From Candidatus Fimenecus excrementigallinarum (GTDB taxonomy: Bacteria; Bacillota; Clostridia; Oscillospirales; Acutalibacteraceae), in NCBI GenBank assembly GCA_018714805.1, contig DVMW01000024.1:1-64000 (forward strand): DNA of 64,000 nucleotides, given 5' to 3'. The notes under the pieces were generated by a model. It was not told the origin of the DNA and did no database searches. It saw only the letters and a program-made list of their open reading frames with translations. Both the position numbers and the translations under genes were made by a program. Shown here piece by piece: positions 1 to 64,000 of the stretch (the first letter of the stretch is position 1; every line of letters begins with the position of its first letter).

Positions 1-351
1 TGGAACTTTTGTCTGATCCCACGCTGTTCTTCCAGCCTTTTTATTGCACCAAAATAATCTTACCCAACCTCGCCAAGTGTCTTTCATCCTATATTTTTTG
101 TATTCATTTGTTAGTTTATCAACTACTCATTCAACGAATCAACATCTGCTACCCATTCAATTTTTCCATTTTGATTAAATAATTTGCATTTAAGCGAATA
201 TGCTTATATCCATTTTATAACCCCTTATCGATTCGACCAAACAATGGCACTTGCTTGCATCAAACCGAACTGTAGTTGAATGAAGAATATATGTCATATC
301 TTTTTTCATGCAGATGTCTTCAAGTGCAATTTCAATCACTTTTTTCTTCCG
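1..351. other. AT-rich gene-poor end of foreign segment
   Basis: No convincing gene is visible. The stretch is markedly AT-richer than the rest of the window and lies just downstream of the broken recombinase reading frame. It is probably decayed mobile-element DNA continuing past the window edge. Confidence 0.5.
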
Positions 352-990
352 TTATAATACGGATTCAATCTCATCTATTGCGCCATATTGCTCATCATAG
401 CGGCGCTGCAAATCAGATATCTTTCGGTCATAATAGGGATCGCTTATATCCAAACCGTCCATTTGCCGTTCCAGGCGGGATTTTGTGCCTAACGTCTGCC
501 GAAGCTGCACCTGTAATGCTTCCAGCTGCTTCTCCAAATCGTTCGTATCGACAGCGGAGCCGATTTTCGCTTTGATTGCATCCGCAAACCGTGGGTCACT
601 GACCATATCGGAGATAATTGACGCTACCATGCGGTTCATCTCCGTCTGTTCTATATTCAGCCGGAAAGTACACTCATGACCGGTCGGTGTAACGGTATTC
701 TTGCAGTAATAGTAATAGCGGGTCTTTTGTCCTTGCTGTGGGCTTTCGCAATATTCCCGTACAGGCTTTTGCCGCAGCAGGGACATTTCAGAATACCGGA
801 CAGGATATGTGCGTGGGTAGGGTCATTGACTTTCTCTCGCCGGTAAGCATTGACTTTCCGTTTTTCCTGCGCGAGGTTCCAATCTTCTTCTGAAATGATA
901 GCCTCATGCTTCCCCTCGTATACAGGGAACTCCGATTGCTCAACCACGTGCATCTCATTCCGTGTGCCGATTTTCTTCTCTGTCCGGCGA
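352..990 (-). pseudogene. Large serine recombinase, C-terminal fragment, frameshifted
   Basis: Two overlapping minus-strand frames join into one recombinase C-terminus. The upstream part (from about 990 to 728) has the motif NEMHVVEQSEFPVYEG followed by a zinc ribbon (GILKCPCCGKSLYGN). The downstream part continues with RYYYYCKNT...GHECTF, supplying the remaining ribbon cysteine, then a coiled coil ending in ESVL. The join needs a 1-base correction in the T-run at 725-728 (A-run on the coding strand), so a single-base deletion has broken the gene. The catalytic resolvase domain is absent because the sequence upstream of about 990 is unrelated. The zinc ribbon plus coiled coil is typical of TnpX/Tn4451-like large serine recombinases. 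It cannot be active as it stands. Confidence 0.85.
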
Positions 991-1171
991 AACCGGCGGC
1001 CAGCGTATCGTCAAAATATTGCTCAATCATGTAGGTGACTTCTGCAAAGCGTGGGCTTTCCAAAAGGCGGTTGACAATCTCCGCATTGGCTTTTCCGGTG
1101 TACAGATTCCGCGCCGCCTGCACCGACAGGCCCAGTTCTTCAATATCAAAATTTGTCCGGTCGGGTGTATT
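991..1171 (-). pseudogene. Unrecognised fragment between recombinase and methyltransferase pieces
   Basis: About 60 codons (NTPDRTNFDIEELG ... IEQYFDDTLAAGFAGQ) stay open in the same frame as the methyltransferase piece upstream but do not resemble a methyltransferase. The acidic, aromatic composition suggests an accessory protein of a conjugative element; I do not recognise the family. It reads directly into the antisense-like frame of the recombinase fragment, so the 233-codon open frame covering 788-1489 is a chimera of three unrelated pieces, not a gene. Confidence 0.45.
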
Positions 1172-1489
1172 GACCTCCGGGAAATCCAGGTCATACCAAG
1201 GCACACCGGATGCCCCGACACGATGTACACGGCTGTCCAATCTACATCCAATATGCAATACAAGAGCTTCTGAATCCATAGCAAGTATTTTTCTGACCCA
1301 GTCATCAAAGACCCTTGCCTGCATTGCCATAAAATAGGCCAGCCATTTTGACTTTGATTTCTTTCCCAGTAGTACGGTATTTTCCGCCCATATCTTTTCA
1401 GCAGTCCTGTCCTCAAGAATAATCCCCATTTGGCTGACCTTCGCCTTACCGTACAGTGGAATATATAAAGTGCTATTTACATTATCCAT
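1172..1489 (-). pseudogene. Class I SAM methyltransferase (LCM/PPM1-type), N-terminal fragment
   Basis: The first 106 codons match the N-terminus of the leucine-carboxyl-methyltransferase-like family (COG3315-type O-methyltransferases): STLYIPLYGKA near the start, KSKWLAYFMAMQA, the SAM-binding region VLHIGCRLDSR and WYDLDFPEV. The family is normally about 270 aa, so roughly 60 percent is missing. Similarity stops abruptly after DFPEV at about 1172. The start codon (1489) lies 6 nt after the stop of the ABC permease gene, so it was the last gene of the AbrB-ABC operon before truncation. The product would lack most of the SAM fold. Confidence 0.75.
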
Positions 1490-1495
1490 ATACCG

Positions 1496-2149
1496 TCACA
1501 AATCGATCCTTTCAAAATTACGTATGGCTCTCTGAATAGAGATCAAAGTAAGCGCAAAATACATTGTCGCCCCAAGCAGAAGGGCACATATCTGCAAGCC
1601 GATATGCGCAAATCCGAAGGCATTCAAAGCCGCCATACCCGGAATATGAAACAGCGTTTCACCCAGCCCTACCACAAGAAATGCCGCAACAATAAACATT
1701 ACAAACGGTCTGGCGAAGCGATAGGCTGTTTTAAAAAATCCGCCCACAAAGATGCTCTGAAACAGACCTAGGATCAGCAGCACAAAACCAAGATATACAA
1801 GATTGGCATTCATCAGCGGATTGCTCCTGTAAACCTCCGCTTCGGATAGTGCAGTCATACGGATCAGAGTTACAGCGGCAGTCAGCACAAAATAGCAAAG
1901 CTGGATAAATCCGCAAAAGAGGTATTTTGCTCTGACCACATCTGCCTTCGCCACCGGCAGGAGCGCCGTATAGGTGATATCGTTTGCCTCTCTTGCCGCC
2001 TGAAAGGACTGGAACAGGCCGAGGCACAGGAAAAAGGCGCTGACCAAGATAGGATAACCGGGGACAAACGCCATCAGGCCAAAGGCAATAAAAAGATAAG
2101 ATAACGGCGAAGCAGCCAACTTCATTTCTTTCTTCAACAATCGTATCAT
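1496..2149 (-). CDS. ABC-2 type transporter permease
   Basis: The 217-aa protein has about six hydrophobic segments and the general layout of ABC-2 permeases (starts MIRLLKKEMKL, small loop with AAREANDITYTALLPV after TM2, as in ABC2_membrane_5-type permeases). It overlaps the ATPase gene upstream by 4 nt (ATGA), so the two are translationally coupled and should form one exporter. The substrate cannot be read from sequence. Related operons often act in antimicrobial or peptide export and self-protection, which is only a possibility here. Confidence 0.85.
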   Translation of the reverse strand: MIRLLKKEMKLAASPLSYLFIAFGLMAFVPGYPILVSAFFLCLGLFQSFQAAREANDITYTALLPVAKADVVRAKYLFCGFIQLCYFVLTAAVTLIRMTALSEAEVYRSNPLMNANLVYLGFVLLILGLFQSIFVGGFFKTAYRFARPFVMFIVAAFLVVGLGETLFHIPGMAALNAFGFAHIGLQICALLLGATMYFALTLISIQRAIRNFERIDL

Positions 2150-2865
2150 ATGTTGGCGCCCCTTTCCATCCGCAAAATTGCTTCTTCTATGCTTTCGCCT
2201 GCTTCACAGCAGTTTTTTCTGAAATCCTCTTGTGGGTAGCTGGCTACAAGCTTTCCGTCCCGAATATACAGAATATCGTCGGCACACTTCTCAATATCCG
2301 AGGTGATGTGTGTGGAAAACAGGATGGAAACGCCACGCTTTTTTAATTCCGCAAATATGTCAAGCAGCTCATCCCGGGAAAAAGGATCAAGGCCGCTGGT
2401 AGGCTCATCCAAAATTAGAATCTCCGATTTATGGGACAGAGCCAGAAGCAAATTAAACTTCACCCGCATCCCTTCGGAGAGTTCAGAAGGCATCTTGTTC
2501 TCGTCCAGCGCAAACAAAGAAAGATATTCCTGATATGCTTCTTCATTCCATGTGTCAAAGAACATCCTTGTAACAGAAACGATGTCTTTTATTTTTCGCT
2601 TTGGATAGTAGTTGACCGCCCCCGTAGAATACCCAATCCGCTGCTTGATCTGCTTCTCGTTCCGGGAAAATGGCAGCCCGAAGTAATCAATTTCGCCGCC
2701 GTCAGGATGAACAAGGCCCAGTATAGATTTGATTGTTGTCGTTTTTCCGGCTCCATTTCGGCCAATGAATCCCACAATCCGTCCGGCGTTCAGTTGAAAA
2801 GACAAGCCAGATAAGGTGAAAGAAGGATAGGTTTTTCTCAAATTTTTAATCTCACACAGAACCAT
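2146..2865 (-). CDS. ABC transporter ATP-binding protein
   Basis: A 239-aa nucleotide-binding subunit that would power the permease encoded next. Walker A is GRNGAGKTTT (about residues 35-44), the signature is LSEGMRV (a degenerate LSGGQ, common in ABC-2 exporters), Walker B plus D-loop is ILILDEPTSGLD, and the switch His is in FSTHITSD. The start codon follows the stop of the AbrB-like gene directly (TAG then ATG). Its ribosome site AGGAGG sits inside the last codons of that gene, so expression is tied to the regulator. Confidence 0.93.
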   Translation of the reverse strand: MVLCEIKNLRKTYPSFTLSGLSFQLNAGRIVGFIGRNGAGKTTTIKSILGLVHPDGGEIDYFGLPFSRNEKQIKQRIGYSTGAVNYYPKRKIKDIVSVTRMFFDTWNEEAYQEYLSLFALDENKMPSELSEGMRVKFNLLLALSHKSEILILDEPTSGLDPFSRDELLDIFAELKKRGVSILFSTHITSDIEKCADDILYIRDGKLVASYPQEDFRKNCCEAGESIEEAILRMERGANI

Positions 2866-3081
2866 CTAATCGTCCTCCTGTTCCGTTTCAAATACGGCTG
2901 CTGCAAATTGTGAAAACATGGTTTTGGGTGGGATAGCAATCCCTCTTTTTTCATCTCCCAGAAGCACCACCGTATCTCCCGGATGAATATCAAATATTTC
3001 TCGTGCCTGTTTTGGTATCACAATCTGACCCTTTTCTCCCACCGTAGCAGTCCATGCATATTTTCCTTTTGGCTTACCCAT
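2866..3081 (-). CDS. AbrB/SpoVT-type DNA-binding regulator
   Basis: A 71-aa protein with the swapped-hairpin AbrB/MazE-like signature (VGEKGQIVIPKQAREIFDIHPG, then a hydrophobic strand VVLLGD). It is the first gene of a minus-strand operon regulator-ATPase-permease-methyltransferase remnant. Homologues in this position are thought to autoregulate the operon. The near-perfect palindrome over the -10 box just upstream (3098-3126) is the obvious operator candidate. Ribosome site GAGGAGG is 7-8 nt before ATG 3081. Confidence 0.88.
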   Translation of the reverse strand: MGKPKGKYAWTATVGEKGQIVIPKQAREIFDIHPGDTVVLLGDEKRGIAIPPKTMFSQFAAAVFETEQEDD

Positions 3082-3097
3082 TATAGCGCCTCCTCAA

Positions 3098-3146
3098 AAG
3101 TATGATTTGTATAACAAATTATACTTCATAATCGCAGAACTGTCAA
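3098..3146 (-). promoter_or_regulatory. Perfect sigma-A promoter with overlapping palindromic operator
   Basis: Read on the minus strand, TTGACA (3141-3146), a 17-bp spacer and TATAAT (3118-3123) match the sigma-A consensus exactly. The -10 box lies inside a 29-bp inverted repeat (3098-3126) with 13-bp arms AAGTATGATTTGT / ACAAATTATACTT (one mismatch, 3-bp centre). A protein bound there would block polymerase; the AbrB-like product of the first gene is the likely ligand (inference). Confidence 0.85.
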
Positions 3147-3175
3147 CGGACAGTAAAGCGCTTTCTACACATGAC

Positions 3176-3217
3176 AGAGAGGGCAAAGACACCTCACAAA
3201 GCATCTTTGCCCTCTCT
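3176..3217. terminator. 14-bp perfect hairpin after rlmD
   Basis: AGAGAGGGCAAAGA and its exact complement flank a 14-nt loop, just past the rlmD stop and upstream of the AbrB operon promoter. There is no clean T-run on either side, so termination is likely but not certain. Confidence 0.55.
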
Positions 3218-3235
3218 ATCGTAATATTTGTATTC

Positions 3236-4666
3236 TCAAATCATCCCAAAATACTTTAGCGCCTCTGTAATCGCCGCTTCCTTTTCCGGAGGGCATTTCG
3301 GCACTTTAGCATCTTCCTTCTTTGACAGGTTATAGTTCTGTCCAACATCCAGCCCACATTTCCGCTTTATCTGTGAGATATACAGAGAAGACACCTTCAA
3401 GCCGGTATGCTCCAACACATATGCCTTGATCTGCTCATAGGTCGCGCCCTTCTGGAAACTAGACATATCCATATCCTCCAACGAGAACTCCACACGCACT
3501 TTCTTCGAGTCGATTTCTCCCTTGGAAAGCAAAACAACCGTCTCCACATGGTTTGTGTGCGGGAACATATCGACGGGCTGAATTTTCCTGACGCGGTAGC
3601 CGTGCCTGCACAGGTACAGCAGGTCGCGCTGCTGGGTTTCGGGGTTGCAGGAAATGTAGACGACCCGCGCGGGGACGAGGGAGACGAGCGACCGCAGAAA
3701 GGGGAGGCTGCTGCCCGCGCGCGGCGGGTCCAAAAGCACCACGTCCGCGTGCTCGCCGGCCGCCGCCATCCCGGTCAGGAATTCGCCCGCGTCGGCCTCT
3801 ATAAAACGGATGTTTTGTATCCCGTTTCGCCTTGCGTTTTCGCGCGCATCGGCCACGGCGTCGCCGTTCAGCTCCACGCCGATAACGGTTTTTGCGTGCT
3901 TCGCCGCGAAAATGCCAATCGTGCCGGTCCCGCAATAGGCGTCTATGACGGTCTCGGTCCCGCGAAGCGCGGCAAATTCCAGCGCCTTTCGGTACAGCAC
4001 CTCGGTTTGGACGGGGTTGATTTGGTAAAACGCCCGGGCGCTGATTTGAAAGGTGCAGCCGCCGAGCCGCTCCTCAATCTTGCCCGGTCCGTACAGCACC
4101 GTTTCGCGCGCGCCGAGCACCATCCCCGTGTGCGCGCCGTTGACGTTTTGCAGCACGGTGGTAATCTCCGGGTGGCGCTTTAAGAGTGCGGCGAGGAAAT
4201 CGCGCTTGTGCGGAAAGGCGGGGGAGCCCGTAACGAGCACGACCATCAGCTGCCTGCTTTGAAAGCCGCGCTTGACAAGCACGTGCCGCAGAAAGCCGGT
4301 CTGCCGGTCCGGGTCGTAGGGCGTCAGGCGGAACTGCCCCAAAAGCGTCCGCACGGTGCCGATGACCTCGTCCGCCTTTTCGTCCTCGATTAAGCACCGC
4401 TCGACCGCCACAACGCGCCGCGATTTCGCCTGGTACACACCGGAAATGATTTTGCCGCTGCGCGTGCGCGCAAACGCCGCCTGCACCTTGTTGCGGTAAT
4501 GGTAGGGGTTCTCCATGCCGAGGATTTCCTCCACATGGCAGAATTTCCCAAGCAGGCGGATGCACTTGACCTGCTTGTATTGCAGCTGCTGCGGGTAGGT
4601 GAGGTTCTGCAGCTGGCAGCCGCCGCACGTCTTGGCGTACGGGCAGCCGGATACCGATTTGCCCAT
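3236..4666 (-). CDS. rlmD: 23S rRNA (uracil-1939-C5)-methyltransferase RlmD, with foreign-looking C-terminal tail
   Basis: A 476-aa TrmA/RumA-family enzyme that methylates U1939 of 23S rRNA with SAM. Visible are the Fe-S cysteines CPYAKTCGGC (residues 8-17) with a later Cys in VERCLIED, the SAM motif DAYCGTGTIG, DPPRAG, and the catalytic Cys in YISCNPE. There is no N-terminal TRAM domain. I start at ATG 4666, behind AGGAGG; the open frame upstream is non-coding. Residues after about 385 (from KVRVEF to the end, GMI) form a ~90-aa tail absent from minimal RlmD proteins. It is encoded in AT-richer DNA like the adjacent mobile element, suggesting the tail was supplied by integration at the gene's 3' end. 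Confidence 0.92.
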   Translation of the reverse strand: MGKSVSGCPYAKTCGGCQLQNLTYPQQLQYKQVKCIRLLGKFCHVEEILGMENPYHYRNKVQAAFARTRSGKIISGVYQAKSRRVVAVERCLIEDEKADEVIGTVRTLLGQFRLTPYDPDRQTGFLRHVLVKRGFQSRQLMVVLVTGSPAFPHKRDFLAALLKRHPEITTVLQNVNGAHTGMVLGARETVLYGPGKIEERLGGCTFQISARAFYQINPVQTEVLYRKALEFAALRGTETVIDAYCGTGTIGIFAAKHAKTVIGVELNGDAVADARENARRNGIQNIRFIEADAGEFLTGMAAAGEHADVVLLDPPRAGSSLPFLRSLVSLVPARVVYISCNPETQQRDLLYLCRHGYRVRKIQPVDMFPHTNHVETVVLLSKGEIDSKKVRVEFSLEDMDMSSFQKGATYEQIKAYVLEHTGLKVSSLYISQIKRKCGLDVGQNYNLSKKEDAKVPKCPPEKEAAITEALKYFGMI

Positions 4667-4704
4667 GCGTCCGCCTCCTTTTCCAAATCTGCGCTGTTTT
4701 AAGC

Positions 4705-4733
4705 ATCGTACCATATTTTTGCGCAAACCGCAA
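4705..4733 (-). promoter_or_regulatory. rlmD promoter
   Basis: Minus strand TTGCGG (4728-4733), 17-bp spacer, TACGAT (4705-4710), about 40 nt before the rlmD start. Confidence 0.6.
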
Positions 4734-4968
4734 CTGCGCGCCGGCGCACGCCGCCCTTGTGCCGCGAAGGCCGCGGCAAAACCTGCCGAAATGTTAAACG
4801 CAAGCGTGGAAAAGCTGCGCGCCGCGCCCGCGGTTCTTTGACAAATATGCGGGATTTCATTGAAAAATAAACGGAAATTCGGGGCAAATGTTGAAAAAAG
4901 CATCTGAAACTTGTGCTTTTTCACAAATTTCATCTCGGCTTTTTGTACAACATTTTTACAGCTTCCTC
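4734..4968. other. Intergenic stretch with one hairpin
   Basis: No gene seen. A stem formed by AAAAAAGCA and TGCTTTTT around 4893-4921 has A/T runs on both sides and could stop transcription in either direction. Confidence 0.4.
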
Positions 4969-4997
4969 TTGCCCGCCGCGGGAAAATCTGGTACAAT
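4969..4997 (+). promoter_or_regulatory. Promoter of the 47-aa peptide gene
   Basis: TTGCCC (4969-4974), 17-bp spacer, TACAAT (4992-4997), about 38 nt before ATG 5036. Confidence 0.6.
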
Positions 4998-5035
4998 GGG
5001 GCTGACTTTAAAAGCGGAAAGGAGATGCGACCCAC

Positions 5036-5179
5036 ATGGATATCAACACGATTATGGAGGCCATCACGGGGGCTTTTACGCAGCTTGGCGAGCTTCTGGC
5101 CGGCCTGAACCTGCCGGTGGAAGAAATTCAGAATTTCTTCATGGACATCATCAACCAAATCATGGGCCTGTTTGCGTAA
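5036..5179 (+). CDS. 47-aa acidic hydrophobic peptide, unknown
   Basis: The short frame starts MDINTIMEAITGAFTQLG and ends QIMGLFA. It has its own promoter, a ribosome site (GGAGAT, about 12 nt upstream) and a strong terminator (5196-5229), so it looks like a real monocistronic gene. It contains no Lys or Arg and about six Asp/Glu. Hydrophobic residues recur every 3-4 positions, suggesting an amphipathic helix that could lie on a membrane or protein. A cationic bacteriocin is unlikely because of the negative charge. I do not recognise a family; the function is unknown. Confidence 0.65.
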   Translation: MDINTIMEAITGAFTQLGELLAGLNLPVEEIQNFFMDIINQIMGLFA

Positions 5180-5195
5180 TCAAACCGGGACCGGG

Positions 5196-5229
5196 CCGGC
5201 GGCGTTTCGCGCCGCCGGTTTGCTTTTTT
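5196..5229 (+). terminator. Terminator of peptide gene
   Basis: CCGGCGGCG / CGCCGCCGG stem (5196-5204, 5210-5218) followed by TTTGCTTTTTT. Confidence 0.88.
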
Positions 5230-5244
5230 CTCTAAGGAGCTCTC

Positions 5245-5826
5245 ATGCGAAAAGCATTTCGAATTTTTGCGGCGCTGGGCCTTGCCTTCCTGCTGCTTTG
5301 CGCCTGCGCGCATACAGAAGAACCGGTTCCGACCGCCGCGCCGGGCACGACGGCCCCGGCCGCGGCGACCACCGCCGCGCCCGCGCTTACCGAGCCCGCC
5401 CCGACCGCCGCGCCCGAGACGACCGCGGCCGCGGCCGCGCCGGAACAAACGGAGCCGTACAACCTGACGCTGCCCGAGGGGGATTATACGACCTTGTTTA
5501 CCGATGACCCGAACAACAAGTTCATCCGCGCCGTGTCGGAAAAATACGGCGTGGACGCGTCGCTGCTGGCCTGCGCGTATACCGAGCCCGCCAGCGACAG
5601 CAACCAGGTCTGGCAGTTCTCCGGCAAAACGGACGCCGCCGGGAAGCTGCGGCGCAGCGCGTCGACGCTCAAATACGTGTACATGGTGACCGACGACTGC
5701 AAGACCATCCAGCGCACGGGCGGCCTTACGGGCAACGACGGCTATTCGGCTGCGGCGGGCTTCGTCGTGTTCCAGACGGCCAAGCAGCTTGTGCTGCCGC
5801 AGTTTGAGGCGCAGCTGAACGCCTGA
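5245..5826 (+). CDS. Putative lipoprotein with Ala/Thr/Pro stalk
   Basis: A 193-aa exported protein. A type II signal peptide (hydrophobic run to LLLCAC, likely lipid Cys at residue 21) is followed by a ~50-residue linker made almost only of A, T, P and E, which would act as a cell-wall-spanning stalk. A C-terminal ~120-aa globular part of unknown family begins LTLPEGDYTTLF and contains KYGVDASLLACAY. The start ATG 5245 has AAGGAG 6-8 nt upstream, just after the preceding terminator. No enzyme motif was recognised. Confidence 0.8.
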   Translation: MRKAFRIFAALGLAFLLLCACAHTEEPVPTAAPGTTAPAAATTAAPALTEPAPTAAPETTAAAAAPEQTEPYNLTLPEGDYTTLFTDDPNNKFIRAVSEKYGVDASLLACAYTEPASDSNQVWQFSGKTDAAGKLRRSASTLKYVYMVTDDCKTIQRTGGLTGNDGYSAAAGFVVFQTAKQLVLPQFEAQLNA

Positions 5827-5831
5827 TTTTC

Positions 5832-5866
5832 CCGCCTGCGGGGGTTCCCCGCGGGCGTTTTTTGTC
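5832..5866 (+). terminator. Terminator of lipoprotein gene
   Basis: GC-rich stem (CGCC-GCGGGG / CCCCGC-GGCG) followed by TTTTTTG right after the stop. Confidence 0.8.
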
Positions 5867-5976
5867 CCGTGCTTGTGCAAAATCCATTGAAAACACCCGG
5901 AAATCCCGCGTCTTTTGCCCGGTTTTATAAAATGTCGGGAAAATTCGGAAAAAAGGTGGAAATCCCGAAAGGTTTA

Positions 5977-5985
5977 TGGTAAAAT
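5977..5985 (+). promoter_or_regulatory. Extended -10 element of ppdK
   Basis: TGG then TAAAAT (5980-5985); a weak -35 (TGGAAA, 5957-5962) is at 17-bp spacing. The ~75-nt leader holds a GC-rich hairpin with no T-run. Confidence 0.5.
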
Positions 5986-6070
5986 ATCGGATGGTCCTCT
6001 GTGCCCCGCGCCTTGCCGGCGCACGGGCCAGCCAGATTTTCAGAAGGCAATGAAAAATGGAGGTAATTGC

Positions 6071-8698
6071 ATGAGTAAAAAGTTTGTGTATCTGTTCTCC
6101 GAAGGGAACAAGGATATGCGCAACCTGCTCGGCGGCAAAGGCGCGAACCTTGCCGAAATGACCGGGCTGGGGCTGCCCGTCCCGCAGGGCTTTACGGTTA
6201 CGACCGAGGCCTGCACGCAGTATTATGAGGACGGCCGCAAGATTAACGACGAAATCCAGGCGCAAATCATGGAGTACATCACGAAGCTGGAGGGCATCAC
6301 CGGCAAGAAGTTCGGCGACAAGGAAAACCCGCTGCTCGTGTCCGTGCGCTCCGGCGCGCGCGCGTCCATGCCCGGCATGATGGACACCATTTTGAACCTC
6401 GGCTTAAATGAGGATGTCGTCGCGGTTATGGCGGCGAAGTCCGGCAACCCCCGCTGGGCGTGGGACTGCTATCGCCGTTTCATCCAGATGTATTCCGACG
6501 TCGTTATGGAGGTCGGCAAGAAATACTTTGAACAGCTTATCGACGAAATGAAGGCGAAGCGCGGCGTCACGCAGGACGTGGAGCTGACCGCCGACGACCT
6601 CAAGGAGCTCGCCGAGCAGTTCAAGGCCGAATACAAATCCAAGATTGGCGCGGACTTCCCGACCGACCCGAAGGTCCAGCTCATGGGCGCTGTGGAAGCG
6701 GTCTTCCGTTCGTGGGACAACCCCCGTGCGAACGTTTACCGCCGCGACAACGACATCCCCTATTCCTGGGGCACCGCGGTCAACGTCCAGATGATGGCGT
6801 TCGGCAACATGGGTGACAACTGCGGCACCGGCGTTGCGTTCACGCGTGACCCGGCGACCGGCGCGAAGGGCCTGTTCGGTGAATTTTTGACCAACGCGCA
6901 GGGCGAGGACGTCGTGGCCGGCGTGCGCACCCCGATGCACATCAGCGAGATGGAGCAGAAATTCCCCGAGGCGTTCAAGCAGTTCACCGAGGTCTGCAAG
7001 ACCCTGGAGGACCACTACCGCGATATGCAGGACATGGAGTTCACCGTCGAAGAGGGCAAGCTCTATATGCTGCAGACCCGCAACGGCAAGCGTACCGCGA
7101 AGGCGGCGCTCAAAATTGCCTGCGACCTTGTGGACGAGGGCATGATTGACAAAAAGCAGGCTGTCGCGATGATTGACCCGCGCAACCTCGACTCGCTTCT
7201 GCACCCGCAGTTCGACGCGGCCGCGCTCAAGGCGGCGACCCCCGCGGGCAAGGGCCTGGGCGCTTCGCCCGGCGCTGCGTGCGGCAAAATTGTGTTCTCC
7301 GCCGAGGATGCGGAGGAATGGAACAAGCGCGGTGAAAAGGTCGTGCTTGTGCGCCTGGAGACCTCGCCCGAGGACATCACCGGCATGAAGGCCTCGCAGG
7401 GCATCCTGACCGTCCGCGGCGGCATGACCTCCCACGCGGCGGTTGTGGCGCGCGGCATGGGCACCTGCTGCGTTTCCGGCTGCGGCGACATCGTCATGGA
7501 CGAGGAAAACAAGCAGTTCACCCTGGCGGGCAAGACCTACCACGAGGGCGACTATATTTCGATTGACGGTTCCACCGGCAACATCTACGACGGGATTATC
7601 CCGACCGTGGATGCGGAAATCGCCGGCGAATTCGGCCGGATTATGGCGTGGGCGGACGAGTTCCGCACCCTCAAGGTCCGCACGAACGCCGACACCCCGG
7701 CGGACGCGAAAAAGGCGCGCGAGCTCGGCGCGGAGGGCATCGGCCTTTGCCGCACGGAGCATATGTTCTTTGAGGCGGACCGCATCGCCGCGTTCCGCGA
7801 GATGATTTGCGCGGACACCGTGGAAGAGCGGGAAAAGGCGCTCGAAAAGATTCTGCCGTACCAGCAGGGCGACTTCGAGAAGCTGTATGAGGCGCTCGAG
7901 GGCAACCCCGTGACCATCCGCTTCCTTGACCCGCCGCTGCACGAGTTCGTTCCCACCGAGGAAGCGGACATCGAGGCGCTCGCCAAGGCGCAGGGCAAGT
8001 CCGTGGAAGCCATCAAGGCGATTATCGCCGGGCTGCATGAGTTCAACCCGATGATGGGTCACCGCGGCTGCCGCCTGACCGTTACCTATCCCGAGATTGC
8101 CAAAATGCAGACCGCTGCGGTCATCCGCGCGGCCATCAACGTCAAGAAGGCGCATCCGGATTGGACGATTGAGCCCGAGATTATGATTCCGCTGGTCGGC
8201 GAGGTCAAGGAGCTCAAGTACGTCAAGGACATCGTCGTCGAGACCGCCGATAAGGAAATCGCGGCCGCCGGCATCGACCTCAAGTACGAGGTCGGCACGA
8301 TGATTGAAATCCCGCGCGCGGCGCTGACCGCCGACGAGATTGCGACCGAGGCGGAGTTCTTCTGCTTCGGCACCAACGACCTGACGCAGATGACCTTCGG
8401 CTTCTCGCGCGACGACGCGGGCAAGTTCCTGGATGCCTACTACGACACCAAGATTTATGAGAACGACCCGTTCGCGAAGCTCGACCAGAAGGGCGTCGGG
8501 ATGCTCATGAAGATGGCCGTGGAAAAGGGCAAGGCGGTTCGTCCGAGCCTGCACTGCGGCATCTGCGGCGAGCACGGCGGCGACCCGTCCTCCGTGGAAT
8601 TCTGCCACGAGATTGGCCTCGACTACGTCTCCTGCTCCCCGTTCCGCGTGCCGATTGCGCGCCTTGCGGCGGCCCAGGCAGCTATCAAGAACAGCTAA
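6071..8698 (+). CDS. ppdK: Pyruvate, phosphate dikinase
   Basis: An 875-aa cytoplasmic enzyme interconverting pyruvate + ATP + Pi and PEP + AMP + PPi. In fermenting anaerobes it works in glycolysis (PPi-saving) or gluconeogenesis. The ATP-grasp domain spans about residues 1-340 (starts KKFVYLFSEGNKDMRNLLGGKGANL). The phosphohistidine domain has GGMTSHAAVVARGMG with the catalytic His at residue 455, the same number as in the Clostridium symbiosum enzyme. The C-terminal PEP-binding barrel has LHCGICGEHGGD (Cys829, Cys832). I start at ATG 6071 behind GGAGG; the frame upstream is not coding. It is full length. Confidence 0.97.
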   Translation: MSKKFVYLFSEGNKDMRNLLGGKGANLAEMTGLGLPVPQGFTVTTEACTQYYEDGRKINDEIQAQIMEYITKLEGITGKKFGDKENPLLVSVRSGARASMPGMMDTILNLGLNEDVVAVMAAKSGNPRWAWDCYRRFIQMYSDVVMEVGKKYFEQLIDEMKAKRGVTQDVELTADDLKELAEQFKAEYKSKIGADFPTDPKVQLMGAVEAVFRSWDNPRANVYRRDNDIPYSWGTAVNVQMMAFGNMGDNCGTGVAFTRDPATGAKGLFGEFLTNAQGEDVVAGVRTPMHISEMEQKFPEAFKQFTEVCKTLEDHYRDMQDMEFTVEEGKLYMLQTRNGKRTAKAALKIACDLVDEGMIDKKQAVAMIDPRNLDSLLHPQFDAAALKAATPAGKGLGASPGAACGKIVFSAEDAEEWNKRGEKVVLVRLETSPEDITGMKASQGILTVRGGMTSHAAVVARGMGTCCVSGCGDIVMDEENKQFTLAGKTYHEGDYISIDGSTGNIYDGIIPTVDAEIAGEFGRIMAWADEFRTLKVRTNADTPADAKKARELGAEGIGLCRTEHMFFEADRIAAFREMICADTVEEREKALEKILPYQQGDFEKLYEALEGNPVTIRFLDPPLHEFVPTEEADIEALAKAQGKSVEAIKAIIAGLHEFNPMMGHRGCRLTVTYPEIAKMQTAAVIRAAINVKKAHPDWTIEPEIMIPLVGEVKELKYVKDIVVETADKEIAAAGIDLKYEVGTMIEIPRAALTADEIATEAEFFCFGTNDLTQMTFGFSRDDAGKFLDAYYDTKIYENDPFAKLDQKGVGMLMKMAVEKGKAVRPSLHCGICGEHGGDPSSVEFCHEIGLDYVSCSPFRVPIARLAAAQAAIKNS

Positions 8699-8725
8699 GC
8701 GAGCCAAAAAACAGGCAAAGCAAAA

Positions 8726-8766
8726 CCCCGGCGTACCGTATGCGCGGTACGCCGGGGCGTTTTTTG
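8726..8766. terminator. Bidirectional terminator between ppdK and ahcY
   Basis: A 13-bp perfect stem CCCCGGCGTACCG / CGGTACGCCGGGG with T-rich sequence on both sides serves the convergent genes. Confidence 0.92.
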
Positions 8767-8804
8767 TGTCGAAACGGTTTTGCAGCCGGCAGGGTGCAAG
8801 GCGG

Positions 8805-10049
8805 TTACACGTCCCAGCTGTGCAGATACGCCTCCTGCGCGGGGGTGAGCGTATCAATCACTACGCCCCAGGCGCGCAGCCGGCGGTTCGCAACCTCGCG
8901 GTCAATCGATTTCGTCACCGGGTAAAGTCCCGGCGCAAGCGCGCCGCGGTTTTGGGCGATGTACCGCGCCGACAGCGCCTGGATGGCGAAGCTCATGTCC
9001 ATGATTTCGGCCGGATGCCCGTCGCCTGCGGCGAGGTTCACCAGCCGCCCCTCGGCGATAAGGTGCAGCACGCGCCCGTCCGCCATGCGGTAACCGGTGA
9101 TGTTTTTGCGGCTCTCATAGGTCTCCTTGGCGAGCGCCTGTAAATCGCCGACGTTAATTTCGACGTTGAAGTGGCCCGCGTTGCACAGAATCGCGCCGTC
9201 CTTCATGCGCTGCATGGCGTCTTTCGTGATGACGTCGCGGCAGCCGGTGACCGTGATGAACAAATCGCCCGTTTCGGCGGCCTTTTCCATGGGCAGCACC
9301 GCAAAGCCGTCCATGACCGCCTCCATCGCCTTAACGGGGTCAATCTCGGTTACAACGACCTTTGCGCCAAGGCCCTTTGCGCGCATCGCGACACCCTTGC
9401 CGCACCAGCCGTAGCCCGCCACGACAACCGTTTTGCCCGCGACGATAAGGTTCGTCGTGCGGTCGATGCCGTCGAACACCGACTGCCCCGTGCCGTAGCG
9501 GTTGTCAAACAGGTGCTTGCAGTCCGCGTCGTTGACCGCGAGCATCGGGAAGGCAAGCTCGCCAGCCTCCGCCATCGCCCGCAGGCGCAAAATGCCCGTC
9601 GTCGTCTCCTCGCAGCCGCCCAGCACCCCCGGCAGCAGGTCGCGCCGCGCGTTGTGCAGCAGGCTGACCAGGTCGCCGCCGTCGTCGATGATAAGGTGCG
9701 GCCGGCATTCGAGCGCCGCTTCTATGTGCCGGCGGTAGGTCGTGTCGTCCGCCCCGTGTACGGCGAACACCTCCATCCCGCCGTGCGCGAGCGCCGCCGC
9801 TACGTCGTCCTGGGTCGACAGCGGGTTGCTGCCCGTGACATACATTTCGGCGCCGCCCGCCTGCAATACGCGGCAAAGGTAGGCGGTTTTGGCCTCCAAA
9901 TGCACGGAAAGGGCGATGCGCAGCCCCGAAAAGGGCTTTTCGTCCTCAAAATCCTTCCAAAGCCCCGTCAAAAGGGGCATATAGCCCGCGACCCACCGAA
10001 TTTTCTGCTCGCCGGACGGGTAAAGGGCGAGGTCCCGAATTTCGCTCAT
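8805..10049 (-). CDS. ahcY: Adenosylhomocysteinase, short archaeal/Thermotoga type
   Basis: A 414-aa cytosolic NAD-dependent enzyme splitting S-adenosylhomocysteine to adenosine and homocysteine, recycling the by-product of methylation. Visible are NPLSTQDDVAAAL, the active-site stretch EETTTGILRL, the NAD-binding motif GYGWCGKG, and the C-terminal GHPAEIMDMSF. It lacks the ~40-aa insertion of eukaryotic/proteobacterial enzymes. Some relatives of this short type are S-inosylhomocysteine hydrolases, so the purine specificity is not settled. Start ATG 10049 follows GCAGGAGG; the much longer open frame upstream runs antisense through the next gene. The 5' leader is too short for an SAH riboswitch. 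Confidence 0.92.
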   Translation of the reverse strand: MSEIRDLALYPSGEQKIRWVAGYMPLLTGLWKDFEDEKPFSGLRIALSVHLEAKTAYLCRVLQAGGAEMYVTGSNPLSTQDDVAAALAHGGMEVFAVHGADDTTYRRHIEAALECRPHLIIDDGGDLVSLLHNARRDLLPGVLGGCEETTTGILRLRAMAEAGELAFPMLAVNDADCKHLFDNRYGTGQSVFDGIDRTTNLIVAGKTVVVAGYGWCGKGVAMRAKGLGAKVVVTEIDPVKAMEAVMDGFAVLPMEKAAETGDLFITVTGCRDVITKDAMQRMKDGAILCNAGHFNVEINVGDLQALAKETYESRKNITGYRMADGRVLHLIAEGRLVNLAAGDGHPAEIMDMSFAIQALSARYIAQNRGALAPGLYPVTKSIDREVANRRLRAWGVVIDTLTPAQEAYLHSWDV

Positions 10050-10081
10050 GGCGCTGCCTCCTGCATTGTATGGTTTGTATG

Positions 10082-10110
10082 AGCGTACCACAATTCCGGC
10101 GAAAAAGCAA
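10082..10110 (-). promoter_or_regulatory. ahcY promoter
   Basis: Minus strand TTGCTT (10105-10110), 17-bp spacer, TACGCT (10082-10087). Its -35 box lies 10 bp from the -35 box of the divergent promoter. Confidence 0.6.
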
Positions 10111-10120
10111 GAACGGACGG

Positions 10121-10149
10121 TTGACAGATTCGGCGTTTTGTGTGATAAT
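10121..10149 (+). promoter_or_regulatory. Promoter of the DUF4474 lipoprotein gene
   Basis: TTGACA (10121-10126), 17-bp spacer, GATAAT (10144-10149). Confidence 0.75.
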
Positions 10150-10244
10150 AACCGTGTAGGCTTTAAAATTCTGTATATACGGGATACTTTGCCGTTGATT
10201 TGAACAGCGCGCCCTGTGCGCGCGGGAAAAGAGAGGAACTGCTT

Positions 10245-11171
10245 ATGCGCACGAACGCAACACGGATATTCGCCCTGGCGCTGGCGCTTATTTTGGTGGT
10301 CTGTACCTTTGCGGCCTGCGGCGGCGACACCGCGGAGGAAGAAATTACCCGCTCGCCGGACGCGATTGCGACGCCGGCGACCACGGCGCCGGCCGGCACG
10401 ACGGCCGCAAGCACCACGACTGCGCCCACGACGACGGCGGCCGCGGCGCCCACGACGACCCGCCGCGCTTCCGGCAGCTCCGGCTCGGGGAGCTCCTCCG
10501 GCAGCTCGTCGAGCTCCGGGAATCTTTCCGATATTGCGCAGGACAGCGGCGCTTCGCTCGGCACGGTGGCGAGCCTGATTAACGCGTTCGGGTATAACTA
10601 CGACGCGGATGAGGGCGTGTTCTACACCGAGATTGACAGCTGGCAGCGCGAAGCGAACTTCATCGAGCATTACGACGCGCTCGCCCCCCTGGGCAATATG
10701 CGCTACCAGACCGCGCGCGTGGACTTCACCTCCGGCGGCTACGACTGGCGCATCCAGCTTTGGAAGGGGCAGTACGGCCCCTTCGGCGGCGCGGAGATTG
10801 GCGTGTACAACAAGGTCCCCGGCACGACCGACCAGCTTTACTACTGCGTGGACGACGAGCATATGCTGTACATGAGCTACACGCTGTACGAGTCCGTCAA
10901 CGACTACCGCAACGGGACCAAATTCTTTACGCGGCCCTGGCAGCAGCATTGGTGGCTGACCGGCTTTAAGCTGGCCACGGTCAACCCGGCGGAGCTGCTG
11001 ATGTCGGCGCGCATCCGCGTTTTTGACGGCACGATGGCGAACGCCATGGAAAAGGGCCTGCAGGCCGCGGGCTTTAAGAAGGGCGACCCGGTCCGGCAGG
11101 TGGACACCTACCGCCGCAGCGGGTTTGACTTCTACATCCTCTGGTACCATGCCGGCAGCCTGAATTACTAA
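10245..11171 (+). CDS. DUF4474-domain lipoprotein
   Basis: A 308-aa exported protein. The signal peptide ends in a lipobox FAAC (lipid Cys 25), followed by a ~65-residue Thr/Ala then Gly/Ser linker. The C-terminal ~190-aa domain matches what I know of DUF4474: DSWQREANFIEHYD, WRIQLWKGQYGPFGGAEIGVYN, YYCVDDEHMLYMSY, QQHWWLTGFKL. The biochemical role of this domain is not known to me; aromatic-rich motifs suggest ligand or wall binding. Start ATG 10245 has GAGAGGA upstream. It is divergent from ahcY with its own promoter and terminator. Confidence 0.85.
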   Translation: MRTNATRIFALALALILVVCTFAACGGDTAEEEITRSPDAIATPATTAPAGTTAASTTTAPTTTAAAAPTTTRRASGSSGSGSSSGSSSSSGNLSDIAQDSGASLGTVASLINAFGYNYDADEGVFYTEIDSWQREANFIEHYDALAPLGNMRYQTARVDFTSGGYDWRIQLWKGQYGPFGGAEIGVYNKVPGTTDQLYYCVDDEHMLYMSYTLYESVNDYRNGTKFFTRPWQQHWWLTGFKLATVNPAELLMSARIRVFDGTMANAMEKGLQAAGFKKGDPVRQVDTYRRSGFDFYILWYHAGSLNY

Positions 11172-11194
11172 GCGAGGTCAAAACGCCTGATTTT

Positions 11195-11226
11195 CCGAAA
11201 GCCCGCCGCTTGCGGCGGGCTTTTTC
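11195..11226 (+). terminator. Terminator of DUF4474 gene
   Basis: AAAGCCCGCCGC / GCGGCGGGCTTT stem followed by T-run. Confidence 0.9.
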
Positions 11227-11246
11227 GGACGAAGGACGAGGACGAT

Positions 11247-11834
11247 ATGAAAAACAGCTTTTTCGCCTACCTTTCCCGCATCAAGTTCATTGACCGCTGG
11301 GCGCTGATGCGCAACACGCGCAAGGAGTCCCTAAGCGAGCATTCCTACGAGGTCGCCGTGCTCGCGCACGCGCTGGCGGTCCTGGGCAACCGGCGGCTCG
11401 GCCGGCAGTACGACGCCTCGCGCGCCGCGCTTTTGGGGCTGTACCACGACGCGCCCGAAAGCATCACCGGCGATATGCCCACCCCGGTCAAATATTTCAG
11501 CGCCGATATGCGCGCGGCCTTCGCGGGCGTAGAGAAGAATGCGCGCGCCCAGCTGCTCGAGATGCTGCCCGCCGACCTGCGGGGGGAGTTTGCCGCTTTG
11601 CTCGAGGCCCCGCGCGCGCCCGGGGACGAGGCGCTCTGGGGGCTTGTCAAGGCGGCGGACAAGCTCTCCGCCCTGCTTAAGTGCATAGAGGAACGCAAGG
11701 CGGGCAACACCGAGTTCTGCGAGGCGGAGGCCGCCACGAAAAAGCTGCTCGAGGGGCTCGCCTGCCCGGAGGCCGAGCTGTTCCTGAAGGATTTCCTGCC
11801 GGCGTACGAGCAGCCGCTCGACAAGCTCCGGTAG
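11247..11834 (+). CDS. YfbR-like 5'-deoxynucleotidase (HD domain)
   Basis: A 195-aa HD-domain phosphohydrolase expected to dephosphorylate deoxynucleoside 5'-monophosphates. It shows the family pattern: RIKFIDRWALMRNTRKESLSEH (first His), LYHDAPESITGDMPTP (the HD pair and the substrate-loop ESITGD), and a later KAADKLSALLKCIEE supplying the last metal Asp. Length agrees with E. coli YfbR (199 aa). It follows the previous terminator by ~20 nt, so its promoter is not obvious; read-through is possible. Confidence 0.9.
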   Translation: MKNSFFAYLSRIKFIDRWALMRNTRKESLSEHSYEVAVLAHALAVLGNRRLGRQYDASRAALLGLYHDAPESITGDMPTPVKYFSADMRAAFAGVEKNARAQLLEMLPADLRGEFAALLEAPRAPGDEALWGLVKAADKLSALLKCIEERKAGNTEFCEAEAATKKLLEGLACPEAELFLKDFLPAYEQPLDKLR

Positions 11835-11841
11835 CGGGAAA

Positions 11842-11874
11842 GACGCGCGCGTCCCGGCGTCCGCGCTTTTTACG
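11842..11874 (+). terminator. Weak terminator after yfbR-like gene
   Basis: GC-rich imperfect stem (GCGCG / CGCGC) followed by TTTTT. Confidence 0.45.
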
Positions 11875-11903
11875 GGGTTCGACCGGTTTCTTGGGAAATT
11901 GGC

Positions 11904-11932
11904 TTGACAGAAGCCCCGGCGTGTTGTATAAT
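11904..11932 (+). promoter_or_regulatory. Consensus promoter of rpsU
   Basis: TTGACA (11904-11909), 17-bp spacer, TATAAT (11927-11932): a perfect sigma-A match, fitting a ribosomal protein gene. Confidence 0.92.
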
Positions 11933-11969
11933 AGCAAGGCATTTTGATACAGTTAAGGGAGGGAATCAG

Positions 11970-12146
11970 ATGAGCCAGGTCAAGGTCAAGGAAAACGAAT
12001 CCCTGGATAGTGCGCTTCGCCGCTTCAAACGGCAAACCTCTCGTGACGGCGTTATTCAAGAAGTGCGGAAAAGAGAGCACTATGAAAAGCCTTCCGTTAA
12101 GAGAAAGAAAAAATCGGAAGCCGCTCGAAAGAGAAAGTATAAGTGA
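11970..12146 (+). CDS. rpsU: 30S ribosomal protein S21
   Basis: A 58-aa basic protein of the small subunit that assists initiation near the anti-Shine-Dalgarno. It begins [21 protein letters not shown] and ends in a Lys/Arg-rich tail ([15 protein letters not shown]), as bS21 does. ATG 11970 is preceded by AGGGAGGG. A perfect promoter and a terminator make it a short single-gene unit. Confidence 0.97.
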
Positions 12147-12156
12147 CCGAAAAACG

Positions 12157-12180
12157 AAAGCGGGCAATACGCCCGCTTTT
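12157..12180 (+). terminator. Terminator of rpsU
   Basis: AAAGCGGGC / GCCCGCTTT stem, loop AATAC, then TTTTGCTTTT. The next gene starts 22 nt later and may depend on read-through. Confidence 0.85.
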
Positions 12181-12202
12181 GCTTTTACACCGGGAGGTGC
12201 AC

Positions 12203-12733
12203 ATGGACAAAACCGCGCTGCTCATGCCGAAATACCGCTTTAAAAGCGTGCTGGACGTCCGCCCCGAGGACCTGCGCAAAATGGGCGCAAGGGCTGTCGG
12301 GCTGGATATTGACAACACGCTGGCGCCGGACGGCACGATGAAGTTTCTGGCGGGCGCCGAACAATGGGTGCGGGAAATTCAGGCGGCGGGCTTCCCCGTT
12401 ATCCTGATTTCCAACGGCACCATTTTGCGCGTGGCGCCGATTGCAAAGCGCTTTTCGCTGCCCTATGTGTCGCTGTCCATGAAGCCGCGCCCGCGCGGGC
12501 TCCTGCGCGCGGCGAAACGGCTCGGCGTGCCCGTCACGCAGCTCGCAATGCTCGGCGACCAGCTGTTTTCCGACGTTTTGGCGGCGAACCGCTGCGGGGC
12601 GATTGCGGTGCGCATCGACCCCATCCCGATGAAAAGCCTGTATCCGCTCTATTATAAATGGAAGGAAAAACGCGAGCAGCCTATCTTGGAGGCCTTCGAA
12701 AAGCTGCACGGGTACGGTGTGTATGAAGATTGA
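12203..12733 (+). CDS. YqeG-family HAD IIIA phosphatase
   Basis: A 176-aa HAD-superfamily protein. Motif I is DIDNTLAPD (nucleophile Asp), motif II is ISNGT, a Lys is in SLSMKPRP, and motifs III/IV are MLGDQLFSDVLAANRCG. The N-terminal MPKYRFKSVLDV is typical of YqeG/PGPMT-like proteins, some of which act as phosphatidylglycerophosphate phosphatase; the substrate here is unproven. Start ATG 12203 follows GGGAGG. Its 3' end overlaps the next gene. Confidence 0.9.
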   Translation: MDKTALLMPKYRFKSVLDVRPEDLRKMGARAVGLDIDNTLAPDGTMKFLAGAEQWVREIQAAGFPVILISNGTILRVAPIAKRFSLPYVSLSMKPRPRGLLRAAKRLGVPVTQLAMLGDQLFSDVLAANRCGAIAVRIDPIPMKSLYPLYYKWKEKREQPILEAFEKLHGYGVYED

Positions 12734-13793
12734 AGCTTTGCAGGCGCTGCTGCGCCAAAGCGAAACGCTGGACGGCGCGCTGCTGGTGTCGCCGGAAAAC
12801 CGCCGGTATTTTACCGAATTTCCCGCAAGCGACGGGTTTTTGCTTGTGGGCGGGGAACGCGCCGTGTTTGTAACGGACAGCCGCTATCTGGAGGCGGCAA
12901 AGGCCGAGGCAAAGGACTGCGAGGTTGTGCTGCAAAGCACGGACGCCGGGCAGCTGCGGACGCTGTTTTCGGAAATGGGCGTGCGGCGCATCGGCGTCGA
13001 AGCGTCGCGCATGAGCCTTTCCGAATTCGGACGGTACGCGCAGGCGCTGCTGCCGCTGGAGCTTGTGGCGGACGACACGCTCGACACCCTGCTTTTTGCC
13101 CTGCGGGCGGTCAAAACGCCCGAGGAGGTCGCGCGCATCGAGCGCGCGCAGCGCATCGCCGAGGAAGCGTTCGAGCACATCTGCGGGTTCATCGCCCCCG
13201 GCAGGACGGAACGCGAAATTGCGCTGGAGCTCGATTACTATATGCTGTCGCACGGGGCCGAGGCGCTTTCGTTTGAGACGATTGCCGTCAGCGGCGCAAA
13301 TTCGTCGAAGCCCCACGGCGTGCCGGGGGAAAAGCGCGTGGAAGCGGGCGATTTTGTGACCCTGGATTTCGGCGCGGTTGTCGGCGGCTACCATTCCGAC
13401 ATGACCCGCACCGTCGCCGTCGGTACGGTGTGCGAGCGGCAGCGGGAGGTGTACGCGGTCGTTTTGGAAGCGCAGCAGGCGGCGCTCGCGGTGCTCTGCG
13501 CGGGGTTTCCCTGCGCCGAGGGGGACGCAGCGGCGCGCCGTGTGATAGAACGCGCGGGCTACGGCGCGTATTTCGGCCATTCCACCGGCCACGGCGTCGG
13601 GTTGGAAATTCACGAGCGCCCGAACCTTTCCCCGCGCGCAAAGGACCGGCTTGTGGCGGGCAACGTCGTCACGGTGGAGCCGGGCATCTATTTGCCCGGG
13701 CTTTTCGGCGTGCGCACGGAGGATATGGCGCTGATTACCCCGACGGGGTGCCGAAATTTGACGGCGGCCCCGAAAACCCTGCGCGTTCTGTAA
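12723..13793 (+). CDS. Xaa-Pro aminopeptidase/dipeptidase (M24)
   Basis: A ~356-aa cytosolic metallopeptidase cleaving N-terminal residues before proline. A creatinase-like N-domain (VSPENRRYFTEFPASDGFLLV) is followed by a pita-bread domain carrying the five metal ligands: two Asp in LDFGAVVGGYHSDMTRT, His in FGHSTGHGVGLEIHE, Glu in VTVEPGIY and Glu in VRTEDMAL. It overlaps the YqeG gene by about 11 nt (an in-frame GTG at 12717 is an alternative start), so the two are coupled. Similar genes often lie directly upstream of efp, as here. Confidence 0.92.
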   Translation: MKIEALQALLRQSETLDGALLVSPENRRYFTEFPASDGFLLVGGERAVFVTDSRYLEAAKAEAKDCEVVLQSTDAGQLRTLFSEMGVRRIGVEASRMSLSEFGRYAQALLPLELVADDTLDTLLFALRAVKTPEEVARIERAQRIAEEAFEHICGFIAPGRTEREIALELDYYMLSHGAEALSFETIAVSGANSSKPHGVPGEKRVEAGDFVTLDFGAVVGGYHSDMTRTVAVGTVCERQREVYAVVLEAQQAALAVLCAGFPCAEGDAAARRVIERAGYGAYFGHSTGHGVGLEIHERPNLSPRAKDRLVAGNVVTVEPGIYLPGLFGVRTEDMALITPTGCRNLTAAPKTLRVL

Positions 13794-13801
13794 AAAAAGC
13801 C

Positions 13802-13830
13802 TTGAAAAACCGCGCGCAATCATATACAAT
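13802..13830 (+). promoter_or_regulatory. efp promoter
   Basis: TTGAAA (13802-13807), 17-bp spacer, TACAAT (13825-13830). Confidence 0.8.
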
Positions 13831-13886
13831 AGGAACGGATAAGAAACAGCCCGTGCTGCGGCGCGGCGACAAACGGAGGACAGCTT

Positions 13887-14444
13887 ATGATTTCAGCAGG
13901 CGATTTTCGAAACGGCGTGACGTTCGAAATGGACGGCAACGTCTACCAGATTATCGAATTCCAGCACGTTAAGCCCGGCAAGGGCGCGGCGTTTGTCCGC
14001 ACCAAAATCAAAAACGTGATTGCGGGCAGCGTGGTGGAAAAGACGTTCAACCCCACCGAAAAATTCCCGACGGCGTTCATTGAGCGCAAGGATATGGAGT
14101 ATTCGTACAGCGACGGCGACCTGTATTATTTCATGGACCCCGAAACGTACGAGCTTGTGCCCATCAACGCAAGCGACCTTTCCGACAACTTCAAGTTCGT
14201 CAAGGAAAACATGGTCTGCAAGGTGCTTTCCTACAAGGGCAAGGTTTTCGGCGTCGAGCCGCCGACCTTCGTCACGCTGCAGGTCACCAAAACCGAACCG
14301 GGCTTTAAGGGCGACACCGCGACCAACGCGACCAAGCCCGCCACGCTCGAGACCGGGGCGGAAATCAAAGTCCCGCTGTTTATCGACGAGGGCGAAATGA
14401 TTAACGTCGATACGCGCAGCGGCGAATATATGTCGAGAGCGTAA
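13887..14444 (+). CDS. efp: Elongation factor P
   Basis: A 185-aa translation factor that rescues ribosomes stalled on polyproline. Starts [18 protein letters not shown]; the tip loop KPGKGAAF puts the modifiable Lys at residue 32. The C-terminal OB domain ends [12 protein letters not shown], the family pattern. In Bacillus the equivalent Lys carries 5-aminopentanol; no modification gene is seen here. ATG 13887 has GGAGGA upstream, and the CD1247-like gene follows 23 nt later. Confidence 0.97.
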
Positions 14445-14467
14445 CTTTTTTACAGGAGGGAATCCCC

Positions 14468-14893
14468 ATGACCGTTACGGAAAAAGCCGCCTATCTGCGC
14501 GGACTCTTTGAAGGCCTGGACCTGGAAGAGAAAAAGGATGAAACCAAGCTTTTTAAAGCGATGCTGGACGTCATTGACGACCTTGCCATGAGCGTGTCCG
14601 ACCTCGAGGATGAGCTGGCGCTGGTCAGCGAGCAGCTTGATGCGGTGGACGAGGACCTTGACGAGCTCGAGGGCTTTGTCTATGGCGGCGAGTGCGATTG
14701 CTGCGAGGATGACGAATATGAAGTGGAGTGCCCCGCCTGCGGCGAGACGGTCTACTTTGACGAAGCGGACATCGACAACGGCTTTGCCGCCTGCCCGAAC
14801 TGCGGCGAAAAGCTGGAATTTGACTTCGAGGACGAATGCGGCTGCGGCTGTGAAGCCTGCGGCGCGGACGACGAGGAAGCCAAGGACGAATAA
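14468..14893 (+). CDS. CD1247-type acidic zinc-ribbon protein
   Basis: A 141-aa very acidic protein. The N-terminal ~70 aa (EKAAYLRGLFEGLDLE ... KLFKAMLDVIDDLAMSVSDLEDE) match the CD1247 N-terminal domain of Clostridia, a helical segment. The C-terminal half carries CxCC and two CPACG/CPNCG knuckles, probably a zinc ribbon. The tail is CGCGCEACG with acidic residues. The function is unknown to me; linkage to efp is common in Clostridia, suggesting a translation-related role (inference). Confidence 0.82.
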   Translation: MTVTEKAAYLRGLFEGLDLEEKKDETKLFKAMLDVIDDLAMSVSDLEDELALVSEQLDAVDEDLDELEGFVYGGECDCCEDDEYEVECPACGETVYFDEADIDNGFAACPNCGEKLEFDFEDECGCGCEACGADDEEAKDE

Positions 14894-14911
14894 GGCCTGC
14901 CTTTCGGCGGC

Positions 14912-14939
14912 GCGGCGGCAACGCTGCGCCGCTTTTTTT
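14912..14939 (+). terminator. Terminator of efp operon
   Basis: GCGGCG / CGCCGC stem followed by TTTTTTT. Confidence 0.8.
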
Positions 14940-14957
14940 GTGCGGCGCGCGCCCGGC

Positions 14958-14986
14958 TTGAAAAAATACGGATTTTGTGGTACTAT
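14958..14986 (+). promoter_or_regulatory. Promoter of the M23 peptidase gene
   Basis: TTGAAA (14958-14963), 17-bp spacer, TACTAT (14981-14986), giving a leader of about 130 nt with no recognised element. Confidence 0.7.
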
Positions 14987-15123
14987 ACCCATATATCTTT
15001 GCAAACGGCGCCCTTTGGCGCTGTGCGGCTTTGCGGCTTGGAATTTCCCGCCGGACGGCGGGGCGTCTCGCCTGCAAGCCAATCCCGTAAAACGCCGCCG
15101 AGCGGCTTTTGAAAGGATATGCC

Positions 15124-16821
15124 ATGCTCGAACAGATTTACCGGAACCTTTATTATCTGGGACTGAAAAGCGGATACCTGCTGCGCGACTTTGGGCGCTG
15201 GTGCCTGCGGCAGCTGCGCAAGCCGTTTCGCGCGCTGTGGGCGCTGCTGTCCGCCGTTGCGGTGATGGCGGGCGGCTTTGCCGTGCGCGCCTTTCGGCGG
15301 TTCGTGCGGGAACTGCGGGCGCTGGCGGCGGATGTCCGCCGTGTGCAGACCCATATTTTCGACGTGCTGAAAACCGACCGGAAAGCCCTGCCCGGGCTTT
15401 TGCGCCGCTATGTGCGCAAGGCCTTCAGCCGCCACGGGGTTGTGCTGCGCCTGGCGCTGAACGTGGCGCTGCCCGTGGCTGCATTGGCGGTGCTGGCCGT
15501 GACGCTCCACGCCATCTCGGACCGCACGCTTGCGCTCGAGGTTCGGTATAACGACACGGTTGTCGGCTATGTGCAGTCGGAGGCGGTGTATCTGGAAGCG
15601 CGCGCACAGGCGGAGGAACGGCTCGCGACGGCGCGCGCCGTCGACGCGGGCGGTACGCGGACGGAAAATGTCAGCTTTGCCGTCCGTCCCGTCAGCCTGA
15701 CGCAGCTGCGCGACGCCACGGTGCTGTGCGACGCGATTGTGGAACACAGCAACCTGCAGGTGACCAACGCCTGCGGCATTTACATCAACGGCGAATTCCT
15801 GTGCGCGGTGAAAAACGAGACGGACGCGACCACGGTTTTTGATACCATTCTGGACAATTATGTCGCCGGGGACCCGGACGCGGTCGTCGGCTTTGTGGAG
15901 GATATCGACTACGTGCAGGGCCTGTACCCCGACGGCAGCGAAACGGTCTGGGACGCGGCGCGCCTGTCCGAGCGGCTCAACTCCAAAAAGAGCGCGGCGC
16001 AGTACTATACCGTGCAGGCGGGCGACACGCTTTCCGGCATCGCGCAGAAATTCGGTCTGACCACGGCGCAGCTGCGCGCGCAAAACCCGTCGCTCGGCGA
16101 GAACATCCGCGCCGGCCAGCGCGTGCTGATTACGCAGGAGGTCAACTATATCCAGGTGCAGGAGACCCGCACCGAAACGCGCACGGTGGAGGTGCCGTAT
16201 GAGACCGTGCGGGAGGAGACCGCGAGCCTCTATTCCGGCACGCGCCGCACCAAAACGCGCGGCCGGACGGGCGAGCAGGTCGTTACGGAGCTTGTGACCT
16301 ATGTGGACGGCGTGCGCACTTCGGTCAAGGAGGTCTCGCGCGTCACCACGCGCGAGCCGGTCAACGAGGTCATCCAGATTGGCACGAAAAAAGCGTATTC
16401 CGGCTCCTATTCGGCGACCAGCTACGGCGGCAGCCTGCTGTGGCCGGCAATTGGCGCCTACAATATTTCCTCGGGCTACGGCTCGCGCAGCTCCGGGTAT
16501 CACCGCGCGATTGACATCACCAAATCCGGCGGCGGCAGCACGGGACTCCCCGTGGTTGCGGCGGGCAGCGGCCGCGTGACGACGGCGGGGTACCATTCGA
16601 GCTACGGCTACCATGTCATCATCAACCACGGGAACGGTCTTTCCACGCTGTATGCCCATATGCGGCGCGGCTCGCTGCGCGTCTCGGTCGGCGACCAGGT
16701 CTCGGCCGGCCAGCAGATTGGCAACATCGGCTCTACCGGCAACGTGACGGGACCGCACCTGCATTTCGAAGTCCGCGTCAACGGCAACCGCGTCAACCCC
16801 CTGCCGTACCTGGGCAGATAA
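15124..16821 (+). CDS. Membrane-anchored M23 peptidase with LysM and G5 domains
   Basis: A 565-aa envelope protein. A basic N-terminus with amphipathic helices is followed by one transmembrane helix (about residues 107-130), then a ~160-aa extracytoplasmic region. LysM is at 295-340 (YYTVQAGDTLSGIAQKFG), G5 at about 345-425 (repeated ETRTETRTVEVPYE..., EPVNEV), and peptidase M23 is C-terminal. The zinc ligands are visible in YHRAID (His and Asp) and HLHFE (second His at about 545). It should bind peptidoglycan and cleave stem-peptide or cross-bridge bonds; the LysM-G5-M23 order is common in spore-formers. I use ATG 15124 with GAAAGGA upstream; a TTG at 15109 is possible. Confidence 0.92.
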   Translation: MLEQIYRNLYYLGLKSGYLLRDFGRWCLRQLRKPFRALWALLSAVAVMAGGFAVRAFRRFVRELRALAADVRRVQTHIFDVLKTDRKALPGLLRRYVRKAFSRHGVVLRLALNVALPVAALAVLAVTLHAISDRTLALEVRYNDTVVGYVQSEAVYLEARAQAEERLATARAVDAGGTRTENVSFAVRPVSLTQLRDATVLCDAIVEHSNLQVTNACGIYINGEFLCAVKNETDATTVFDTILDNYVAGDPDAVVGFVEDIDYVQGLYPDGSETVWDAARLSERLNSKKSAAQYYTVQAGDTLSGIAQKFGLTTAQLRAQNPSLGENIRAGQRVLITQEVNYIQVQETRTETRTVEVPYETVREETASLYSGTRRTKTRGRTGEQVVTELVTYVDGVRTSVKEVSRVTTREPVNEVIQIGTKKAYSGSYSATSYGGSLLWPAIGAYNISSGYGSRSSGYHRAIDITKSGGGSTGLPVVAAGSGRVTTAGYHSSYGYHVIINHGNGLSTLYAHMRRGSLRVSVGDQVSAGQQIGNIGSTGNVTGPHLHFEVRVNGNRVNPLPYLGR

Positions 16822-16824
16822 TGA

Positions 16825-16905
16825 CCCGGACAGATACGCGCCGGGACAGATACGCGCCGGGACAGATAGCGCACCGGAGATAAGACGTACAGGATAAGAC
16901 GTACA
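16825..16905. repeat. Short tandem repeats after the M23 gene
   Basis: Three consecutive 16-bp units CCGGGACAGATACGCG (16825, 16841, 16857; first and last imperfect) are followed by two copies of GATAAGACGTACA (16879 and 16893, 14-bp period). Weaker CAGATAACGC-like echoes continue to about 16950. Units abut directly, without spacers. Confidence 0.85.
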
Positions 16906-16970
16906 CGGCAGATAACGCACATGGACAGGAATGTGGTACGCAGATAACCGCCCCAGCCCCCATCACAACC

Positions 16971-17007
16971 AAAAAGCACGGAGAAGCGCCGCTTCCCCGT
17001 GCTTTTT
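16971..17007. terminator. Bidirectional terminator
   Basis: AAAAAGCACGG / CCGTGCTTTTT stem with an inner GAAGCG/CGCTTC-like stem, between the convergent M23 and GNAT genes. Confidence 0.88.
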
Positions 17008-17071
17008 GCTCTGTCAAAACAGGTTTTTTCTGTATTTTACTTTCAATGCTAAGCTGCCCAAGCGCCCCTTT

Positions 17072-17644
17072 TTACGAATCAGGGTGTGGGGTTGTGGTGT
17101 TCTTTGGGGGCGGGAGCAGGCGCACGAACCGGTCGGCGCGGGCGCCGGAAAAGCGGGTGTATACGGAGCGGTATTCCTCGAAGGAAACGGGGTTCCCGAA
17201 GCAGAGCACCTCCATTTCCACGCCGAAAAGCGAAACGAGGAACGGGCAGGGCGAGAACCCGGCGCGCAGGTAAAACGCCTTGCGCCGCGCGCGCTGCTCG
17301 GCGTTTTGCGCGGGAACGCCGGTGCGCTCAATCTCCAGAAACAGCCGCCGGCTTTGGTAGCGCGCCTTTAAAAGCGTCAGCGCTTTTGACCCGACGCCTT
17401 TGCCGCGCGCACAGGCGGAAACGGCGAAATAGGCGAGCAGGGCGAGGTCCTCGTGCAGCGCGACGGCGGCAAGCCCCAAAAACGCGCCGTCGTCGCCGAG
17501 GATGCTCAAAAGCTCCATGTCCCGCGTCCGGCTGCGCCGGCGCATCAGCGAAAAGGGCTTACGCTCCTGCCGGGGAAAGGCCTGCTTATACAATTTGCGC
17601 CATACGCGGCGCTGTCGGCGGGTGGAAAGGGTCTCTAACTGCAT
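17072..17644 (-). CDS. GNAT-family N-acetyltransferase
   Basis: A 190-aa acetyltransferase. Acetyl-CoA binding motif A is AYFAVSACARGKGVGSKALTLL (pattern R-G-K-G-V-G), preceded by the strand LLAYF and followed by a C-terminal FYLRAGF motif B. The substrate is not predictable. ATG 17644 has AGGAGC upstream. It sits between a terminator on each side, so it is probably transcribed alone. Confidence 0.88.
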   Translation of the reverse strand: MQLETLSTRRQRRVWRKLYKQAFPRQERKPFSLMRRRSRTRDMELLSILGDDGAFLGLAAVALHEDLALLAYFAVSACARGKGVGSKALTLLKARYQSRRLFLEIERTGVPAQNAEQRARRKAFYLRAGFSPCPFLVSLFGVEMEVLCFGNPVSFEEYRSVYTRFSGARADRFVRLLPPPKNTTTPHPDS

Positions 17645-17676
17645 GGGAAGCTCCTAAAGGGAAATGAGAATGCACA

Positions 17677-17707
17677 GAAAAAAGCAACCGCCCGGCTTCC
17701 CGGGCGG
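17677..17707 (-). terminator. Terminator of the cohesin-like gene
   Basis: CCGCCCGG / CCGGGCGG stem (17688-17695, 17700-17707); on the minus strand it is followed by TTGCTTTTTT. Confidence 0.88.
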
Positions 17708-17725
17708 CTGTATGAAGCGTCGCAA

Positions 17726-18319
17726 TCAGTCCGTCGGGGTACGGCGGCGTTTGGCGGCGACCAGCGCCACAACAACGGCGACCGCCGCAACGGCCGCGCC
17801 GCCGACGGCGGCGTACCGACCCGCCGTGGGCGGAATATCGGTGTCGGTGACGGGCTGTTCTTCCGTCAGCGCGTAGGAAAGCGAGCCGTCGTCCCCCACG
17901 GTGACGGCCATGGCGCTGCCGTCGTCGTCATGCGCCTTTGTGTCCGTAAAGGAAAGGACGGTCGTGCCTTTGGCGTCCTCGCTGACCTGGAAGGTGACCG
18001 TTACAAGCGTTGCGGCCGCCTCCTGCGTTTCGGTCCAAATCATATAGAGCCCCACGCGCCCGGCCGTGTCGGTGTTGGAGGTGGTCATGCTGCCGGCGCC
18101 GTAGGCGACGTCCTGCAGCGTGAGCGCGGCTTCGTCATAGTGCAGCGTGGTCTCAAACGTGGCAAGGCCGCTGTTTTCCGGGACCGAAAGGGTCACGGTC
18201 AGCACGCCGTCCTCCGAAAGAGCAGCGGCGGCGTCAACCTTGGCAGAGGCCGCAAAGGCGGGCACGCAAAGCGCGCAAAGCAGGCAAGCGGTCAAAAGAA
18301 CGGAGAACCATTTTTTCAT
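17726..18319 (-). CDS. Surface protein with cohesin-like domain and C-terminal anchor
   Basis: A 197-aa protein. The signal peptide ends ALCVPAFA. A ~125-aa beta-rich domain follows with cohesin/type-I-dockerin-binding style features (LTVTLSVPENSGLATFETTLHYD, then ALTLQDVAYGAG, and VTVTFQVSEDAKG). After a short TDTDIPPT linker comes a transmembrane helix made of A and V and the basic tail AKRRRTPTD. No dockerin or cellulosome gene is visible in the window. A sortase motif is not seen; anchoring is by the TM helix. A role in surface protein display or adhesion is inferred. Confidence 0.78.
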   Translation of the reverse strand: MKKWFSVLLTACLLCALCVPAFAASAKVDAAAALSEDGVLTVTLSVPENSGLATFETTLHYDEAALTLQDVAYGAGSMTTSNTDTAGRVGLYMIWTETQEAAATLVTVTFQVSEDAKGTTVLSFTDTKAHDDDGSAMAVTVGDDGSLSYALTEEQPVTDTDIPPTAGRYAAVGGAAVAAVAVVVALVAAKRRRTPTD

Positions 18320-18396
18320 TCTGTTTCAGAACCTTTCCGCGGCGACGGGCGCACGCGCCCAATCCCCCAAAATGCTGCCGAGAAGTTGCTGATGAT

Positions 18397-18426
18397 ATTG
18401 TAGCACATCTTGCCCCGCGCTGTCAA
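18397..18426 (-). promoter_or_regulatory. Promoter of the cohesin-like gene
   Basis: Minus strand TTGACA (18421-18426), 18-bp spacer, TACAAT (18397-18402). Confidence 0.75.
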
Positions 18427-18473
18427 CGGCAAACCGTTTTTCCCGGAACCTTTTCCCGGCCGGAAAAAGGGGG

Positions 18474-18502
18474 TTGCTTTTTTTGCGCGTTGCGTTTATA
18501 AT
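18474..18502 (+). promoter_or_regulatory. thrS promoter
   Basis: TTGCTT (18474-18479), 17-bp spacer, TATAAT (18497-18502). Confidence 0.78.
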
Positions 18503-18509
18503 GGAAACG

Positions 18510-18819
18510 CTGAAAAATTGCAGGAACCCTGATTGTCGGTTTGCTTTTTCCGCTTTGCGCGGACAGGCGAGCCGCCCATATACCAAAACGTTGACGGAGC
18601 CCGACGGCTTGCCGCACGCTTTATCAGAGAGCCCCGCCGCGGCTGGAAGCGCGGGCAAAGCGTGAAGCCCGACACCTCTCCCGAGTGCGCGCCGCAAAGA
18701 ATTTTCCAAGGCGCGCCGTGCCGCTGCGTTAAAGCGTTTGAGCGGGCGCGCTGCGCCAATTTGGGTGGAACCGTGGAATGCCGAGCATTTCATCCCTTTT
18801 TCGGGATGGAATGCTTTTT
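18510..18819 (+). ncRNA. T-box leader (Thr) of thrS
   Basis: The leader between promoter and thrS shows T-box hallmarks. The stem I distal motif AGAGAG with GGCTGGAAG is near 18623-18650, and a specifier region GACACCTCTCCCGAGTGC has ACC (Thr) at 18674-18676. The antiterminator bulge TGGGTGGAACCGTGG is at 18762-18776, and the intrinsic terminator GCATTTCATCCC / GGGATGGAATGC plus TTTTT at 18785-18819. Uncharged tRNA-Thr should stabilise the antiterminator and turn on thrS. The exact specifier assignment is inferred from position and codon. Confidence 0.92.
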
Positions 18820-18865
18820 GTTTTTCGATATTTACAGGTTTTCCGAATATGAAGGAGGAGTCCGT

Positions 18866-20776
18866 ATGTTCAACATTACGCTAAAGGACGGCTCGGTCAG
18901 GTCTTACGACGCGCCCGTGACCGCCGCCGGGGTCGCGAAGGACCTTGGCATGGGGCTTTACAAGGCGGCGTGCCTTGCGAAGGTGGACGGCGAGACCTGC
19001 GATTTGCGCACGGAAATTGCAGGGGACTGCACGCTCGAAATCCTGACCTTTGACGACGAGGACGGCCGCCGTGCGTTTCGCCATACCGCGTCGCACATCT
19101 TGGCGCAGGCGGTCAAGCGCCTGTACCCCGAAACGAAGCTGGCGATTGGCCCCGCCATTGACAACGGCTTTTACTACGACTTTGATTCCGAGACGGTTTT
19201 CACCCCCGAGGTGCTGGGAAAAATCGAGGCGGAGATGAAGAAGATTGTCAAGGAGGACCTGCCGCTGGAGCGGTACACGCTGTCCCCGGCCGAGGCGCTC
19301 GAAAAGATGCGCGAAAAGGGCGAGACCTACAAAGTCGAGCTTATCGAGGAGCACGCCGAGAAAAACGAGCCCATTTCCTTTTACCGGCAGGGCGAATTCG
19401 ACGAGCTGTGCGCGGGTCCGCACCTGATGTCCACGGGCGCAGTCAAGGCGTTTAAGCTGACCGCCTGCACGGGCGCGTACTGGCGCGGCGACGAGCACAA
19501 CAAAATGCTGCAGCGCATTTACGCGACCGCCTTCCCGAAGCAGGCGGCGCTCGACGAATACCTTGCGCGCATTGAGGAAGCGAAAAAGCGCGACCACCGC
19601 AAATTGGGGCGCGAGCTCAAGCTGTTTGCGCTCATGGACGAGGGCCCCGGCTTCCCGTTCTTTTTGCCCAACGGCATGATTCTCAAGAACACGCTGATTG
19701 ACTACTGGCGCGAAATCCACACGCGCGAGGGGTATGTGGAAATTTCGACCCCGATGATGCTCAACCGCGGGCTTTGGGAGACGTCGGGCCACTGGGACCA
19801 CTACAAGGAAAATATGTACACGACCGTCATTGACGACACGGATTTCGCAATCAAGCCGATGAACTGCCCCGGCGGGCTGCTCGTCTACAAATCCGAGCCG
19901 CATTCCTACCGCGACCTGCCTATTCGCATGGGCGAGCTGGGGCTTGTCCACCGGCACGAAAAATCCGGCGCGCTGCACGGGCTTATGCGCGTGCGCTGCT
20001 TTACGCAGGACGACGCGCACATCTTCATGATGCCCGAGCAAATCACGGACGAAATCAAGGGCGTCGTGCGGCTTATCGACGAGGTCTACACGCTGTTCGG
20101 CTTCAAGTACCACGTCGAGCTGTCCACGCGGCCCGAGGATTCCATGGGCAGCGACGCGGACTGGGAGATGGCGACCGAGGGCCTTCGAAAGGCGCTCGAC
20201 GAGCTGCATCTGCCGTATGTCGTCAACGAGGGCGACGGCGCGTTCTACGGGCCGAAGATTGACTTCCACTTAGAGGATTCCCTGGGGCGGACCTGGCAGT
20301 GCGGCACGATTCAGCTTGACTTCCAGCTGCCGCAGCGGTTTGAAGCGGAATATACGGGCGCGGACGGCGAAAAGCACCGGCCCATTATGATTCACCGCGT
20401 CGTGTTCGGCTCCATTGAGCGGTTCATCGGGATTTTGATTGAGCATTTCGCCGGCGCGTTCCCGCTGTGGCTGTCGCCCGAGCAGGTGCGCGTGCTGCCC
20501 ATTGCCGACCGCCATGCCGCGCGCGCCGAAGAGATTCGCAAAGCGCTGTACGACTGCGGCATTCGCGCGAAGGTCGACGACCGCTCGGAAAAGATTGGGT
20601 ATAAGATTCGCGAGGCGCGTATGCAGCGCCTGCCGTATTGGATTGTCGTCGGCGACAAGGAGGTCGAGGACGGCTCCGTCGCCGTCTCGCACCGCGGCGA
20701 GGGCGACATCGGCTCGTTCGAGCTCGACGCGCTCACAGCGCGGCTGACCGAGGAAATCCGGACCAAGGCGAAGTAA
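18866..20776 (+). CDS. thrS: Threonyl-tRNA synthetase
   Basis: A 636-aa class II synthetase. The TGS domain spans about residues 1-60 and the editing domain (second additional domain) follows, with HTASHILAQAVKRLYP and the Cys-containing ELCAGPHL. The catalytic core has motif 2 LVHRHEKSGALHGLMRVRCFTQDD and the zinc ligands Cys in MNCPGG plus later His residues. Motif 3 is in PIMIHRVVFGSIERFIG. The anticodon-binding domain is C-terminal. I start at ATG 18866 behind GAAGGAGGAG; the open frame upstream is the T-box leader. Regulated by the T-box. Confidence 0.98.
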   Translation: MFNITLKDGSVRSYDAPVTAAGVAKDLGMGLYKAACLAKVDGETCDLRTEIAGDCTLEILTFDDEDGRRAFRHTASHILAQAVKRLYPETKLAIGPAIDNGFYYDFDSETVFTPEVLGKIEAEMKKIVKEDLPLERYTLSPAEALEKMREKGETYKVELIEEHAEKNEPISFYRQGEFDELCAGPHLMSTGAVKAFKLTACTGAYWRGDEHNKMLQRIYATAFPKQAALDEYLARIEEAKKRDHRKLGRELKLFALMDEGPGFPFFLPNGMILKNTLIDYWREIHTREGYVEISTPMMLNRGLWETSGHWDHYKENMYTTVIDDTDFAIKPMNCPGGLLVYKSEPHSYRDLPIRMGELGLVHRHEKSGALHGLMRVRCFTQDDAHIFMMPEQITDEIKGVVRLIDEVYTLFGFKYHVELSTRPEDSMGSDADWEMATEGLRKALDELHLPYVVNEGDGAFYGPKIDFHLEDSLGRTWQCGTIQLDFQLPQRFEAEYTGADGEKHRPIMIHRVVFGSIERFIGILIEHFAGAFPLWLSPEQVRVLPIADRHAARAEEIRKALYDCGIRAKVDDRSEKIGYKIREARMQRLPYWIVVGDKEVEDGSVAVSHRGEGDIGSFELDALTARLTEEIRTKAK

Positions 20777-20810
20777 AAGGGGAAGGCAAAAACAAGAGGG
20801 AGGACGACCT

Positions 20811-22418
20811 ATGGCAAAGGCACCGCTTACGGTAACGGTCATCACGGACACGCATTATTACGCAAAATCCACGGGTGTCTCCGGCGCGGCGTATGCGGCG
20901 GCGAACGCAAAAAGCCAGATGCCGCTCGAGCAGTCGGCGGAAATTCTGGACGCGGCGTTCCGGCAAATCAAGGCGGACAAGCGCACCGACATTGTGCTGC
21001 TGTCCGGCGATACCACCTCAAACGGCGAGTACGATTCGCACAAAGAGTTTATCGAGATGCTGCGGGACTTAAAAGCCGCGGGCAAGCGCGTGTACGTGAT
21101 TACCGCGACGCACGACTACCAGGACGACGGGCAGACGAACGCCTACCGCGGCGACGAGAAAATCAAAATTCCCGCCGCCAAGCGCGAAGAGCTTTTCGAG
21201 ATGTACCGCGAATTCGGGCCGGACGAGGCGATTTCCGTTCACCGCGACAGTATGTCCTACGTTGTGCAGCTCGAGGAGGGTTACCGGCTGTTCGCCATCA
21301 ACGACGACCGCAACCTGACGGGCAAAAGCGGCATTTCGGACGACTGCTACAAATGGCTTTGCGAGCAGGCGGAGGACGCGCGCAAGAACAAGCAGTTCAT
21401 CCTCGCGATGACGCATCACCCGCTTATTGCGCCCTCGCCCGTGTACGCGCTTATCGGCAAGAACGATATGCACGGCGACTTTGACGTGCGCCGCGAGCAG
21501 TACGCCGATATGGGGATTCAGTTCATGCTCACGGGCCACACGCACATCCACCATATCGACAAGCTGCAAACGAAGCGCGGCAACACGTTTTACACGATTT
21601 CCACCGCGGCGGCGATAGGCTATCCCGCGCCGATTCGCACCGTGGTGGTCGACGAAGCGGCGGGCATTGTTTCGACGACGACCGACCTTGTCAACGAACG
21701 GGTGGACTTTGACCTGCACGGCGCGTCCTTACAGGATTATCTGAAAAACCAGATGGTCGGCATCGTGCGCGACATGGTCAAGGCCGCGGCGGGCGATACG
21801 CACAAGTTCGCCGACATGGCGACCTCCATCAGCATCAAAAAGAAGGTCATCTACAAATTCGGCTGGCTGATAAAGCCCGTCGCAAAGTTTTTGAACAAGC
21901 TGACCATCGGCCGCGTCGCCAAGTGGACGAAAAAGGAAACGGGGCTTTCTCCCGAGGATTACGCCGACATCGCCGACAAATCCGTGGTGGATTTCATCGT
22001 GGACATGGTCACGAACCTGTACGGCGGCGAGGATTTGTACGGCCCGGACGACCCGGAGTACAAAATCACGATGGGGCTTTTGTCCATCCTCGATTCGGTG
22101 TTCGACGCGCTGCACATCAAGGTGAAAAAGCTTTTGAAGGTGTCGGATTCGCTGTGCGATTTCGTTGAGCCGCTGCTGCACAACACCGGCATCCCCGCCT
22201 ACAACGCGGTGCTGCCTATCATGCCCTATTACGAGGAGGGCGAGCAGGGCCCTGTTTCGCCCGAGCCGGAAAGGTCCGCGCGCAAGAAGAGCCGTAAGGG
22301 CGTGCCGATTGTTATCATCGGGATTCTGGCGCTTATCGTTTTGCTCATCCCGATTCTGCTGGCGCTTTTGATTGGCTTCATCGTAAATCAGGTCCGCTAC
22401 GGCCGGTTTATGAAATAA
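20811..22418 (+). CDS. Metallophosphoesterase with C-terminal membrane anchor
   Basis: A 535-aa protein. The calcineurin-like domain (about 1-290) has ITDTHYY (DxH), LLSGDTTSNGE (GD), ITATHDYQ where the usual GNH reads ATH, AMTHHPL and TGHTHIHH (GHxH). The Asn that normally contacts phosphate is replaced by Thr. A ~200-aa helical region follows, then a basic linker (ARKKSRKG) and a strong transmembrane helix near the C-terminus. There is no signal peptide, so the catalytic domain should be cytoplasmic and tail-anchored. It lies 34 nt after thrS and probably shares read-through transcription. The substrate is unknown. Confidence 0.85.
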   Translation: MAKAPLTVTVITDTHYYAKSTGVSGAAYAAANAKSQMPLEQSAEILDAAFRQIKADKRTDIVLLSGDTTSNGEYDSHKEFIEMLRDLKAAGKRVYVITATHDYQDDGQTNAYRGDEKIKIPAAKREELFEMYREFGPDEAISVHRDSMSYVVQLEEGYRLFAINDDRNLTGKSGISDDCYKWLCEQAEDARKNKQFILAMTHHPLIAPSPVYALIGKNDMHGDFDVRREQYADMGIQFMLTGHTHIHHIDKLQTKRGNTFYTISTAAAIGYPAPIRTVVVDEAAGIVSTTTDLVNERVDFDLHGASLQDYLKNQMVGIVRDMVKAAAGDTHKFADMATSISIKKKVIYKFGWLIKPVAKFLNKLTIGRVAKWTKKETGLSPEDYADIADKSVVDFIVDMVTNLYGGEDLYGPDDPEYKITMGLLSILDSVFDALHIKVKKLLKVSDSLCDFVEPLLHNTGIPAYNAVLPIMPYYEEGEQGPVSPEPERSARKKSRKGVPIVIIGILALIVLLIPILLALLIGFIVNQVRYGRFMK

Positions 22419-22432
22419 CCCGATATTGCAAA

Positions 22433-22465
22433 AAACGGGACGCTGCCTAAAACAGCGTCCCGTTT
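22433..22465. terminator. Bidirectional terminator
   Basis: AAACGGGACGCTG / CAGCGTCCCGTTT perfect 13-bp stem between the convergent phosphoesterase and azlD genes. Confidence 0.93.
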
Positions 22466-22483
22466 GCTTTGTCTGGTTTGCCT

Positions 22484-22819
22484 TCAGAATACAAACTGCA
22501 CGAGCAGCATATAGCAGACCGTGCCGCCCGCAATGGACAGAAGCATCTGCTTTTTCCACAGGTGCAGCCCGACGACCACGGCGATGGCGAGCAGCTCCGG
22601 GAGCCCGTGCCCGCCCGAAAAAAGGTCGACGTTTCGCAGGCAGTAGACGATTAAAAGCCCGAACACCGCCGCGGGCAGGACCTTGGCTAAATATTGCAGG
22701 AATTTCGGCGTCGGTTTTCCTGCCGGGAACAGCAAAAACGGCAAAAACCGCGTGAGCATGGTGCCGAGCACGAACAGCCCTATGGTCGCAAGCTGCTGGG
22801 GCAGCGTCATGGCGCTCAT
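22484..22819 (-). CDS. azlD: AzlD-family branched-chain amino acid exporter subunit
   Basis: A 111-aa membrane protein with about four hydrophobic helices, including the typical segment [14 protein letters not shown] and [14 protein letters not shown]. AzlD works with AzlC to export branched-chain amino acids or analogues. Its start overlaps the azlC stop by 4 nt (ATGA), so the pair is translationally coupled. ATG 22819 is chosen on that overlap. Confidence 0.9.
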
Positions 22820-23532
22820 ACGGCGCCGCCCCCTTTCGAAAGCGGCCGGCGCAAGAGCGCCAGCGCCGCCAAAATGCCGAGCATCGCAGGCAGGATAAAG
22901 CTGTCGCTGCCGAAAACCAGCAGGCAGAGCGCCGAAATGCCAAGCCCCGCAAGGGCGCTTATGTGCTGCCTGTCCTTTTGCCATTGCTCGAGGAAAATGA
23001 CGACGAACATCGCGGTCATCACAAAGTCGAGCCCTTCCGTGTTGAAACGCACAAACGCCCCGAACAGCCCGCCGAGCGTCGCGCCCGTCACCCAGTATAT
23101 ATGGTTCAAGAGCGTGACGAAAAAATAGAACCAGCCGCGGTCCGCGTCGGGCGGGATTTTGGCCGTGCAGTTGATGGAAAAGCTTTCGTCGCAAAGCCCG
23201 AAAATCAGGTACGCCTTTTTGGGACCCGTCCCCTTGTATTTGTCGAGCATCGCAAGCCCGTAAAACAGGTGCCGCGCGTTCAGCAGCAGGGTGACGGCCA
23301 GCGCCTGCAGCGGCGCGAACGCACCGCAGAGCATCTCCGCCGCGACAAATTCCGCCGACCCCGCGAAAATGGTCAGGCTCATGAGCAGCGGATACCAAAC
23401 CGAAAACCCGTTCGTGCGCATCAGCACCCCGTAGGTCATCCCCAAAAACAAAAAGCCCGCGCAGATGGGTAGGGTATAGGGGAACGCCGCCGTGAGTGCC
23501 CGCCGTACGGCCCTGTTTTTTTCCCTGTCCAA
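22816..23532 (-). CDS. azlC: AzlC-family branched-chain amino acid export protein
   Basis: A ~238-aa integral membrane protein with the AzlC N-terminal signature ([22 protein letters not shown], then [13 protein letters not shown] and the conserved [11 protein letters not shown]). About six to seven membrane helices. I place the start at TTG 23532, preceded by AAAAAGGGGG, since sequence upstream of it overlaps the promoter and is non-coding. It is the first gene of the azlC-azlD operon. Confidence 0.9.
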
Positions 23533-23576
23533 GCGCCGCGCCCCCTTTTTAAAAAGTCCGGCCAAAAGTATACCAC

Positions 23577-23605
23577 ACGCCGCGCCGGCGCGCAAGCGGC
23601 TGTGC
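23577..23605 (-). promoter_or_regulatory. azlCD promoter
   Basis: Minus strand TTGCGC (23600-23605), 17-bp spacer, TATACT (23577-23582). Confidence 0.7.
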
Positions 23606-23637
23606 ACAGAAAATCCGGGCTTTCTGCGGGATTTCCG

Positions 23638-23666
23638 TTGACTTTTCCCAAGAAAAAAGGTATGCT
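23638..23666 (+). promoter_or_regulatory. rmuC promoter
   Basis: TTGACT (23638-23643), 17-bp spacer, TATGCT (23661-23666), divergent from the azlCD promoter. Confidence 0.72.
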
Positions 23667-23788
23667 GAAAGATAGTTGAAAAGGGGCGGCGCGCCGCCGG
23701 CAAAAAAGATACGACGGAATTGAAACGGGCTTCGCCGCGGGGCTTTCGGATAAGGGCTCAAACGGACGAAGCGGAAAAGGGGAAACCT

Positions 23789-25096
23789 ATGGAAATGCTT
23801 ATTTTGGCGCTTGCCGGCGCCGCGGTTGTGCTGCTGCTTGCGGTTCTGGCGGTCTGCCTGCGTACGGCAAGACAGACGCGGTCCGACGCGTCCGCGGCCG
23901 AGCTGCAGGCGCTGGCCGCCCGGCTCGAGGAGCTGCGCAAAACCACGGCGGACGCGTTTTCGCAAAATCGGATGGAGCGCGCCGACGAAGCGGAGCGGAT
24001 GCAGAAAAAGCTCGACGATATGACGCGCGCCACGCTCGAACAGCGCATCACGCTGGGCGAGACGGTCACCAAATCCCTCGGCGACATCCGCGACCGCCTG
24101 CTTTTGCAGGGGGAAAAGCAGACGAAGTCGGTGGAAGAGGCCGTGACGAAGATGCAGCAGAGCAACGAAAAGAAGCTCGACGAAATGCGCAGCACGGTCG
24201 ACGAAAAGCTGACCGCCACGCTGACGACGCGCCTGAACGTCTCCTTTACGACCGTGTCCGAGCAGCTGGAAAACCTGTATAAATCCCTGGGCGAGATGAA
24301 GGAGCTTTCCGCCGGCGTCACCGTCAACGTCGGCGCGCTCAACCGGGTGCTGACGAACGTCAAGGCGCGCGGGACCTGGGCGGAGGTGCAGCTCGAAAAC
24401 ATCCTCGACCAGACCATTCCGCATATGTACGACAAAAACGTCGCCACCGGGGAAAAGGACAGCGAGCGCGTGGAGTTTGCGATTCGCATTCCCGCCTCGG
24501 ACGACCCCTCCCGCATAACGTACCTGCCGGTGGACTCAAAGTTCCCCATGGAGGACTACGTCCGGCTGTGCACGGCTGCGGACGCGGCGGACCAGGAGGC
24601 GCTCAAGGCCGCGCGCAAGGCGCTGGAAACGCGGGTGCTGGGCGAAGCGAAGACCATCAAAAAATACATCCGCGTCCCCAACACCACGCCGTTTGCTATC
24701 ATGTACCTGGCGACCGAGGGCCTGTACGCCGAGGTTGCGTCGTCGCAGTCCGGGCTTTTGGAGCGCATCCAGAGCGAGTACAACGTCATGGTTGCGGGGC
24801 CGTCCACAATCACGGCGCTGCTCAACTCCCTGGCCATGGGCTTTAAGACCGTCGCCATCAACGAAAAGGCCAATGAGGTGCGCGAGCTTTTGAGCGCGGC
24901 CAAGGCGCAGTACGTCAAGTTCGGCGAGGTGCTGGCAACCGCGCAGAGAAAGATAGAGGAGGCCGGCAAAACGCTCGGCGAAGCGCAGCACCGCAACGAG
25001 ATTATCCACAACAGGCTGAAGAAGGTGGAAGACACCGATGCGTCCGCCGCGGCCGAGCTTCTGGGGCTCCCCGACGAAGGTGCGGCGGGGGACTGA
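23789..25096 (+). CDS. rmuC: RmuC-family DNA recombination protein
   Basis: A 435-aa protein with one N-terminal membrane helix (MEMLILALAGAAVVLLLAVLAV), a long coiled coil (about 30-190) and the C-terminal RmuC nuclease-like domain: NVGALNRVLTNVKARGTWAEVQLENIL, YLPVDSKFPMEDY, and GPSTITALLNSLAMGFKTVAI. In E. coli RmuC limits inversions between short inverted repeats; the exact biochemistry is unsettled. ATG 23789 follows AAAAGGGGA; codons upstream (from 23720) are unlikely to be translated. Confidence 0.92.
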   Translation: MEMLILALAGAAVVLLLAVLAVCLRTARQTRSDASAAELQALAARLEELRKTTADAFSQNRMERADEAERMQKKLDDMTRATLEQRITLGETVTKSLGDIRDRLLLQGEKQTKSVEEAVTKMQQSNEKKLDEMRSTVDEKLTATLTTRLNVSFTTVSEQLENLYKSLGEMKELSAGVTVNVGALNRVLTNVKARGTWAEVQLENILDQTIPHMYDKNVATGEKDSERVEFAIRIPASDDPSRITYLPVDSKFPMEDYVRLCTAADAADQEALKAARKALETRVLGEAKTIKKYIRVPNTTPFAIMYLATEGLYAEVASSQSGLLERIQSEYNVMVAGPSTITALLNSLAMGFKTVAINEKANEVRELLSAAKAQYVKFGEVLATAQRKIEEAGKTLGEAQHRNEIIHNRLKKVEDTDASAAAELLGLPDEGAAGD

Positions 25097-25142
25097 CCGC
25101 GCACGCGAGGGGGCTTGCGGGATTTAAAAACGGAGGGGCCGG

Positions 25143-27185
25143 ATGAAAAACGGGAAATGCAAGCGCGCCTTGGCCTTTTGCAAAGAAAAGGTGCTGAATC
25201 TGCGGCGGTACTGGAAAACGCCGCCGGACAAAAAGTATGTGTCCTACCGTGAAATCGCCGCGTATTCCGTCGGCGGCGCGGGCGTGTACTTTATTGTGTC
25301 CATGGTGGGGCTTATCGTTTTAAACGCGGGCAGCATGATTGTCGGCGCGTCCATCGGCATTACGGCGCTCGATTTGCAGACGATGAACGTCGCGGCGACG
25401 CTTGTGGGCCTTGTTTTCGCGCCCATGCGCGCGATGCTGTTTGACAACACGCGCAGCGCGATGGGCAAGTTCCGGCCGTATCTTTTGACGATGGGCCTGC
25501 CGACGGCGTTTTTGGGCACGCTGCTTGTGTACCTGCCGTATGAGGACATGGCCTACCGGGACAAGGCCGTTTCCGTGTTCGTCGTCTATACGCTTTTGCA
25601 GGTATTCTCGCCGTTTTACTCGGCGGCGTACGCGGGGCTTGTGCAGGTCATGTCCCCGAACTCCTCGGAGCGCGCGTGGATTATCGAGGTCAGCTCTATC
25701 ATTTATTCCGCCGCGCCGACCATCATCAACCCCGTCCTGCCGCTTATCGGCCCGCTTGAGGACCTGCACACCTACCGTATCGCCTTCCCGGTGTTCTGCC
25801 TGTTGGGCGTCGCGGTCAGTATGCTGTGCGTGTTCGGCACGCGCGAGCGCATTATCGTCCCCAAGCGCTACGTCCCGCGCGTCGGCTTCTGGGAGGGCTT
25901 TAAAAAGGTCTCGCGCAACAAATACTTCTGGATTATCAATTTGTCGACGTGGCTCAACTTCTTAGCGGGCGGCTACGGGTATTTGTTCCAATGGATTTTT
26001 TACTACGGCATGAACAACACGGGGCTGTATTCGCTGATGGTCGTCATCCGCGGGGAGGCCGCGACGCCGGGGATGCTTCTCGGCGCGCCGCTTGCAAACC
26101 GGCTCGGCAAACGGCGCATCTGCCTTTTGTCCATGGCGGCGCAGGTCGTGTGCCTGGTGCTGATGCTCGTGTGCTACAAGAGCTATATCCTGGTTTTCAT
26201 CATGATTTACTTAAAGGATATGTTCGCGGCGCTGTCCATCATCTATCTGCCCGCCATGAAGGCCGACGTTATGGAGTACCAGCAGTACAAGACCGGCGAC
26301 CGGCTCGAGGGCTTTATCGAGCAAAGCGGCGTGCTGCTGGGCAACGCGATTGCCCTGGTCACCGGCTACGCGATTCCGCTTATCTTGCAGCGCTACGGTC
26401 TGACGAACAACTACGACGACCTGTTTAACGCGGAATTCCGCAACCCCATTGTCTATGCGATGATTGCCGCGGCCATTGCCGGCACGGTGCTGTCGCTGAT
26501 TCCGTTTTTGTTCTACGACCTGTCCGAGGACAAGCGGCAGAATATGATTCGGGTTTTAAAGATACGCGCGCTGTTTACGGACAACCGCAACGGCGAGCTG
26601 TCCGACGAGGCGCTCTGCGACACGGTCGAGGAGGTTTACGCCGCCTACGCCGCGCTTCGGGAAACCGCCGGCGGGACGGACAAGGCTTCCGCCGCGCGCC
26701 GGGCTGCGGCGCAGATGACCGTTGCGGAGCTTGAAAAATTCGAGTCGGCGGCCATGCGTGCGCGCGTGGCCCGCGCCGAGCGTTTGACGGCGGCAGGCCT
26801 GGACGGGCTGCGGCAGTTTGACCGGCAGCTTTTAACGGACGCCTGCGCCATGCCGCGCGACACGAAGGCGCAGCGCCGCGCGAGAAAAGCCGCCGTGCTG
26901 GAGGCCCGCGCGCTGCAAAGGAGCGCCGCGCGCCTGCAAAAGCACTTCCCGCAAGGCGCGCGCATTCCGTGCGAGGCGGATGTGGAAAAGGCCTACCGGC
27001 TGCCGGAGGCAACGCGCGCCGAGCGCCGCGAAAAGCGGCACGAAAAAAGCCGGGCGGAGCGCGAAATGCACCGCCTGACGGTCTGCGCCGCGCCCTATAT
27101 GGCGGCGAAAAAGCTTCTGGAGGAGCGAGACGCGTACAGCCGCTGGCCGGAGCTTGAGGCGCGTTACCGGCAGATAAAGGCGTAA
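25143..27185 (+). CDS. GPH/MFS-type sugar transporter with long charged C-tail
   Basis: A 680-aa protein. Residues 1-470 form a 12-helix transporter of the glycoside-pentoside-hexuronide (MelB-like, MFS_2) type: early motif FAPMRAMLFDNTRS...GKFRPYLL, mid-loop NKYFWIINLSTWLNF, and MKADVMEYQQYKTGDRLEGFI, a family signature. The last ~200 residues are a cytoplasmic, Ala/Arg/Glu/Lys-rich, probably coiled-coil tail that ordinary members (~450-500 aa) lack. It precedes the GH3 glucosidase by 100 nt, consistent with uptake of a beta-glucoside. The substrate is inferred from context only. Confidence 0.88.
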   Translation: MKNGKCKRALAFCKEKVLNLRRYWKTPPDKKYVSYREIAAYSVGGAGVYFIVSMVGLIVLNAGSMIVGASIGITALDLQTMNVAATLVGLVFAPMRAMLFDNTRSAMGKFRPYLLTMGLPTAFLGTLLVYLPYEDMAYRDKAVSVFVVYTLLQVFSPFYSAAYAGLVQVMSPNSSERAWIIEVSSIIYSAAPTIINPVLPLIGPLEDLHTYRIAFPVFCLLGVAVSMLCVFGTRERIIVPKRYVPRVGFWEGFKKVSRNKYFWIINLSTWLNFLAGGYGYLFQWIFYYGMNNTGLYSLMVVIRGEAATPGMLLGAPLANRLGKRRICLLSMAAQVVCLVLMLVCYKSYILVFIMIYLKDMFAALSIIYLPAMKADVMEYQQYKTGDRLEGFIEQSGVLLGNAIALVTGYAIPLILQRYGLTNNYDDLFNAEFRNPIVYAMIAAAIAGTVLSLIPFLFYDLSEDKRQNMIRVLKIRALFTDNRNGELSDEALCDTVEEVYAAYAALRETAGGTDKASAARRAAAQMTVAELEKFESAAMRARVARAERLTAAGLDGLRQFDRQLLTDACAMPRDTKAQRRARKAAVLEARALQRSAARLQKHFPQGARIPCEADVEKAYRLPEATRAERREKRHEKSRAEREMHRLTVCAAPYMAAKKLLEERDAYSRWPELEARYRQIKA

Positions 27186-27204
27186 ATGCCGCGCAGGAAA
27201 ACGC

Positions 27205-27233
27205 TTGCATATTTCTGGCGTTTGCGGTATGCT
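27205..27233 (+). promoter_or_regulatory. Promoter of GH3 gene
   Basis: TTGCAT (27205-27210), 17-bp spacer, TATGCT (27228-27233). Confidence 0.65.
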
Positions 27234-27284
27234 ATACGAAGGGAAAAAAGAAATAAAAACCAAATATACTATGGGAGGAAATCT

Positions 27285-29717
27285 ATGAAGCATCCGGATA
27301 TTGTATCCAAAATGACGCTGGAGGAAAAGGTCAGCCTTTGCTCCGGCAAGGACTACTGGCACACGGCGGACGTCCCGTCGGCGGGCGTGCCGTCCATTAT
27401 GATGACCGACGGCCCGCACGGCATCCGCAAGCGCGTCGAGGAAAAGACGACGAAAGAGGAAAAAATGTCCTTAAAGGGCGTGCCCGCGATTTGCTATCCG
27501 ACGGCGTCGGCGACGGCCTGCTCGTGGGACACCGACCTCCTCTACAAAATGGGCGAGGCCCTGGGCGAGGAGTGCTTGAAGGAAAAGGTTTCGGTGCTGC
27601 TCGGGCCCGGGACGAACATCAAGCGTTCGCCGCTTTGCGGGCGCAACTTCGAGTATTTTTCGGAGGACCCGGTCTTGGCGGGCGAAATGGCGGCGGCGTT
27701 TATCAACGGCGTGCAGAGCAAGGGCATTGGCACCTCCATTAAGCATTTCGCCGCGAACAACCAGGAAACGCGCCGCATGACGGTCAACACCGTCGTGGAC
27801 GAGCGCGCGCTGCGGGAAATTTACTTAGCGCCGTTTGAGACGGCGGTCAAAAAAGCGCAGCCGTGGACCATTATGGCGGCGTACAACCGCTTAAACGGCG
27901 CCTACTGCGCGGAAAACAAGTGGCTTTTGACGGACGTCCTGCGCGACGAGTGGGGCTTCAAGGGCATTGTGGAAACCGACTGGGGCGCGGAAAACGACCG
28001 CGTCGCGGGGCTGCTTGCCGGGCAGGAGCTGGAAATGCCCTCCTCGGACGGCATGGGCAACGCGCGCATTTTAGAGGCGGTCAAGCAGGGGATTATCGAC
28101 GAAAGCTTCCTGGACGAGATGGTCGACCGCATGGTGGACCTGGCGCTTAAATCGCAGGAGGTCCTTGGAGACTATACCTATGACGCGAAAGCGCACCACG
28201 CCCTTGCGCGCGAGATTGCGGGGCAGTGCATGGTGCTGCTCAAAAACGACAACGACCTTTTGCCGCTGAAAAAGGACGCGAAGCTCACCGTTATCGGCGA
28301 AATGGCGAAAAAGCCGCGCTACCAGGGCGCGGGCTCGTCGCTTATCAATCCCATTCAGCTGGATTCCGCCTATGAGACGCTTGTGCAGATGGGCGTTTCG
28401 TTCCAGTATGCGCCGGGGTATTCGACGGCGAAAAAGAACCGCACGTCCGACGACGATTTTGTCGCCGAAGCGGTCGAAAAGGCGAAGGGCGCGGACACGG
28501 TCCTGCTCTTTATCGGCCTGACCGACGAATACGAAACCGAGGGCTGCGACCGCCGCCATATGCACCTGCCGCCGCTGCACGACCGCCTTGTCAACGAGGT
28601 GCTCAAGGTCAACAAGAACGTGGTTGTGGTGCTTGCGGGCGGTTCGGCGGTCGAGCTGCCGTGGGCGGACGACGTCCCGGCGATTCTCCATACCTTCCTG
28701 TGCGGGCAGACCACGGGCAGCGCGGTCTGCGACGTGCTGTTCGGCGACGTGAACCCGTCGGGCAAGCTGTCCGAGACCTACCCGTACGCGCTTGCCGACA
28801 ACTCGAGCGCAAACTATTTCCCGGGCACGCAGGTGTCGGTGGAATACCGCGAAAGCGTTTACGTCGGCTACCGGTACTACGATACCGCCGAAAAGAAGGT
28901 CCGCTTCCCGTTCGGCTACGGCCTTTCCTATACGACGTTCGAGTACAGCGACCTGAAGCTGAGCGCCGACAAGATGGACGACACGGACACGCTGACGGTG
29001 ACCTGCAAGGTCAAAAATACCGGCGCGCGCGACGGCGCGGAGGTTGTCGAGCTGTATGTGCGCGACGAGGAAAGCACCATTTTCCGCCCGCAGAAGGAGC
29101 TGAAGGCGTTTTGCAAGGTGTTTTTGAAGGCCGGCGAGGCGCAGGAGGTCTCCATGACGCTTGACAAGCGCGCGTTCGCGTATTACAACGTCAACCTCCA
29201 CGACTGGCACGTCGAGACCGGCGCGTTCCAGATTCTTGTCGGCGCGTCGAGCCGCGACATCCGCCTGACCGGCGAGGTGCAGGTCCGCTCGACCGTGGAA
29301 GCCGAAATCCCGGATTACCGCGGGAGCGCCCCGCTTTACTACGGCGCGGATATTATGCACGTGCCGGACGAACAGTATGTTGCGGTGCTCGGCCGCGAGC
29401 TGCCGCCCAGCACGCGCGACAAGTCCCAGCCGCTGACGCTCAGCAACACCATTGAGGACGCCGCCGACGGCAAGTGGGGCGGCCGCTTCAACCGGCTGTT
29501 CAAAAAGATGCTCGGGGAGGACACGCTTGCCGGCGCCATCGCGCTGCAGCTGCCGATGAAAAACCTGGTGTCCATGAGCTTCGGGCTGTTCAGCGAGGAC
29601 ATGGCGAAGGGGCTTCTGGTCATTCTCAACGAGGACAAATTCGCCAAGGGCATGGGCAAAATTCTCAAGGGCGTGCCGCACACGCTCGCGAACCTCGGCA
29701 AGCTCAAGGGCATTTGA
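27285..29717 (+). CDS. Glycoside hydrolase family 3 beta-glucosidase
   Basis: An 810-aa enzyme without signal peptide, so cytoplasmic. The N-terminal barrel has MTDGPHGIRK, KHFAANNQETRR and the nucleophile Asp in GIVETDWGAEND. The second alpha/beta domain carries GAGSSLINP and the acid/base region IGLTDEYETEGCDR. A fibronectin-III-like domain (FGYGLSYTTFEYSDL, KNTGARDGAEVVELYV) follows. A further ~120-aa C-terminal segment (from about residue 690) is unlike standard GH3. It probably releases glucose from beta-glucosides imported by the transporter upstream. ATG 27285 follows GGGAGGA. Confidence 0.94.
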   Translation: MKHPDIVSKMTLEEKVSLCSGKDYWHTADVPSAGVPSIMMTDGPHGIRKRVEEKTTKEEKMSLKGVPAICYPTASATACSWDTDLLYKMGEALGEECLKEKVSVLLGPGTNIKRSPLCGRNFEYFSEDPVLAGEMAAAFINGVQSKGIGTSIKHFAANNQETRRMTVNTVVDERALREIYLAPFETAVKKAQPWTIMAAYNRLNGAYCAENKWLLTDVLRDEWGFKGIVETDWGAENDRVAGLLAGQELEMPSSDGMGNARILEAVKQGIIDESFLDEMVDRMVDLALKSQEVLGDYTYDAKAHHALAREIAGQCMVLLKNDNDLLPLKKDAKLTVIGEMAKKPRYQGAGSSLINPIQLDSAYETLVQMGVSFQYAPGYSTAKKNRTSDDDFVAEAVEKAKGADTVLLFIGLTDEYETEGCDRRHMHLPPLHDRLVNEVLKVNKNVVVVLAGGSAVELPWADDVPAILHTFLCGQTTGSAVCDVLFGDVNPSGKLSETYPYALADNSSANYFPGTQVSVEYRESVYVGYRYYDTAEKKVRFPFGYGLSYTTFEYSDLKLSADKMDDTDTLTVTCKVKNTGARDGAEVVELYVRDEESTIFRPQKELKAFCKVFLKAGEAQEVSMTLDKRAFAYYNVNLHDWHVETGAFQILVGASSRDIRLTGEVQVRSTVEAEIPDYRGSAPLYYGADIMHVPDEQYVAVLGRELPPSTRDKSQPLTLSNTIEDAADGKWGGRFNRLFKKMLGEDTLAGAIALQLPMKNLVSMSFGLFSEDMAKGLLVILNEDKFAKGMGKILKGVPHTLANLGKLKGI

Positions 29718-29744
29718 CGCGATACTGAAAAAGGGCTGCAAAAT

Positions 29745-29785
29745 CCCCCGTCCGCCGCATTTTGCGGCGGACGGGGGTTCTCTTT
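29745..29785. terminator. Strong terminator between GH3 and pflB
   Basis: A 14-bp perfect stem CCCCCGTCCGCCGC / GCGGCGGACGGGGG then TTCTCTTTTTTT. It probably also ends pflB from the other side. Confidence 0.93.
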
Positions 29786-29801
29786 TTTTACGGCGGGCGC
29801 C

Positions 29802-32033
29802 TTACATCGCGCTGTGGAACGTGCGCAGGATGACCTCGCGCTGCTGTTCCTTGGAAAGCTTATGGAAATTGACCGCATAGCCCGACACGCGGATGGTCAG
29901 GTTCGGGTATTTCGCCGGGTCGTTGTACGCCTCCTCGAGCATTTCACGGTTGAGGACGTTGACGTTGATGTGGTGCGCGCGCTGCTTGAAATAGCCGTCC
30001 AGCACGCTGACCAGGTTCGCCGCGCGTTCGTCGTCCGTTTTGCCCAGCGCCTGCGGGATGATGGAGAAGGTGTTGGAAATGCCGTCGCGGCACGCGTCAT
30101 AGGGCATTTTCGCCACGGAGTTGAGGGACGCGAGCGCGCCGTTCTTCTCCCGGTTGTGCATCGGGTTCGCGCCCGGCGCAAAGGGCTCGCCCTTTTTGCG
30201 GCCGTCGGGCGTCGCGCCGGTCTTTTTGCCGTATACGACGTTGGAGGTAATCGTCAGCGCCGACAGCGTGTGGACGGCGTTCCGGTACGTCGGGGTCTTG
30301 CGAAGCTCCCCGATGGTGTCCTCCAGCAGCTTTTTCGCGATGGAATCCACGCGGTCGTCGTCGTTGCCGTAGGTCGGGAACTCGCCCTCGGTTTCAAAGT
30401 CCACAATGTAGCCGTTTTCGTCGCGCACCGGATGCACCCTGGCGTACCGGATGGCCGAAAGGCTGTCCGCCGCGACGGAAAGGCCCGCCACGCCGAACGC
30501 CATGAAGCGCGTAACCTCGGTATCGTGCAGCGCCATCTGAATCTTTTCGTAGGCGTATTTGTCGTGCATATAGTGGATGACGTTCATCGTGTTGACGTAC
30601 AGCCGGCACAGCCACGAAAGGTATGCGGAAAACCGCCCCGCCACCTCGCTAAAGTCGAGCGTATCGCCCGCAAGCGGCTCCATCTGCGGGCCAATCTTCT
30701 GGCCGTATACGTTGTCGTAGCCGCCGTTTATGGCAATCAGCAGCAGCTTTGCGAGGTTGCAGCGCGCGCCGAAGAACTGCATCTGCTTGCCGACCTGCAT
30801 GGCGGAGACGCAGCAGGCGATGGCGTAGTCGTCGCCGTAAATGGGGCGCATGACGTCGTCGTTTTCGTACTGGATGGCGTCGGTGTCCACCGAAATGCGC
30901 GCGCAGAAGGTTTTAAAGGCCTGCGGAAGGGCTTCGGACCAGAGCACCGTCAGGTTCGGCTCGGGCGCGGGACCGAGGTTGTAAAGGGTGTTGAGCACCC
31001 GGTAGGAATTTTTCGTGACCAGCGTCCGGCCGTCTTCTCCCGTGCCGCCGACGCTTTCCGTAATCCACATCGGGTCGCCGCCGAACAGCTCGTTGTATTC
31101 CGGCGTGCGTAGGTGCCGCGCCATGCGCAGCTTTAAGACAAAATCGTCCATCAGTTCCTGCGCGCCGCTTTCGGTGAGCGTGCCGTTTTGCAAATCGCGC
31201 TCGATATAGATGTCTAAGAAGGTCGACGTGCGCCCCAGGGACATCGCCGCGCCGTTCTGCTCCTTGATGGCGGCGAGATAGCCGAAGTAGAGCCATTGCA
31301 CGGCCTCGCGCGCGTTCGAGGCCGGCGCGCTGATGTCGTAGCCGTAGAGCTTCGCCATCTCTTTGAGCAGCTCCAGGAAATGAATCTGCTGGTAGAGCTC
31401 CTCGCTTTGGCGGATGGCGTCGACGTCCATGTTGCCGAGGCCGATTTTCCGCTTGTCCTTTTTCTTTTCCGCAATCAGCACGTCCACGCCGTACAGCGCC
31501 ACGCGGCGGTAGTCGCCGATGATGCGCCCGCGCCCGTAGGCGTCGGGCAGCCCCGTCAGAAGGCCGATGTGCCGCGCCGCGCGCATTTCGTCGGTATACA
31601 CGCGGAACACGCCGTCGTTGTGGGTGGTTTTGAAGCTGAAAATTTCCTCGAGGTCGTCCGACAGCTTATAGCCGTATGCCGCGGCCGCGCTGCGCGCCAT
31701 GCGCATCCCGCCGAACGGGTTGACCCCGCGGCGCAGCGGCGCGTCGGTCTGCAGGCCGACAATCAGTTCGTTTTCCCTGTCGATATAGCCCGGCCCGTAG
31801 GTGACAAGCGACGAGACGTGCTCGGTGTCCACGTCCAGCACACCGCCCTTTTCCCGCTCCTGCCGCTGGAGGTCGGCGCAGTTTGCGGCAACCGCCTTTG
31901 TGCGCTCGGTCGGCCCCGTCAAAAACGCGCCGTCGCCCGTGTAGGGCGCATAGTTTTTCTGAATGAAGTCGCGCACCGCGATGGTTTCGCTCCATTCGCC
32001 GCGGACAAAGCCTTCCCACTGTTTGAAATCCAT
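29802..32033 (-). CDS. pflB: Formate C-acetyltransferase (pyruvate formate-lyase)
   Basis: A 743-aa glycyl-radical enzyme converting pyruvate and CoA to acetyl-CoA and formate in anaerobic fermentation. The catalytic Cys-Cys pair is in [10 protein letters not shown] (residues 407-408) and the radical glycine in IRVSGYAV (Gly718), near the C-terminus as expected. A separate activase (PflA) is needed but is not in this window. I choose ATG 32033 with GGGAG 9 nt upstream over ATG 32048, which would bury that site. Expression is governed by the ZTP riboswitch leader. Confidence 0.97.
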
Positions 32034-32065
32034 GCTGTTCACTCCCATGAAAACACATCCCGCAA

Positions 32066-32180
32066 AACAAAAAGGGCAACCCTGCGTTTTGCAAGATTGC
32101 CCAGACGGTCGGCATAGATTCGGCTGCGTGCTCCACCGCAGTTTGTCTGCGTTTTCCCGTCAGTCGCACGCGCCGTTTCG
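32066..32180 (-). ncRNA. ZTP riboswitch (pfl motif) with intrinsic terminator
   Basis: On the minus strand the pflB leader carries GCGACTGACGGG near its 5' end, CTGCGGTGGAGCACGCAG in the middle and the highly conserved 3' element GCCGACCGTCTGGGC (32099-32113). These match the pfl/ZTP RNA consensus. The GGGC of that element is also the 5' arm of a terminator: GGGCAA (32097-32102) pairs with TTGCCC (32074-32079) followed by TTTTTG. ZTP/ZMP binding should prevent the terminator, so pflB rises when 10-formyl-THF or purine synthesis is limiting. The class was first noted upstream of pfl genes. Confidence 0.9.
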
Positions 32181-32190
32181 TTGTGGTTTC

Positions 32191-32219
32191 AGTATAGCGG
32201 GTTTTCCGTAAAAATGCAA
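32191..32219 (-). promoter_or_regulatory. pflB promoter
   Basis: Minus strand TTGCAT (32214-32219), 17-bp spacer, TATACT (32191-32196), starting the riboswitch RNA a few bases later. Confidence 0.8.
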
Positions 32220-32306
32220 TCGGCAGAATGCACAAGATATGGGCGGGTGTCCGCCGGTTTTAAGACGCAGCGGCCAGTCGGAGGGCAGACCCGCTGCGCC
32301 GCCGTT

Positions 32307-32807
32307 TTATTTGTGCGAAATGAATGTGTACACGGTATGCGTTTCTCTGTCATACAGCACATATAAATTGTCCATGTACTTGTCTGCGTTCGATGTGCCC
32401 CCGAGCAGGCTTTCGTTCTCCCCAAAGTGCTGCCACAGATAGGCCCGCTCCAAATCCGGTCGGTCCGCCTGCGGCACCTGCACACGGTCCAGAATCGCGG
32501 TCAGGCGGTCCAGCGTATCCGCATCTATGGGCGTATCGGCATACGCCGCAAACGCCGCGTCGTCGCCGGCGTCGACAGAATACACGGCGTATGCCCACCA
32601 GTCGCGGCCCTCCGTTTGGAGGGAATCGGTCTTTTTTGCGGATTCGGGAAACTCGATGCCCCATGCGTCTGCATAATAATTTGCGGGTTTGGACGAGCGG
32701 ATTTGGGAGATGGCGAGGTCAACGCCCAACCCGACGACGGGAATCAGGACAACCAGCGCCAGGATTACAGCAGCAGCAATCCAAATTTGTTTGGTCCTCT
32801 TTTGCAT
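32307..32807 (-). CDS. Membrane-anchored protein, unknown
   Basis: A 166-aa protein with one N-terminal membrane helix (IWIAAAVILALVVLIPVVGLGVDLAI) and a ~135-aa extracytoplasmic part (YYADAWGIEFPES ... DNLYVLYDRETHTVYTFIS). No domain recognised. It lies 31 nt downstream of the FtsX-like permease on the same strand and is probably the third gene of that operon, so it may be an accessory of the exporter. Confidence 0.72.
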   Translation of the reverse strand: MQKRTKQIWIAAAVILALVVLIPVVGLGVDLAISQIRSSKPANYYADAWGIEFPESAKKTDSLQTEGRDWWAYAVYSVDAGDDAAFAAYADTPIDADTLDRLTAILDRVQVPQADRPDLERAYLWQHFGENESLLGGTSNADKYMDNLYVLYDRETHTVYTFISHK

Positions 32808-32838
32808 GAAATCGCTCCTTTTATGCGGGACAAACGCC

Positions 32839-35800
32839 CTATTCCACGCTCTTTAGGGACTCAATCATATCAATCTTTTTTAAGCGGAAGTACATCAGCC
32901 CGTTGACGACGGCCGAGAAGCCCAAGGTGATAAGCACGCTCCAAAGGACGCTCAGCGGCGAGATGACGACGCTGTACATGACCATGTCCGTCGCAATGGT
33001 GCGCATGACGAACCAGTGCAGCAAATACCCGAGTCCCAGACCGAGGAGCGTGCCCAAAAGCGTCAGAATCACGTTTTCGCGGTAGACGTAGGCGGCAAGC
33101 TCCCGCGGGAAGAAGCCGAGCACCTTGAGCGTGGCCAGCTCGCGGCGGCGTTCGGTGATGTTGATGTTGTTAAGGTTGTAAAGCACGATGAACGCCAAAA
33201 GCCCCGCGGCGACAATGAGCACGGCGATGATAACGGTCAGGTTGTCGAGCGTGGTCTGCACCTGCCTGCGGGCGGTGGTATTCATGGTGACGGAGGTCAC
33301 GCCGCCCACCTCCAGGATTTCCGCGGCCACCTCGTCGGAGTCCGCGCCGGCCTCGGTCTTGATAAGCGCGGCGTTGAGCGTCGCGGTCTCGCCGTACAGC
33401 GCCTCGTAAATGTTCGGCGTCATGTAAATGTAATGGTTCAGATAGTTTTCCACAATGCCGGCCACGCGGACCTGCCCGTCGGGCACGGCGGTCTTGTCGG
33501 CCTTGAGCGTGACCATGTCGCCGACCTCAAGCCCCAAAAGCTTCGCAAATTTTTCGGTGATGAGCACGCCGTCGTCGGAAAGCGCGCAGGGCTCGTTGGT
33601 CAGGCGGGTCTGCAGGCGGACGTATTCGCTGAATTTCGCCGTGTCCTGCGGGACGACGAGATAGGCGGTCGTCTCCCCCTTGTCGGTTTCGGCGTACACA
33701 ACGTCGGAGCTCGCCTGCAAATAGTCGGCGACCCCCTTAACGGAGGCGACCTTGGCCAGCAGCTGGCGGCGTTCCGCGCGCGAAAGCGAGGTGTCGGTGC
33801 CGACGGTGCCCTGGTAGGCGAACACGTCGCCGTACTGCTTGTCGGGGACGCGCTCGACGGAATCGCTGATGCCGAAGCCCACAAGCAGCAGCGCCATGCA
33901 CCCCGCCACGCCGAACACGGTCATGAAGAGACGCTTTTTATAGCGGAACAGGTTGCGCAGCGCGGCCTTCTGCGAGAAATTGAGACGCAGCCAGATGAAC
34001 TTGAGCTCCTCGAGCGCAATGTGCTGCCCGGACTGCGGCGCTTCGGGCCGCATGAGCGAGGCGGGCACCAGCGGCAGCACGCGCGCCCCGGCCAGGACGG
34101 CGCCGCCGACCGTTGCAAGCACGGAAAACCCGGCGGCCACCCCGGCGTTTGGCAGGTGGACGGGCAGCACGGTTTCGGTAAGCCCCGGGTAGACAATGCG
34201 GTAGGTCCGCAAAATGAGCCCCGGCAGCAGCGCTTCGCCGGCCGCCGCGCCGAGTACGGCGCCAATGAGGGTGGAAATCAGCGCGTACACAATGTATTTG
34301 GAGAGGATGGACCGCCGGCTGTAGCCCAGGGCCTTGAGCGTGCCAATCTGCGTGCGCTCCTCCTCGACCATGCGCGTCATGGTTGTCAGCGAGACGAGCG
34401 CCGCCACCAGGAAAAAGATAATCGGGAACACCGTGCCGACGGCGCGGATGTTTTGCGCGTCGTTTTGGAAGGCGGCGCAGCTCGGCACCGAGCTGCGGTC
34501 GAGCACATACCATTGCGGCAGCTCCACGTTGTTGATGTCGTCCTCGGCGTTTTGCAGCCGTTCCTCGGCGGCGGCAAGCTCGGCCTCGGCGTCCTCCTCG
34601 GCGACGGCGTAATCCTCCTTGGCGCGTTCCAGCTCGATTTCACCGTCCTGCACGCGCTTCTCCGCTTCTGCAAGCTCCGCTTCGCCGGCGGCGATTTGCT
34701 CGCGCGCGTTGGCGGACGCCTGCGGGAAATTCTCAATCAGCGCCTCGGCGGTTTCCACCTGGCGGCGGGCGGATTCGATGCTGCGCTCGAGCGAGGGCAT
34801 CTGGCTTTTGTAGTATTCGACCGTCGCGCGCGCCTCGATAATCTCCAGGCTGCGCTGGTAATATTCCTCCGCGGAAAGCGTCGGCGCCTGCTCCTGCAGC
34901 TGCTTTTCCATTTCGGAAATCTGCACTTCGCTGTCGGCAATCTCCTGCTCGAGCGCCTGCTTTTGCACCTCGAGCTCGTTTAGGGACTTGCGCGCGTCGG
35001 CAACCTCCGCGCGGCTCGCGTCAATGGTCTGGTCGCCGAGGTTGAAAAGCGTGCGCAGGCTTTGCAGCTGTGTGCGGGTCTGTTCAATTTCGGCCTGGGC
35101 GCTTGTCAGCTCGGCCTCCGAGGCGGTCAGGGTCTGGTACGCGTCCGAAAGGTCGCGCATCGCCTTGTCCTTTTGCTTCTGGTATTCGTACCGCGCGTCG
35201 TTGAGCTGGTCGTCCGCGTCCGCCTTGAACTGCTCCAGGCGCACCTCGCAGCGGCCCTGCTCGAGCGACTCGATATTTTGCGTCACGGTCTCGAGCAGCG
35301 CTTCGTAGTCCGCGGAAAAGCAGTTGAGCTCGTCCGCGCCGGTCATCGTCACAAGCACTTCCGAAAAAATATCGGTCGTGAACGCCTCCTTCGGCACAAT
35401 CATCATGCCGTCGCCCGTACCGTCGCCGATAGAGGCGGTGCCGCGGTCGGCGTCCATGTAATAGGCGGTTTCGCCGATGCCGACAATCGTAAATTCATCG
35501 GCCGCCAGCTTGTCGGAAACACTTTCCTCGGTGCCGGTGCGCAGGCGCACCGTGTCGCCCAAGGCGTAGCCCGACGCGTCCAGAAACGCCCGGTCGACGA
35601 TGCATTCGTCGTAGCGCTCCGGAAAGCGGCCCTCTGTGACGCGCACCTGGTTGATGCGGTTGGTCATCGATGAGACCTTGACGACCACCGTCGCAATGTC
35701 CGTTTCGCACAGATAGTCGGCGGTGTAAAGCCCTTCGGCGTCCTCCACGCCCGCAAGCCCCAGAAACGCCGCCACATCCTCGGTGGTCATGCCGAGCGTC

Positions 35801-35991
35801 CCGAGCACGCGGATGTCCATCAGGTTCTGGTCATCATAGGTCGCGTCCGCCGAGGCCTCCATCGCGGGGGCGGCGGTCCGCACGCCGGCAAAAAACGCCA
35901 CGCCCAGCGCGGAAATCAGCAGAATCGACAAAAAGCGGCTGAAGCTTTTGCCGATTGACCGGCGCAAATCCTTTCTCAAACCTTTTGTCAT
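32839..35991 (-). CDS. FtsX/MacB-type ABC permease with large coiled-coil insert
   Basis: A 1050-aa permease. The N-terminal TM (SFSRFLSILLISALGVAFFAGV) is followed by a ~500-aa extracellular domain containing a MacB-like part and a long coiled coil (about residues 245-500, Glu/Gln/Ala-rich heptads). Three FtsX TM helices come around 530-650, a second extracellular domain at about 700-900, and the last three TMs at the C-terminus. Two FtsX repeats in one chain is the layout of exporters that act alone with one ATPase. The gene ends 31 nt before the small membrane protein and starts 13 nt after the ATPase gene. It probably transmits ATPase strokes to envelope proteins or exports peptides/lipids. 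Confidence 0.92.
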   Translation of the reverse strand: MTKGLRKDLRRSIGKSFSRFLSILLISALGVAFFAGVRTAAPAMEASADATYDDQNLMDIRVLGTLGMTTEDVAAFLGLAGVEDAEGLYTADYLCETDIATVVVKVSSMTNRINQVRVTEGRFPERYDECIVDRAFLDASGYALGDTVRLRTGTEESVSDKLAADEFTIVGIGETAYYMDADRGTASIGDGTGDGMMIVPKEAFTTDIFSEVLVTMTGADELNCFSADYEALLETVTQNIESLEQGRCEVRLEQFKADADDQLNDARYEYQKQKDKAMRDLSDAYQTLTASEAELTSAQAEIEQTRTQLQSLRTLFNLGDQTIDASRAEVADARKSLNELEVQKQALEQEIADSEVQISEMEKQLQEQAPTLSAEEYYQRSLEIIEARATVEYYKSQMPSLERSIESARRQVETAEALIENFPQASANAREQIAAGEAELAEAEKRVQDGEIELERAKEDYAVAEEDAEAELAAAEERLQNAEDDINNVELPQWYVLDRSSVPSCAAFQNDAQNIRAVGTVFPIIFFLVAALVSLTTMTRMVEEERTQIGTLKALGYSRRSILSKYIVYALISTLIGAVLGAAAGEALLPGLILRTYRIVYPGLTETVLPVHLPNAGVAAGFSVLATVGGAVLAGARVLPLVPASLMRPEAPQSGQHIALEELKFIWLRLNFSQKAALRNLFRYKKRLFMTVFGVAGCMALLLVGFGISDSVERVPDKQYGDVFAYQGTVGTDTSLSRAERRQLLAKVASVKGVADYLQASSDVVYAETDKGETTAYLVVPQDTAKFSEYVRLQTRLTNEPCALSDDGVLITEKFAKLLGLEVGDMVTLKADKTAVPDGQVRVAGIVENYLNHYIYMTPNIYEALYGETATLNAALIKTEAGADSDEVAAEILEVGGVTSVTMNTTARRQVQTTLDNLTVIIAVLIVAAGLLAFIVLYNLNNINITERRRELATLKVLGFFPRELAAYVYRENVILTLLGTLLGLGLGYLLHWFVMRTIATDMVMYSVVISPLSVLWSVLITLGFSAVVNGLMYFRLKKIDMIESLKSVE

Positions 35992-36003
35992 GCCGAACTT
36001 CCT

Positions 36004-36705
36004 TTACCACTCAATGTACTCGACCGGGGTCGGACGCTTGTTCATCAGAATTTGGTCAATCTTGCCGTTCTTGACCTTGATGACCTTGTCCGCCATGGGG
36101 GCGATGGCAAGGTTGTGCGTAATGACGAGCGTGGTCACGTTCTTTTCGCGGCAGGTGTCCTGCAAAAGCTTCAAAATGGATTTGCCCGTGATGTAATCGA
36201 GCGCGCCGGTCGGTTCGTCGCACAGCAGAAGCTTCGGCGCCTTTGCGAGCGCGCGCGCTATGGCAACGCGCTGCTGCTCGCCGCCGGAAAGCTGGGCGGG
36301 GAAATTGTCCAGCCGGTTCGAAAGACCCACCTCCTGCAAAACGCTTTTCGCGCTTTGCGGGTTCTTGGAAAGCTGCAAGGCGAGCTCCACGTTTTCGAGC
36401 GCCGTCAGGTTGCCGACGAGGTTGTAAAACTGGAACACAAAGCCCACGTCGTCGCGGCGGTAGGCGGTCAGCGCCTTTTCGTCGAAGCTGCTGACCGGCT
36501 CATTGTCCACATAAATCTCGCCGGAGGAGGCCGTGTCCATGCCGCCGAGGATGTTGAGAATCGTGGTCTTGCCCGCGCCCGAAGGACCGACGATGACCAC
36601 AAACTCGCCTTTGTCGACGGCGAACCCGACCTCGTCGAGCGCCTTGATTTCCACCTCGCCCATATAATAGGTTTTGGTGACGTTTTTCATCTCAATAAAT
36701 GCCAT
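36004..36705 (-). CDS. ABC transporter ATPase (MacB/LolD type)
   Basis: A 233-aa nucleotide-binding protein: Walker [12 protein letters not shown]-loop [16 protein letters not shown] (LolD/MacB style), signature [15 protein letters not shown], Walker [13 protein letters not shown] and switch VITHN. It drives the FtsX-like permease encoded next. ATG 36705 is chosen from the family N-terminus ([17 protein letters not shown]). The ribosome site there is weak (CGGAAA), and the open frame continues upstream without homology. Confidence 0.94.
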
Positions 36706-36792
36706 GGCTGTTTCCGGGGGATGCCCGATGTCCTTTCTGCAAGGGTCCGGCGCGCTGCGCCTTTTGCGGACGAAAAGCCGCATACATACTAT

Positions 36793-36821
36793 ATTTTAGC
36801 ACACCGCAGGGGGGATTTCTA
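36793..36821 (-). promoter_or_regulatory. Promoter of ABC-FtsX operon
   Basis: Minus strand TAGAAA (36816-36821), 17-bp spacer, extended -10 TGC-TAAAAT (36793-36798). Confidence 0.6.
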
Positions 36822-36892
36822 TGCCTTTTGCGTCGCCGCACAAAATCCGGCGAAACAAACAAAAATCCATACGCATTTTTGGTAAATTGACA

Positions 36893-36942
36893 GACAAAAA
36901 CAGACCGCACAGGGAAATACGAGACAATTTCCGTGTGCGGTC
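36893..36942 (-). terminator. Terminator of dpaAB
   Basis: Minus strand stem ACCGCACACGGAAAT / ATTTCCCTGTGCGGT (one mismatch) followed by CTGTTTTTGTC. Confidence 0.85.
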
Positions 36943-36947
36943 AATGC

Positions 36948-37520
36948 TTAAAAACAGACCGGTTGAAGCTGCTTCCCCGCCAACGCGGCGGCGGCCGCCT
37001 CGGGGAGCTTCGTGAAATCCGCGACGACGCTGCGCGGCTTGCTTTCGGGCGCATCCTGACGCATGGGAACGAAAAACAGGTGCCGCGCGTTCAGCAGCGC
37101 GCCGATGTTTTTGGCGGCCGCGCCGAGCGCGTCGTTGGTGGAAACGGCCAGAAGCACGGGCCGTTCGTTGCGCAGGTGCGCCTTGCACGCGAGCGTGACG
37201 GACGTGTCGGCGAGCCCCGCGGCAAGCTTTGCGAGCGTGTTGCCCGTTGCGGGCGCGACGACGAGCAGGTCCAGGAGCTTTTTCGGTCCGATGGGCTCCG
37301 CTTCTGCAAGCGTGTGCCAGACGCGTTTTCCCGTAATGGCCTCAATCCGCTCGACAAAGTCCGCCGCTTTCCCGAAGCGCGTGTCGGTCGAATAGGCGGT
37401 CTGCGACAGGATGGGCTGGACGTCCCAGCCGGCGGCTTTGAGCCGTTCCATTTCCGGGAGCACCCGGTGAAACGTGCAAAACGAGCCGCACATGGCGAAG
37501 CCCAAACGATTCCCGGACAT
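36948..37520 (-). CDS. dpaB: Dipicolinate synthase subunit B
   Basis: A 190-aa flavoprotein-like subunit (SpoVFB). Starts RLGFAMCGSFCTFHRVLPEME and shows PILSQTAYSTDTRFG and DLLVVAPATGNTLAKLA, the flavoprotein-family phosphate loop. With DpaA it converts dihydrodipicolinate to dipicolinic acid in the mother cell for loading into the spore core. It begins 14 nt after dpaA. Its presence shows a spore-former. Confidence 0.95.
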   Translation of the reverse strand: MSGNRLGFAMCGSFCTFHRVLPEMERLKAAGWDVQPILSQTAYSTDTRFGKAADFVERIEAITGKRVWHTLAEAEPIGPKKLLDLLVVAPATGNTLAKLAAGLADTSVTLACKAHLRNERPVLLAVSTNDALGAAAKNIGALLNARHLFFVPMRQDAPESKPRSVVADFTKLPEAAAAALAGKQLQPVCF

Positions 37521-37534
37521 GGGCTTTCCCTCCC

Positions 37535-38365
37535 TTACAAGAGACTTTCGGCGGCGGCCCCCAAAATTTCCGCCGCGGCCTGCGGGAAGTACCGCCCGGG
37601 CAGAGACGCCGCAAGAACCGCCCGCCGCCCGAGCCGCTCTGCGGCGGCAAGGTCCAGGCCGTACGGCGCGGACGCAGTCTCCAGATACAAAGCGTCCGGT
37701 GGACAGTGCCGCAGCACGCGTTCCGAAAACAGGCGGGCGGGGACGGTGTTGACGAGCGCGTCAAAACGCCCGGGCGCTTTAAGGAAGTCGGACAGCAAAA
37801 CGGCCTCTGCCCCTTGCGCCTCCGCTTCCCGCAGGGCCTCCTGCCGCCGCGCCGCAACGAGCGGCGCCGCGCCCGCCGCAAGCAGCGCCTTGAGTGTCGC
37901 TTTTGCGACGCGGCCGAACCCGGTCACGACGACGCGCGCGCCCTTTGGCGCGCAGCCGTTTTCCTGCAGAACGCGCAGGACGCCCCGGGCGGTCAAATCC
38001 GCGTTTTCCCGGACGACGGCTTCGGTGCAGTAGTCCAAAACCGTGCACCCGCCTGCCAGGAGCTGTTCCGAAAACGCCTTCGGCACCTGCCCGCCGAGCA
38101 CCCTCGCGCCCTTCGGCAGACGCCGGCAAAGTTCGGCAAGCGGCAGCGCGCCGTCCCAAAGGGGCGTGCATACGGTTTGGCCGTCGCGCGTGACGGGCAG
38201 CGGCAAAAGGACCGCCGCATACGGCTTTTGCAAAAGTTCGGCCCCCAAGGCGGGCGGTTCGCCCTTTTGCAGCGCAAAGCCGTATGTAGAAAAGCCCCGG
38301 CGCTCGAAATATGCGCGCAGATACAGGCTGCGCCGGTCGCCGCCCACCAAAAGAATCGTTTTCAT
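37535..38365 (-). CDS. dpaA: Dipicolinate synthase subunit A
   Basis: A 276-aa NAD(P)-dependent subunit (SpoVFA). N-terminal ILLVGGDRRSLYLRAYF and a Rossmann segment VVVTGFGRVAKATLKALLAAGA fit the family. A later stretch (ALVNTVPARLF ... YLETASAPYGLD) is also typical. Length is slightly under the ~297 aa of B. subtilis SpoVFA. ATG 38365 has a purine-rich AAAAAGGGGC upstream. Its promoter resembles a sigma-K site. Confidence 0.93.
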   Translation of the reverse strand: MKTILLVGGDRRSLYLRAYFERRGFSTYGFALQKGEPPALGAELLQKPYAAVLLPLPVTRDGQTVCTPLWDGALPLAELCRRLPKGARVLGGQVPKAFSEQLLAGGCTVLDYCTEAVVRENADLTARGVLRVLQENGCAPKGARVVVTGFGRVAKATLKALLAAGAAPLVAARRQEALREAEAQGAEAVLLSDFLKAPGRFDALVNTVPARLFSERVLRHCPPDALYLETASAPYGLDLAAAERLGRRAVLAASLPGRYFPQAAAEILGAAAESLL

Positions 38366-38393
38366 GCTGTCGCCCCTTTTTCCGCTTCTGTCC

Positions 38394-38421
38394 CATCCTA
38401 TGCGGGCGGGATTTTTTCGGT
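38394..38421 (-). promoter_or_regulatory. Putative sigma-K promoter of dpaAB
   Basis: Minus strand AC (38420-38421), 17-bp gap, CATAGGATG (38394-38402), close to the sigma-K pattern AC-N16/17-CATANNNTA. Fits mother-cell expression of spoVF known from Bacillus; still a short, degenerate match. Confidence 0.5.
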
Positions 38422-38439
38422 GCAGATTGCATTTGGGGG

Positions 38440-38468
38440 TTTAATTTTTTCGCGCTTTGCAATATAAT
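38440..38468 (+). promoter_or_regulatory. murC promoter
   Basis: TATAAT (38463-38468) with a weak -35 TTTAAT (38440-38445) at 17 bp. Confidence 0.6.
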
Positions 38469-38497
38469 AAGAAAAGAACAGAACGGAGGCGTTTTCC

Positions 38498-39880
38498 ATG
38501 CCGGATATCGACAACCTGTTACAAAGCGTCAAACGCATCCACTTTATCGGCATCGGCGGCAGCGGGATGTGCCCGCTGGCGGAAATTCTGCACAGCGAGG
38601 GCTACCGGCTTTCCGGCTCGGATAACAACCCGAGCGACACGCTCGACCGCATCAAGGCGCTCGGCATCCCCGTCGCAATGGGGCAGCGTGCGGAAAACAT
38701 CGGCGACGCCGAAATGGTGGTCTATACCGCGGCGCTGCTGCCGGACAACCCCGAGCTTGTCGCCGCAAAGGAGAGCGGCGTGCCGACCTTTGAGCGCGCC
38801 GAGCTGTTCGGCGCAATCTCGAGGCTTTATAAGACCTGCATCGGCGTGTGCGGTACGCACGGCAAGACCACCACGACCTCGATGCTCACCCAGATGCTGT
38901 TGGAGGCGGGGCTCGACCCGTCGGCGGTCATCGGCGGCAAGCTGCCCAAAATAGGTGCGAACGGCCGCGTTGGGAAAAGCGACACGTTCGTCTGCGAGGC
39001 CTGCGAGTTTAAGGACACGTTTCTGCACCTCTCGCCGTCCGTGGCGGTTATCCTCAACATCGACGAGGACCACATGGACTACTTCAAGACGATGGAAAAC
39101 CTCATCCGCAGCTTCCACACGTTTGCAGAGATGGCGCGCGACGCGGTCGTCTACAACGGCGACGACGCGAACACCCGCAGGGCGCTCGAGGGCGTGACGG
39201 GCAAAACGCTTGTCTCCTTCGGCTTTTCCGAGACGAACGACTGGTACGCGGAGAACCTTTCCGTCGAGCACGGCGCCTACGACGCGTTCGACGTGGTGCA
39301 TAACGGCGCGGTGCTCGGCCGCGTTACGCTGGCCGTCCCGGGCAGACACAACGTTTTAAATGCGCTGGCGGCGTTTGCGGCGGCCGCGCTTGCGGGCGCG
39401 GATTTTGCCGCGGCCAAAAAGGGGCTCGAGGCGTTCGGCGGCGCGGGCAGGCGGTTTGAAAACCTCGGGACGTACCGGGGCATTACCTTTGTGGACGATT
39501 ACGCCCACCATCCCGCCGAGCTGCGCGTGACGCTGGAGGCCGCCATGCAGATGGGCTACCGGCGCGTTTGGGCGCTGTTTCAGCCGTTCACCTATTCGCG
39601 CACCTATATGCTGATGGACGAATTCGCCGAGGTCCTGCGCATTCCCGACCGGTGCGTCGTGACGCGCATCATGGGCTCGCGCGAGCGCAACACCTACGGC
39701 GTGACCGCCGAGCAGCTCGCCGAAAAAATCCCGGGCTGCGTCTGCGTGCAGACCTTCGACGAGGCGGCGGACGCCATTCTGCGCGAGGCCGGAGAGGGCG
39801 ATTTGGTGCTGACGCTCGGCTGCGGCGACATTTACAAGGCGGCGAAGGTCATGATGCGCCGGCTGCAAAAAGAAGGGTAA
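38498..39880 (+). CDS. murC: UDP-N-acetylmuramate-L-alanine ligase
   Basis: A 460-aa Mur ligase adding L-Ala to UDP-MurNAc, the first peptide step of peptidoglycan synthesis. The UDP-binding start HFIGIGGSGMCPLAEIL, P-loop GVCGTHGKTTTTSML, ILNIDEDHMDYF and FVDDYAHHPAELRVTLEAA are all family hallmarks. ATG 38498 follows CGGAGG. nadB starts 6 nt after its stop, so murC-nadB-nadC is one transcript. Confidence 0.97.
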   Translation: MPDIDNLLQSVKRIHFIGIGGSGMCPLAEILHSEGYRLSGSDNNPSDTLDRIKALGIPVAMGQRAENIGDAEMVVYTAALLPDNPELVAAKESGVPTFERAELFGAISRLYKTCIGVCGTHGKTTTTSMLTQMLLEAGLDPSAVIGGKLPKIGANGRVGKSDTFVCEACEFKDTFLHLSPSVAVILNIDEDHMDYFKTMENLIRSFHTFAEMARDAVVYNGDDANTRRALEGVTGKTLVSFGFSETNDWYAENLSVEHGAYDAFDVVHNGAVLGRVTLAVPGRHNVLNALAAFAAAALAGADFAAAKKGLEAFGGAGRRFENLGTYRGITFVDDYAHHPAELRVTLEAAMQMGYRRVWALFQPFTYSRTYMLMDEFAEVLRIPDRCVVTRIMGSRERNTYGVTAEQLAEKIPGCVCVQTFDEAADAILREAGEGDLVLTLGCGDIYKAAKVMMRRLQKEG

Positions 39881-39886
39881 GGCCGT

Positions 39887-41347
39887 ATGGAACTGAAAGA
39901 ACGATATGACGTCGTTATCGCGGGCGCGGGCGCGGGCGGCCTCTATACCGCGCTGTCGCTGCCGGAAGCGCTGTCCGTCCTGGTGCTTGCGAAAAAGGAC
40001 CGGAAGCTTTCCAACAGTTCGCTGGCGCAGGGCGGCGTCGCGGCGGTGCTCAGCTTTGAGAACGACAGCTTCGATTTGCATTTCAAGGACACGATGATTG
40101 CCGGGCAGTACAAAAATGACCCGGACGCCGTCACCGTCCTTGTGCACGAGGGCCCCGACGACGTGCGGAAAATTATGGGCTACGGCGTGGATTTCGACAA
40201 AAATCCCGACGGCTCTTTGCAAAAGACACTCGAGGGCGGCCACTGCCGTCGGCGCATCGTCCACCACAAGGACACGACGGGCGCCGAAATCGTGGACAAG
40301 CTGCTCGCCGAGGTTTCCCGGCGCGGCAACATCACGCTGTGCGAGGACGCCATGGTCTTTTCGCTGCAAAAGGTCAAAAGCGGCTTTTGCGTCGATATGC
40401 TCATAGAGGACGCGCCGCAGACGGTGTTCTGCGACTACTGCGTTTTGGCGACGGGCGGCATCGGCCGGGTCTACAAATACACGACGAACCCCGCCGTGGC
40501 GACGGGCGACGGCGTGCGGCTGGCGTATGAGCTCGGCGCGAACATAAAACATCTGAGCTATGTGCAGTTCCACCCGACCGCCTTCAACGGCAAGGACCGC
40601 GAGCAGTTCCTCATCAGCGAGGCCGTGCGCGGGGAGGGGGCGTATCTGCTCAACTGCCGGCACGAACGCTTTATGCACCGTTACGACCAGCGCCTGGAGC
40701 TTGCGCCGCGCGACGTCGTCTCGAAGTGCATCATCATGGAGAGCCGCAAAACGGGCAGCAACGCGTTTTATCTGGATATCCGCCACCGCGGGCGGGAATT
40801 CCTTTTGAACCGCTTCCCCGGCATTTACGCCGGGTGCATGGAGCACGGGGTGGACATTACGACGGACCTTATCCCGGTGTTCCCGTGCCAGCATTACTTA
40901 ATGGGCGGCATTGCCGTCGATTTGGATGCGCGCACGAACATCTCCCGGCTGTATGCGGTGGGTGAGTGCTCGTGCACCGGCGTGCACGGCAAAAACCGGC
41001 TTGCTTCCAACTCCCTTTTGGAGGCGCTCGTGTTCGGCCGCCGCGCCGCGCAGGACATTGCGCGCTGCGCCGCGGGCGGGTTTGCGCACGTCGTGCCCGT
41101 CCCCCACGTGCCGGACGTCTCCGGCGCGCCGCTGCCCAAGGGGATGCGCACGGAGATTCGCTCCATCATGCAGCGCGCCTACTTCGTCATTCCCGACCTT
41201 GGCGCGGTGCACACGGGCCTCAAGCGCGTGGACGCCATTTTGCAGAGACTCAAAACCGGCAAATTTGCCGTTACGCACGACTATTGCGAGGCGCTGAGCC
41301 TCGCGACGGTTGCCCATATTATTCTCAAGGAGGTTGACGAGGGATGA
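39887..41347 (+). CDS. nadB: L-aspartate oxidase
   Basis: A 486-aa FAD enzyme oxidising aspartate to iminoaspartate for quinolinate. The FAD motif is VVIAGAGAGGLYTAL. Also visible are NSSLAQGGVAAVL, HHKDTTGAEIVDKLL, QFHPTAF, EAVRGEGAYLLN and CTGVHGKNRLASNSLLE, all of the fumarate-reductase/aspartate-oxidase family. In anaerobes fumarate is the likely electron acceptor. It overlaps nadC by 4 nt. The partner quinolinate synthase gene nadA is not in the window. Confidence 0.96.
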   Translation: MELKERYDVVIAGAGAGGLYTALSLPEALSVLVLAKKDRKLSNSSLAQGGVAAVLSFENDSFDLHFKDTMIAGQYKNDPDAVTVLVHEGPDDVRKIMGYGVDFDKNPDGSLQKTLEGGHCRRRIVHHKDTTGAEIVDKLLAEVSRRGNITLCEDAMVFSLQKVKSGFCVDMLIEDAPQTVFCDYCVLATGGIGRVYKYTTNPAVATGDGVRLAYELGANIKHLSYVQFHPTAFNGKDREQFLISEAVRGEGAYLLNCRHERFMHRYDQRLELAPRDVVSKCIIMESRKTGSNAFYLDIRHRGREFLLNRFPGIYAGCMEHGVDITTDLIPVFPCQHYLMGGIAVDLDARTNISRLYAVGECSCTGVHGKNRLASNSLLEALVFGRRAAQDIARCAAGGFAHVVPVPHVPDVSGAPLPKGMRTEIRSIMQRAYFVIPDLGAVHTGLKRVDAILQRLKTGKFAVTHDYCEALSLATVAHIILKEVDEG

Positions 41348-42183
41348 ATCTGCCGCAGTTTTATGTGGACGACGTCATTATGCGCGCTTTGCGGGAGGAC
41401 ATCAACTATCTGGACGTGTCCTCCGACTACCTGCTGCCCGACGGCCAGCGCGACACGGCGTATTTCGTATCCAAGGCCGACGGCGTGTTGTGCGGGCTTT
41501 CGGTCGCGCTGCGCACGTTCGAGCTTTTGGACGCGAGCTTTGAGGCGAACGTGTTCAAGCACGACGGCGACCGCCTGAAAAAGGGCGACGTTATTGCGGA
41601 ATTTTCCGGCGAAACGGCGCTGCTTTTAAAAGGCGAGCGCACCGCGCTCAATCTTATGCAGCATATGTCCGGCGTGGCGACGGCCACCGCGCGCGCCGTT
41701 GAGCTGGTGCGCGGCACGAACGCGCAGATTACCGACACGCGCAAGACCCTGCCGGGGCTGCGGGCGCTGGAAAAATACGCCGTGGTCTGCGGGGGCGGGA
41801 AAAACCACCGCTTCAATTTGTCTGACGGCGCGATGCTCAAGGACAACCACATCGACGCGGGCGGCGGCATCCAAAAGACGGTTGATGCTTTGCGCGGCAA
41901 GCTCGGCCACATGGTCAAGATTGAGGTGGAGACCCGCAATTTAGAGGAGGTCCGTCAGGCGCTCGAAGCGCGCGCGGACATCATCATGCTCGACAATATG
42001 GCGTATGACGATATGCGCAGGGCGGTCGAGCTTATCGCCGGCCGGGCGAAGGTCGAAGCGTCCGGCGGCATCACGCTCGAGAACCTTCGGGAGGTCGCCT
42101 TGACCGGCGTGGACATCATCTCGCTCGGCGCGCTGACCCATTCCGTGCACGCGTTCGACATTTCCATGAGGATGAAAAAATAA
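41344..42183 (+). CDS. nadC: Nicotinate-nucleotide pyrophosphorylase (carboxylating)
   Basis: A 279-aa enzyme making nicotinate mononucleotide from quinolinate and PRPP. Motifs: ALREDINYLDVSSDYLLP, ERTALNLMQHMSGVATAT, DTRKTLPGLRALEKYAV, GGGKNHRFNLSDGAMLKDNH, VEASGGITLENL. Full length for the family. ATG 41344 overlaps the nadB stop, with GGAGG upstream, so it is translationally coupled. Confidence 0.97.
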   Translation: MNLPQFYVDDVIMRALREDINYLDVSSDYLLPDGQRDTAYFVSKADGVLCGLSVALRTFELLDASFEANVFKHDGDRLKKGDVIAEFSGETALLLKGERTALNLMQHMSGVATATARAVELVRGTNAQITDTRKTLPGLRALEKYAVVCGGGKNHRFNLSDGAMLKDNHIDAGGGIQKTVDALRGKLGHMVKIEVETRNLEEVRQALEARADIIMLDNMAYDDMRRAVELIAGRAKVEASGGITLENLREVALTGVDIISLGALTHSVHAFDISMRMKK

Positions 42184-42207
42184 ACGGCCGCACCCGGCAG
42201 CTTAAGT

Positions 42208-42245
42208 AAAAACAGCGCCTGTCCGCAAGGACAGACGCTGTTTTT
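42208..42245. terminator. Bidirectional terminator after nadC
   Basis: AAAAACAGCG-CTGTCC / GGACAG-CGCTGTTTTT stem with GCAA loop, between convergent genes. Confidence 0.92.
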
Positions 42246-42262
42246 CTGTGCATATTGCGTGA

Positions 42263-44047
42263 TTACGGCATTGCGATGACGTCGATAATCTCGCCCTCGC
42301 TGCCCGCCTTCACGGTGAAGGTCGCCGTCGAGCCGACGTTCAAAAGCACCACGCGCTCCGCTTCGGCGGCGGAGACCTTGTAGTAGCTTGCGCCGGTGTC
42401 GAGACGGATATAGAAGTACGTCTCGCCCCCGGTCACGACCGAACGGATTTCCGCAACGGTCCCGGTCACGTCCGTCGTCTCGGGCGTCTGCGCGGTCGGG
42501 TCGTCCCCCGCGCCCATTTCCTCAATATCGATGTCCACGCTGATGCCGTTAATCTCCAGCTCGTGCGCATACGCTTCCGTGCAGGAGGTCAGGTCGTTGC
42601 CGACGCCGACGACCGTGGACTGCTTCAGGTTGACCATGGCGAACTGCTTAACAAGCCCGCCCGCGTCCTTGAGCGCCATAAAGTAGGTCGGCTCGCCGCT
42701 GATGTTTAAAAGCAGCGGGAAGGTCGCCTTGTAGCTGTATTGCTGCACCGCGCCCTCTGCCGACGCCTTCGCCGTATCCTCCAGCGCGCCGGAGATTGGG
42801 TAGAACTTCGTCTCCTTTGTGCGCTGGTTCGACAAAATGAAGCCGATGATGGACTGGTCGGAGGTGATGGAGGTCACGCCCGTAAACATATAGACGTCGT
42901 CGTTGAGCGCGAGGTAGTTGTAGCCGCTGCTGACGACGCTGACGCCCTCCTGGCCGAAGATGGAGTTGAAGAAGCCGCCCGACAGCTTGCCGTAGTAGTT
43001 GTACTGCTCGTTGATGATGGAGGCGTTGTACACGCGGTCCATCCACTGCCATTCCTCGTCGGTCACGAATTCCTCGGTCGGCAGGTCCGTTTCGCCCGTC
43101 AGGCTGGTGGAAACGATGGTGATGTCGCCCGTGACGGCATTGACCACCGCCGCGCCAATCACGTCCGTGCCGCCGAAGAGGCCGATGGTCTTGTCGAGAA
43201 TGGGCACGACCCAGTACGGGTCGGCGTTTTCGTCAATCTCAAAGCTCGGCGTGCCGAACAGCATGGTCGGGTGCTTAAAGCGCAGGTAGCGCGGCAGATA
43301 GCGGTTGAAATGCTCGTCCGGCGTGTAGCGCATCCCGCCGTCCTCCATGCGCACGACCTGCGTTTCCTCGGTCGTCATATCGACGATGATGTAGGCGGGC
43401 AGGCCGTCGCCCGTATTGCGCAGCCATTTGAAAATATCGCCGTAGGCGAGCGGGTACACGCGCACCGGGGTGCCGTGGTAGTTAATCTGCGTCGAATAGC
43501 CCGCGGAAATGGCGAACTGCGAAACGTAGTCGGACAAATCGCCGAAGGTGCGCGCGGCAATGGTCGTCGCGGATTCTTCGTCGAGAATGGGCACGCTCGA
43601 AAAATCGATTTCCGCGACGTCCGCGGCAAAATCCCCCTCGGAAACGGGCATCAGCTGGCTGTAATCCTTCGCCCGGAACAGCGTTGCGCCGACTAAGTAC
43701 CCGACCAGCACCACCGCGGCGAGCACGCCGATGATGATGAGCGGCACGCGCGACTGCTTGCGGACATACGGCCCGTACTCGGGCTGCACGAACAGCTTGG
43801 TCGACAGAATCATCAGCCCGATGTAGATAAGGCAGACGAACGCGATATACAGATACAGCTCAATGGCCTTGAAATTGAGCGCCGGCAGCATGAAGTAGTA
43901 AAGCACGGCTGCAAGCGCCACGGTAATCACAAGGCAGACGGCGATTTTGCGTCCCGCGTGCTCGGGCGGGATGAAAATATCCTTGACGGACGTGCTTTTG
44001 CCGTCGTCCTTTTTGCCGCCGGTGAAATCGACGTTGATGGGGTCCAA
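42263..44047 (-). CDS. Large membrane protein with exported domain and OB-like C-terminus, unknown
   Basis: A ~594-aa protein. A short acidic cytoplasmic start is followed by three membrane helices within the first ~130 residues (KIAVCLVITVALAAVLYYF, YLYIAFVCLIYIGLMIL, PLIIIGVLAAVVLVGYLV). A long ~430-aa extracytoplasmic region follows (contains YSTQINYHGTPVRVYPLAY, GFFNSIFGQEGVSVV). The last ~70 residues (VTGTVAEIRSVVTGGETYFYIRL ... STATFTV) look like an OB-type beta barrel. I assign a TTG start at 44047, with GGAGAGGA upstream; an upstream ATG (44104) would overlap the promoter. Family not recognised. Confidence 0.75.
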   Translation of the reverse strand: MDPINVDFTGGKKDDGKSTSVKDIFIPPEHAGRKIAVCLVITVALAAVLYYFMLPALNFKAIELYLYIAFVCLIYIGLMILSTKLFVQPEYGPYVRKQSRVPLIIIGVLAAVVLVGYLVGATLFRAKDYSQLMPVSEGDFAADVAEIDFSSVPILDEESATTIAARTFGDLSDYVSQFAISAGYSTQINYHGTPVRVYPLAYGDIFKWLRNTGDGLPAYIIVDMTTEETQVVRMEDGGMRYTPDEHFNRYLPRYLRFKHPTMLFGTPSFEIDENADPYWVVPILDKTIGLFGGTDVIGAAVVNAVTGDITIVSTSLTGETDLPTEEFVTDEEWQWMDRVYNASIINEQYNYYGKLSGGFFNSIFGQEGVSVVSSGYNYLALNDDVYMFTGVTSITSDQSIIGFILSNQRTKETKFYPISGALEDTAKASAEGAVQQYSYKATFPLLLNISGEPTYFMALKDAGGLVKQFAMVNLKQSTVVGVGNDLTSCTEAYAHELEINGISVDIDIEEMGAGDDPTAQTPETTDVTGTVAEIRSVVTGGETYFYIRLDTGASYYKVSAAEAERVVLLNVGSTATFTVKAGSEGEIIDVIAMP

Positions 44048-44075
44048 ACAATCCTCTCCTTTGTGCGTTTTTTTC

Positions 44076-44104
44076 AGTATACTGTATTTCGGCCCGGTTT
44101 GCAA
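44076..44104 (-). promoter_or_regulatory. Promoter of the large membrane protein gene
   Basis: Minus strand TTGCAA (44099-44104), 17-bp spacer, TATACT (44076-44081). Confidence 0.75.
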
Positions 44105-44125
44105 GGGGAAATGCGGGCGGACGCG

Positions 44126-45112
44126 TCACCCGTTTCGGCGCAGCACGCGCCCGGCCATTTCGGGGTGGTCGCTCATGACGGCGTCCGCGCCGATAGCCTG
44201 CAGGCGCTCGACCTCGGCCGGGTCGTTAATCGTCCAGTACTGGACGGCGACGTTGTGCGCGTGGGCGTAGTTGACAAGGCGCGACGTGCCGAGCTGGAAG
44301 ACGTAGTCGTCCGTCGGAATCTGCAGCGCGGCGAAGGGGTAGCGCTTGCCCGCACGCTTTAAGCGCAGCAGGCTCGAAAAGTAAAGCCCCGCAACCTCCC
44401 GTATGCCGGCGGAACGCAGCATATCCGGGTGCGCCTTCGTCATGTAGGCGGAAATTTCGCCGTGAAAGGTCCCCACGACCACGCGCGGCAGCATATCGTA
44501 GCGCTCCATGGCCGCATACAGCCGGTCCGCGGCGCGCCGGCCGGCGTCCTTGCCGTCCTTAATTTCAATGACGAAGCGGTAGTGCTTGCGGTCGCGAAAA
44601 TACGCGAACACATCCTCGACGCGCGCCACGTGCAAATCGGCCGGAATCTCATCCCCGCGAAGCCCCCGGTACGGCGTGTGTCCCCCGGCATCCTTAAAAT
44701 GCTCGCCGAGGTTGAGCGCCATAAGCTCGCCGTAGGTCTTGTCGCGCGGGGCGACGCCCTTTTTGCCGAACGCCTCCTCGGCGTTGGAGGTGCGGTCAAA
44801 CGTATCGTCGTGCAGCAGCACGAGCTCGCCGTCCTTCGTCAGGTGGACGTCAAACTCAAACAGGTCCACGGGCAGCTTTTGGACCTCCACGCAGGTTTTA
44901 AAGGCCAAAAGCGTGTTTTCCGGCGCAATGCCGCCGCCGAGCCGGTGCGCGGCGAGCATCGTCTGCCCGGTCGGCGCAATGTACGGGTTGCGCGCCGGGT
45001 CCGCCGTCTGCGGCACAGGCACAACCGGGTCCTTGTAGTCGTGCCCGACAATCAGGTACCCAATACCGCAAAGCAGCATCAAGGCGGCAAGGAGAAGGCC
45101 GAAGGTCAGCAT
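44126..45112 (-). CDS. Glycerophosphodiester phosphodiesterase
   Basis: A 328-aa GDPD-family enzyme with an N-terminal membrane helix (LLLAALMLLCGIGYLIVG), so probably active on the outer face. Catalytic features: AAHRLGGGIAPENT (first His), FEFDVHLTKDGELVLLHDD (Glu/Asp and second His), and the C-terminal VQYWTINDPAEVERLQAIGADAVMSD. It hydrolyses glycerophosphodiesters to glycerol-3-phosphate and an alcohol, recycling lipid or teichoic acid debris. An intrinsic terminator lies in its leader. Confidence 0.93.
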   Translation of the reverse strand: MLTFGLLLAALMLLCGIGYLIVGHDYKDPVVPVPQTADPARNPYIAPTGQTMLAAHRLGGGIAPENTLLAFKTCVEVQKLPVDLFEFDVHLTKDGELVLLHDDTFDRTSNAEEAFGKKGVAPRDKTYGELMALNLGEHFKDAGGHTPYRGLRGDEIPADLHVARVEDVFAYFRDRKHYRFVIEIKDGKDAGRRAADRLYAAMERYDMLPRVVVGTFHGEISAYMTKAHPDMLRSAGIREVAGLYFSSLLRLKRAGKRYPFAALQIPTDDYVFQLGTSRLVNYAHAHNVAVQYWTINDPAEVERLQAIGADAVMSDHPEMAGRVLRRNG

Positions 45113-45128
45113 GGTTTACCTCTTTTCC

Positions 45129-45161
45129 GAAAAAAGCGGCGCGCAACGGCGCGTTGCGCGC
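45129..45161 (-). terminator. Terminator-like hairpin in the gdpD leader
   Basis: Minus strand GCGCGCAACG / CGTTGCGCGC stem (45152-45161, 45139-45148; loop CGC) followed by CGCTTTTTTC, between the promoter (45191-45219) and the start codon (45112). A candidate attenuator. Confidence 0.7.
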
Positions 45162-45190
45162 GGCGCGGCGGGTGAGCGGATTACAGTTGT

Positions 45191-45219
45191 ATTGTACCCG
45201 GTTTGCGCCGAGAAGTCAA
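45191..45219 (-). promoter_or_regulatory. gdpD promoter
   Basis: Minus strand TTGACT (45214-45219), 17-bp spacer, TACAAT (45191-45196). Confidence 0.75.
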
Positions 45220-45251
45220 ACCGGCAGGCAGCAGAGCGGGAAGGGGGGGAC

Positions 45252-45280
45252 TGGAAATTTTTGCGCCGATATGCTATACT
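45252..45280 (+). promoter_or_regulatory. Promoter of DUF5696-like gene
   Basis: Extended -10 TGC-TATACT (45275-45280) with a weak -35 TGGAAA (45252-45257). Confidence 0.65.
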
Positions 45281-45306
45281 ATATTTTAAAGAAACGGAGG
45301 AAGCTT

Positions 45307-47568
45307 ATGCGAACGTTCCGAAAGAAAACGAAAAGCGCCCTTTGGCGCGTAGGCGCGCTCGCCCTGGCGGCCGTGCTGCTGCTTTCCGGCTGCGGCGCAG
45401 GCGTGGACGTCGAAACGCAAAGCGTCGGCGCGCGCACCCCGACGGCGTCCGCCTTTGCGGGCGCGGACGTGCACGGGACGCAGGCGGCGAATCTGGTTTA
45501 TGTGACGAATTCCGGCTTTTTGGAGCTGTATTACGACAGCGCGGCGCAGTCGGCGGCCGTGCGGGAGACCAACACCGGGACCTATTGGCAGGCGCTGCCC
45601 GCCGTGCGCACGGACGGCGCCGAGGTGCCCGCCGCCGTCCTCACGGCCGAGGTGTCGCTGGACGGGACGCTCTATGCGCTCAATTCCCAGGACAACGCCG
45701 TCGCGTTCGGTACGACGGTCTTTACCCCGACGCCCGACGGCATGGAGCTGACCTATACCATGGCGCCCGACGCCGAAACGGCCAGGCTGGAGCCCGCCGC
45801 CGCGCCGGCCGGCGCGGTATCCCTGCGCGTGACGGTCGCCTTCCGGCTGGAGGACGGCGCGCTGCGCGTGACGGTCAACTGCGGGGACATTGCGCTGTCT
45901 GCGGGGTGCGTGCTGGAGCGCCTGACGCTGCTTGACTGGTTCGGCGCGACGGACGCAGCCGCCGACGGGGACTATATGCTGCTGCCCGACGGCAGCGGCG
46001 CGGTGGAGCCGATTGCCGGCGTCTTAGAAGAGGCCTATGCCGACAAGACCTTTGCGGTCTACGGCGCGGACCCGGCGCTTTTGGAAACGGAAACGGCGGC
46101 GGACGGGACGCTGCAGCTTGTCCCGGCGCGCATTCCGGCCTTCGGGATGAAGCGCGGCCAGAGCGCCTTTGTCGCGGTGATAGAAAGCGGCGACGCGATT
46201 GCGCGGATTGCCTCGCACCGGGCGACCGCGGCGGACGCCTACGCCCGCGTCGGGGCCACCTTCTGCGTGACGGATACCGCCCTTGCGGGGGAGGCGGACA
46301 GCGCGACGCTGTATACCGGCAATTCGTTCACCGGTGAAATTGCGGTTTGCTACCGCTTTTTGTCCAACCGCAACGCCGGGTACGCCGGCATGGCGGCGGC
46401 GTGCCGCGAGGTGCTTATCCGAAACGGGACCCTGCCCGCGCAGGCGACCGCCGTCCCCGAAACGCTGCCGATGGTTTTGACCGTATATGCGGCGGCGGCA
46501 AAGGAAAATCCGAACCGCAGCGCCCTGCTGACCGATTTTGCCGAAACGCAGGAGCTTTTGCGGCTCTTAAAGGCGAAAAGCGTCGACAACGTCACGGTGC
46601 GGCTCGTCGGCGCGCTGGACGGCGCGACCTCGCAGGGGCTTTTGCGCAACGGCGATTTTGCCGGCAAGCTGGGCAATGACCGCGAGCTGGAATCGCTGCT
46701 TGCGTATGTCCGGGCGCAGCAGTTTTCCATTTATCTCGACTTATCGATTGCCTCCTTCGGGCGGCGCAGCGTGCGCGCGTCCGGCTACGGCGCGCAGGGC
46801 ATAGACGGCGGGACGCTTTCCTATGCGCAGGAAAACCCGCTCGCCCTTGTTGCCGGCAGCACGCAGCATACGCGGTATTTCCTGCGGCAGACGGAGCTCG
46901 GCGACAATGTGGAGGGCTTTGTCCACGCGTTTTACGACGACGCGTTTTCCGGCGCGTGCATTGCCGATGCGGGCCGGTATCTCTATTCCGATTATGCGAG
47001 CGCGGGCAACACGCGCACCGTAATGGCGGGGCATTTGCGCGAGCAGGCGGCGACGCTTGCCGCCAGCCGGACGCTGATGGTCGACACGGGCAACGCGTAC
47101 CTCCTGCGCGACGCGGACGTGGTCGTCTCTCTGCCCGGCACGTGCGCGTACCCGGAAACGGACAGCTACCGCGCCGTCCCGTTTTTGCAGATGGTGCTGC
47201 ACGGCGTCGTCTCCTATGCGCTTGCGCCCGCCAACACGGCCGAGGACGCGCAGACCGCGTTTTTGAAGGCGCTCGAATACGGCGCGCTGCCGAGCTACGC
47301 GTGGTATTATGAAAAGAGCGGCACGGACGCGGACGCCGTTTACCACTATGAAGCGCAAATCAATGCGGCGGCGGAAAATTACAAGCTTGCCGCCTCCATG
47401 CTCGGCGATTTGCAGGATGCGCGCATGACCGCGCACGAAGCGGTGCAGGCGGGCGTTTACCGTGTGGAATACAACAACAGCGCCACGCTGTATTTCAACT
47501 ATACGGACGCGGCCGTCACCGTGGATTCCATTACGGTCGAGCCGATGTCCTGCCAGCGCGTGAACTGA
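45307..47568 (+). CDS. DUF5696-like lipoprotein
   Basis: A 753-aa exported lipoprotein (lipobox LLSGC, lipid Cys 29). A ~200-aa beta-rich region is followed by a motif region YMLLPDGSGAVEPI, which I associate with DUF5696 proteins of Firmicutes. Then comes a barrel-like part (NVTVRLVGALDGATSQGLL, FSIYLDLSIASFG) and a short C-terminal beta domain ending MSCQRVN. The barrel segment resembles glycosidase-like folds, but no catalytic residues could be assigned. Start ATG 45307 behind CGGAGGAAG. Homologues often sit near sugar ABC transporters; none is adjacent here. Confidence 0.7.
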   Translation: MRTFRKKTKSALWRVGALALAAVLLLSGCGAGVDVETQSVGARTPTASAFAGADVHGTQAANLVYVTNSGFLELYYDSAAQSAAVRETNTGTYWQALPAVRTDGAEVPAAVLTAEVSLDGTLYALNSQDNAVAFGTTVFTPTPDGMELTYTMAPDAETARLEPAAAPAGAVSLRVTVAFRLEDGALRVTVNCGDIALSAGCVLERLTLLDWFGATDAAADGDYMLLPDGSGAVEPIAGVLEEAYADKTFAVYGADPALLETETAADGTLQLVPARIPAFGMKRGQSAFVAVIESGDAIARIASHRATAADAYARVGATFCVTDTALAGEADSATLYTGNSFTGEIAVCYRFLSNRNAGYAGMAAACREVLIRNGTLPAQATAVPETLPMVLTVYAAAAKENPNRSALLTDFAETQELLRLLKAKSVDNVTVRLVGALDGATSQGLLRNGDFAGKLGNDRELESLLAYVRAQQFSIYLDLSIASFGRRSVRASGYGAQGIDGGTLSYAQENPLALVAGSTQHTRYFLRQTELGDNVEGFVHAFYDDAFSGACIADAGRYLYSDYASAGNTRTVMAGHLREQAATLAASRTLMVDTGNAYLLRDADVVVSLPGTCAYPETDSYRAVPFLQMVLHGVVSYALAPANTAEDAQTAFLKALEYGALPSYAWYYEKSGTDADAVYHYEAQINAAAENYKLAASMLGDLQDARMTAHEAVQAGVYRVEYNNSATLYFNYTDAAVTVDSITVEPMSCQRVN

Positions 47569-47593
47569 CAAAAGCAGACGCGAAACAAGAAAA

Positions 47594-47616
47594 CGCGCCG
47601 CCCGACGGGCGGCGCG
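47594..47616. terminator. Terminator between DUF5696-like gene and ybaK
   Basis: CGCGCCGCCC / GGGCGGCGCG stem with GAC loop; T-run present on the minus-strand side. Confidence 0.85.
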
Positions 47617-47644
47617 CTGCTTTGGCATGGGTTTTCGGCTGCGG

Positions 47645-48130
47645 CTACAGGGTGATGTCGGCGAACGCGGCGTTTGCCGCCTGCCGCAGGGCGTCGGGCG
47701 CAAGCTCCAGCTGCACGCCGATTTTCCCGGCGCTCACGAGAATCGTGTCCCAGCGGCTTGCCGAACGGTCGAGGACGGTCGGGAACGCCTTTTTCATTCC
47801 GACAGGGCTGCACCCGCCGCGCACATAGCCGGTCGTCGGCAGCAGCTCCTTGACGTGCAGCATCTCGACGTGCTTTTCCGAAACCGCCGCGGCGGCGGCC
47901 TTCAGGTCGAGCTCCGCGGGACCGGGGATGACGAACACGTAGCATTGCCCGCTTTTTCCGCGCGCGACGAGGGTCTTGAAAATGCGCCCCGCCTCCATGC
48001 CGACGAGCGCGGCGACGCTTTTGGCGTCGACGGCCTCCCCGTCCTTGTGCGGATAGGTGTGCGTCGCGTACGGGATTTTCTGCCGGTCCAGGATGCGCAT
48101 CGCGTTGGTTTTCGGTTCCGCTTTTGCCAT
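47645..48130 (-). CDS. ybaK: Cys-tRNA(Pro)/Cys-tRNA(Cys) deacylase
   Basis: A 161-aa YbaK/EbsC-family trans-editing protein that hydrolyses mischarged Cys-tRNA(Pro). Family motifs: KTNAMRILDRQKIPY, VAALVGMEAGRIFKTLVARG, KKAFPTVLDRSASRWDTILVSAGKIGVQLEL, where the Lys and Gly-rich loop bind the aminoacyl end. It starts 10 nt after the dacF stop and is cotranscribed with it. Confidence 0.93.
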   Translation of the reverse strand: MAKAEPKTNAMRILDRQKIPYATHTYPHKDGEAVDAKSVAALVGMEAGRIFKTLVARGKSGQCYVFVIPGPAELDLKAAAAAVSEKHVEMLHVKELLPTTGYVRGGCSPVGMKKAFPTVLDRSASRWDTILVSAGKIGVQLELAPDALRQAANAAFADITL

Positions 48131-48140
48131 GGGGCTTCCC

Positions 48141-49490
48141 TCACTTCAGGTTCCGGAAATTTTTAACGGTCTTGGGCGCGCGCCGGCGCTTTTTCTGCTG
48201 CTTGTGCCGCAGCACCAAAAAGCCGTAGACGGCGAGCACCAAAAGCACAAGCGCAAAAATGACCAGGAACACGGCCGAACGGAACAGCTGGGAAATGCCG
48301 TGTCCGATATACAAAAGCAGGCTGACGTCGACGTCCTCGGCGGCGACCAGGTCAACCGTCGCGATTTCGCTTTCGGCATACAAAATGCGCGCCTTGCCGA
48401 GCACGTCCCCCTTTTTGACGGGGGCCTCGACGGATTGCGGCGTTTCCTCGGGGATGGGCTCTATGAGCACGCTGTTTTCGTTGTTGCCCACGGGCACGAG
48501 CGCGGTCACGTCGCTTGCGGGGACCAGGCGCACGTGGTCGGCCTTGCGCGACAGCGTGACGTCCACGACGGTAACAATGCGCGTCGTGTCGGCAACCTTG
48601 GACATACGCAGGTTGTCGAACGCCCATTCAAAAATTTTCTTGCACTCCAAAAACGCGCAGTTGTCCGGGTTCCCGTCGCCGTTGACGTCCTCATACGGCG
48701 CGCCCATGACGACGCCCAGGTAATTGTAGCCGTCCTTGCTCGCCGTCGAAACCACGCACCGCCCCGCGTCGGAGGTCGAGCCGGTTTTGACGCCCGCGGC
48801 GTATTCGCAGTAGTAGGTTTTGAAATTCGGGTTGATGAGCCAGTTTGTGGACAGGAGGTTTCGCTCCCCGCTTTTGTTCGTGGCGGGCAGGGTGTAGTTC
48901 ACGGTGTTGACAATTTCCGAAAACAGCGGCAGCTCCAGCGCGTGCTCGGTAAGCTTCGCAATGTCGCGCGCGGTGGATTGGTGCCCCGGCTCGTCCAAAC
49001 CGTGCGGGTTGACGAAATGCGTGTTTTCGCAGCCCAGCGAAGCGGCGAGCTCGTTCATCATGTCCACAAAGGCGGGCACGGAGCCGTTGCCGACGTAGTC
49101 GGCCAAAATGACGGCGGCCTCGTTCGCGCTGCGCACAAGCAGGCAGTACAAAAGCTCTCGGACGGTCAGCACCTCGCCGGGCAAAAGCCCCGCCGTCGAG
49201 CTGTTCGTGCCCGCAATGGCATCGATAGAGGACTGCTTTACGGTGACCTTCGCGTCCAGGTCCGAGCAATGCTCAATGGCGACGGTGGCGGTCGCAATCT
49301 TGGTCAGCGACGCGGGCGCGGTCACCTTGTCGGCGTTTTTGTCAAAAACGACCGTGCCGCTGTCGCGGTTTAACAGCAGCACGATGTCGGCGCTTGTTTC
49401 GAGCGCCGCGTTAAAGGCGGCGAAGCCCGGCGTGATAGCGGAAACGCACAGCACGAGCACGCAGAGGGCAAGGGAAATTATACGCTTCAA
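48141..49490 (-). CDS. dacF: D-alanyl-D-alanine carboxypeptidase (DacF-like PBP)
   Basis: A 449-aa S11-family low-molecular-weight PBP trimming the terminal D-Ala of peptidoglycan stems. The signal peptide ends TPGFAA. Active-site motifs are SLTK (Ser61, Lys64), SAN (121-123) and KTG (235-237). A beta-rich C-domain and a C-terminal TM helix followed by a Lys/Arg tail anchor it. The loop DVNGDGNPDN inside the catalytic domain looks like an EF-hand/dockerin calcium loop, unusual in the family. Start is TTG 49490, with AGAGGTG upstream. The name dacF is by resemblance; the sporulation role is not proven. Confidence 0.92.
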   Translation of the reverse strand: MKRIISLALCVLVLCVSAITPGFAAFNAALETSADIVLLLNRDSGTVVFDKNADKVTAPASLTKIATATVAIEHCSDLDAKVTVKQSSIDAIAGTNSSTAGLLPGEVLTVRELLYCLLVRSANEAAVILADYVGNGSVPAFVDMMNELAASLGCENTHFVNPHGLDEPGHQSTARDIAKLTEHALELPLFSEIVNTVNYTLPATNKSGERNLLSTNWLINPNFKTYYCEYAAGVKTGSTSDAGRCVVSTASKDGYNYLGVVMGAPYEDVNGDGNPDNCAFLECKKIFEWAFDNLRMSKVADTTRIVTVVDVTLSRKADHVRLVPASDVTALVPVGNNENSVLIEPIPEETPQSVEAPVKKGDVLGKARILYAESEIATVDLVAAEDVDVSLLLYIGHGISQLFRSAVFLVIFALVLLVLAVYGFLVLRHKQQKKRRRAPKTVKNFRNLK

Positions 49491-49551
49491 AGCGTTTCAC
49501 CTCTTGAAAAGAAGTTCAAAACCGTGTACAATGAATATTCACATATAAGAC

Positions 49552-49580
49552 AGTATACCAAAAATCATGGCGCTTGGCAA
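49552..49580 (-). promoter_or_regulatory. dacF-ybaK promoter
   Basis: Minus strand TTGCCA (49575-49580), 17-bp spacer, TATACT (49552-49557). Confidence 0.72.
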
Positions 49581-49609
49581 CCACCACGGGCCAAAGGATG
49601 TGAACGGAT

Positions 49610-50299
49610 TTGATTTATGTGACCGGCGACACCCACGGCGAGGCGCAGCGGCTCTCGCCCGCGCGCCTGCGGGCGCTTAAGGCGGGCGACACGCTCATTG
49701 TCTGCGGGGATTTCGGCTTTTTGTGGGATGACGGCAAAAAGGAGCGCAAGCTGCGCGAGCAGTTCGGCAAACGGAAATACAACATCTGCTTCTTAGACGG
49801 CACGCACGAAAATTTTTCGCTGCTCAACGAATATGAGGTCAGCGAATGGAACGGCGGCAAGGTCCACCGCATTTACGGCAACCTTTACCACCTGATGCGC
49901 GGGCAGGTCTACCATATTGACGGGATGTCGGTTTTTACCATGGGCGGCGGCGAGAGCCCCGACATTGACATCCGCTCCGAGGGCGACGCCTGGTCGCGCG
50001 CGGAAATCCCGACGCGCGAGGAGCTTTTGGAGGGCGCGCACGCGCTCGAAAAGGAGGATTACCACGTCGACATCGTCGTCACGCACGAACCGCCGCTGCG
50101 CATCAAGGGCTTTTTGCAGCTCAAGGATTACGATTCCCTGCGCGTGACGGCGCTCAACGCGTATTTCGAGGAGCTGTCCGACTCGTGTACGTTCAGCAAA
50201 TGGTATTTCGGCAGTATGCATATGGATAAGTATATCTCGTCGACGCACATCGCCGTGTTCCAGAACATCCTGCGCGCCGACACGGGCGAAAAAGTCTGA
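49610..50299 (+). CDS. Metallophosphoesterase-family protein, divergent motifs
   Basis: A 229-aa cytosolic protein: YVTGDTHGE (DxH), IVCGDFGFLWDD (GD), LDGTHENF where the canonical GNHE reads GTHE, IVVTHEPP, and FGSMHMD where GHxH reads GSMH. The NGGKVHRIYGN/LMRGQVY segment belongs to a known subfamily that tolerates such changes, but loss of the first His of GHxH could weaken metal binding. The start is TTG 49610 with AAAGGAT about 11 nt upstream. Substrate unknown. Confidence 0.82.
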   Translation: MIYVTGDTHGEAQRLSPARLRALKAGDTLIVCGDFGFLWDDGKKERKLREQFGKRKYNICFLDGTHENFSLLNEYEVSEWNGGKVHRIYGNLYHLMRGQVYHIDGMSVFTMGGGESPDIDIRSEGDAWSRAEIPTREELLEGAHALEKEDYHVDIVVTHEPPLRIKGFLQLKDYDSLRVTALNAYFEELSDSCTFSKWYFGSMHMDKYISSTHIAVFQNILRADTGEKV

Positions 50300-50317
50300 C
50301 AAAGGCGGAACCGATTT

Positions 50318-51424
50318 ATGCAAATGACTCGTTCAAGAAAAATTTTGGGCACGGCCGAGATTCTGCTCGCCGTCGTGGTCCTGGTCACCGCCGTGGCGCT
50401 GGCGCCGCGGCTTTCCTCTGCGCAGGCGCCGGCCGAAACGCAGGCACCGGCCGAAACGCAGCCGCAATCCGAAACCCAGTCGGCGGCCGCAACGACCGAG
50501 CCGCCCACCGAACCGCCGGAGGTCGGCGACTATACGGTGGAAAACTATATTGTGCTCACAAGCGACGCCGCCATGGAAATGTACTCCGTCGCGCAAAAGC
50601 GGCTGACCGAGTACGGGCAGACCCTTTCCGCGCTCAAGTCCCGCGTGCCGGAAATCAACGTCTATTCGCTGCTCGCGCCCACGCGGATTGCGTTTTACGG
50701 GCCGGAGGCGTACCGCACCGGCGCGCATGACCAGACGCGCGGCATCGGCATCGCCTACGGCGCGATGACCGGCGGCGTTGTGACGGTGGACGCCTATTCC
50801 CATCTTTCCCGCCACACGGACGAATATATCTATTTCCGCACCGACCACCATTGGACCGCGCGCGGCGCGTATTATGCGTATGAGGCGTTCTGCGAGACAG
50901 CGGGGCTCGAATGCAAGCCCCTTTCCGCGCACGAGACCGGGCGGCTCGACGGCTTTGTGGGCAGCATGTACCGCTATACGCACAGCGAGAAGCTGAAAGA
51001 GAACCCGGACTATGTCGAGGTGTTTTACCCCACGGTCGAGGCGAGCGGGCAGTTTTATTCCTCCCCGGCGATGACCGACGGGAAAAACCTGCGCATCATT
51101 TCGACCTCCATCACGGATTCGTCCAGCAAATACATGGCGTTCATCCAGGGCGACAAACCGCTTATCAAGATGACCTCCGCCTGCGGGAGCGACCGGAAAA
51201 TTTTAATGGTCAAGGAATCCTACGGCAACGCCTTCGCGCCGTTTTTGCTGGAGAACTTCGGCGAGGTCTATGTGCTCGACCCGCGCCAGGACGGTGTAAA
51301 GGGGATGAACCTCCCGCAGTTTCTGCGCGACCACGGCATTACCGACGTGCTGGTGCTCAACTACGTGATGGCGCCGTCGAACTCGACCTTTATGAACGCG
51401 TTCAAGGCGATGGTCAACGTCTGA
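50318..51424 (+). CDS. DHHW-family exported protein
   Basis: A 368-aa protein. The N-terminal signal/anchor helix (GTAEILLAVVVLVTAVAL) is followed by a repeated PAETQ linker and an SGNH-hydrolase-like domain. The family name motif is present: YFRTDHHWTARGAYYAY. Later ILMVKESYGNAFAPFLLENF supplies the second conserved block. AlgX/DltD-like relatives modify or bind extracellular polymers, so a wall- or polysaccharide-acyl role is plausible but unproven. It lies 18 nt after the phosphoesterase. Confidence 0.85.
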   Translation: MQMTRSRKILGTAEILLAVVVLVTAVALAPRLSSAQAPAETQAPAETQPQSETQSAAATTEPPTEPPEVGDYTVENYIVLTSDAAMEMYSVAQKRLTEYGQTLSALKSRVPEINVYSLLAPTRIAFYGPEAYRTGAHDQTRGIGIAYGAMTGGVVTVDAYSHLSRHTDEYIYFRTDHHWTARGAYYAYEAFCETAGLECKPLSAHETGRLDGFVGSMYRYTHSEKLKENPDYVEVFYPTVEASGQFYSSPAMTDGKNLRIISTSITDSSSKYMAFIQGDKPLIKMTSACGSDRKILMVKESYGNAFAPFLLENFGEVYVLDPRQDGVKGMNLPQFLRDHGITDVLVLNYVMAPSNSTFMNAFKAMVNV

Positions 51425-51497
51425 CGAAAACAACCGAACACAACGCGTCCCGCGCCCCGAAGCTGCTGCCGAGGGGCGTTTTTGCGCGCTTTTTTGG

Positions 51498-51541
51498 GCG
51501 CAACCGCGGCCTGCAACCCGCCGGTTGCACCCGTTTTTTTG
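51498..51541 (+). terminator. Terminator after the DHHW gene
   Basis: GCAACC / GGTTGC stem (with inner pairing) followed by GTTTTTTT. A weaker GCCCC/GGGGC hairpin with TTTTT precedes it at about 51455-51484. Confidence 0.65.
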
Positions 51542-51678
51542 CGCTGCAAACCGGAATATATGGCGCAACTGCGCCGTTTTCGGTACGATGGGGACGTTCC
51601 GCACGGGAACTGCGGCGCGCGGCCTTCGGACCGCGCGGCAGCGGCTGCGGGAAAAACAGACATAAAGGAGTTGGCCCC

Positions 51679-52632
51679 ATGAAACCGGCAGAGACCACCC
51701 ATTTCGGTATCCAAAGAAAAATCGTTGCGAACATGACCACGGAAAGCTGGGAGCGCATCCCGCACGTGACCTATCTGTATGAACCCGACGTGACCGACCT
51801 GATGCGCGAATACAGACAGCTCAATTTCGACCGCCCGGGGCAGGAAAAAATCAGCGTCAATACGCTGGTTTTAAAGCTCATCTGCGAGGGGCTCAAGGCC
51901 GCGCCCGCCATGAACGCGCACATTCGCTTCGACCGCCGCCTTGTGCGCGGCGAGGTCACAACCTATCGGAATATCGACATTTCCATGCCGATGGTGCTGC
52001 CCAACGGCGAGATGATGACCGTCAATCTGCATGACTTTGAAAACAAAAACTTGGACGAGATGACCGCGTACATCGCCGACGTCTCCCGCCGCGCGGCGAA
52101 TACGGATTTGAACGAAGCCATGTTTGAGGTTTCGCTGGACAACACGCTCACGGCGCTGCGCCGCGGCAAGCTCGGGCAGGCCGTCTGCCGCCTTATCGGC
52201 TCCAAAACCGGCAAGCACAAGGTCCGCACGCTGCACGGGCAGAAAAAGCGCGCGTACGAGGCCATTCCCAAAACGGACCGGCTGACGAAAACGGACCTGA
52301 CGCAGGGTACGGTCACGGTGTCGAACCTCGGCTCTCTGTACCGCGGGCAGCGCGGGGCATGCGCGCTTTTGGAAATCATCCCGCCGCAGGTCGCGGCGTT
52401 CGGCGTGGGCGCGGTGCAGGACAAGCCCGTCGTCGTGCGCGACGCCGCCGGGAACAAGCGGGTGGAGGCGCGGCAGGTGCTGCCCATTTGCATCGCCTTC
52501 GACCACCGCGCGCTCGACTTCGGCGACATCGTGCCGTTTTTGAAAAAGCTCGACGCCGTCCTCGAGCGCCCGCAGGTCATCCACAGCTGGAAGGACCGCG
52601 AAAAGCACGCGCAAAACGCAAAAGAAGCATAA
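51679..52632 (+). CDS. Free-standing E2-type (2-oxoacid dehydrogenase) acyltransferase domain
   Basis: A 317-aa protein made only of the E2 catalytic domain: RKIVANMTTESWERIPHVTYLYEPDVTDL, INTLVLKLICEGLK-like core (here VNTLVLKLICEGLK), ISMPMVLPNG, VTVSNLGSLYRGQRG, and the active-site segment IAFDHRALDFGD. The lipoyl and E1/E3-binding domains of true E2 proteins are missing, and no E1 or E3 gene is near. The usual DHRxxDG reads DHRALDFG: His and Asp are kept, the Gly is displaced. ATG 51679 follows AAAGGAG. It may use a CoA ester directly (CAT-like); function unproven. Confidence 0.85.
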   Translation: MKPAETTHFGIQRKIVANMTTESWERIPHVTYLYEPDVTDLMREYRQLNFDRPGQEKISVNTLVLKLICEGLKAAPAMNAHIRFDRRLVRGEVTTYRNIDISMPMVLPNGEMMTVNLHDFENKNLDEMTAYIADVSRRAANTDLNEAMFEVSLDNTLTALRRGKLGQAVCRLIGSKTGKHKVRTLHGQKKRAYEAIPKTDRLTKTDLTQGTVTVSNLGSLYRGQRGACALLEIIPPQVAAFGVGAVQDKPVVVRDAAGNKRVEARQVLPICIAFDHRALDFGDIVPFLKKLDAVLERPQVIHSWKDREKHAQNAKEA

Positions 52633-52641
52633 ACGGCGGCA

Positions 52642-52668
52642 AAGCCCGGACAAGGTTTGTCCGGGCTT
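52642..52668. terminator. Bidirectional terminator
   Basis: AAGCCCGGACA / TGTCCGGGCTT stem between convergent E2-like and pdaA genes. Confidence 0.9.
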
Positions 52669-52672
52669 CGCT

Positions 52673-53686
52673 TTACGCCGTCGGAAAGTCGCGCAGGGAT
52701 TGGAACACATACCCTTCGCTTCGCGCATAATCGATGATGTCGCCGAGCGCGTTCGCGTTGTCCGGCGAGACCGAGTGCAGCAGCAGAACCGCGCCCGGGT
52801 GCAGGCGCGCCGTCACGGTGTTGAAGGCGTAGTCCGCGCCCTTCTGGTTTTCCAGGTCCCAGTCGGCGTAGGCGACCGACCAGAACACGCTCTGGTAACC
52901 GAGCGAGCCGACAAGGTCAAGCGCACAGTCGGAATATTCCCCCATGGGGAAGCGGAAATACGGTTCGCTGTACCCGAAATTTGTGCGCAGGTAATTGTCC
53001 ATGCCCTGCAGCTCCGCCGCCATGTCGAGCCGTGAAAGCGTCGGGAACGAGGGGTGGCGCACCGAGTGGTTGCCCACGATGTGCCCCTCTGCAATCATCC
53101 GGGCGATAAGCTCCGGCTCGGCCTCCACCTGCGGCAGCGTGCAGAAAAACGCAGCCGGTACGTCCTTTTCCCGAAGCGTGTCGAGGATTTTTTCGGTGTA
53201 CCCGTTTTCGTACCCGCAGTCGAAGGTCAGGTAGAGCGTCTTTTCCGTGCTTTTGGTGTCCAGGCAAAACGCCCGGTAGCCGTTCTCTGCAAAATACCGC
53301 TGGTTCTGCACCGAGGTCGTGTGCGGCTGACCGTCCTTTGCCACGCCGTAGCTGTAGCCGCGCTTTTCGGTGGAAAGCCCGCGCGTGTTTTCGGGGTCCT
53401 CCACCTTAAATTCGCGCAGCGCGAGCGGCGCGAGCCCCGTGTAGGTCTTGCCGTCCTGCAAAACCGGCTCGTCGGCCGCGGCAGGCAGCGGCGTTTCGGC
53501 TGGTGCGGTTTCGGACGCCGCGGGCGCCGTCGAGCCTTCTGCTGCCGGTGCTTCGGCGGAAGGCTCGGGAACCTGCGTGTGCGTGCTGCCAAGCGTCTGT
53601 CCGCCGCCGCAGGCGGCAAGCGTCAAAAGGCAGAGCAGCAGGCAAAGCCCCGCCCCGGCTTTTTTCTGCAGTGCGCCAGGCTTCAT
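52673..53686 (-). CDS. pdaA: PdaA-like peptidoglycan N-acetylmuramic acid deacetylase, lipoprotein form
   Basis: A 337-aa exported protein: lipobox LTLAAC (Cys 26), a ~45-aa Ala/Pro/Glu linker, then a polysaccharide deacetylase domain. The motif-1 TFDCGYENGYTEKIL has Cys where most NodB enzymes have the metal Asp. B. subtilis PdaA likewise lacks that Asp (TFDNGYENGYT), which supports PdaA. Also seen are GNHSVRHPSF, FRFPMGEYS, SVFWSVAYADWD and HPGAVLLLHSVSPDNA. PdaA makes muramic delta-lactam in spore cortex. ATG 53686 overlaps the preceding small gene (ATGA), implying translational coupling. Confidence 0.88.
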   Translation of the reverse strand: MKPGALQKKAGAGLCLLLCLLTLAACGGGQTLGSTHTQVPEPSAEAPAAEGSTAPAASETAPAETPLPAAADEPVLQDGKTYTGLAPLALREFKVEDPENTRGLSTEKRGYSYGVAKDGQPHTTSVQNQRYFAENGYRAFCLDTKSTEKTLYLTFDCGYENGYTEKILDTLREKDVPAAFFCTLPQVEAEPELIARMIAEGHIVGNHSVRHPSFPTLSRLDMAAELQGMDNYLRTNFGYSEPYFRFPMGEYSDCALDLVGSLGYQSVFWSVAYADWDLENQKGADYAFNTVTARLHPGAVLLLHSVSPDNANALGDIIDYARSEGYVFQSLRDFPTA

Positions 53687-53868
53687 TTCATCATCGTCTG
53701 GACGCTGTCGACCAGATTTGTCAGGGTGTTGACGGCCTTTTTCGCCGTTTTTTTCGCCTTGCGCTTGGCCGAGCCGCCGCGTACCATGCCGCCGACCATG
53801 GCGACGGCGCTGCCGACGGCAAGGCTGACGCCGACGGCCTTCATGGCGGATTGCATCGATGCTTGCAT
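53683..53868 (-). CDS. Small membrane-associated basic protein, coupled to pdaA
   Basis: A 61-aa protein: MQASMQSAMKAVGVSLAVG, a Gly/Ala/Val hydrophobic segment (about 12-30), then GGSAKRKAKKTAKKAV and a hydrophobic end VDSVQTMMK. It resembles small YtxH-like or envelope-associated proteins in layout only. ATG 53868 has AAAGGAGAG upstream. Its stop overlaps the pdaA start, so it probably serves in coupled expression and possibly in the same sporulation process. Confidence 0.7.
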   Translation of the reverse strand: MQASMQSAMKAVGVSLAVGSAVAMVGGMVRGGSAKRKAKKTAKKAVNTLTNLVDSVQTMMK

Positions 53869-53981
53869 TTGGGTCTCTCCTTTCGGTTTTTTGCCGTGCT
53901 TTTTCAATAGAAAAGCCGGCAAGCTTAGTTTGCGCAGCCGCCCGGCAAATAGAAGTGCAAAATTTTGAAAAATCGGCGCGC

Positions 53982-54010
53982 TTTACTTTTTTTAAAAAAG
54001 CGCGTATAAT
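53982..54010 (+). promoter_or_regulatory. trmL promoter
   Basis: TTTACT (53982-53987), 17-bp spacer, TATAAT (54005-54010). Confidence 0.75.
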
Positions 54011-54043
54011 AGCGCCCGGTGACAAGCGAAAGGGGATGTGCGC

Positions 54044-54547
54044 GTGGCGCTGAATATCGTGTTGGTCGAGCCGGAAATCCCGCAGAACACCGGCAACATC
54101 GCCCGCACCTGCGCGGCGACGGGCGCGCGGCTGCATTTGGTCGGGCCGATGGGCTTTACCGTTGACGACCGCAAGCTCAAGCGCGCGGGGCTCGACTACT
54201 GGCGGCTTTTGGACATTACCTATTACGACAGCCTGCGCGAATTTCTGGAAAAAACGCCGCAGCAAAAGAATTTTTTCTTTTTCACGACGAAGGGCAAGCA
54301 CATCTATTCGGACCTTGCCTATCCCGAGGACGCCTACCTGTTTTTCGGCAAGGAGACGGCGGGGCTGCCCGAGTGGCTGCTGCACGAGAACCCCGACTTC
54401 TGCGCCAGGCTGCCGATGCTCGACGACGCGCGCGCCCGGTCCTTGAACCTGTCCAACACCGTCGCCGTCGCCGTGTACGAGGTCCTGCGGCAATGGGGCT
54501 TCCCGCGGCTTTTGTGCGAAGGGCATTTACGCGAATATGACGATTGA
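54044..54547 (+). CDS. trmL: tRNA (cytidine/uridine-34-2'-O)-methyltransferase
   Basis: A ~167-aa SPOUT enzyme methylating the wobble ribose of tRNA-Leu. Knot motifs: LVEPEIPQNTGNIARTCAATGARLHLVGP, LFFGKETAGLPEWLL and PMLDDARARSLNLSNTVAVAVYEVLRQ. I prefer GTG 54044, 8 nt after AAAGGGG; the GTG at 54038 is too close to that site. It is followed directly by a terminator overlapping its stop. Confidence 0.95.
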   Translation: MALNIVLVEPEIPQNTGNIARTCAATGARLHLVGPMGFTVDDRKLKRAGLDYWRLLDITYYDSLREFLEKTPQQKNFFFFTTKGKHIYSDLAYPEDAYLFFGKETAGLPEWLLHENPDFCARLPMLDDARARSLNLSNTVAVAVYEVLRQWGFPRLLCEGHLREYDD

Positions 54548-54576
54548 AAAACGCTCCGGGTGTTCCGGAGCGTTTT
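54547..54576. terminator. Bidirectional terminator after trmL
   Basis: AAAACGCTCCGG / CCGGAGCGTTTT stem between the convergent trmL and alpha-glucosidase genes. Confidence 0.9.
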
Positions 54577-54587
54577 CGTATGGCGGC

Positions 54588-56258
54588 TTACTCGAATACG
54601 TACACCCGCGCTTCGTACGGGCGCATGGGGCAGACGTGCGCCTTGCCGGGCGCGTCTTGGTAGTTGCACAGCGCCAGCTTCCCCTTGGTCAAATCAAAGC
54701 CGTCCGGCACGCGGAACGTGCGCGTCTCCTCGGCAAAGGAGCAGATGACAAGCGCCTTGCGGCCCTCGTATTCGCGCTCGTAGCAGTAGAAGTCCGTGCT
54801 GTTGTGGTCGTGCTCTTTGTAGCTGCCGTAGATGAACAGCTTATCCGCCTGGCGAACGGCAAGGAGCTTGCGGTAATAGTGGAGGATGGAATCCGGGTCC
54901 GCCTCGGCCTCGGCGACGTTAATCTCCTTGTAGCTCGGCGCAACGCCGAACCACGGCTCCACCGTCGAAAAGCCCGCGTAGTCGCTCGCGTCCCACTGCA
55001 CCGGCGTGCGCGCGTTTTCGCGGCTGGTGCGGTTGGCAATCTTGAGATACGCCGCGTCCGAAAACCCGAATTTCTTAAAGATTTGCGCGTTGTTGAAGGT
55101 CACGACGTCCTTGAACTGGTCGAGCCGGTCGAGGTGGTTGTTAATCATCCCGATTTCCTGCCCCTGGTAAATGAACGGCGTGCCGCTCTGGAAATAGCAC
55201 ATCGTCGCCAGCATCTTGCCGCTTTCCTTGCGAAACTTTTCGCTGCCGTAGCGGCTGATGATGCGCGGGTGGTCGTGGTTCTCGAGATACAGCGCGTTCC
55301 ACGACTTGCCGTACAGGTCCTCCTGCCAGCGCGTGAACGCCTTTTTCATTTTTTTCAGGCTGAAGGGGACGGCGATGGTGTCGGTCATAAAGCAGTCCGC
55401 CTGCATATGGTCGAAGCTAATCATCATGTCGAGCTCCCGGTCGTCGCCGGCGGTAAAGGCCAGCGCGTCCTTGGAATTCGTCATCGGCGATTCGCCGACC
55501 ATGAAGCAGTCGTAGTCCTTGCAAATGGCCTTGCGGAACTGCGTGAGGTATTCGTGGATGTGCGGGCCCTTGTTGTAGTGCTCAATGCCCGTTGCAATCG
55601 GCAGCGGGAAGCCGTTGGGCAGGCCCTCGCGCTTGGAGATGAAGGTGATGACGTCCTCGCGGAAGCCGTCCACGCCCATATCCAGCCAGAAGCGCATGAT
55701 GTTGATGACCTCTTCGCGCACCTTCGGGTTGTCCATGTTGAGGTCGGGCTGCTTTTTGGCAAAGACGTGCAGGTAATATTCCCCGCGCACGTCGTCATAC
55801 TCCCACGCGCCGCCCTCAAAGGTCGACAGCCAGTTGTTGGGCGGCTTCTTGCCGTCTTTGCCTTTACCTTTGCGCCAGATGTAATAGTCGCGGTACGGGT
55901 TGTCGTCGCCGCCCTTGCGGCTTTCCCGGAACCACATATGCTCGTCGGAGGTGTGGTTGACGACCAGGTCCATGAGCACCTTCATCCCGCGCGCGTGCGC
56001 GCCGTCGAGCACCTGCTTGAACAAATCCAAATCGCCGTAATCGGGCGAAATGCTGCGGTAGTCGGCAATGTCGTAGCCGTAGTCGGCGTTCGGCGAGGGG
56101 TACAGCGGCGAAAACCAGATGGCCGTCGCCCCGAGGCTTTTGATGTAGTCGAGCTTGTCGAGCACGCCCACAAGGTCGCCTATCCCGTCGCCGTTGCCGT
56201 CCTTAAAGGAGCGCGGCCAAATTTGATAGATGACCGCCTCTTTGTACCAATCCGACAT
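54588..56258 (-). CDS. malL: GH13 alpha-glucosidase (oligo-1,6-glucosidase type)
   Basis: A 556-aa cytosolic enzyme releasing glucose from isomalto- or malto-oligosaccharides. Starts WYKEAVIYQIWPRSFKDGNGDGIGDL (calcium loop DGNGDGIGD). It has LMDLVVNHTSDEH, the nucleophile Asp in GVDGFREDVI, the acid/base Glu in FMVGESP and the transition-state Asp in LENHDHPR. The segment GTPFIYQGQEIGMIN is typical of MalL/DexB. Specificity between alpha-1,6 and alpha-1,4 is not resolved. ATG 56258 follows GGAGAG; the open frame extends 14 codons further without homology. Confidence 0.94.
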   Translation of the reverse strand: MSDWYKEAVIYQIWPRSFKDGNGDGIGDLVGVLDKLDYIKSLGATAIWFSPLYPSPNADYGYDIADYRSISPDYGDLDLFKQVLDGAHARGMKVLMDLVVNHTSDEHMWFRESRKGGDDNPYRDYYIWRKGKGKDGKKPPNNWLSTFEGGAWEYDDVRGEYYLHVFAKKQPDLNMDNPKVREEVINIMRFWLDMGVDGFREDVITFISKREGLPNGFPLPIATGIEHYNKGPHIHEYLTQFRKAICKDYDCFMVGESPMTNSKDALAFTAGDDRELDMMISFDHMQADCFMTDTIAVPFSLKKMKKAFTRWQEDLYGKSWNALYLENHDHPRIISRYGSEKFRKESGKMLATMCYFQSGTPFIYQGQEIGMINNHLDRLDQFKDVVTFNNAQIFKKFGFSDAAYLKIANRTSRENARTPVQWDASDYAGFSTVEPWFGVAPSYKEINVAEAEADPDSILHYYRKLLAVRQADKLFIYGSYKEHDHNSTDFYCYEREYEGRKALVICSFAEETRTFRVPDGFDLTKGKLALCNYQDAPGKAHVCPMRPYEARVYVFE

Positions 56259-56290
56259 ATCGTTCTCTCCTTTTTGGCTGAATTTTCTAT

Positions 56291-56319
56291 ATCGTACCAC
56301 ATTTTTTTATGAAAAACAA
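56291..56319 (-). promoter_or_regulatory. malL promoter
   Basis: Minus strand TTGTTT (56314-56319), 17-bp spacer, TACGAT (56291-56296). Confidence 0.65.
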
Positions 56320-56455
56320 TGGGGGCGACAGGATTTTTCCGCGTTTTGCGCGCGCCGAACGCCCGGTTCTGCACACTAAGGGAAAAAGTGTACGGCTTTT
56401 TGTCATTCTACACAATTTGCGCAAAAAAACCGGGATGACTTTTCGAAAATTGCGG

Positions 56456-56484
56456 TTGTACTTTTCCGAAAAAAGTGCTACAAT
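56456..56484 (+). promoter_or_regulatory. V/A-ATPase operon promoter
   Basis: TTGTAC (56456-56461), 17-bp spacer, TACAAT (56479-56484), about 70 nt before the first gene. Confidence 0.75.
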
Positions 56485-56556
56485 CAGTTCTTAATTAGAT
56501 GCATTTGACCGCCGTGCCGGCACCGACGGTACGGCGGCATACGGGAGGGCTTTTGC

Positions 56557-56871
56557 ATGGAAAACGCGCTGAATATGATTGTGGAAGCCGACCGCGCGGC
56601 CCGCGACCGCGTGGCCCAGGCGCGCGCCCGCCGCGAAGCGCTGACGACGGCGCTCGCCGAGCAGAAAACGGCCATCGACGCCGCGCACGACGAAAAGGCG
56701 CAGGCGCAGATTGACGCGGCGCGTCGGCAGAAGGCGGAAAAGCTCGCCGCCGCGAGCCGGCAGATTGAGGAGCGGGAAGCGCGCGTGGCCAAAGCGCTGG
56801 ACGCGCGGTTTGCCGCCGGGCACAAGGCGTGGGAGGACGCGTTTTTCGAGGCCGCCGTCCAAAACGACTGA
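56557..56871 (+). CDS. V/A-type ATPase peripheral stalk subunit G/H
   Basis: A 104-aa, almost wholly helical, charged protein (MIVEADRAARDRVAQARARRE ... KAEKLAAASRQIEEREARVAKAL) forming a coiled coil, as expected of the G (H) stalk that pairs with subunit E. Its length and its place as the first gene of the operon fit. ATG 56557 follows GGGAGGG. Sequence is low in specific motifs, so assignment rests partly on context. Confidence 0.8.
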   Translation: MENALNMIVEADRAARDRVAQARARREALTTALAEQKTAIDAAHDEKAQAQIDAARRQKAEKLAAASRQIEEREARVAKALDARFAAGHKAWEDAFFEAAVQND

Positions 56872-56908
56872 AGCGGGGGAAAGGAAAAAAGCGGAAAGGA
56901 GCGGGCGC

Positions 56909-57961
56909 ATGAAAAAGATTGCAAGCCTTTCGGCGGGCGCGCTGACAGCCAAGGCGCACGCCATGTACGGCGAAATCCTGGGCGACGACGCCTACCGGGA
57001 AATGCTCGGCTGCCACAGCATTTCGGAGCTCGCCGCTTTTCTGCGCGACCGCACGGCGTATGCGTCGGTGTTTTCCGACCTTGCCCGCGCGCGCATCCAC
57101 CGCGCCCGGTTCGAGGCGCTGGTGCGCAAATATTCGATGACGCGCATTGCGTCGCTTGCCGCCGCGGAAAAGGCGCTCGGCGGCTCGCTTTACAAGACCC
57201 TGATAATGGATTACGACGCCGAGCTGCTTATCACCTGCGCCGAATACCTGGGCTCGGAGGGCGTCGGCGAGTCCATGCAGTTTGTTCCCGACTTTTTCCG
57301 CCGCAATTCGGAGCTGGACGCCGAAGCGCTTTACCGCGCGCGCAACATGGACGAGATGGACGCCGCGCTCGAGGGCACGCCGTATGAGCGGCTTTTGGAC
57401 GGGTTTCGCGCGGGCGCGCCGTTTTCCGTGCGCGCGTACGAGCTTTTGGTCGACGAATGCGTCAACACCAGAAGCGAGGCGCTCATTCGCGAGCAGTATA
57501 CCGGCGAAACGCGCAAGGCGCTGCTTGCCCATCTGCGTATGCGCGCGGACATGAAAACGGTGGAAAGCCTGTACCGCATGAAAACCTATTACCCGCAGGC
57601 GGATATGCGCCGCACCGGGGTGCTGTCCAATACCGTGACCGCCTTTACACCGACCGAGCGCAACGCGCTGCTGGAAAGCGCGGACGTGCCCGCCCTGACC
57701 GAGACGCTGCGGCATACGGTCTACGGCAAGGCGGCGGCGCTGTTTTCCGACGGCGTGATTGAGCACAAAACGGGCGAGGCGCAGCTTTTGGCCTGCACGC
57801 ACGCGCTGCGGTACTCGACCGTGCCGCAGATGGTGCTGATGGGCTTTGTCGGCATCCAGCAAAACGAGATGCACAACCTGATTCATATCGCGGAAGGGCT
57901 TCGCTACGGGCTTGCGCCCGAGGAAATCGGCGCCTTTCTGGTGACCAGGGCGCGCGTGTGA
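56909..57961 (+). CDS. V/A-type ATPase subunit C (central socket)
   Basis: A 350-aa helical protein of the V0d/AC39 family that links the central rotor to the membrane ring. Features: AGALTAKAHAMYGEILGDDAYREML, SELAAFLRDRTAY, RYSTVPQMVLMGFVGIQQNEMHNLIHIAEGLRYG, the last being the typical C-terminal ExxNL. ATG 56909 lies 38 nt after the stop of the G gene, with GGAAAGGAG upstream. Confidence 0.9.
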   Translation: MKKIASLSAGALTAKAHAMYGEILGDDAYREMLGCHSISELAAFLRDRTAYASVFSDLARARIHRARFEALVRKYSMTRIASLAAAEKALGGSLYKTLIMDYDAELLITCAEYLGSEGVGESMQFVPDFFRRNSELDAEALYRARNMDEMDAALEGTPYERLLDGFRAGAPFSVRAYELLVDECVNTRSEALIREQYTGETRKALLAHLRMRADMKTVESLYRMKTYYPQADMRRTGVLSNTVTAFTPTERNALLESADVPALTETLRHTVYGKAAALFSDGVIEHKTGEAQLLACTHALRYSTVPQMVLMGFVGIQQNEMHNLIHIAEGLRYGLAPEEIGAFLVTRARV

Positions 57962-57976
57962 GAGGGAGGGCGGCTT

Positions 57977-58921
57977 ATGAGAAAAAAGAAATTTGCAGTC
58001 CTCAGGCTGCTTGCCGACGCTTCGGAAATCGACGCGGCCTGCCGGGCCCTGCTGCAATGCGGCTTTTGTCCGCAGTTTGACAGAGAAACCCCGGCGGCGT
58101 CTTACGGCGCCGAGCGAGGGGACGGCGGGGAAAACCCCTACGCCGCCGCGCTCTCCCGCCTGCAATTCGTGCTGCATACCGCGGGGCAGGCACCCCTGCC
58201 GGCCGATATGTTCGCCGACCTGCCGGGGGACTGGCGTGAAAAAACCGACGCGCTTTACCGCACGTGCCGGGCGCTGCAGACCGAAAAGACCCAGCTGCAG
58301 GAGCAGGCGGAGGCCTGCGTACAGGGGCAGAAAAAGCTGGAGCTGTTCGGCGACTTGCCGGTGGATTTGCAGGACGTGGCGGAGTGCGCGTTTATCCGTG
58401 TCCGGTTCGGGCACCTGCCCGCGGAAAGCTACCGGCGGATGCAGGCGCTGTACGGGGACGACCCCTATGTAGAATTTTTCCCCTCCTTTTTTGACCGCGA
58501 CGAAATATACGGGATGTATTTTGCACCGCGCGACCGGGCGGAGCGCATCGACGCGATTTTCGCCTCGATGCTGTTTGAACCGATTGCGATTCCCTCGCTG
58601 TCGGGCAGCACCGCCCAAATCGGCGTGGAATTTGAACGCAGCCTGCAAATTCTGGAAACGGAGCTTGCCGACGTGGGACGGCGGCTGGACGCGTTTTTTG
58701 CCCGGGAAAAGGAAACGGCCTGCGCGCTGTACGCCGCGCTCGCCGGCGCGGAAAGGCTGCTTGCGCTGCGGGCCTACGCAACGCGCTGCAAAGACGCCTA
58801 TATTTTGACCGGGCTGCTTCCGGCGGACCGTCTGCAGGCGCTTCTGGACGCGCTTGCGCCCTGCCGAAGCGTTTATGTGGTCCAAACGGGCAGCGTCAGG
58901 CAGCGTCCCGCAACGGCCTGA
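57977..58921 (+). CDS. Free-standing paralogue of the subunit I N-terminal domain
   Basis: A 314-aa soluble protein homologous to the first half of the subunit I encoded next. Parallel motifs are FIRVRFGHLPAESYRRMQ (vs FVKVRFGHMPKESAERLQ) and YGMYFAPRDRAERIDAIFASMLFEP (vs WGVYFAPVDRLDEVDGIFAFLLFEP). It stops where the membrane domain should begin. No TM helices are seen and the frame ends cleanly with its own stop. It has a ribosome site (GAGGGAGGG) and intact reading frame, so it is unlikely to be a decaying duplicate. In subunit I this domain is the collar arm that binds the E-G stalks; a second copy could serve another stalk or regulate assembly (inference). Confidence 0.85.
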   Translation: MRKKKFAVLRLLADASEIDAACRALLQCGFCPQFDRETPAASYGAERGDGGENPYAAALSRLQFVLHTAGQAPLPADMFADLPGDWREKTDALYRTCRALQTEKTQLQEQAEACVQGQKKLELFGDLPVDLQDVAECAFIRVRFGHLPAESYRRMQALYGDDPYVEFFPSFFDRDEIYGMYFAPRDRAERIDAIFASMLFEPIAIPSLSGSTAQIGVEFERSLQILETELADVGRRLDAFFAREKETACALYAALAGAERLLALRAYATRCKDAYILTGLLPADRLQALLDALAPCRSVYVVQTGSVRQRPATA

Positions 58922-58958
58922 GCCTTTTGTAAAAATCTTCTAAGAAAAAGGAGATACC

Positions 58959-60902
58959 ATGGCGATTGAAAGAATGAAGCTGATGAAAATCAGCGGCGCG
59001 CTGGAGCAGCTGCCGGCCGTCAGCGAGGCGCTGTGCGAAAGCGAAAGCTTCCAGCCGGACGCCGCAGCCAAATATATCTCTTCCTCCATGGGCTTCCTCC
59101 CGTTCGCCGACGAGAACCCGTACACGCAGAAGCTGGCGACGCTGACGGATTTTGCCGCTTCCCTGGGGTTCCCGCTGGAGGTGCAGGCGGCTTCGGTCGC
59201 CGCGACGGACGACGCGGACGACGCGTACATCCGCGCGGTAGAAGCGCGCGCGGCCGAGCTTTTGGAAACGCGCCGCATTTTGACCGAGCAAAAAGAGGTC
59301 TGTGAGGACGGCATCCGCAAATATTCGCATTTTACGGGGCTGGATTTGGATTTGGACGGCATCTCCGCGTGCGAATTCGTCAAGGTGCGCTTTGGGCATA
59401 TGCCCAAGGAAAGCGCGGAGCGGCTGCAAACGGTTTTCAAGGATTATCCGTACCTGCTGTTCTGCCCGTGCTCGGAGGACAAGACCGATTACTGGGGCGT
59501 TTACTTTGCCCCGGTCGACCGGCTCGACGAGGTGGACGGCATTTTCGCCTTTTTGCTGTTCGAGCCCTTTTCCGTTCCGGGCGCGGCGGGCACCGTCGAC
59601 GAGGTGCTTGCGGAAATTCGCAAAAGCATCGCCATTTTAGACGGGCAGCTCAGCGAGAACAAGGACCAGCTGCGCGCGCTCTGGAAAGAGGAGCAGGCGC
59701 ATTGCAACCAGCTGTACACGGGGCTTTTGCGCAAGGACGCGATTTTTTCCCTGCGCAGCTACGCGCTGCACAACGAGCGCAGCTTCATGCTGGTGGGCTT
59801 TGTCCCCGAAAGCCGCGTACACAAGGTGGCGGCGCGGCTCGACGTGCTGGAGGGCGTTTCGACCGAGGTCGGCGAGCCGCCGAAAAGCGACAAGGTCTCC
59901 GTGCCCGTCGAATACAAGAAGCGCGGACCTTTGTACCGCGCGCTGGTCGCGCCGTACCGCTATTATATTGAGATGTACGGCTCGCCGGGCCGCAGCGACG
60001 TGGACGTCACGCCCTTTGTCGCCTTTACCTACACCATTCTGTTCGGCATTATGTTCGGCGACCTCGGGCAGGGGCTGGTTGTCAGCCTTGCGGGGCTTCT
60101 CATGTGGAAGCTCAAGAAAATGGAGCTCGGCAAAATCCTGATTCCCTGCGGGCTGTCGTCGGTGGTGTTCGGCTTCCTCTTCGGCAGCGTGTTCGGCTTC
60201 GAGGACCTGCTCGACCCCGTTTACCACGCCATGGGCCTTCCCGGCAAGCCGTTTTCCGTTATGGACAGCATCAACACCGTGCTGCTTATCGCGATTGGCA
60301 TCGGCGTTGTGCTGATGGTCGCCGCCATGCTCATCCACGTGTACGCGAGTCTGAAGCGAAAACAGGTGGGCGAGGCGCTTTTCAGCCAGAACGGCGTGGC
60401 GGGCATTGTGCTCTATTTGATGGGCGTCAACCTCGCCTCCGGCTTTATGGGCGGCCCGGCCCCCGTGCCGACGGGCCTTTGCGCTGCGCTGCTGGGCGTG
60501 TCGGCGGTGCTTGTGTATATCAAGGAGATTCCCATAGGCCTTATCGACCGCCATCCCGACTGGAAGCCGGACAGCATAGGCGACTTCCTGCTGCAAAACT
60601 TCTTTGAGCTTATCGAATATCTGCTGTCGTATTTGTCCAATACGCTGTCCTTCCTTCGCGTGGGCGCGTATGTGCTCGTACACGCGGGCATGATGATGGT
60701 CGTTTTCTCGCTCGCGGGCGAAAGCGAAAACCTGTTCGTGATTGTGCTCGGCAACATCCTGGTGATTGTGCTCGAGGGGCTTTTGACGGGGATTCAGGTG
60801 CTTCGTCTGGAGTATTACGAAATGTTCAGCCGGTTTTATGAGGGCGACGGCGTACCCTTTACGCCGATTTCCCTGAAAAAAATACAAAAGCATTCCAATT
60901 GA
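58959..60902 (+). CDS. ntpI: V/A-type ATPase subunit I (stator a-subunit)
   Basis: A 647-aa protein with a soluble N-terminal arm (about 1-330) and a C-terminal membrane part of seven to eight helices. VDVTPFVAFTYTILFGIMFGDLGQG and LSFLRVGAYVLVHAG include the essential Arg of the ion half-channels (LRVGAY). Length and motifs are normal for the family. ATG 58959 follows AAAGGAG. Its N-terminal half is duplicated in the gene upstream. Confidence 0.96.
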   Translation: MAIERMKLMKISGALEQLPAVSEALCESESFQPDAAAKYISSSMGFLPFADENPYTQKLATLTDFAASLGFPLEVQAASVAATDDADDAYIRAVEARAAELLETRRILTEQKEVCEDGIRKYSHFTGLDLDLDGISACEFVKVRFGHMPKESAERLQTVFKDYPYLLFCPCSEDKTDYWGVYFAPVDRLDEVDGIFAFLLFEPFSVPGAAGTVDEVLAEIRKSIAILDGQLSENKDQLRALWKEEQAHCNQLYTGLLRKDAIFSLRSYALHNERSFMLVGFVPESRVHKVAARLDVLEGVSTEVGEPPKSDKVSVPVEYKKRGPLYRALVAPYRYYIEMYGSPGRSDVDVTPFVAFTYTILFGIMFGDLGQGLVVSLAGLLMWKLKKMELGKILIPCGLSSVVFGFLFGSVFGFEDLLDPVYHAMGLPGKPFSVMDSINTVLLIAIGIGVVLMVAAMLIHVYASLKRKQVGEALFSQNGVAGIVLYLMGVNLASGFMGGPAPVPTGLCAALLGVSAVLVYIKEIPIGLIDRHPDWKPDSIGDFLLQNFFELIEYLLSYLSNTLSFLRVGAYVLVHAGMMMVVFSLAGESENLFVIVLGNILVIVLEGLLTGIQVLRLEYYEMFSRFYEGDGVPFTPISLKKIQKHSN

Positions 60903-60920
60903 CCTTAGGAGGAATTTGTT

Positions 60921-61388
60921 ATGACCGTATGCTTTTATGTTCTGTTGCTTGCAGCCCCCGCGGCGCTTCTTATGACGGCGTTCGCCGCCGTTCGCAAACG
61001 CGGGAAGGGCCGCGCCGCAAAACGCGCTTTGGGTACGAACCTCGCCGTGTTCGGCGTGCTGGTCGTGCTGCTGTCGGTTCTGTCCTTTAACGTCTTTGCG
61101 GCGGAGGAAACGCCCGCTGCGGCGGACGCGGCCGTGCAGACGCAGGAGGCGGCCGAACCGGCGGCGGACGGGTCCTCTAAGGGCCTCGGCCTTTTGGCGG
61201 CGGGCCTTGTAACGGGCCTTGCGGGCATCGGCGGCGGCATTGCGCTGGCGGCCGGCGCGCCGGCGGCGATTGCGGCGACGGCGGAAAATCCGAAGTCCTT
61301 CGGTAAGTCCCTTATTTTCGTGGCGCTGGGGGAATCCATCGCGCTGTTCGGCGTGGTCATTTCCATCCTTATCATCAACGAGCTGTAA
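60921..61388 (+). CDS. V/A-type ATPase membrane ring subunit K (extended form)
   Basis: A 155-aa protein. Two N-terminal hydrophobic helices (first ~55 aa, second ending VLSFNVFA) are followed by an Ala/Glu-rich ~30-aa loop and one c-type hairpin: LLAAGLVTGLAGIGGGIALAAG and LIFVALGESIALFGVVISIL. Ion-binding Glu is at residue 138 (GES). The Gln usual for Na+ sites in the first hairpin helix is not seen (GIGGG), which leans to protons but is not decisive. Similar extended K subunits occur in Clostridia. ATG 60921 follows TTAGGAGG. Confidence 0.9.
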   Translation: MTVCFYVLLLAAPAALLMTAFAAVRKRGKGRAAKRALGTNLAVFGVLVVLLSVLSFNVFAAEETPAAADAAVQTQEAAEPAADGSSKGLGLLAAGLVTGLAGIGGGIALAAGAPAAIAATAENPKSFGKSLIFVALGESIALFGVVISILIINEL

Positions 61389-61400
61389 CGGGGCGGCGGT

Positions 61401-61706
61401 ATGCGACTGTTTTTAGTCAGCGACAAGGTTGACCCGGTCATTGGTATGCGCTTAGCCGGGGTCGAGGGCGTCTGCCTGCGCGAGCCCGAAAGGCTTGCCG
61501 AGGCGCTGGAAACGGCGGCCGGCACCGCGGACATCGGCGTGCTGCTGTACACCGCCGGCGTGCGCGAGAGCTGCCCGGAGACCGTCGCGCGCCTGCAGCG
61601 GCAAAACAGGCCGCTGCTTTTGGAAATTCCGGACGGCGAAAGCGCGAGCGGAAATTCCGGCAGCATTACCGAATACATTCAGGAAGCGGTCGGCATCCAT
61701 CTGTGA
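61401..61706 (+). CDS. V/A-type ATPase subunit F
   Basis: A 101-aa rotor subunit (MRLFLVSDKVDPVIGMRLAGVEG; middle IGVLLYTAGV; C-terminal SITEYIQEAVGIHL matches the conserved SI..Y.REAIG end). It binds subunit D in the central stalk. It begins 12 nt after the K stop with GGGGCGG as a modest ribosome site. Confidence 0.9.
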   Translation: MRLFLVSDKVDPVIGMRLAGVEGVCLREPERLAEALETAAGTADIGVLLYTAGVRESCPETVARLQRQNRPLLLEIPDGESASGNSGSITEYIQEAVGIHL

Positions 61707-61732
61707 GCCGCCGCGGCAAGAGGTGAGAGACC

Positions 61733-62338
61733 TTGGATATTCCGAACGGCAAAATCCATGTTTTCCTGGACGCCGTCCAGGCTTTGGCGAACGAGGCGTG
61801 CGACAAAATCGACCGGGAAACGGAATCGGTGCGCGCGCAGCGCCTGCAGGCGCTCGAAAGCGAGGCCAAAAAGCGCAGCGAAGCGTTCGCGGCATATGAA
61901 ATTTCCCGCATCGACGCGGACTTCAACCGGGAAATCTCCGATTTGGAGGAGGCGTCGCGCAAGCGGCTGACCGAACGCCGCGACGCGCTGGAGGCGCAGG
62001 TGTTTGACCGGGTGCGCGCGCGGCTTGCGCGCTTTACCGCGTCCGACGCGTACCGGACGTTTTTGGAAGCCAGCGCCAAAAAGGCGGTGGCGGCCGTCGG
62101 CGGCGGCGACGTCACCGTTTATCTGCGCGAAGCGGACCTGCCGCTTGCGGACGCGGTCCTTGCGGCGTGCAGCGGCAAGGCGAGCATAGAGGCGGATTCG
62201 TCCATCGCTCTCGGCGGGCTGAAGGTGCGCTCCGGCGCGGGGCTTTTGGCGGACGACACGCTCGACGCGCGCGTCGAGACGCAGAAAGCGCGGTTCCTGT
62301 CTGTTTCCGGGCTTTCCCTGGAGGAGGAGCAGGCATGA
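61733..62338 (+). CDS. V/A-type ATPase subunit E
   Basis: A 201-aa peripheral stalk subunit: long N-terminal coiled coil (about 10-110, rich in E, R, A) and a C-terminal globular domain with VYLREADLPLADAVLAAC, IALGGLKVRSGAGLLADDTLDARVE, typical of E (GG..v.....g.i.v.NTld.R). Starts at TTG 61733 behind AGAGGTGAGAG. Its stop overlaps the start of subunit A by 4 nt (ATGA). Confidence 0.9.
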   Translation: MDIPNGKIHVFLDAVQALANEACDKIDRETESVRAQRLQALESEAKKRSEAFAAYEISRIDADFNREISDLEEASRKRLTERRDALEAQVFDRVRARLARFTASDAYRTFLEASAKKAVAAVGGGDVTVYLREADLPLADAVLAACSGKASIEADSSIALGGLKVRSGAGLLADDTLDARVETQKARFLSVSGLSLEEEQA

Positions 62339-64000
62339 CGTCTTATCAAATCTACGGCATCAACGGGCCGGTCGTCACGGTGCGCGGCGAAACGCAGCTG
62401 CAAATGATGGAAACGGTGTATGTCGGCGACGCGCGCCTTATCGGCGAGGTTATCGGCCTGACCAAGGAACGGACCACCATCCAGGTTTATGAGGAGACCG
62501 CCGGCCTTACGGTCGGCGAGCCGGTTTATGCGACGGGCAGCGCCATGCGCGTGCTGCTCGGGCCCGGCCTTCTGGGCAATATTTTCGACGGCATCCAGCG
62601 CCCCCTGCCGGCGCTGGAAACGAAGTTCGGCGCCTTTATCGGCCGCGGCGCGCAGTTTTCCCCGCTGGACACCGAACGGACGTTTGACGTGCACGTCTGC
62701 GTGCATCCCGGCGAGCGCCTCTGCGGTGGCGACGTGTACGCCGTCTGCCCGGAAACGGACGCTGTCGAGCACCGCGTGATGCTCGCGCCCGACCTTTGCG
62801 GGACCGTGCAAAGCGTGCAGCCCGACGGGGCGTACCGCGTGCTGGACACCGTGGCGGTCCTTTTGACCGACGACGGGCGCGAGGTGGAGCTCAATTTGAC
62901 GCAGGCCTGGCCGATTCGCACCCCGCGGCCCGTACAAAAGCGGCTGCCCGCGGACCGGCCGCTGATTACCGGGCAGCGTGTGATTGACACCGTTTTCCCC
63001 GTCGCCAAGGGCGGCGCGGCGGCCATACCCGGCGGCTTCGGCACCGGCAAGACCATGACGCAGCACCAGCTTGCCAAATGGTGCGACGCGGACATCATTA
63101 TCTATGTCGGCTGCGGCGAGCGCGGCAACGAAATGACGCAGGTGCTGACCGAATTTTCGGAGCTGACGGACCCGCGCACGGGCAAGCCCCTGCTTGACCG
63201 CACGGTGCTTATCGCGAACACCTCCAATATGCCCGTCGCCGCGCGCGAGGCGTCCATTTATACCGGCATTACGCTGGCGGAATATTACCGCGACATGGGC
63301 TACCACACCGCGCTGATGGCGGACTCGACCTCCCGCTGGGCCGAGGCGCTGCGCGAAATTTCCGGCCGCTTGGAGGAAATGCCCGCCGACGAGGGCTTCC
63401 CGGCGTACCTGCCCTCGCGCCTGTCGGAGTTTTACGAGCGCGCCGGCCGGACCGAGACGCTCGGCGGCCGCGAAGGGTCCGTCACGCTTATCGGCGCCGT
63501 GTCCCCGCAGGGCTCTGATTTTTCCGAGCCCGTCACGCAGAACACCAAGCGCTTCACGCGCTGCTTCTGGGCGCTTGACAAGTCGCTTGCGTACGCGCGC
63601 CATTATCCGGCCATCAACTGGACGCTGTCCTACAGTGAATACACCGGCGAGCTGCAAAACTGGTACCGCGACAACGTTTCGCCCGAATTTTCCGGCGACC
63701 GCGACGAGCTGTGCGCCCTTTTGCAGGAGGAAAACGCGCTTTTGGAAATCGTCAAGCTCATCGGCGCGGACGTGCTGCCCGACGACCAGAAGCTGGTTAT
63801 GGAAACCGCGCGCGTCATCCGCGTCGGCTTCCTGCAGCAAAACGCCTTCCATGCCGAAGACACCTTTGTTCCGCTCGACAAGCAGTTTTGCATGATGCAT
63901 ACCATTTTGCACCTGCACCACCGCGCCAGGGAGGTCGTCGCGCGGCAGATTCCCATTTCCGCGCTGCTGAAGACCGGTATTTTCGACAAGCTCATCAAAA
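62335..64000 (+). CDS. ntpA: V/A-type ATPase catalytic subunit A (cut by window end)
   Basis: The frame is open from ATG 62335 to the window edge (555 codons of an expected ~590). It starts YQIYGINGPVVTVRG, with LGPGLLGNIFDGIQRPL, the P-loop IPGGFGTGKTMTQHQL (about 231-246), catalytic Glu in GCGERGNEM, MADSTSRWAEALREISGRLEEMPADEG, and SEPVTQNTKRF. This is the ATP-hydrolysing subunit. Subunits B and D, needed for a complete enzyme, must lie beyond the window. It overlaps the E gene stop. Confidence 0.97.
   Translation, partial: MTSYQIYGINGPVVTVRGETQLQMMETVYVGDARLIGEVIGLTKERTTIQVYEETAGLTVGEPVYATGSAMRVLLGPGLLGNIFDGIQRPLPALETKFGAFIGRGAQFSPLDTERTFDVHVCVHPGERLCGGDVYAVCPETDAVEHRVMLAPDLCGTVQSVQPDGAYRVLDTVAVLLTDDGREVELNLTQAWPIRTPRPVQKRLPADRPLITGQRVIDTVFPVAKGGAAAIPGGFGTGKTMTQHQLAKWCDADIIIYVGCGERGNEMTQVLTEFSELTDPRTGKPLLDRTVLIANTSNMPVAAREASIYTGITLAEYYRDMGYHTALMADSTSRWAEALREISGRLEEMPADEGFPAYLPSRLSEFYERAGRTETLGGREGSVTLIGAVSPQGSDFSEPVTQNTKRFTRCFWALDKSLAYARHYPAINWTLSYSEYTGELQNWYRDNVSPEFSGDRDELCALLQEENALLEIVKLIGADVLPDDQKLVMETARVIRVGFLQQNAFHAEDTFVPLDKQFCMMHTILHLHHRAREVVARQIPISALLKTGIFDKLIK

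Follow-up and report, generated by a model that had tools for sequence, protein, structure and literature searches.

The V/A-ATPases of Thermus thermophilus and Enterococcus hirae have the same core subunits, with one subunit I. In the passages cited here, A-type and V/A-type enzymes are described with one arm and two EG stalks (PMC3899036, PMC5758568, PMC10382590): the A-type stator consists of two EG filaments joined by the aN arm (PMC3899036), and the T. thermophilus and E. hirae enzymes carry two asymmetric EG stalks on one arm, with no mention of a free arm in those passages (PMC5758568, PMC10382590). One cited passage attributes a distortion of the Thermus enzyme to its uneven pair of stalks (PMC5758568), and another sets this arrangement against the three symmetric stalks found in eukaryotes (PMC10382590), where the third stalk contacts subunit C (PMC6131620). 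According to the same cited passages, the aN domain and subunit C are alike in fold but not in sequence (PMC3899036), and subunit C is without a homologue in A- and F-type ATPases, or unique to the V-type (PMC6131620, PMC3899036).

The 64,000-nucleotide stretch analyzed here (the window) contains a V/A-ATPase operon with a further gene, which we call hI. In subunit I, and in its eukaryotic counterpart subunit a (PF01496; the arm corresponds to aNT), the arm and the membrane half are encoded in the same gene, whereas hI is a separate gene without a membrane half that matches the whole soluble arm of I. Among the papers listed in our searches of open-access literature (capped at 10 to 20 per search, subscription journals lying outside the scope), none describes a free arm of this type in its title or abstract opening.

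The hI gene and its operon

The operon order is G, C, hI, I, K, F, E, A, B, D, and the end of the window falls inside it. On the forward strand, a G-like subunit of 104 aa (56557..56871), named from its position and without a Pfam family above the cut-off, is followed by the C subunit (AC39/d-type, 350 aa, 56909..57961; PF01992, E 3.5e-41), by hI (314 aa, 57977..58921), which was identified from homology, frame and dN/dS as a free-standing soluble arm paralogous to subunit I, and by a complete subunit I with arm and membrane half (647 aa, 58959..60902; PF01496, E 4.4e-23). The K (c-ring; 155 aa, 60921..61388), F (101 aa, 61401..61706) and E (201 aa, 61733..62338) subunits come next on the same strand and were named from position and look. 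The forward-strand A subunit (62335..64089; PF00006) runs past the window end at 64000 on the same contig, where B (64104-65477; PF00006) and D (65515-66141; named from position and look) lie beyond the window. A search of the whole genome, a 97% complete draft, gave no PF00006 protein besides the operon A and B, so no F-type ATPase was found in it, and the hI operon appears to be the only rotary ATPase operon of this organism. Subunit I (PF01496) is single copy in the whole genome, and a protein search of the genome found a single E gene. A divergent alpha-amylase family gene (54588-56300, reverse strand; PF00128, E 5.8e-150) adjoins the operon in the window, and an alpha-amylase family gene also does so in 19 of the 20 other same-genus stretches that were read.

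The hI frame is intact, with an ATG start and a TGA stop. It is preceded by a purine-rich, ribosome-site-like stretch (GAGAGGGAGGG), starts 15 bases past C and ends 37 bases short of I, which has a ribosome-site-like stretch of its own (AAAAAGGAG). The intact mid-operon frame with its own putative ribosome site and in-frame stop, as put forward in the sequence-only reading, was thereby confirmed at 57977-58921. The protein stops at residue 314 and the C-terminal membrane half with the ion-path helices is absent; its highest 19-residue hydropathy is 1.36, compared with 3.07 in the membrane half of I, which leaves it without a membrane helix. The position-wise GC content of hI is near that of its operon neighbours (GC3 0.75 versus 0.77-0.84 in the six other genes measured). 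A long frame on the opposite strand (56495-58885) overlaps hI; such frames are frequent in GC-rich DNA, and homology and dN/dS point to hI and so speak for the forward frame. Two other origins were rejected: a chance frame, by homology, conservation and dN/dS, and an assembly artefact, by orthologues in four other genomes.

A BLASTP comparison of hI with the neighbouring subunit I gave 35% identity over 202 aa (E 5e-42), and when profiles of six hI sequences and of 14 I arms were aligned with each other, they matched across 302 columns at 27% identity (E 3.7e-56). Since the profile-profile alignment spans 302 columns, hI is, judged by sequence, the whole soluble arm of subunit I and not a fragment. 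Together with the hydropathy maximum, this alignment upholds the earlier proposal that the 314-aa gene is a paralogue of the soluble arm alone, lacking membrane helices. The likeness is uneven along the window hI: its distal-lobe segment (about residues 130-211; 58364..58609, forward strand) is 45% identical to the distal lobe of I, compared with 13-29% in the other segments, where the label distal lobe follows by analogy from the cited part of a description of yeast aNT (PMC3470569). Having diverged so strongly from I outside the distal lobe, the window hI need not bind everything that I binds. This bias is not general, as far as sequence identity can tell, since free arms of other lineages keep the first segment about equally well or nearly so: the first segment and the distal lobe are 69% and 70% identical to I in G191, 55% and 48% in G657, and 44-47% and 50-51% in G851 and G754.

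Curated family models barely recognize hI. Pfam, PF01496 included, gave nothing for it at E up to 1, and the NCBIfam subunit I models scored 32.8 and 22.5 bits, far under their cut-offs of 670 and 766. The reference structures for subunit I were those of M. ruber (3rrk) and T. thermophilus (5gar, 5y5x). An arm profile built from I and hI matched T. thermophilus I in the PDB at E 1.4e-4, most strongly over the last third, and 3rrk only weakly (E 0.078), amid unrelated coiled-coil proteins. The three-dimensional arm fold of hI would thus be carried over from its homology to the I arm. Eukaryotic subunit C (Vma5), which is soluble, has two lobes and a coiled coil and lies beside aNT, would resemble hI in fold and place, as extrapolated from the I arm, but differs in that its sequence is unlike the I arm whereas hI is a plain paralogue of I. 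A phmmer search of the PDB with hI gave just two unrelated matches and no subunit C at E up to 1, and none of the arm-profile matches at E up to 0.1 was subunit C, so no sequence match to C was seen in these database searches.

Conservation and selection within the genus

With hI as query, an arm match was obtained in 27 of the 36 same-genus genomes searched, the window's own included. Only 8 of these 27 gave two arm matches and so carry hI, which means that the enzyme works without it. The operon was read in 21 of the 27 (all except G005, G008, G009, G014, G018 and G024), and all free arms of the genus sit between C and I. Orthologues with 64-74% identity occupy the same operon place in four genomes (G026, G019, G020, G012), and a C-terminal tail is common to the five close copies, the window's included. 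The hI of G006 is about 31% identical to that of the window, and the arms of G003 and G025 are about 47% identical to I versus 27-28% to the window hI. In the latter two genomes hI overlaps I by 11 bases, an arrangement suggestive of coupled translation.

The dN/dS values of hI (NG86) were 0.198, 0.259, 0.156, 0.153, 0.175 and 0.195, from six of eleven possible pairs that are not independent of each other, and YN00, which returned 16 of 18 values, gave 0.18-0.29 for hI. The corresponding NG86 ranges were 0.023-0.132 for the I arm and 0.034-0.114 for the I membrane half. These substitution rates indicate that hI is under purifying selection, less tight than that on I, and that it evolves faster than the I arm. 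The sequence-only reading had held that the gene is probably used, and this judgement agrees with its being kept in place across species, with dN/dS values well under 1 and with its repeated gain (see below). It had also named two findings that would speak against it. The gene is not unique to this genome under relaxed selection, given four orthologues and dN/dS values of 0.15-0.26, nor is it a decayed, C-terminally truncated duplicate, its frames being intact and under purifying selection, though hI evolves faster than the I arm.

On a species tree of the genus built from A, the I membrane half and C, the presence of hI needs two changes, which could be one gain and one loss or two gains, some forks of this operon tree being open. 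Arm trees place the G003 and G025 arms apart from the window clade; an AU test does not reject a single clade of these arms with those of the window (p 0.213, or 0.355 without G006).

Free and built-in arms in other lineages

Arm-profile searches were carried out on overlapping samples of genomes from the family (300 genomes, 184 with a match at E 1e-3, best 7 candidates per genome scored), the order (394 genomes, 113 with a match at E 1e-12), the class (391 genomes, 136 at E 1e-15) and the phylum (398 genomes, 54 at E 1e-10), with the best 5 candidates per genome in the last three. Free arms were found in at least 14 genomes from five genera and three families, and hI is absent from most genomes carrying the operon. 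The survey of related operons for the gene and its synteny, suggested earlier, gave a uniform picture: in all 14 genomes the free arm has C and I as its immediate neighbours on either side (the C of G851 was confirmed by Pfam), and its frame is intact in each. Outside the window genus, a free arm adjoins I in another genus of the same family (G191, the single genome of its genus in the sample), in two genera of another family of the order (G657 and G622), and in one genus, g337, of another family of the class (G754 and the near copies G851 and G962).

On the arm tree the hI label takes 5 changes, each of them forced by starred branches. The hI of G191 pairs with its own I at 100/98, and this copy seems to have a duplicated leader. 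The free arm probably had four or more separate origins by these trees, counted as the window genus, G191, G657 with G622, and genus g337; the window genus enters this count once, in keeping with the AU tests. Apparently separate origins could also be produced by gene conversion with I. Long branches and unusual composition, also for the window hI, drew warnings from the tree program, and the tree left out near copies by thinning (L034_hI, L034_I, L040_I, L046_I, L050_I, L052_I) as well as two sequences with doubled lobes (L077_I, L086_I).

The search was rerun on the 33 other family genomes that had at least two arm matches. They comprised the free arm of G191, double arms in G138 and G319, a doubled lobe in G066, and 29 genomes whose second match is either weak (E no better than 2.8e-9, for the most part within 630-700 aa frames) or, for G071 and G127, broken up at contig ends. 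The closer reading excluded G193 (462-aa frame) and G292 (130-aa frame, E 1.3e-4). Candidates cut by a contig end were not accepted as free arms (G204, G167, G193, G265, G140, G502, G689 and G880), nor was G923, which is cut by a contig end going by its coordinates; G700 apparently has a single I whose alignment fell into two parts. G1138 has a 344-aa frame near a contig end, where the reference proteins matched nothing.

Second arms also occur within subunit I itself. Seven of the 11 genomes of genus g104 gave a match, and all seven have two tandem arms in a single subunit I frame of 941-984 aa; in the four that were read (G138, G319, G362, G359), the chain is about 940-947 aa (L075 5210-8050; also L076, L097 and L098). 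The reference I matches twice over the distal-lobe part in the I of G066, G584 and G1266 (773, 730 and 803 aa, respectively). In genus g182 a second distal lobe lies within the I membrane half, ahead of the final conserved helices, and is inserted between parts matching the window I up to about residues 487-523 and from about residue 530. A second match was obtained there in G441, G488, G542, G677 and G681, and the frames of G677, G441 and G596 (weak match only) were read (L081 3518-5827, L082 3102-5411 and, weak, L088 4836-7172). These bacteria have thus recurrently added an extra arm, or at the minimum an extra distal lobe, either free or built in. The fused forms, being in other lineages, may work differently from hI.

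A different arrangement was seen in G1028, where subunit I seems split in two frames (L092 5402-6286 and 6292-8115). The 294-aa frame combines the first half of the arm with a tail (residues 229-287) that bears a weak likeness to V-ATPase G (Pfam E 0.1), the 607-aa frame has, by eye, two copies of the second half of the arm ahead of the membrane part, and the small G-like frame just upstream of C is not present in the frame list. Either arm and G are naturally fused here, or the assembly or the frame is at fault.

A putative place in the stator

We consider it rather probable that hI is an accessory stator subunit, permanently in place, that offers further docking for EG stalks and possibly for a third stalk. 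The arm-coding half of the I gene would have been duplicated and the free arm retained as a separate polypeptide made beside I. It would fold like the I arm, with two lobes and a coiled-coil hairpin between them, and, by analogy, be placed in the collar that separates the A3B3 head from the membrane part. There its lobes could bind EG in addition to those of I and anchor a further stalk to the collar, possibly at the third position that is empty in two-stalk enzymes, a task that subunit C performs in eukaryotes. A third stalk would need no extra E or G gene, as eukaryotes reuse the same subunits. The repeated gain of arms, in some cases within the subunit I chain, suggests that the stator is modified in a way that recalls the additional stator support in eukaryotic V-ATPases. 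Among the roles raised by the sequence-only reading (a changed stator, an assembly factor or an inhibitor), the fusion of a double arm to I in g104 favours a permanent stator place over a free inhibitor or a transient assembly factor, while we infer, at this stage, that hI belongs to the complex, binds EG and affects stalk number.

Taken further, and more tentatively, some bacterial V/A-ATPases might have three peripheral stalks, subunit C having been re-invented independently through repeated arm duplication; the free arm, the fused double arm and the extra lobe might then represent routes from a two-stalk to a three-stalk enzyme, and subunit C itself might have arisen in this manner out of the subunit a arm. 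The repeated gain of a second arm makes it testable how a rotary motor acquires a stalk, what effect a third stalk has on the uneven two-stalk rotor cycle, and whether subunit C could have come from the subunit a arm.

It is less likely that hI acts in assembly or in reversible regulation. As a soluble decoy of the arm, it would bind EG or V1 ahead of I or in place of it, keeping V1 off the membrane part or blocking the enzyme. Such a role would fit a protein that is soluble and separate, evolves faster than I and, within the genus, is absent from most genomes that have the operon, and a cited passage reports that eukaryotic subunit C leaves both sectors on disassembly and inactivation (PMC10313074). 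The second arm fused to I in all seven matching g104 genomes and the second distal lobe built into the g182 membrane half are, however, permanent places that are hard to square with a transient decoy; since these are other lineages, hI itself may still act as one. A division of labour, in which hI partly replaces the I arm so that two arms split the docking of two EG stalks without an extra stalk, is improbable: the window clade keeps the distal lobe best, as if mainly that job had been retained, but the I arm is still whole and under stronger constraint than hI, and the free arms of other lineages conserve their first segment and their distal lobe to a similar degree. Compared with a permanent stator place, it is very improbable that hI is a non-functional by-product of repeated tandem duplication in slow decay. 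Arm duplications do recur, hI is patchy and its dN/dS is above that of I, but the frames are intact in every genome with a free arm (14/14), purifying selection was seen in six of six pairs tried, and the five close copies have retained a common C-terminal tail.
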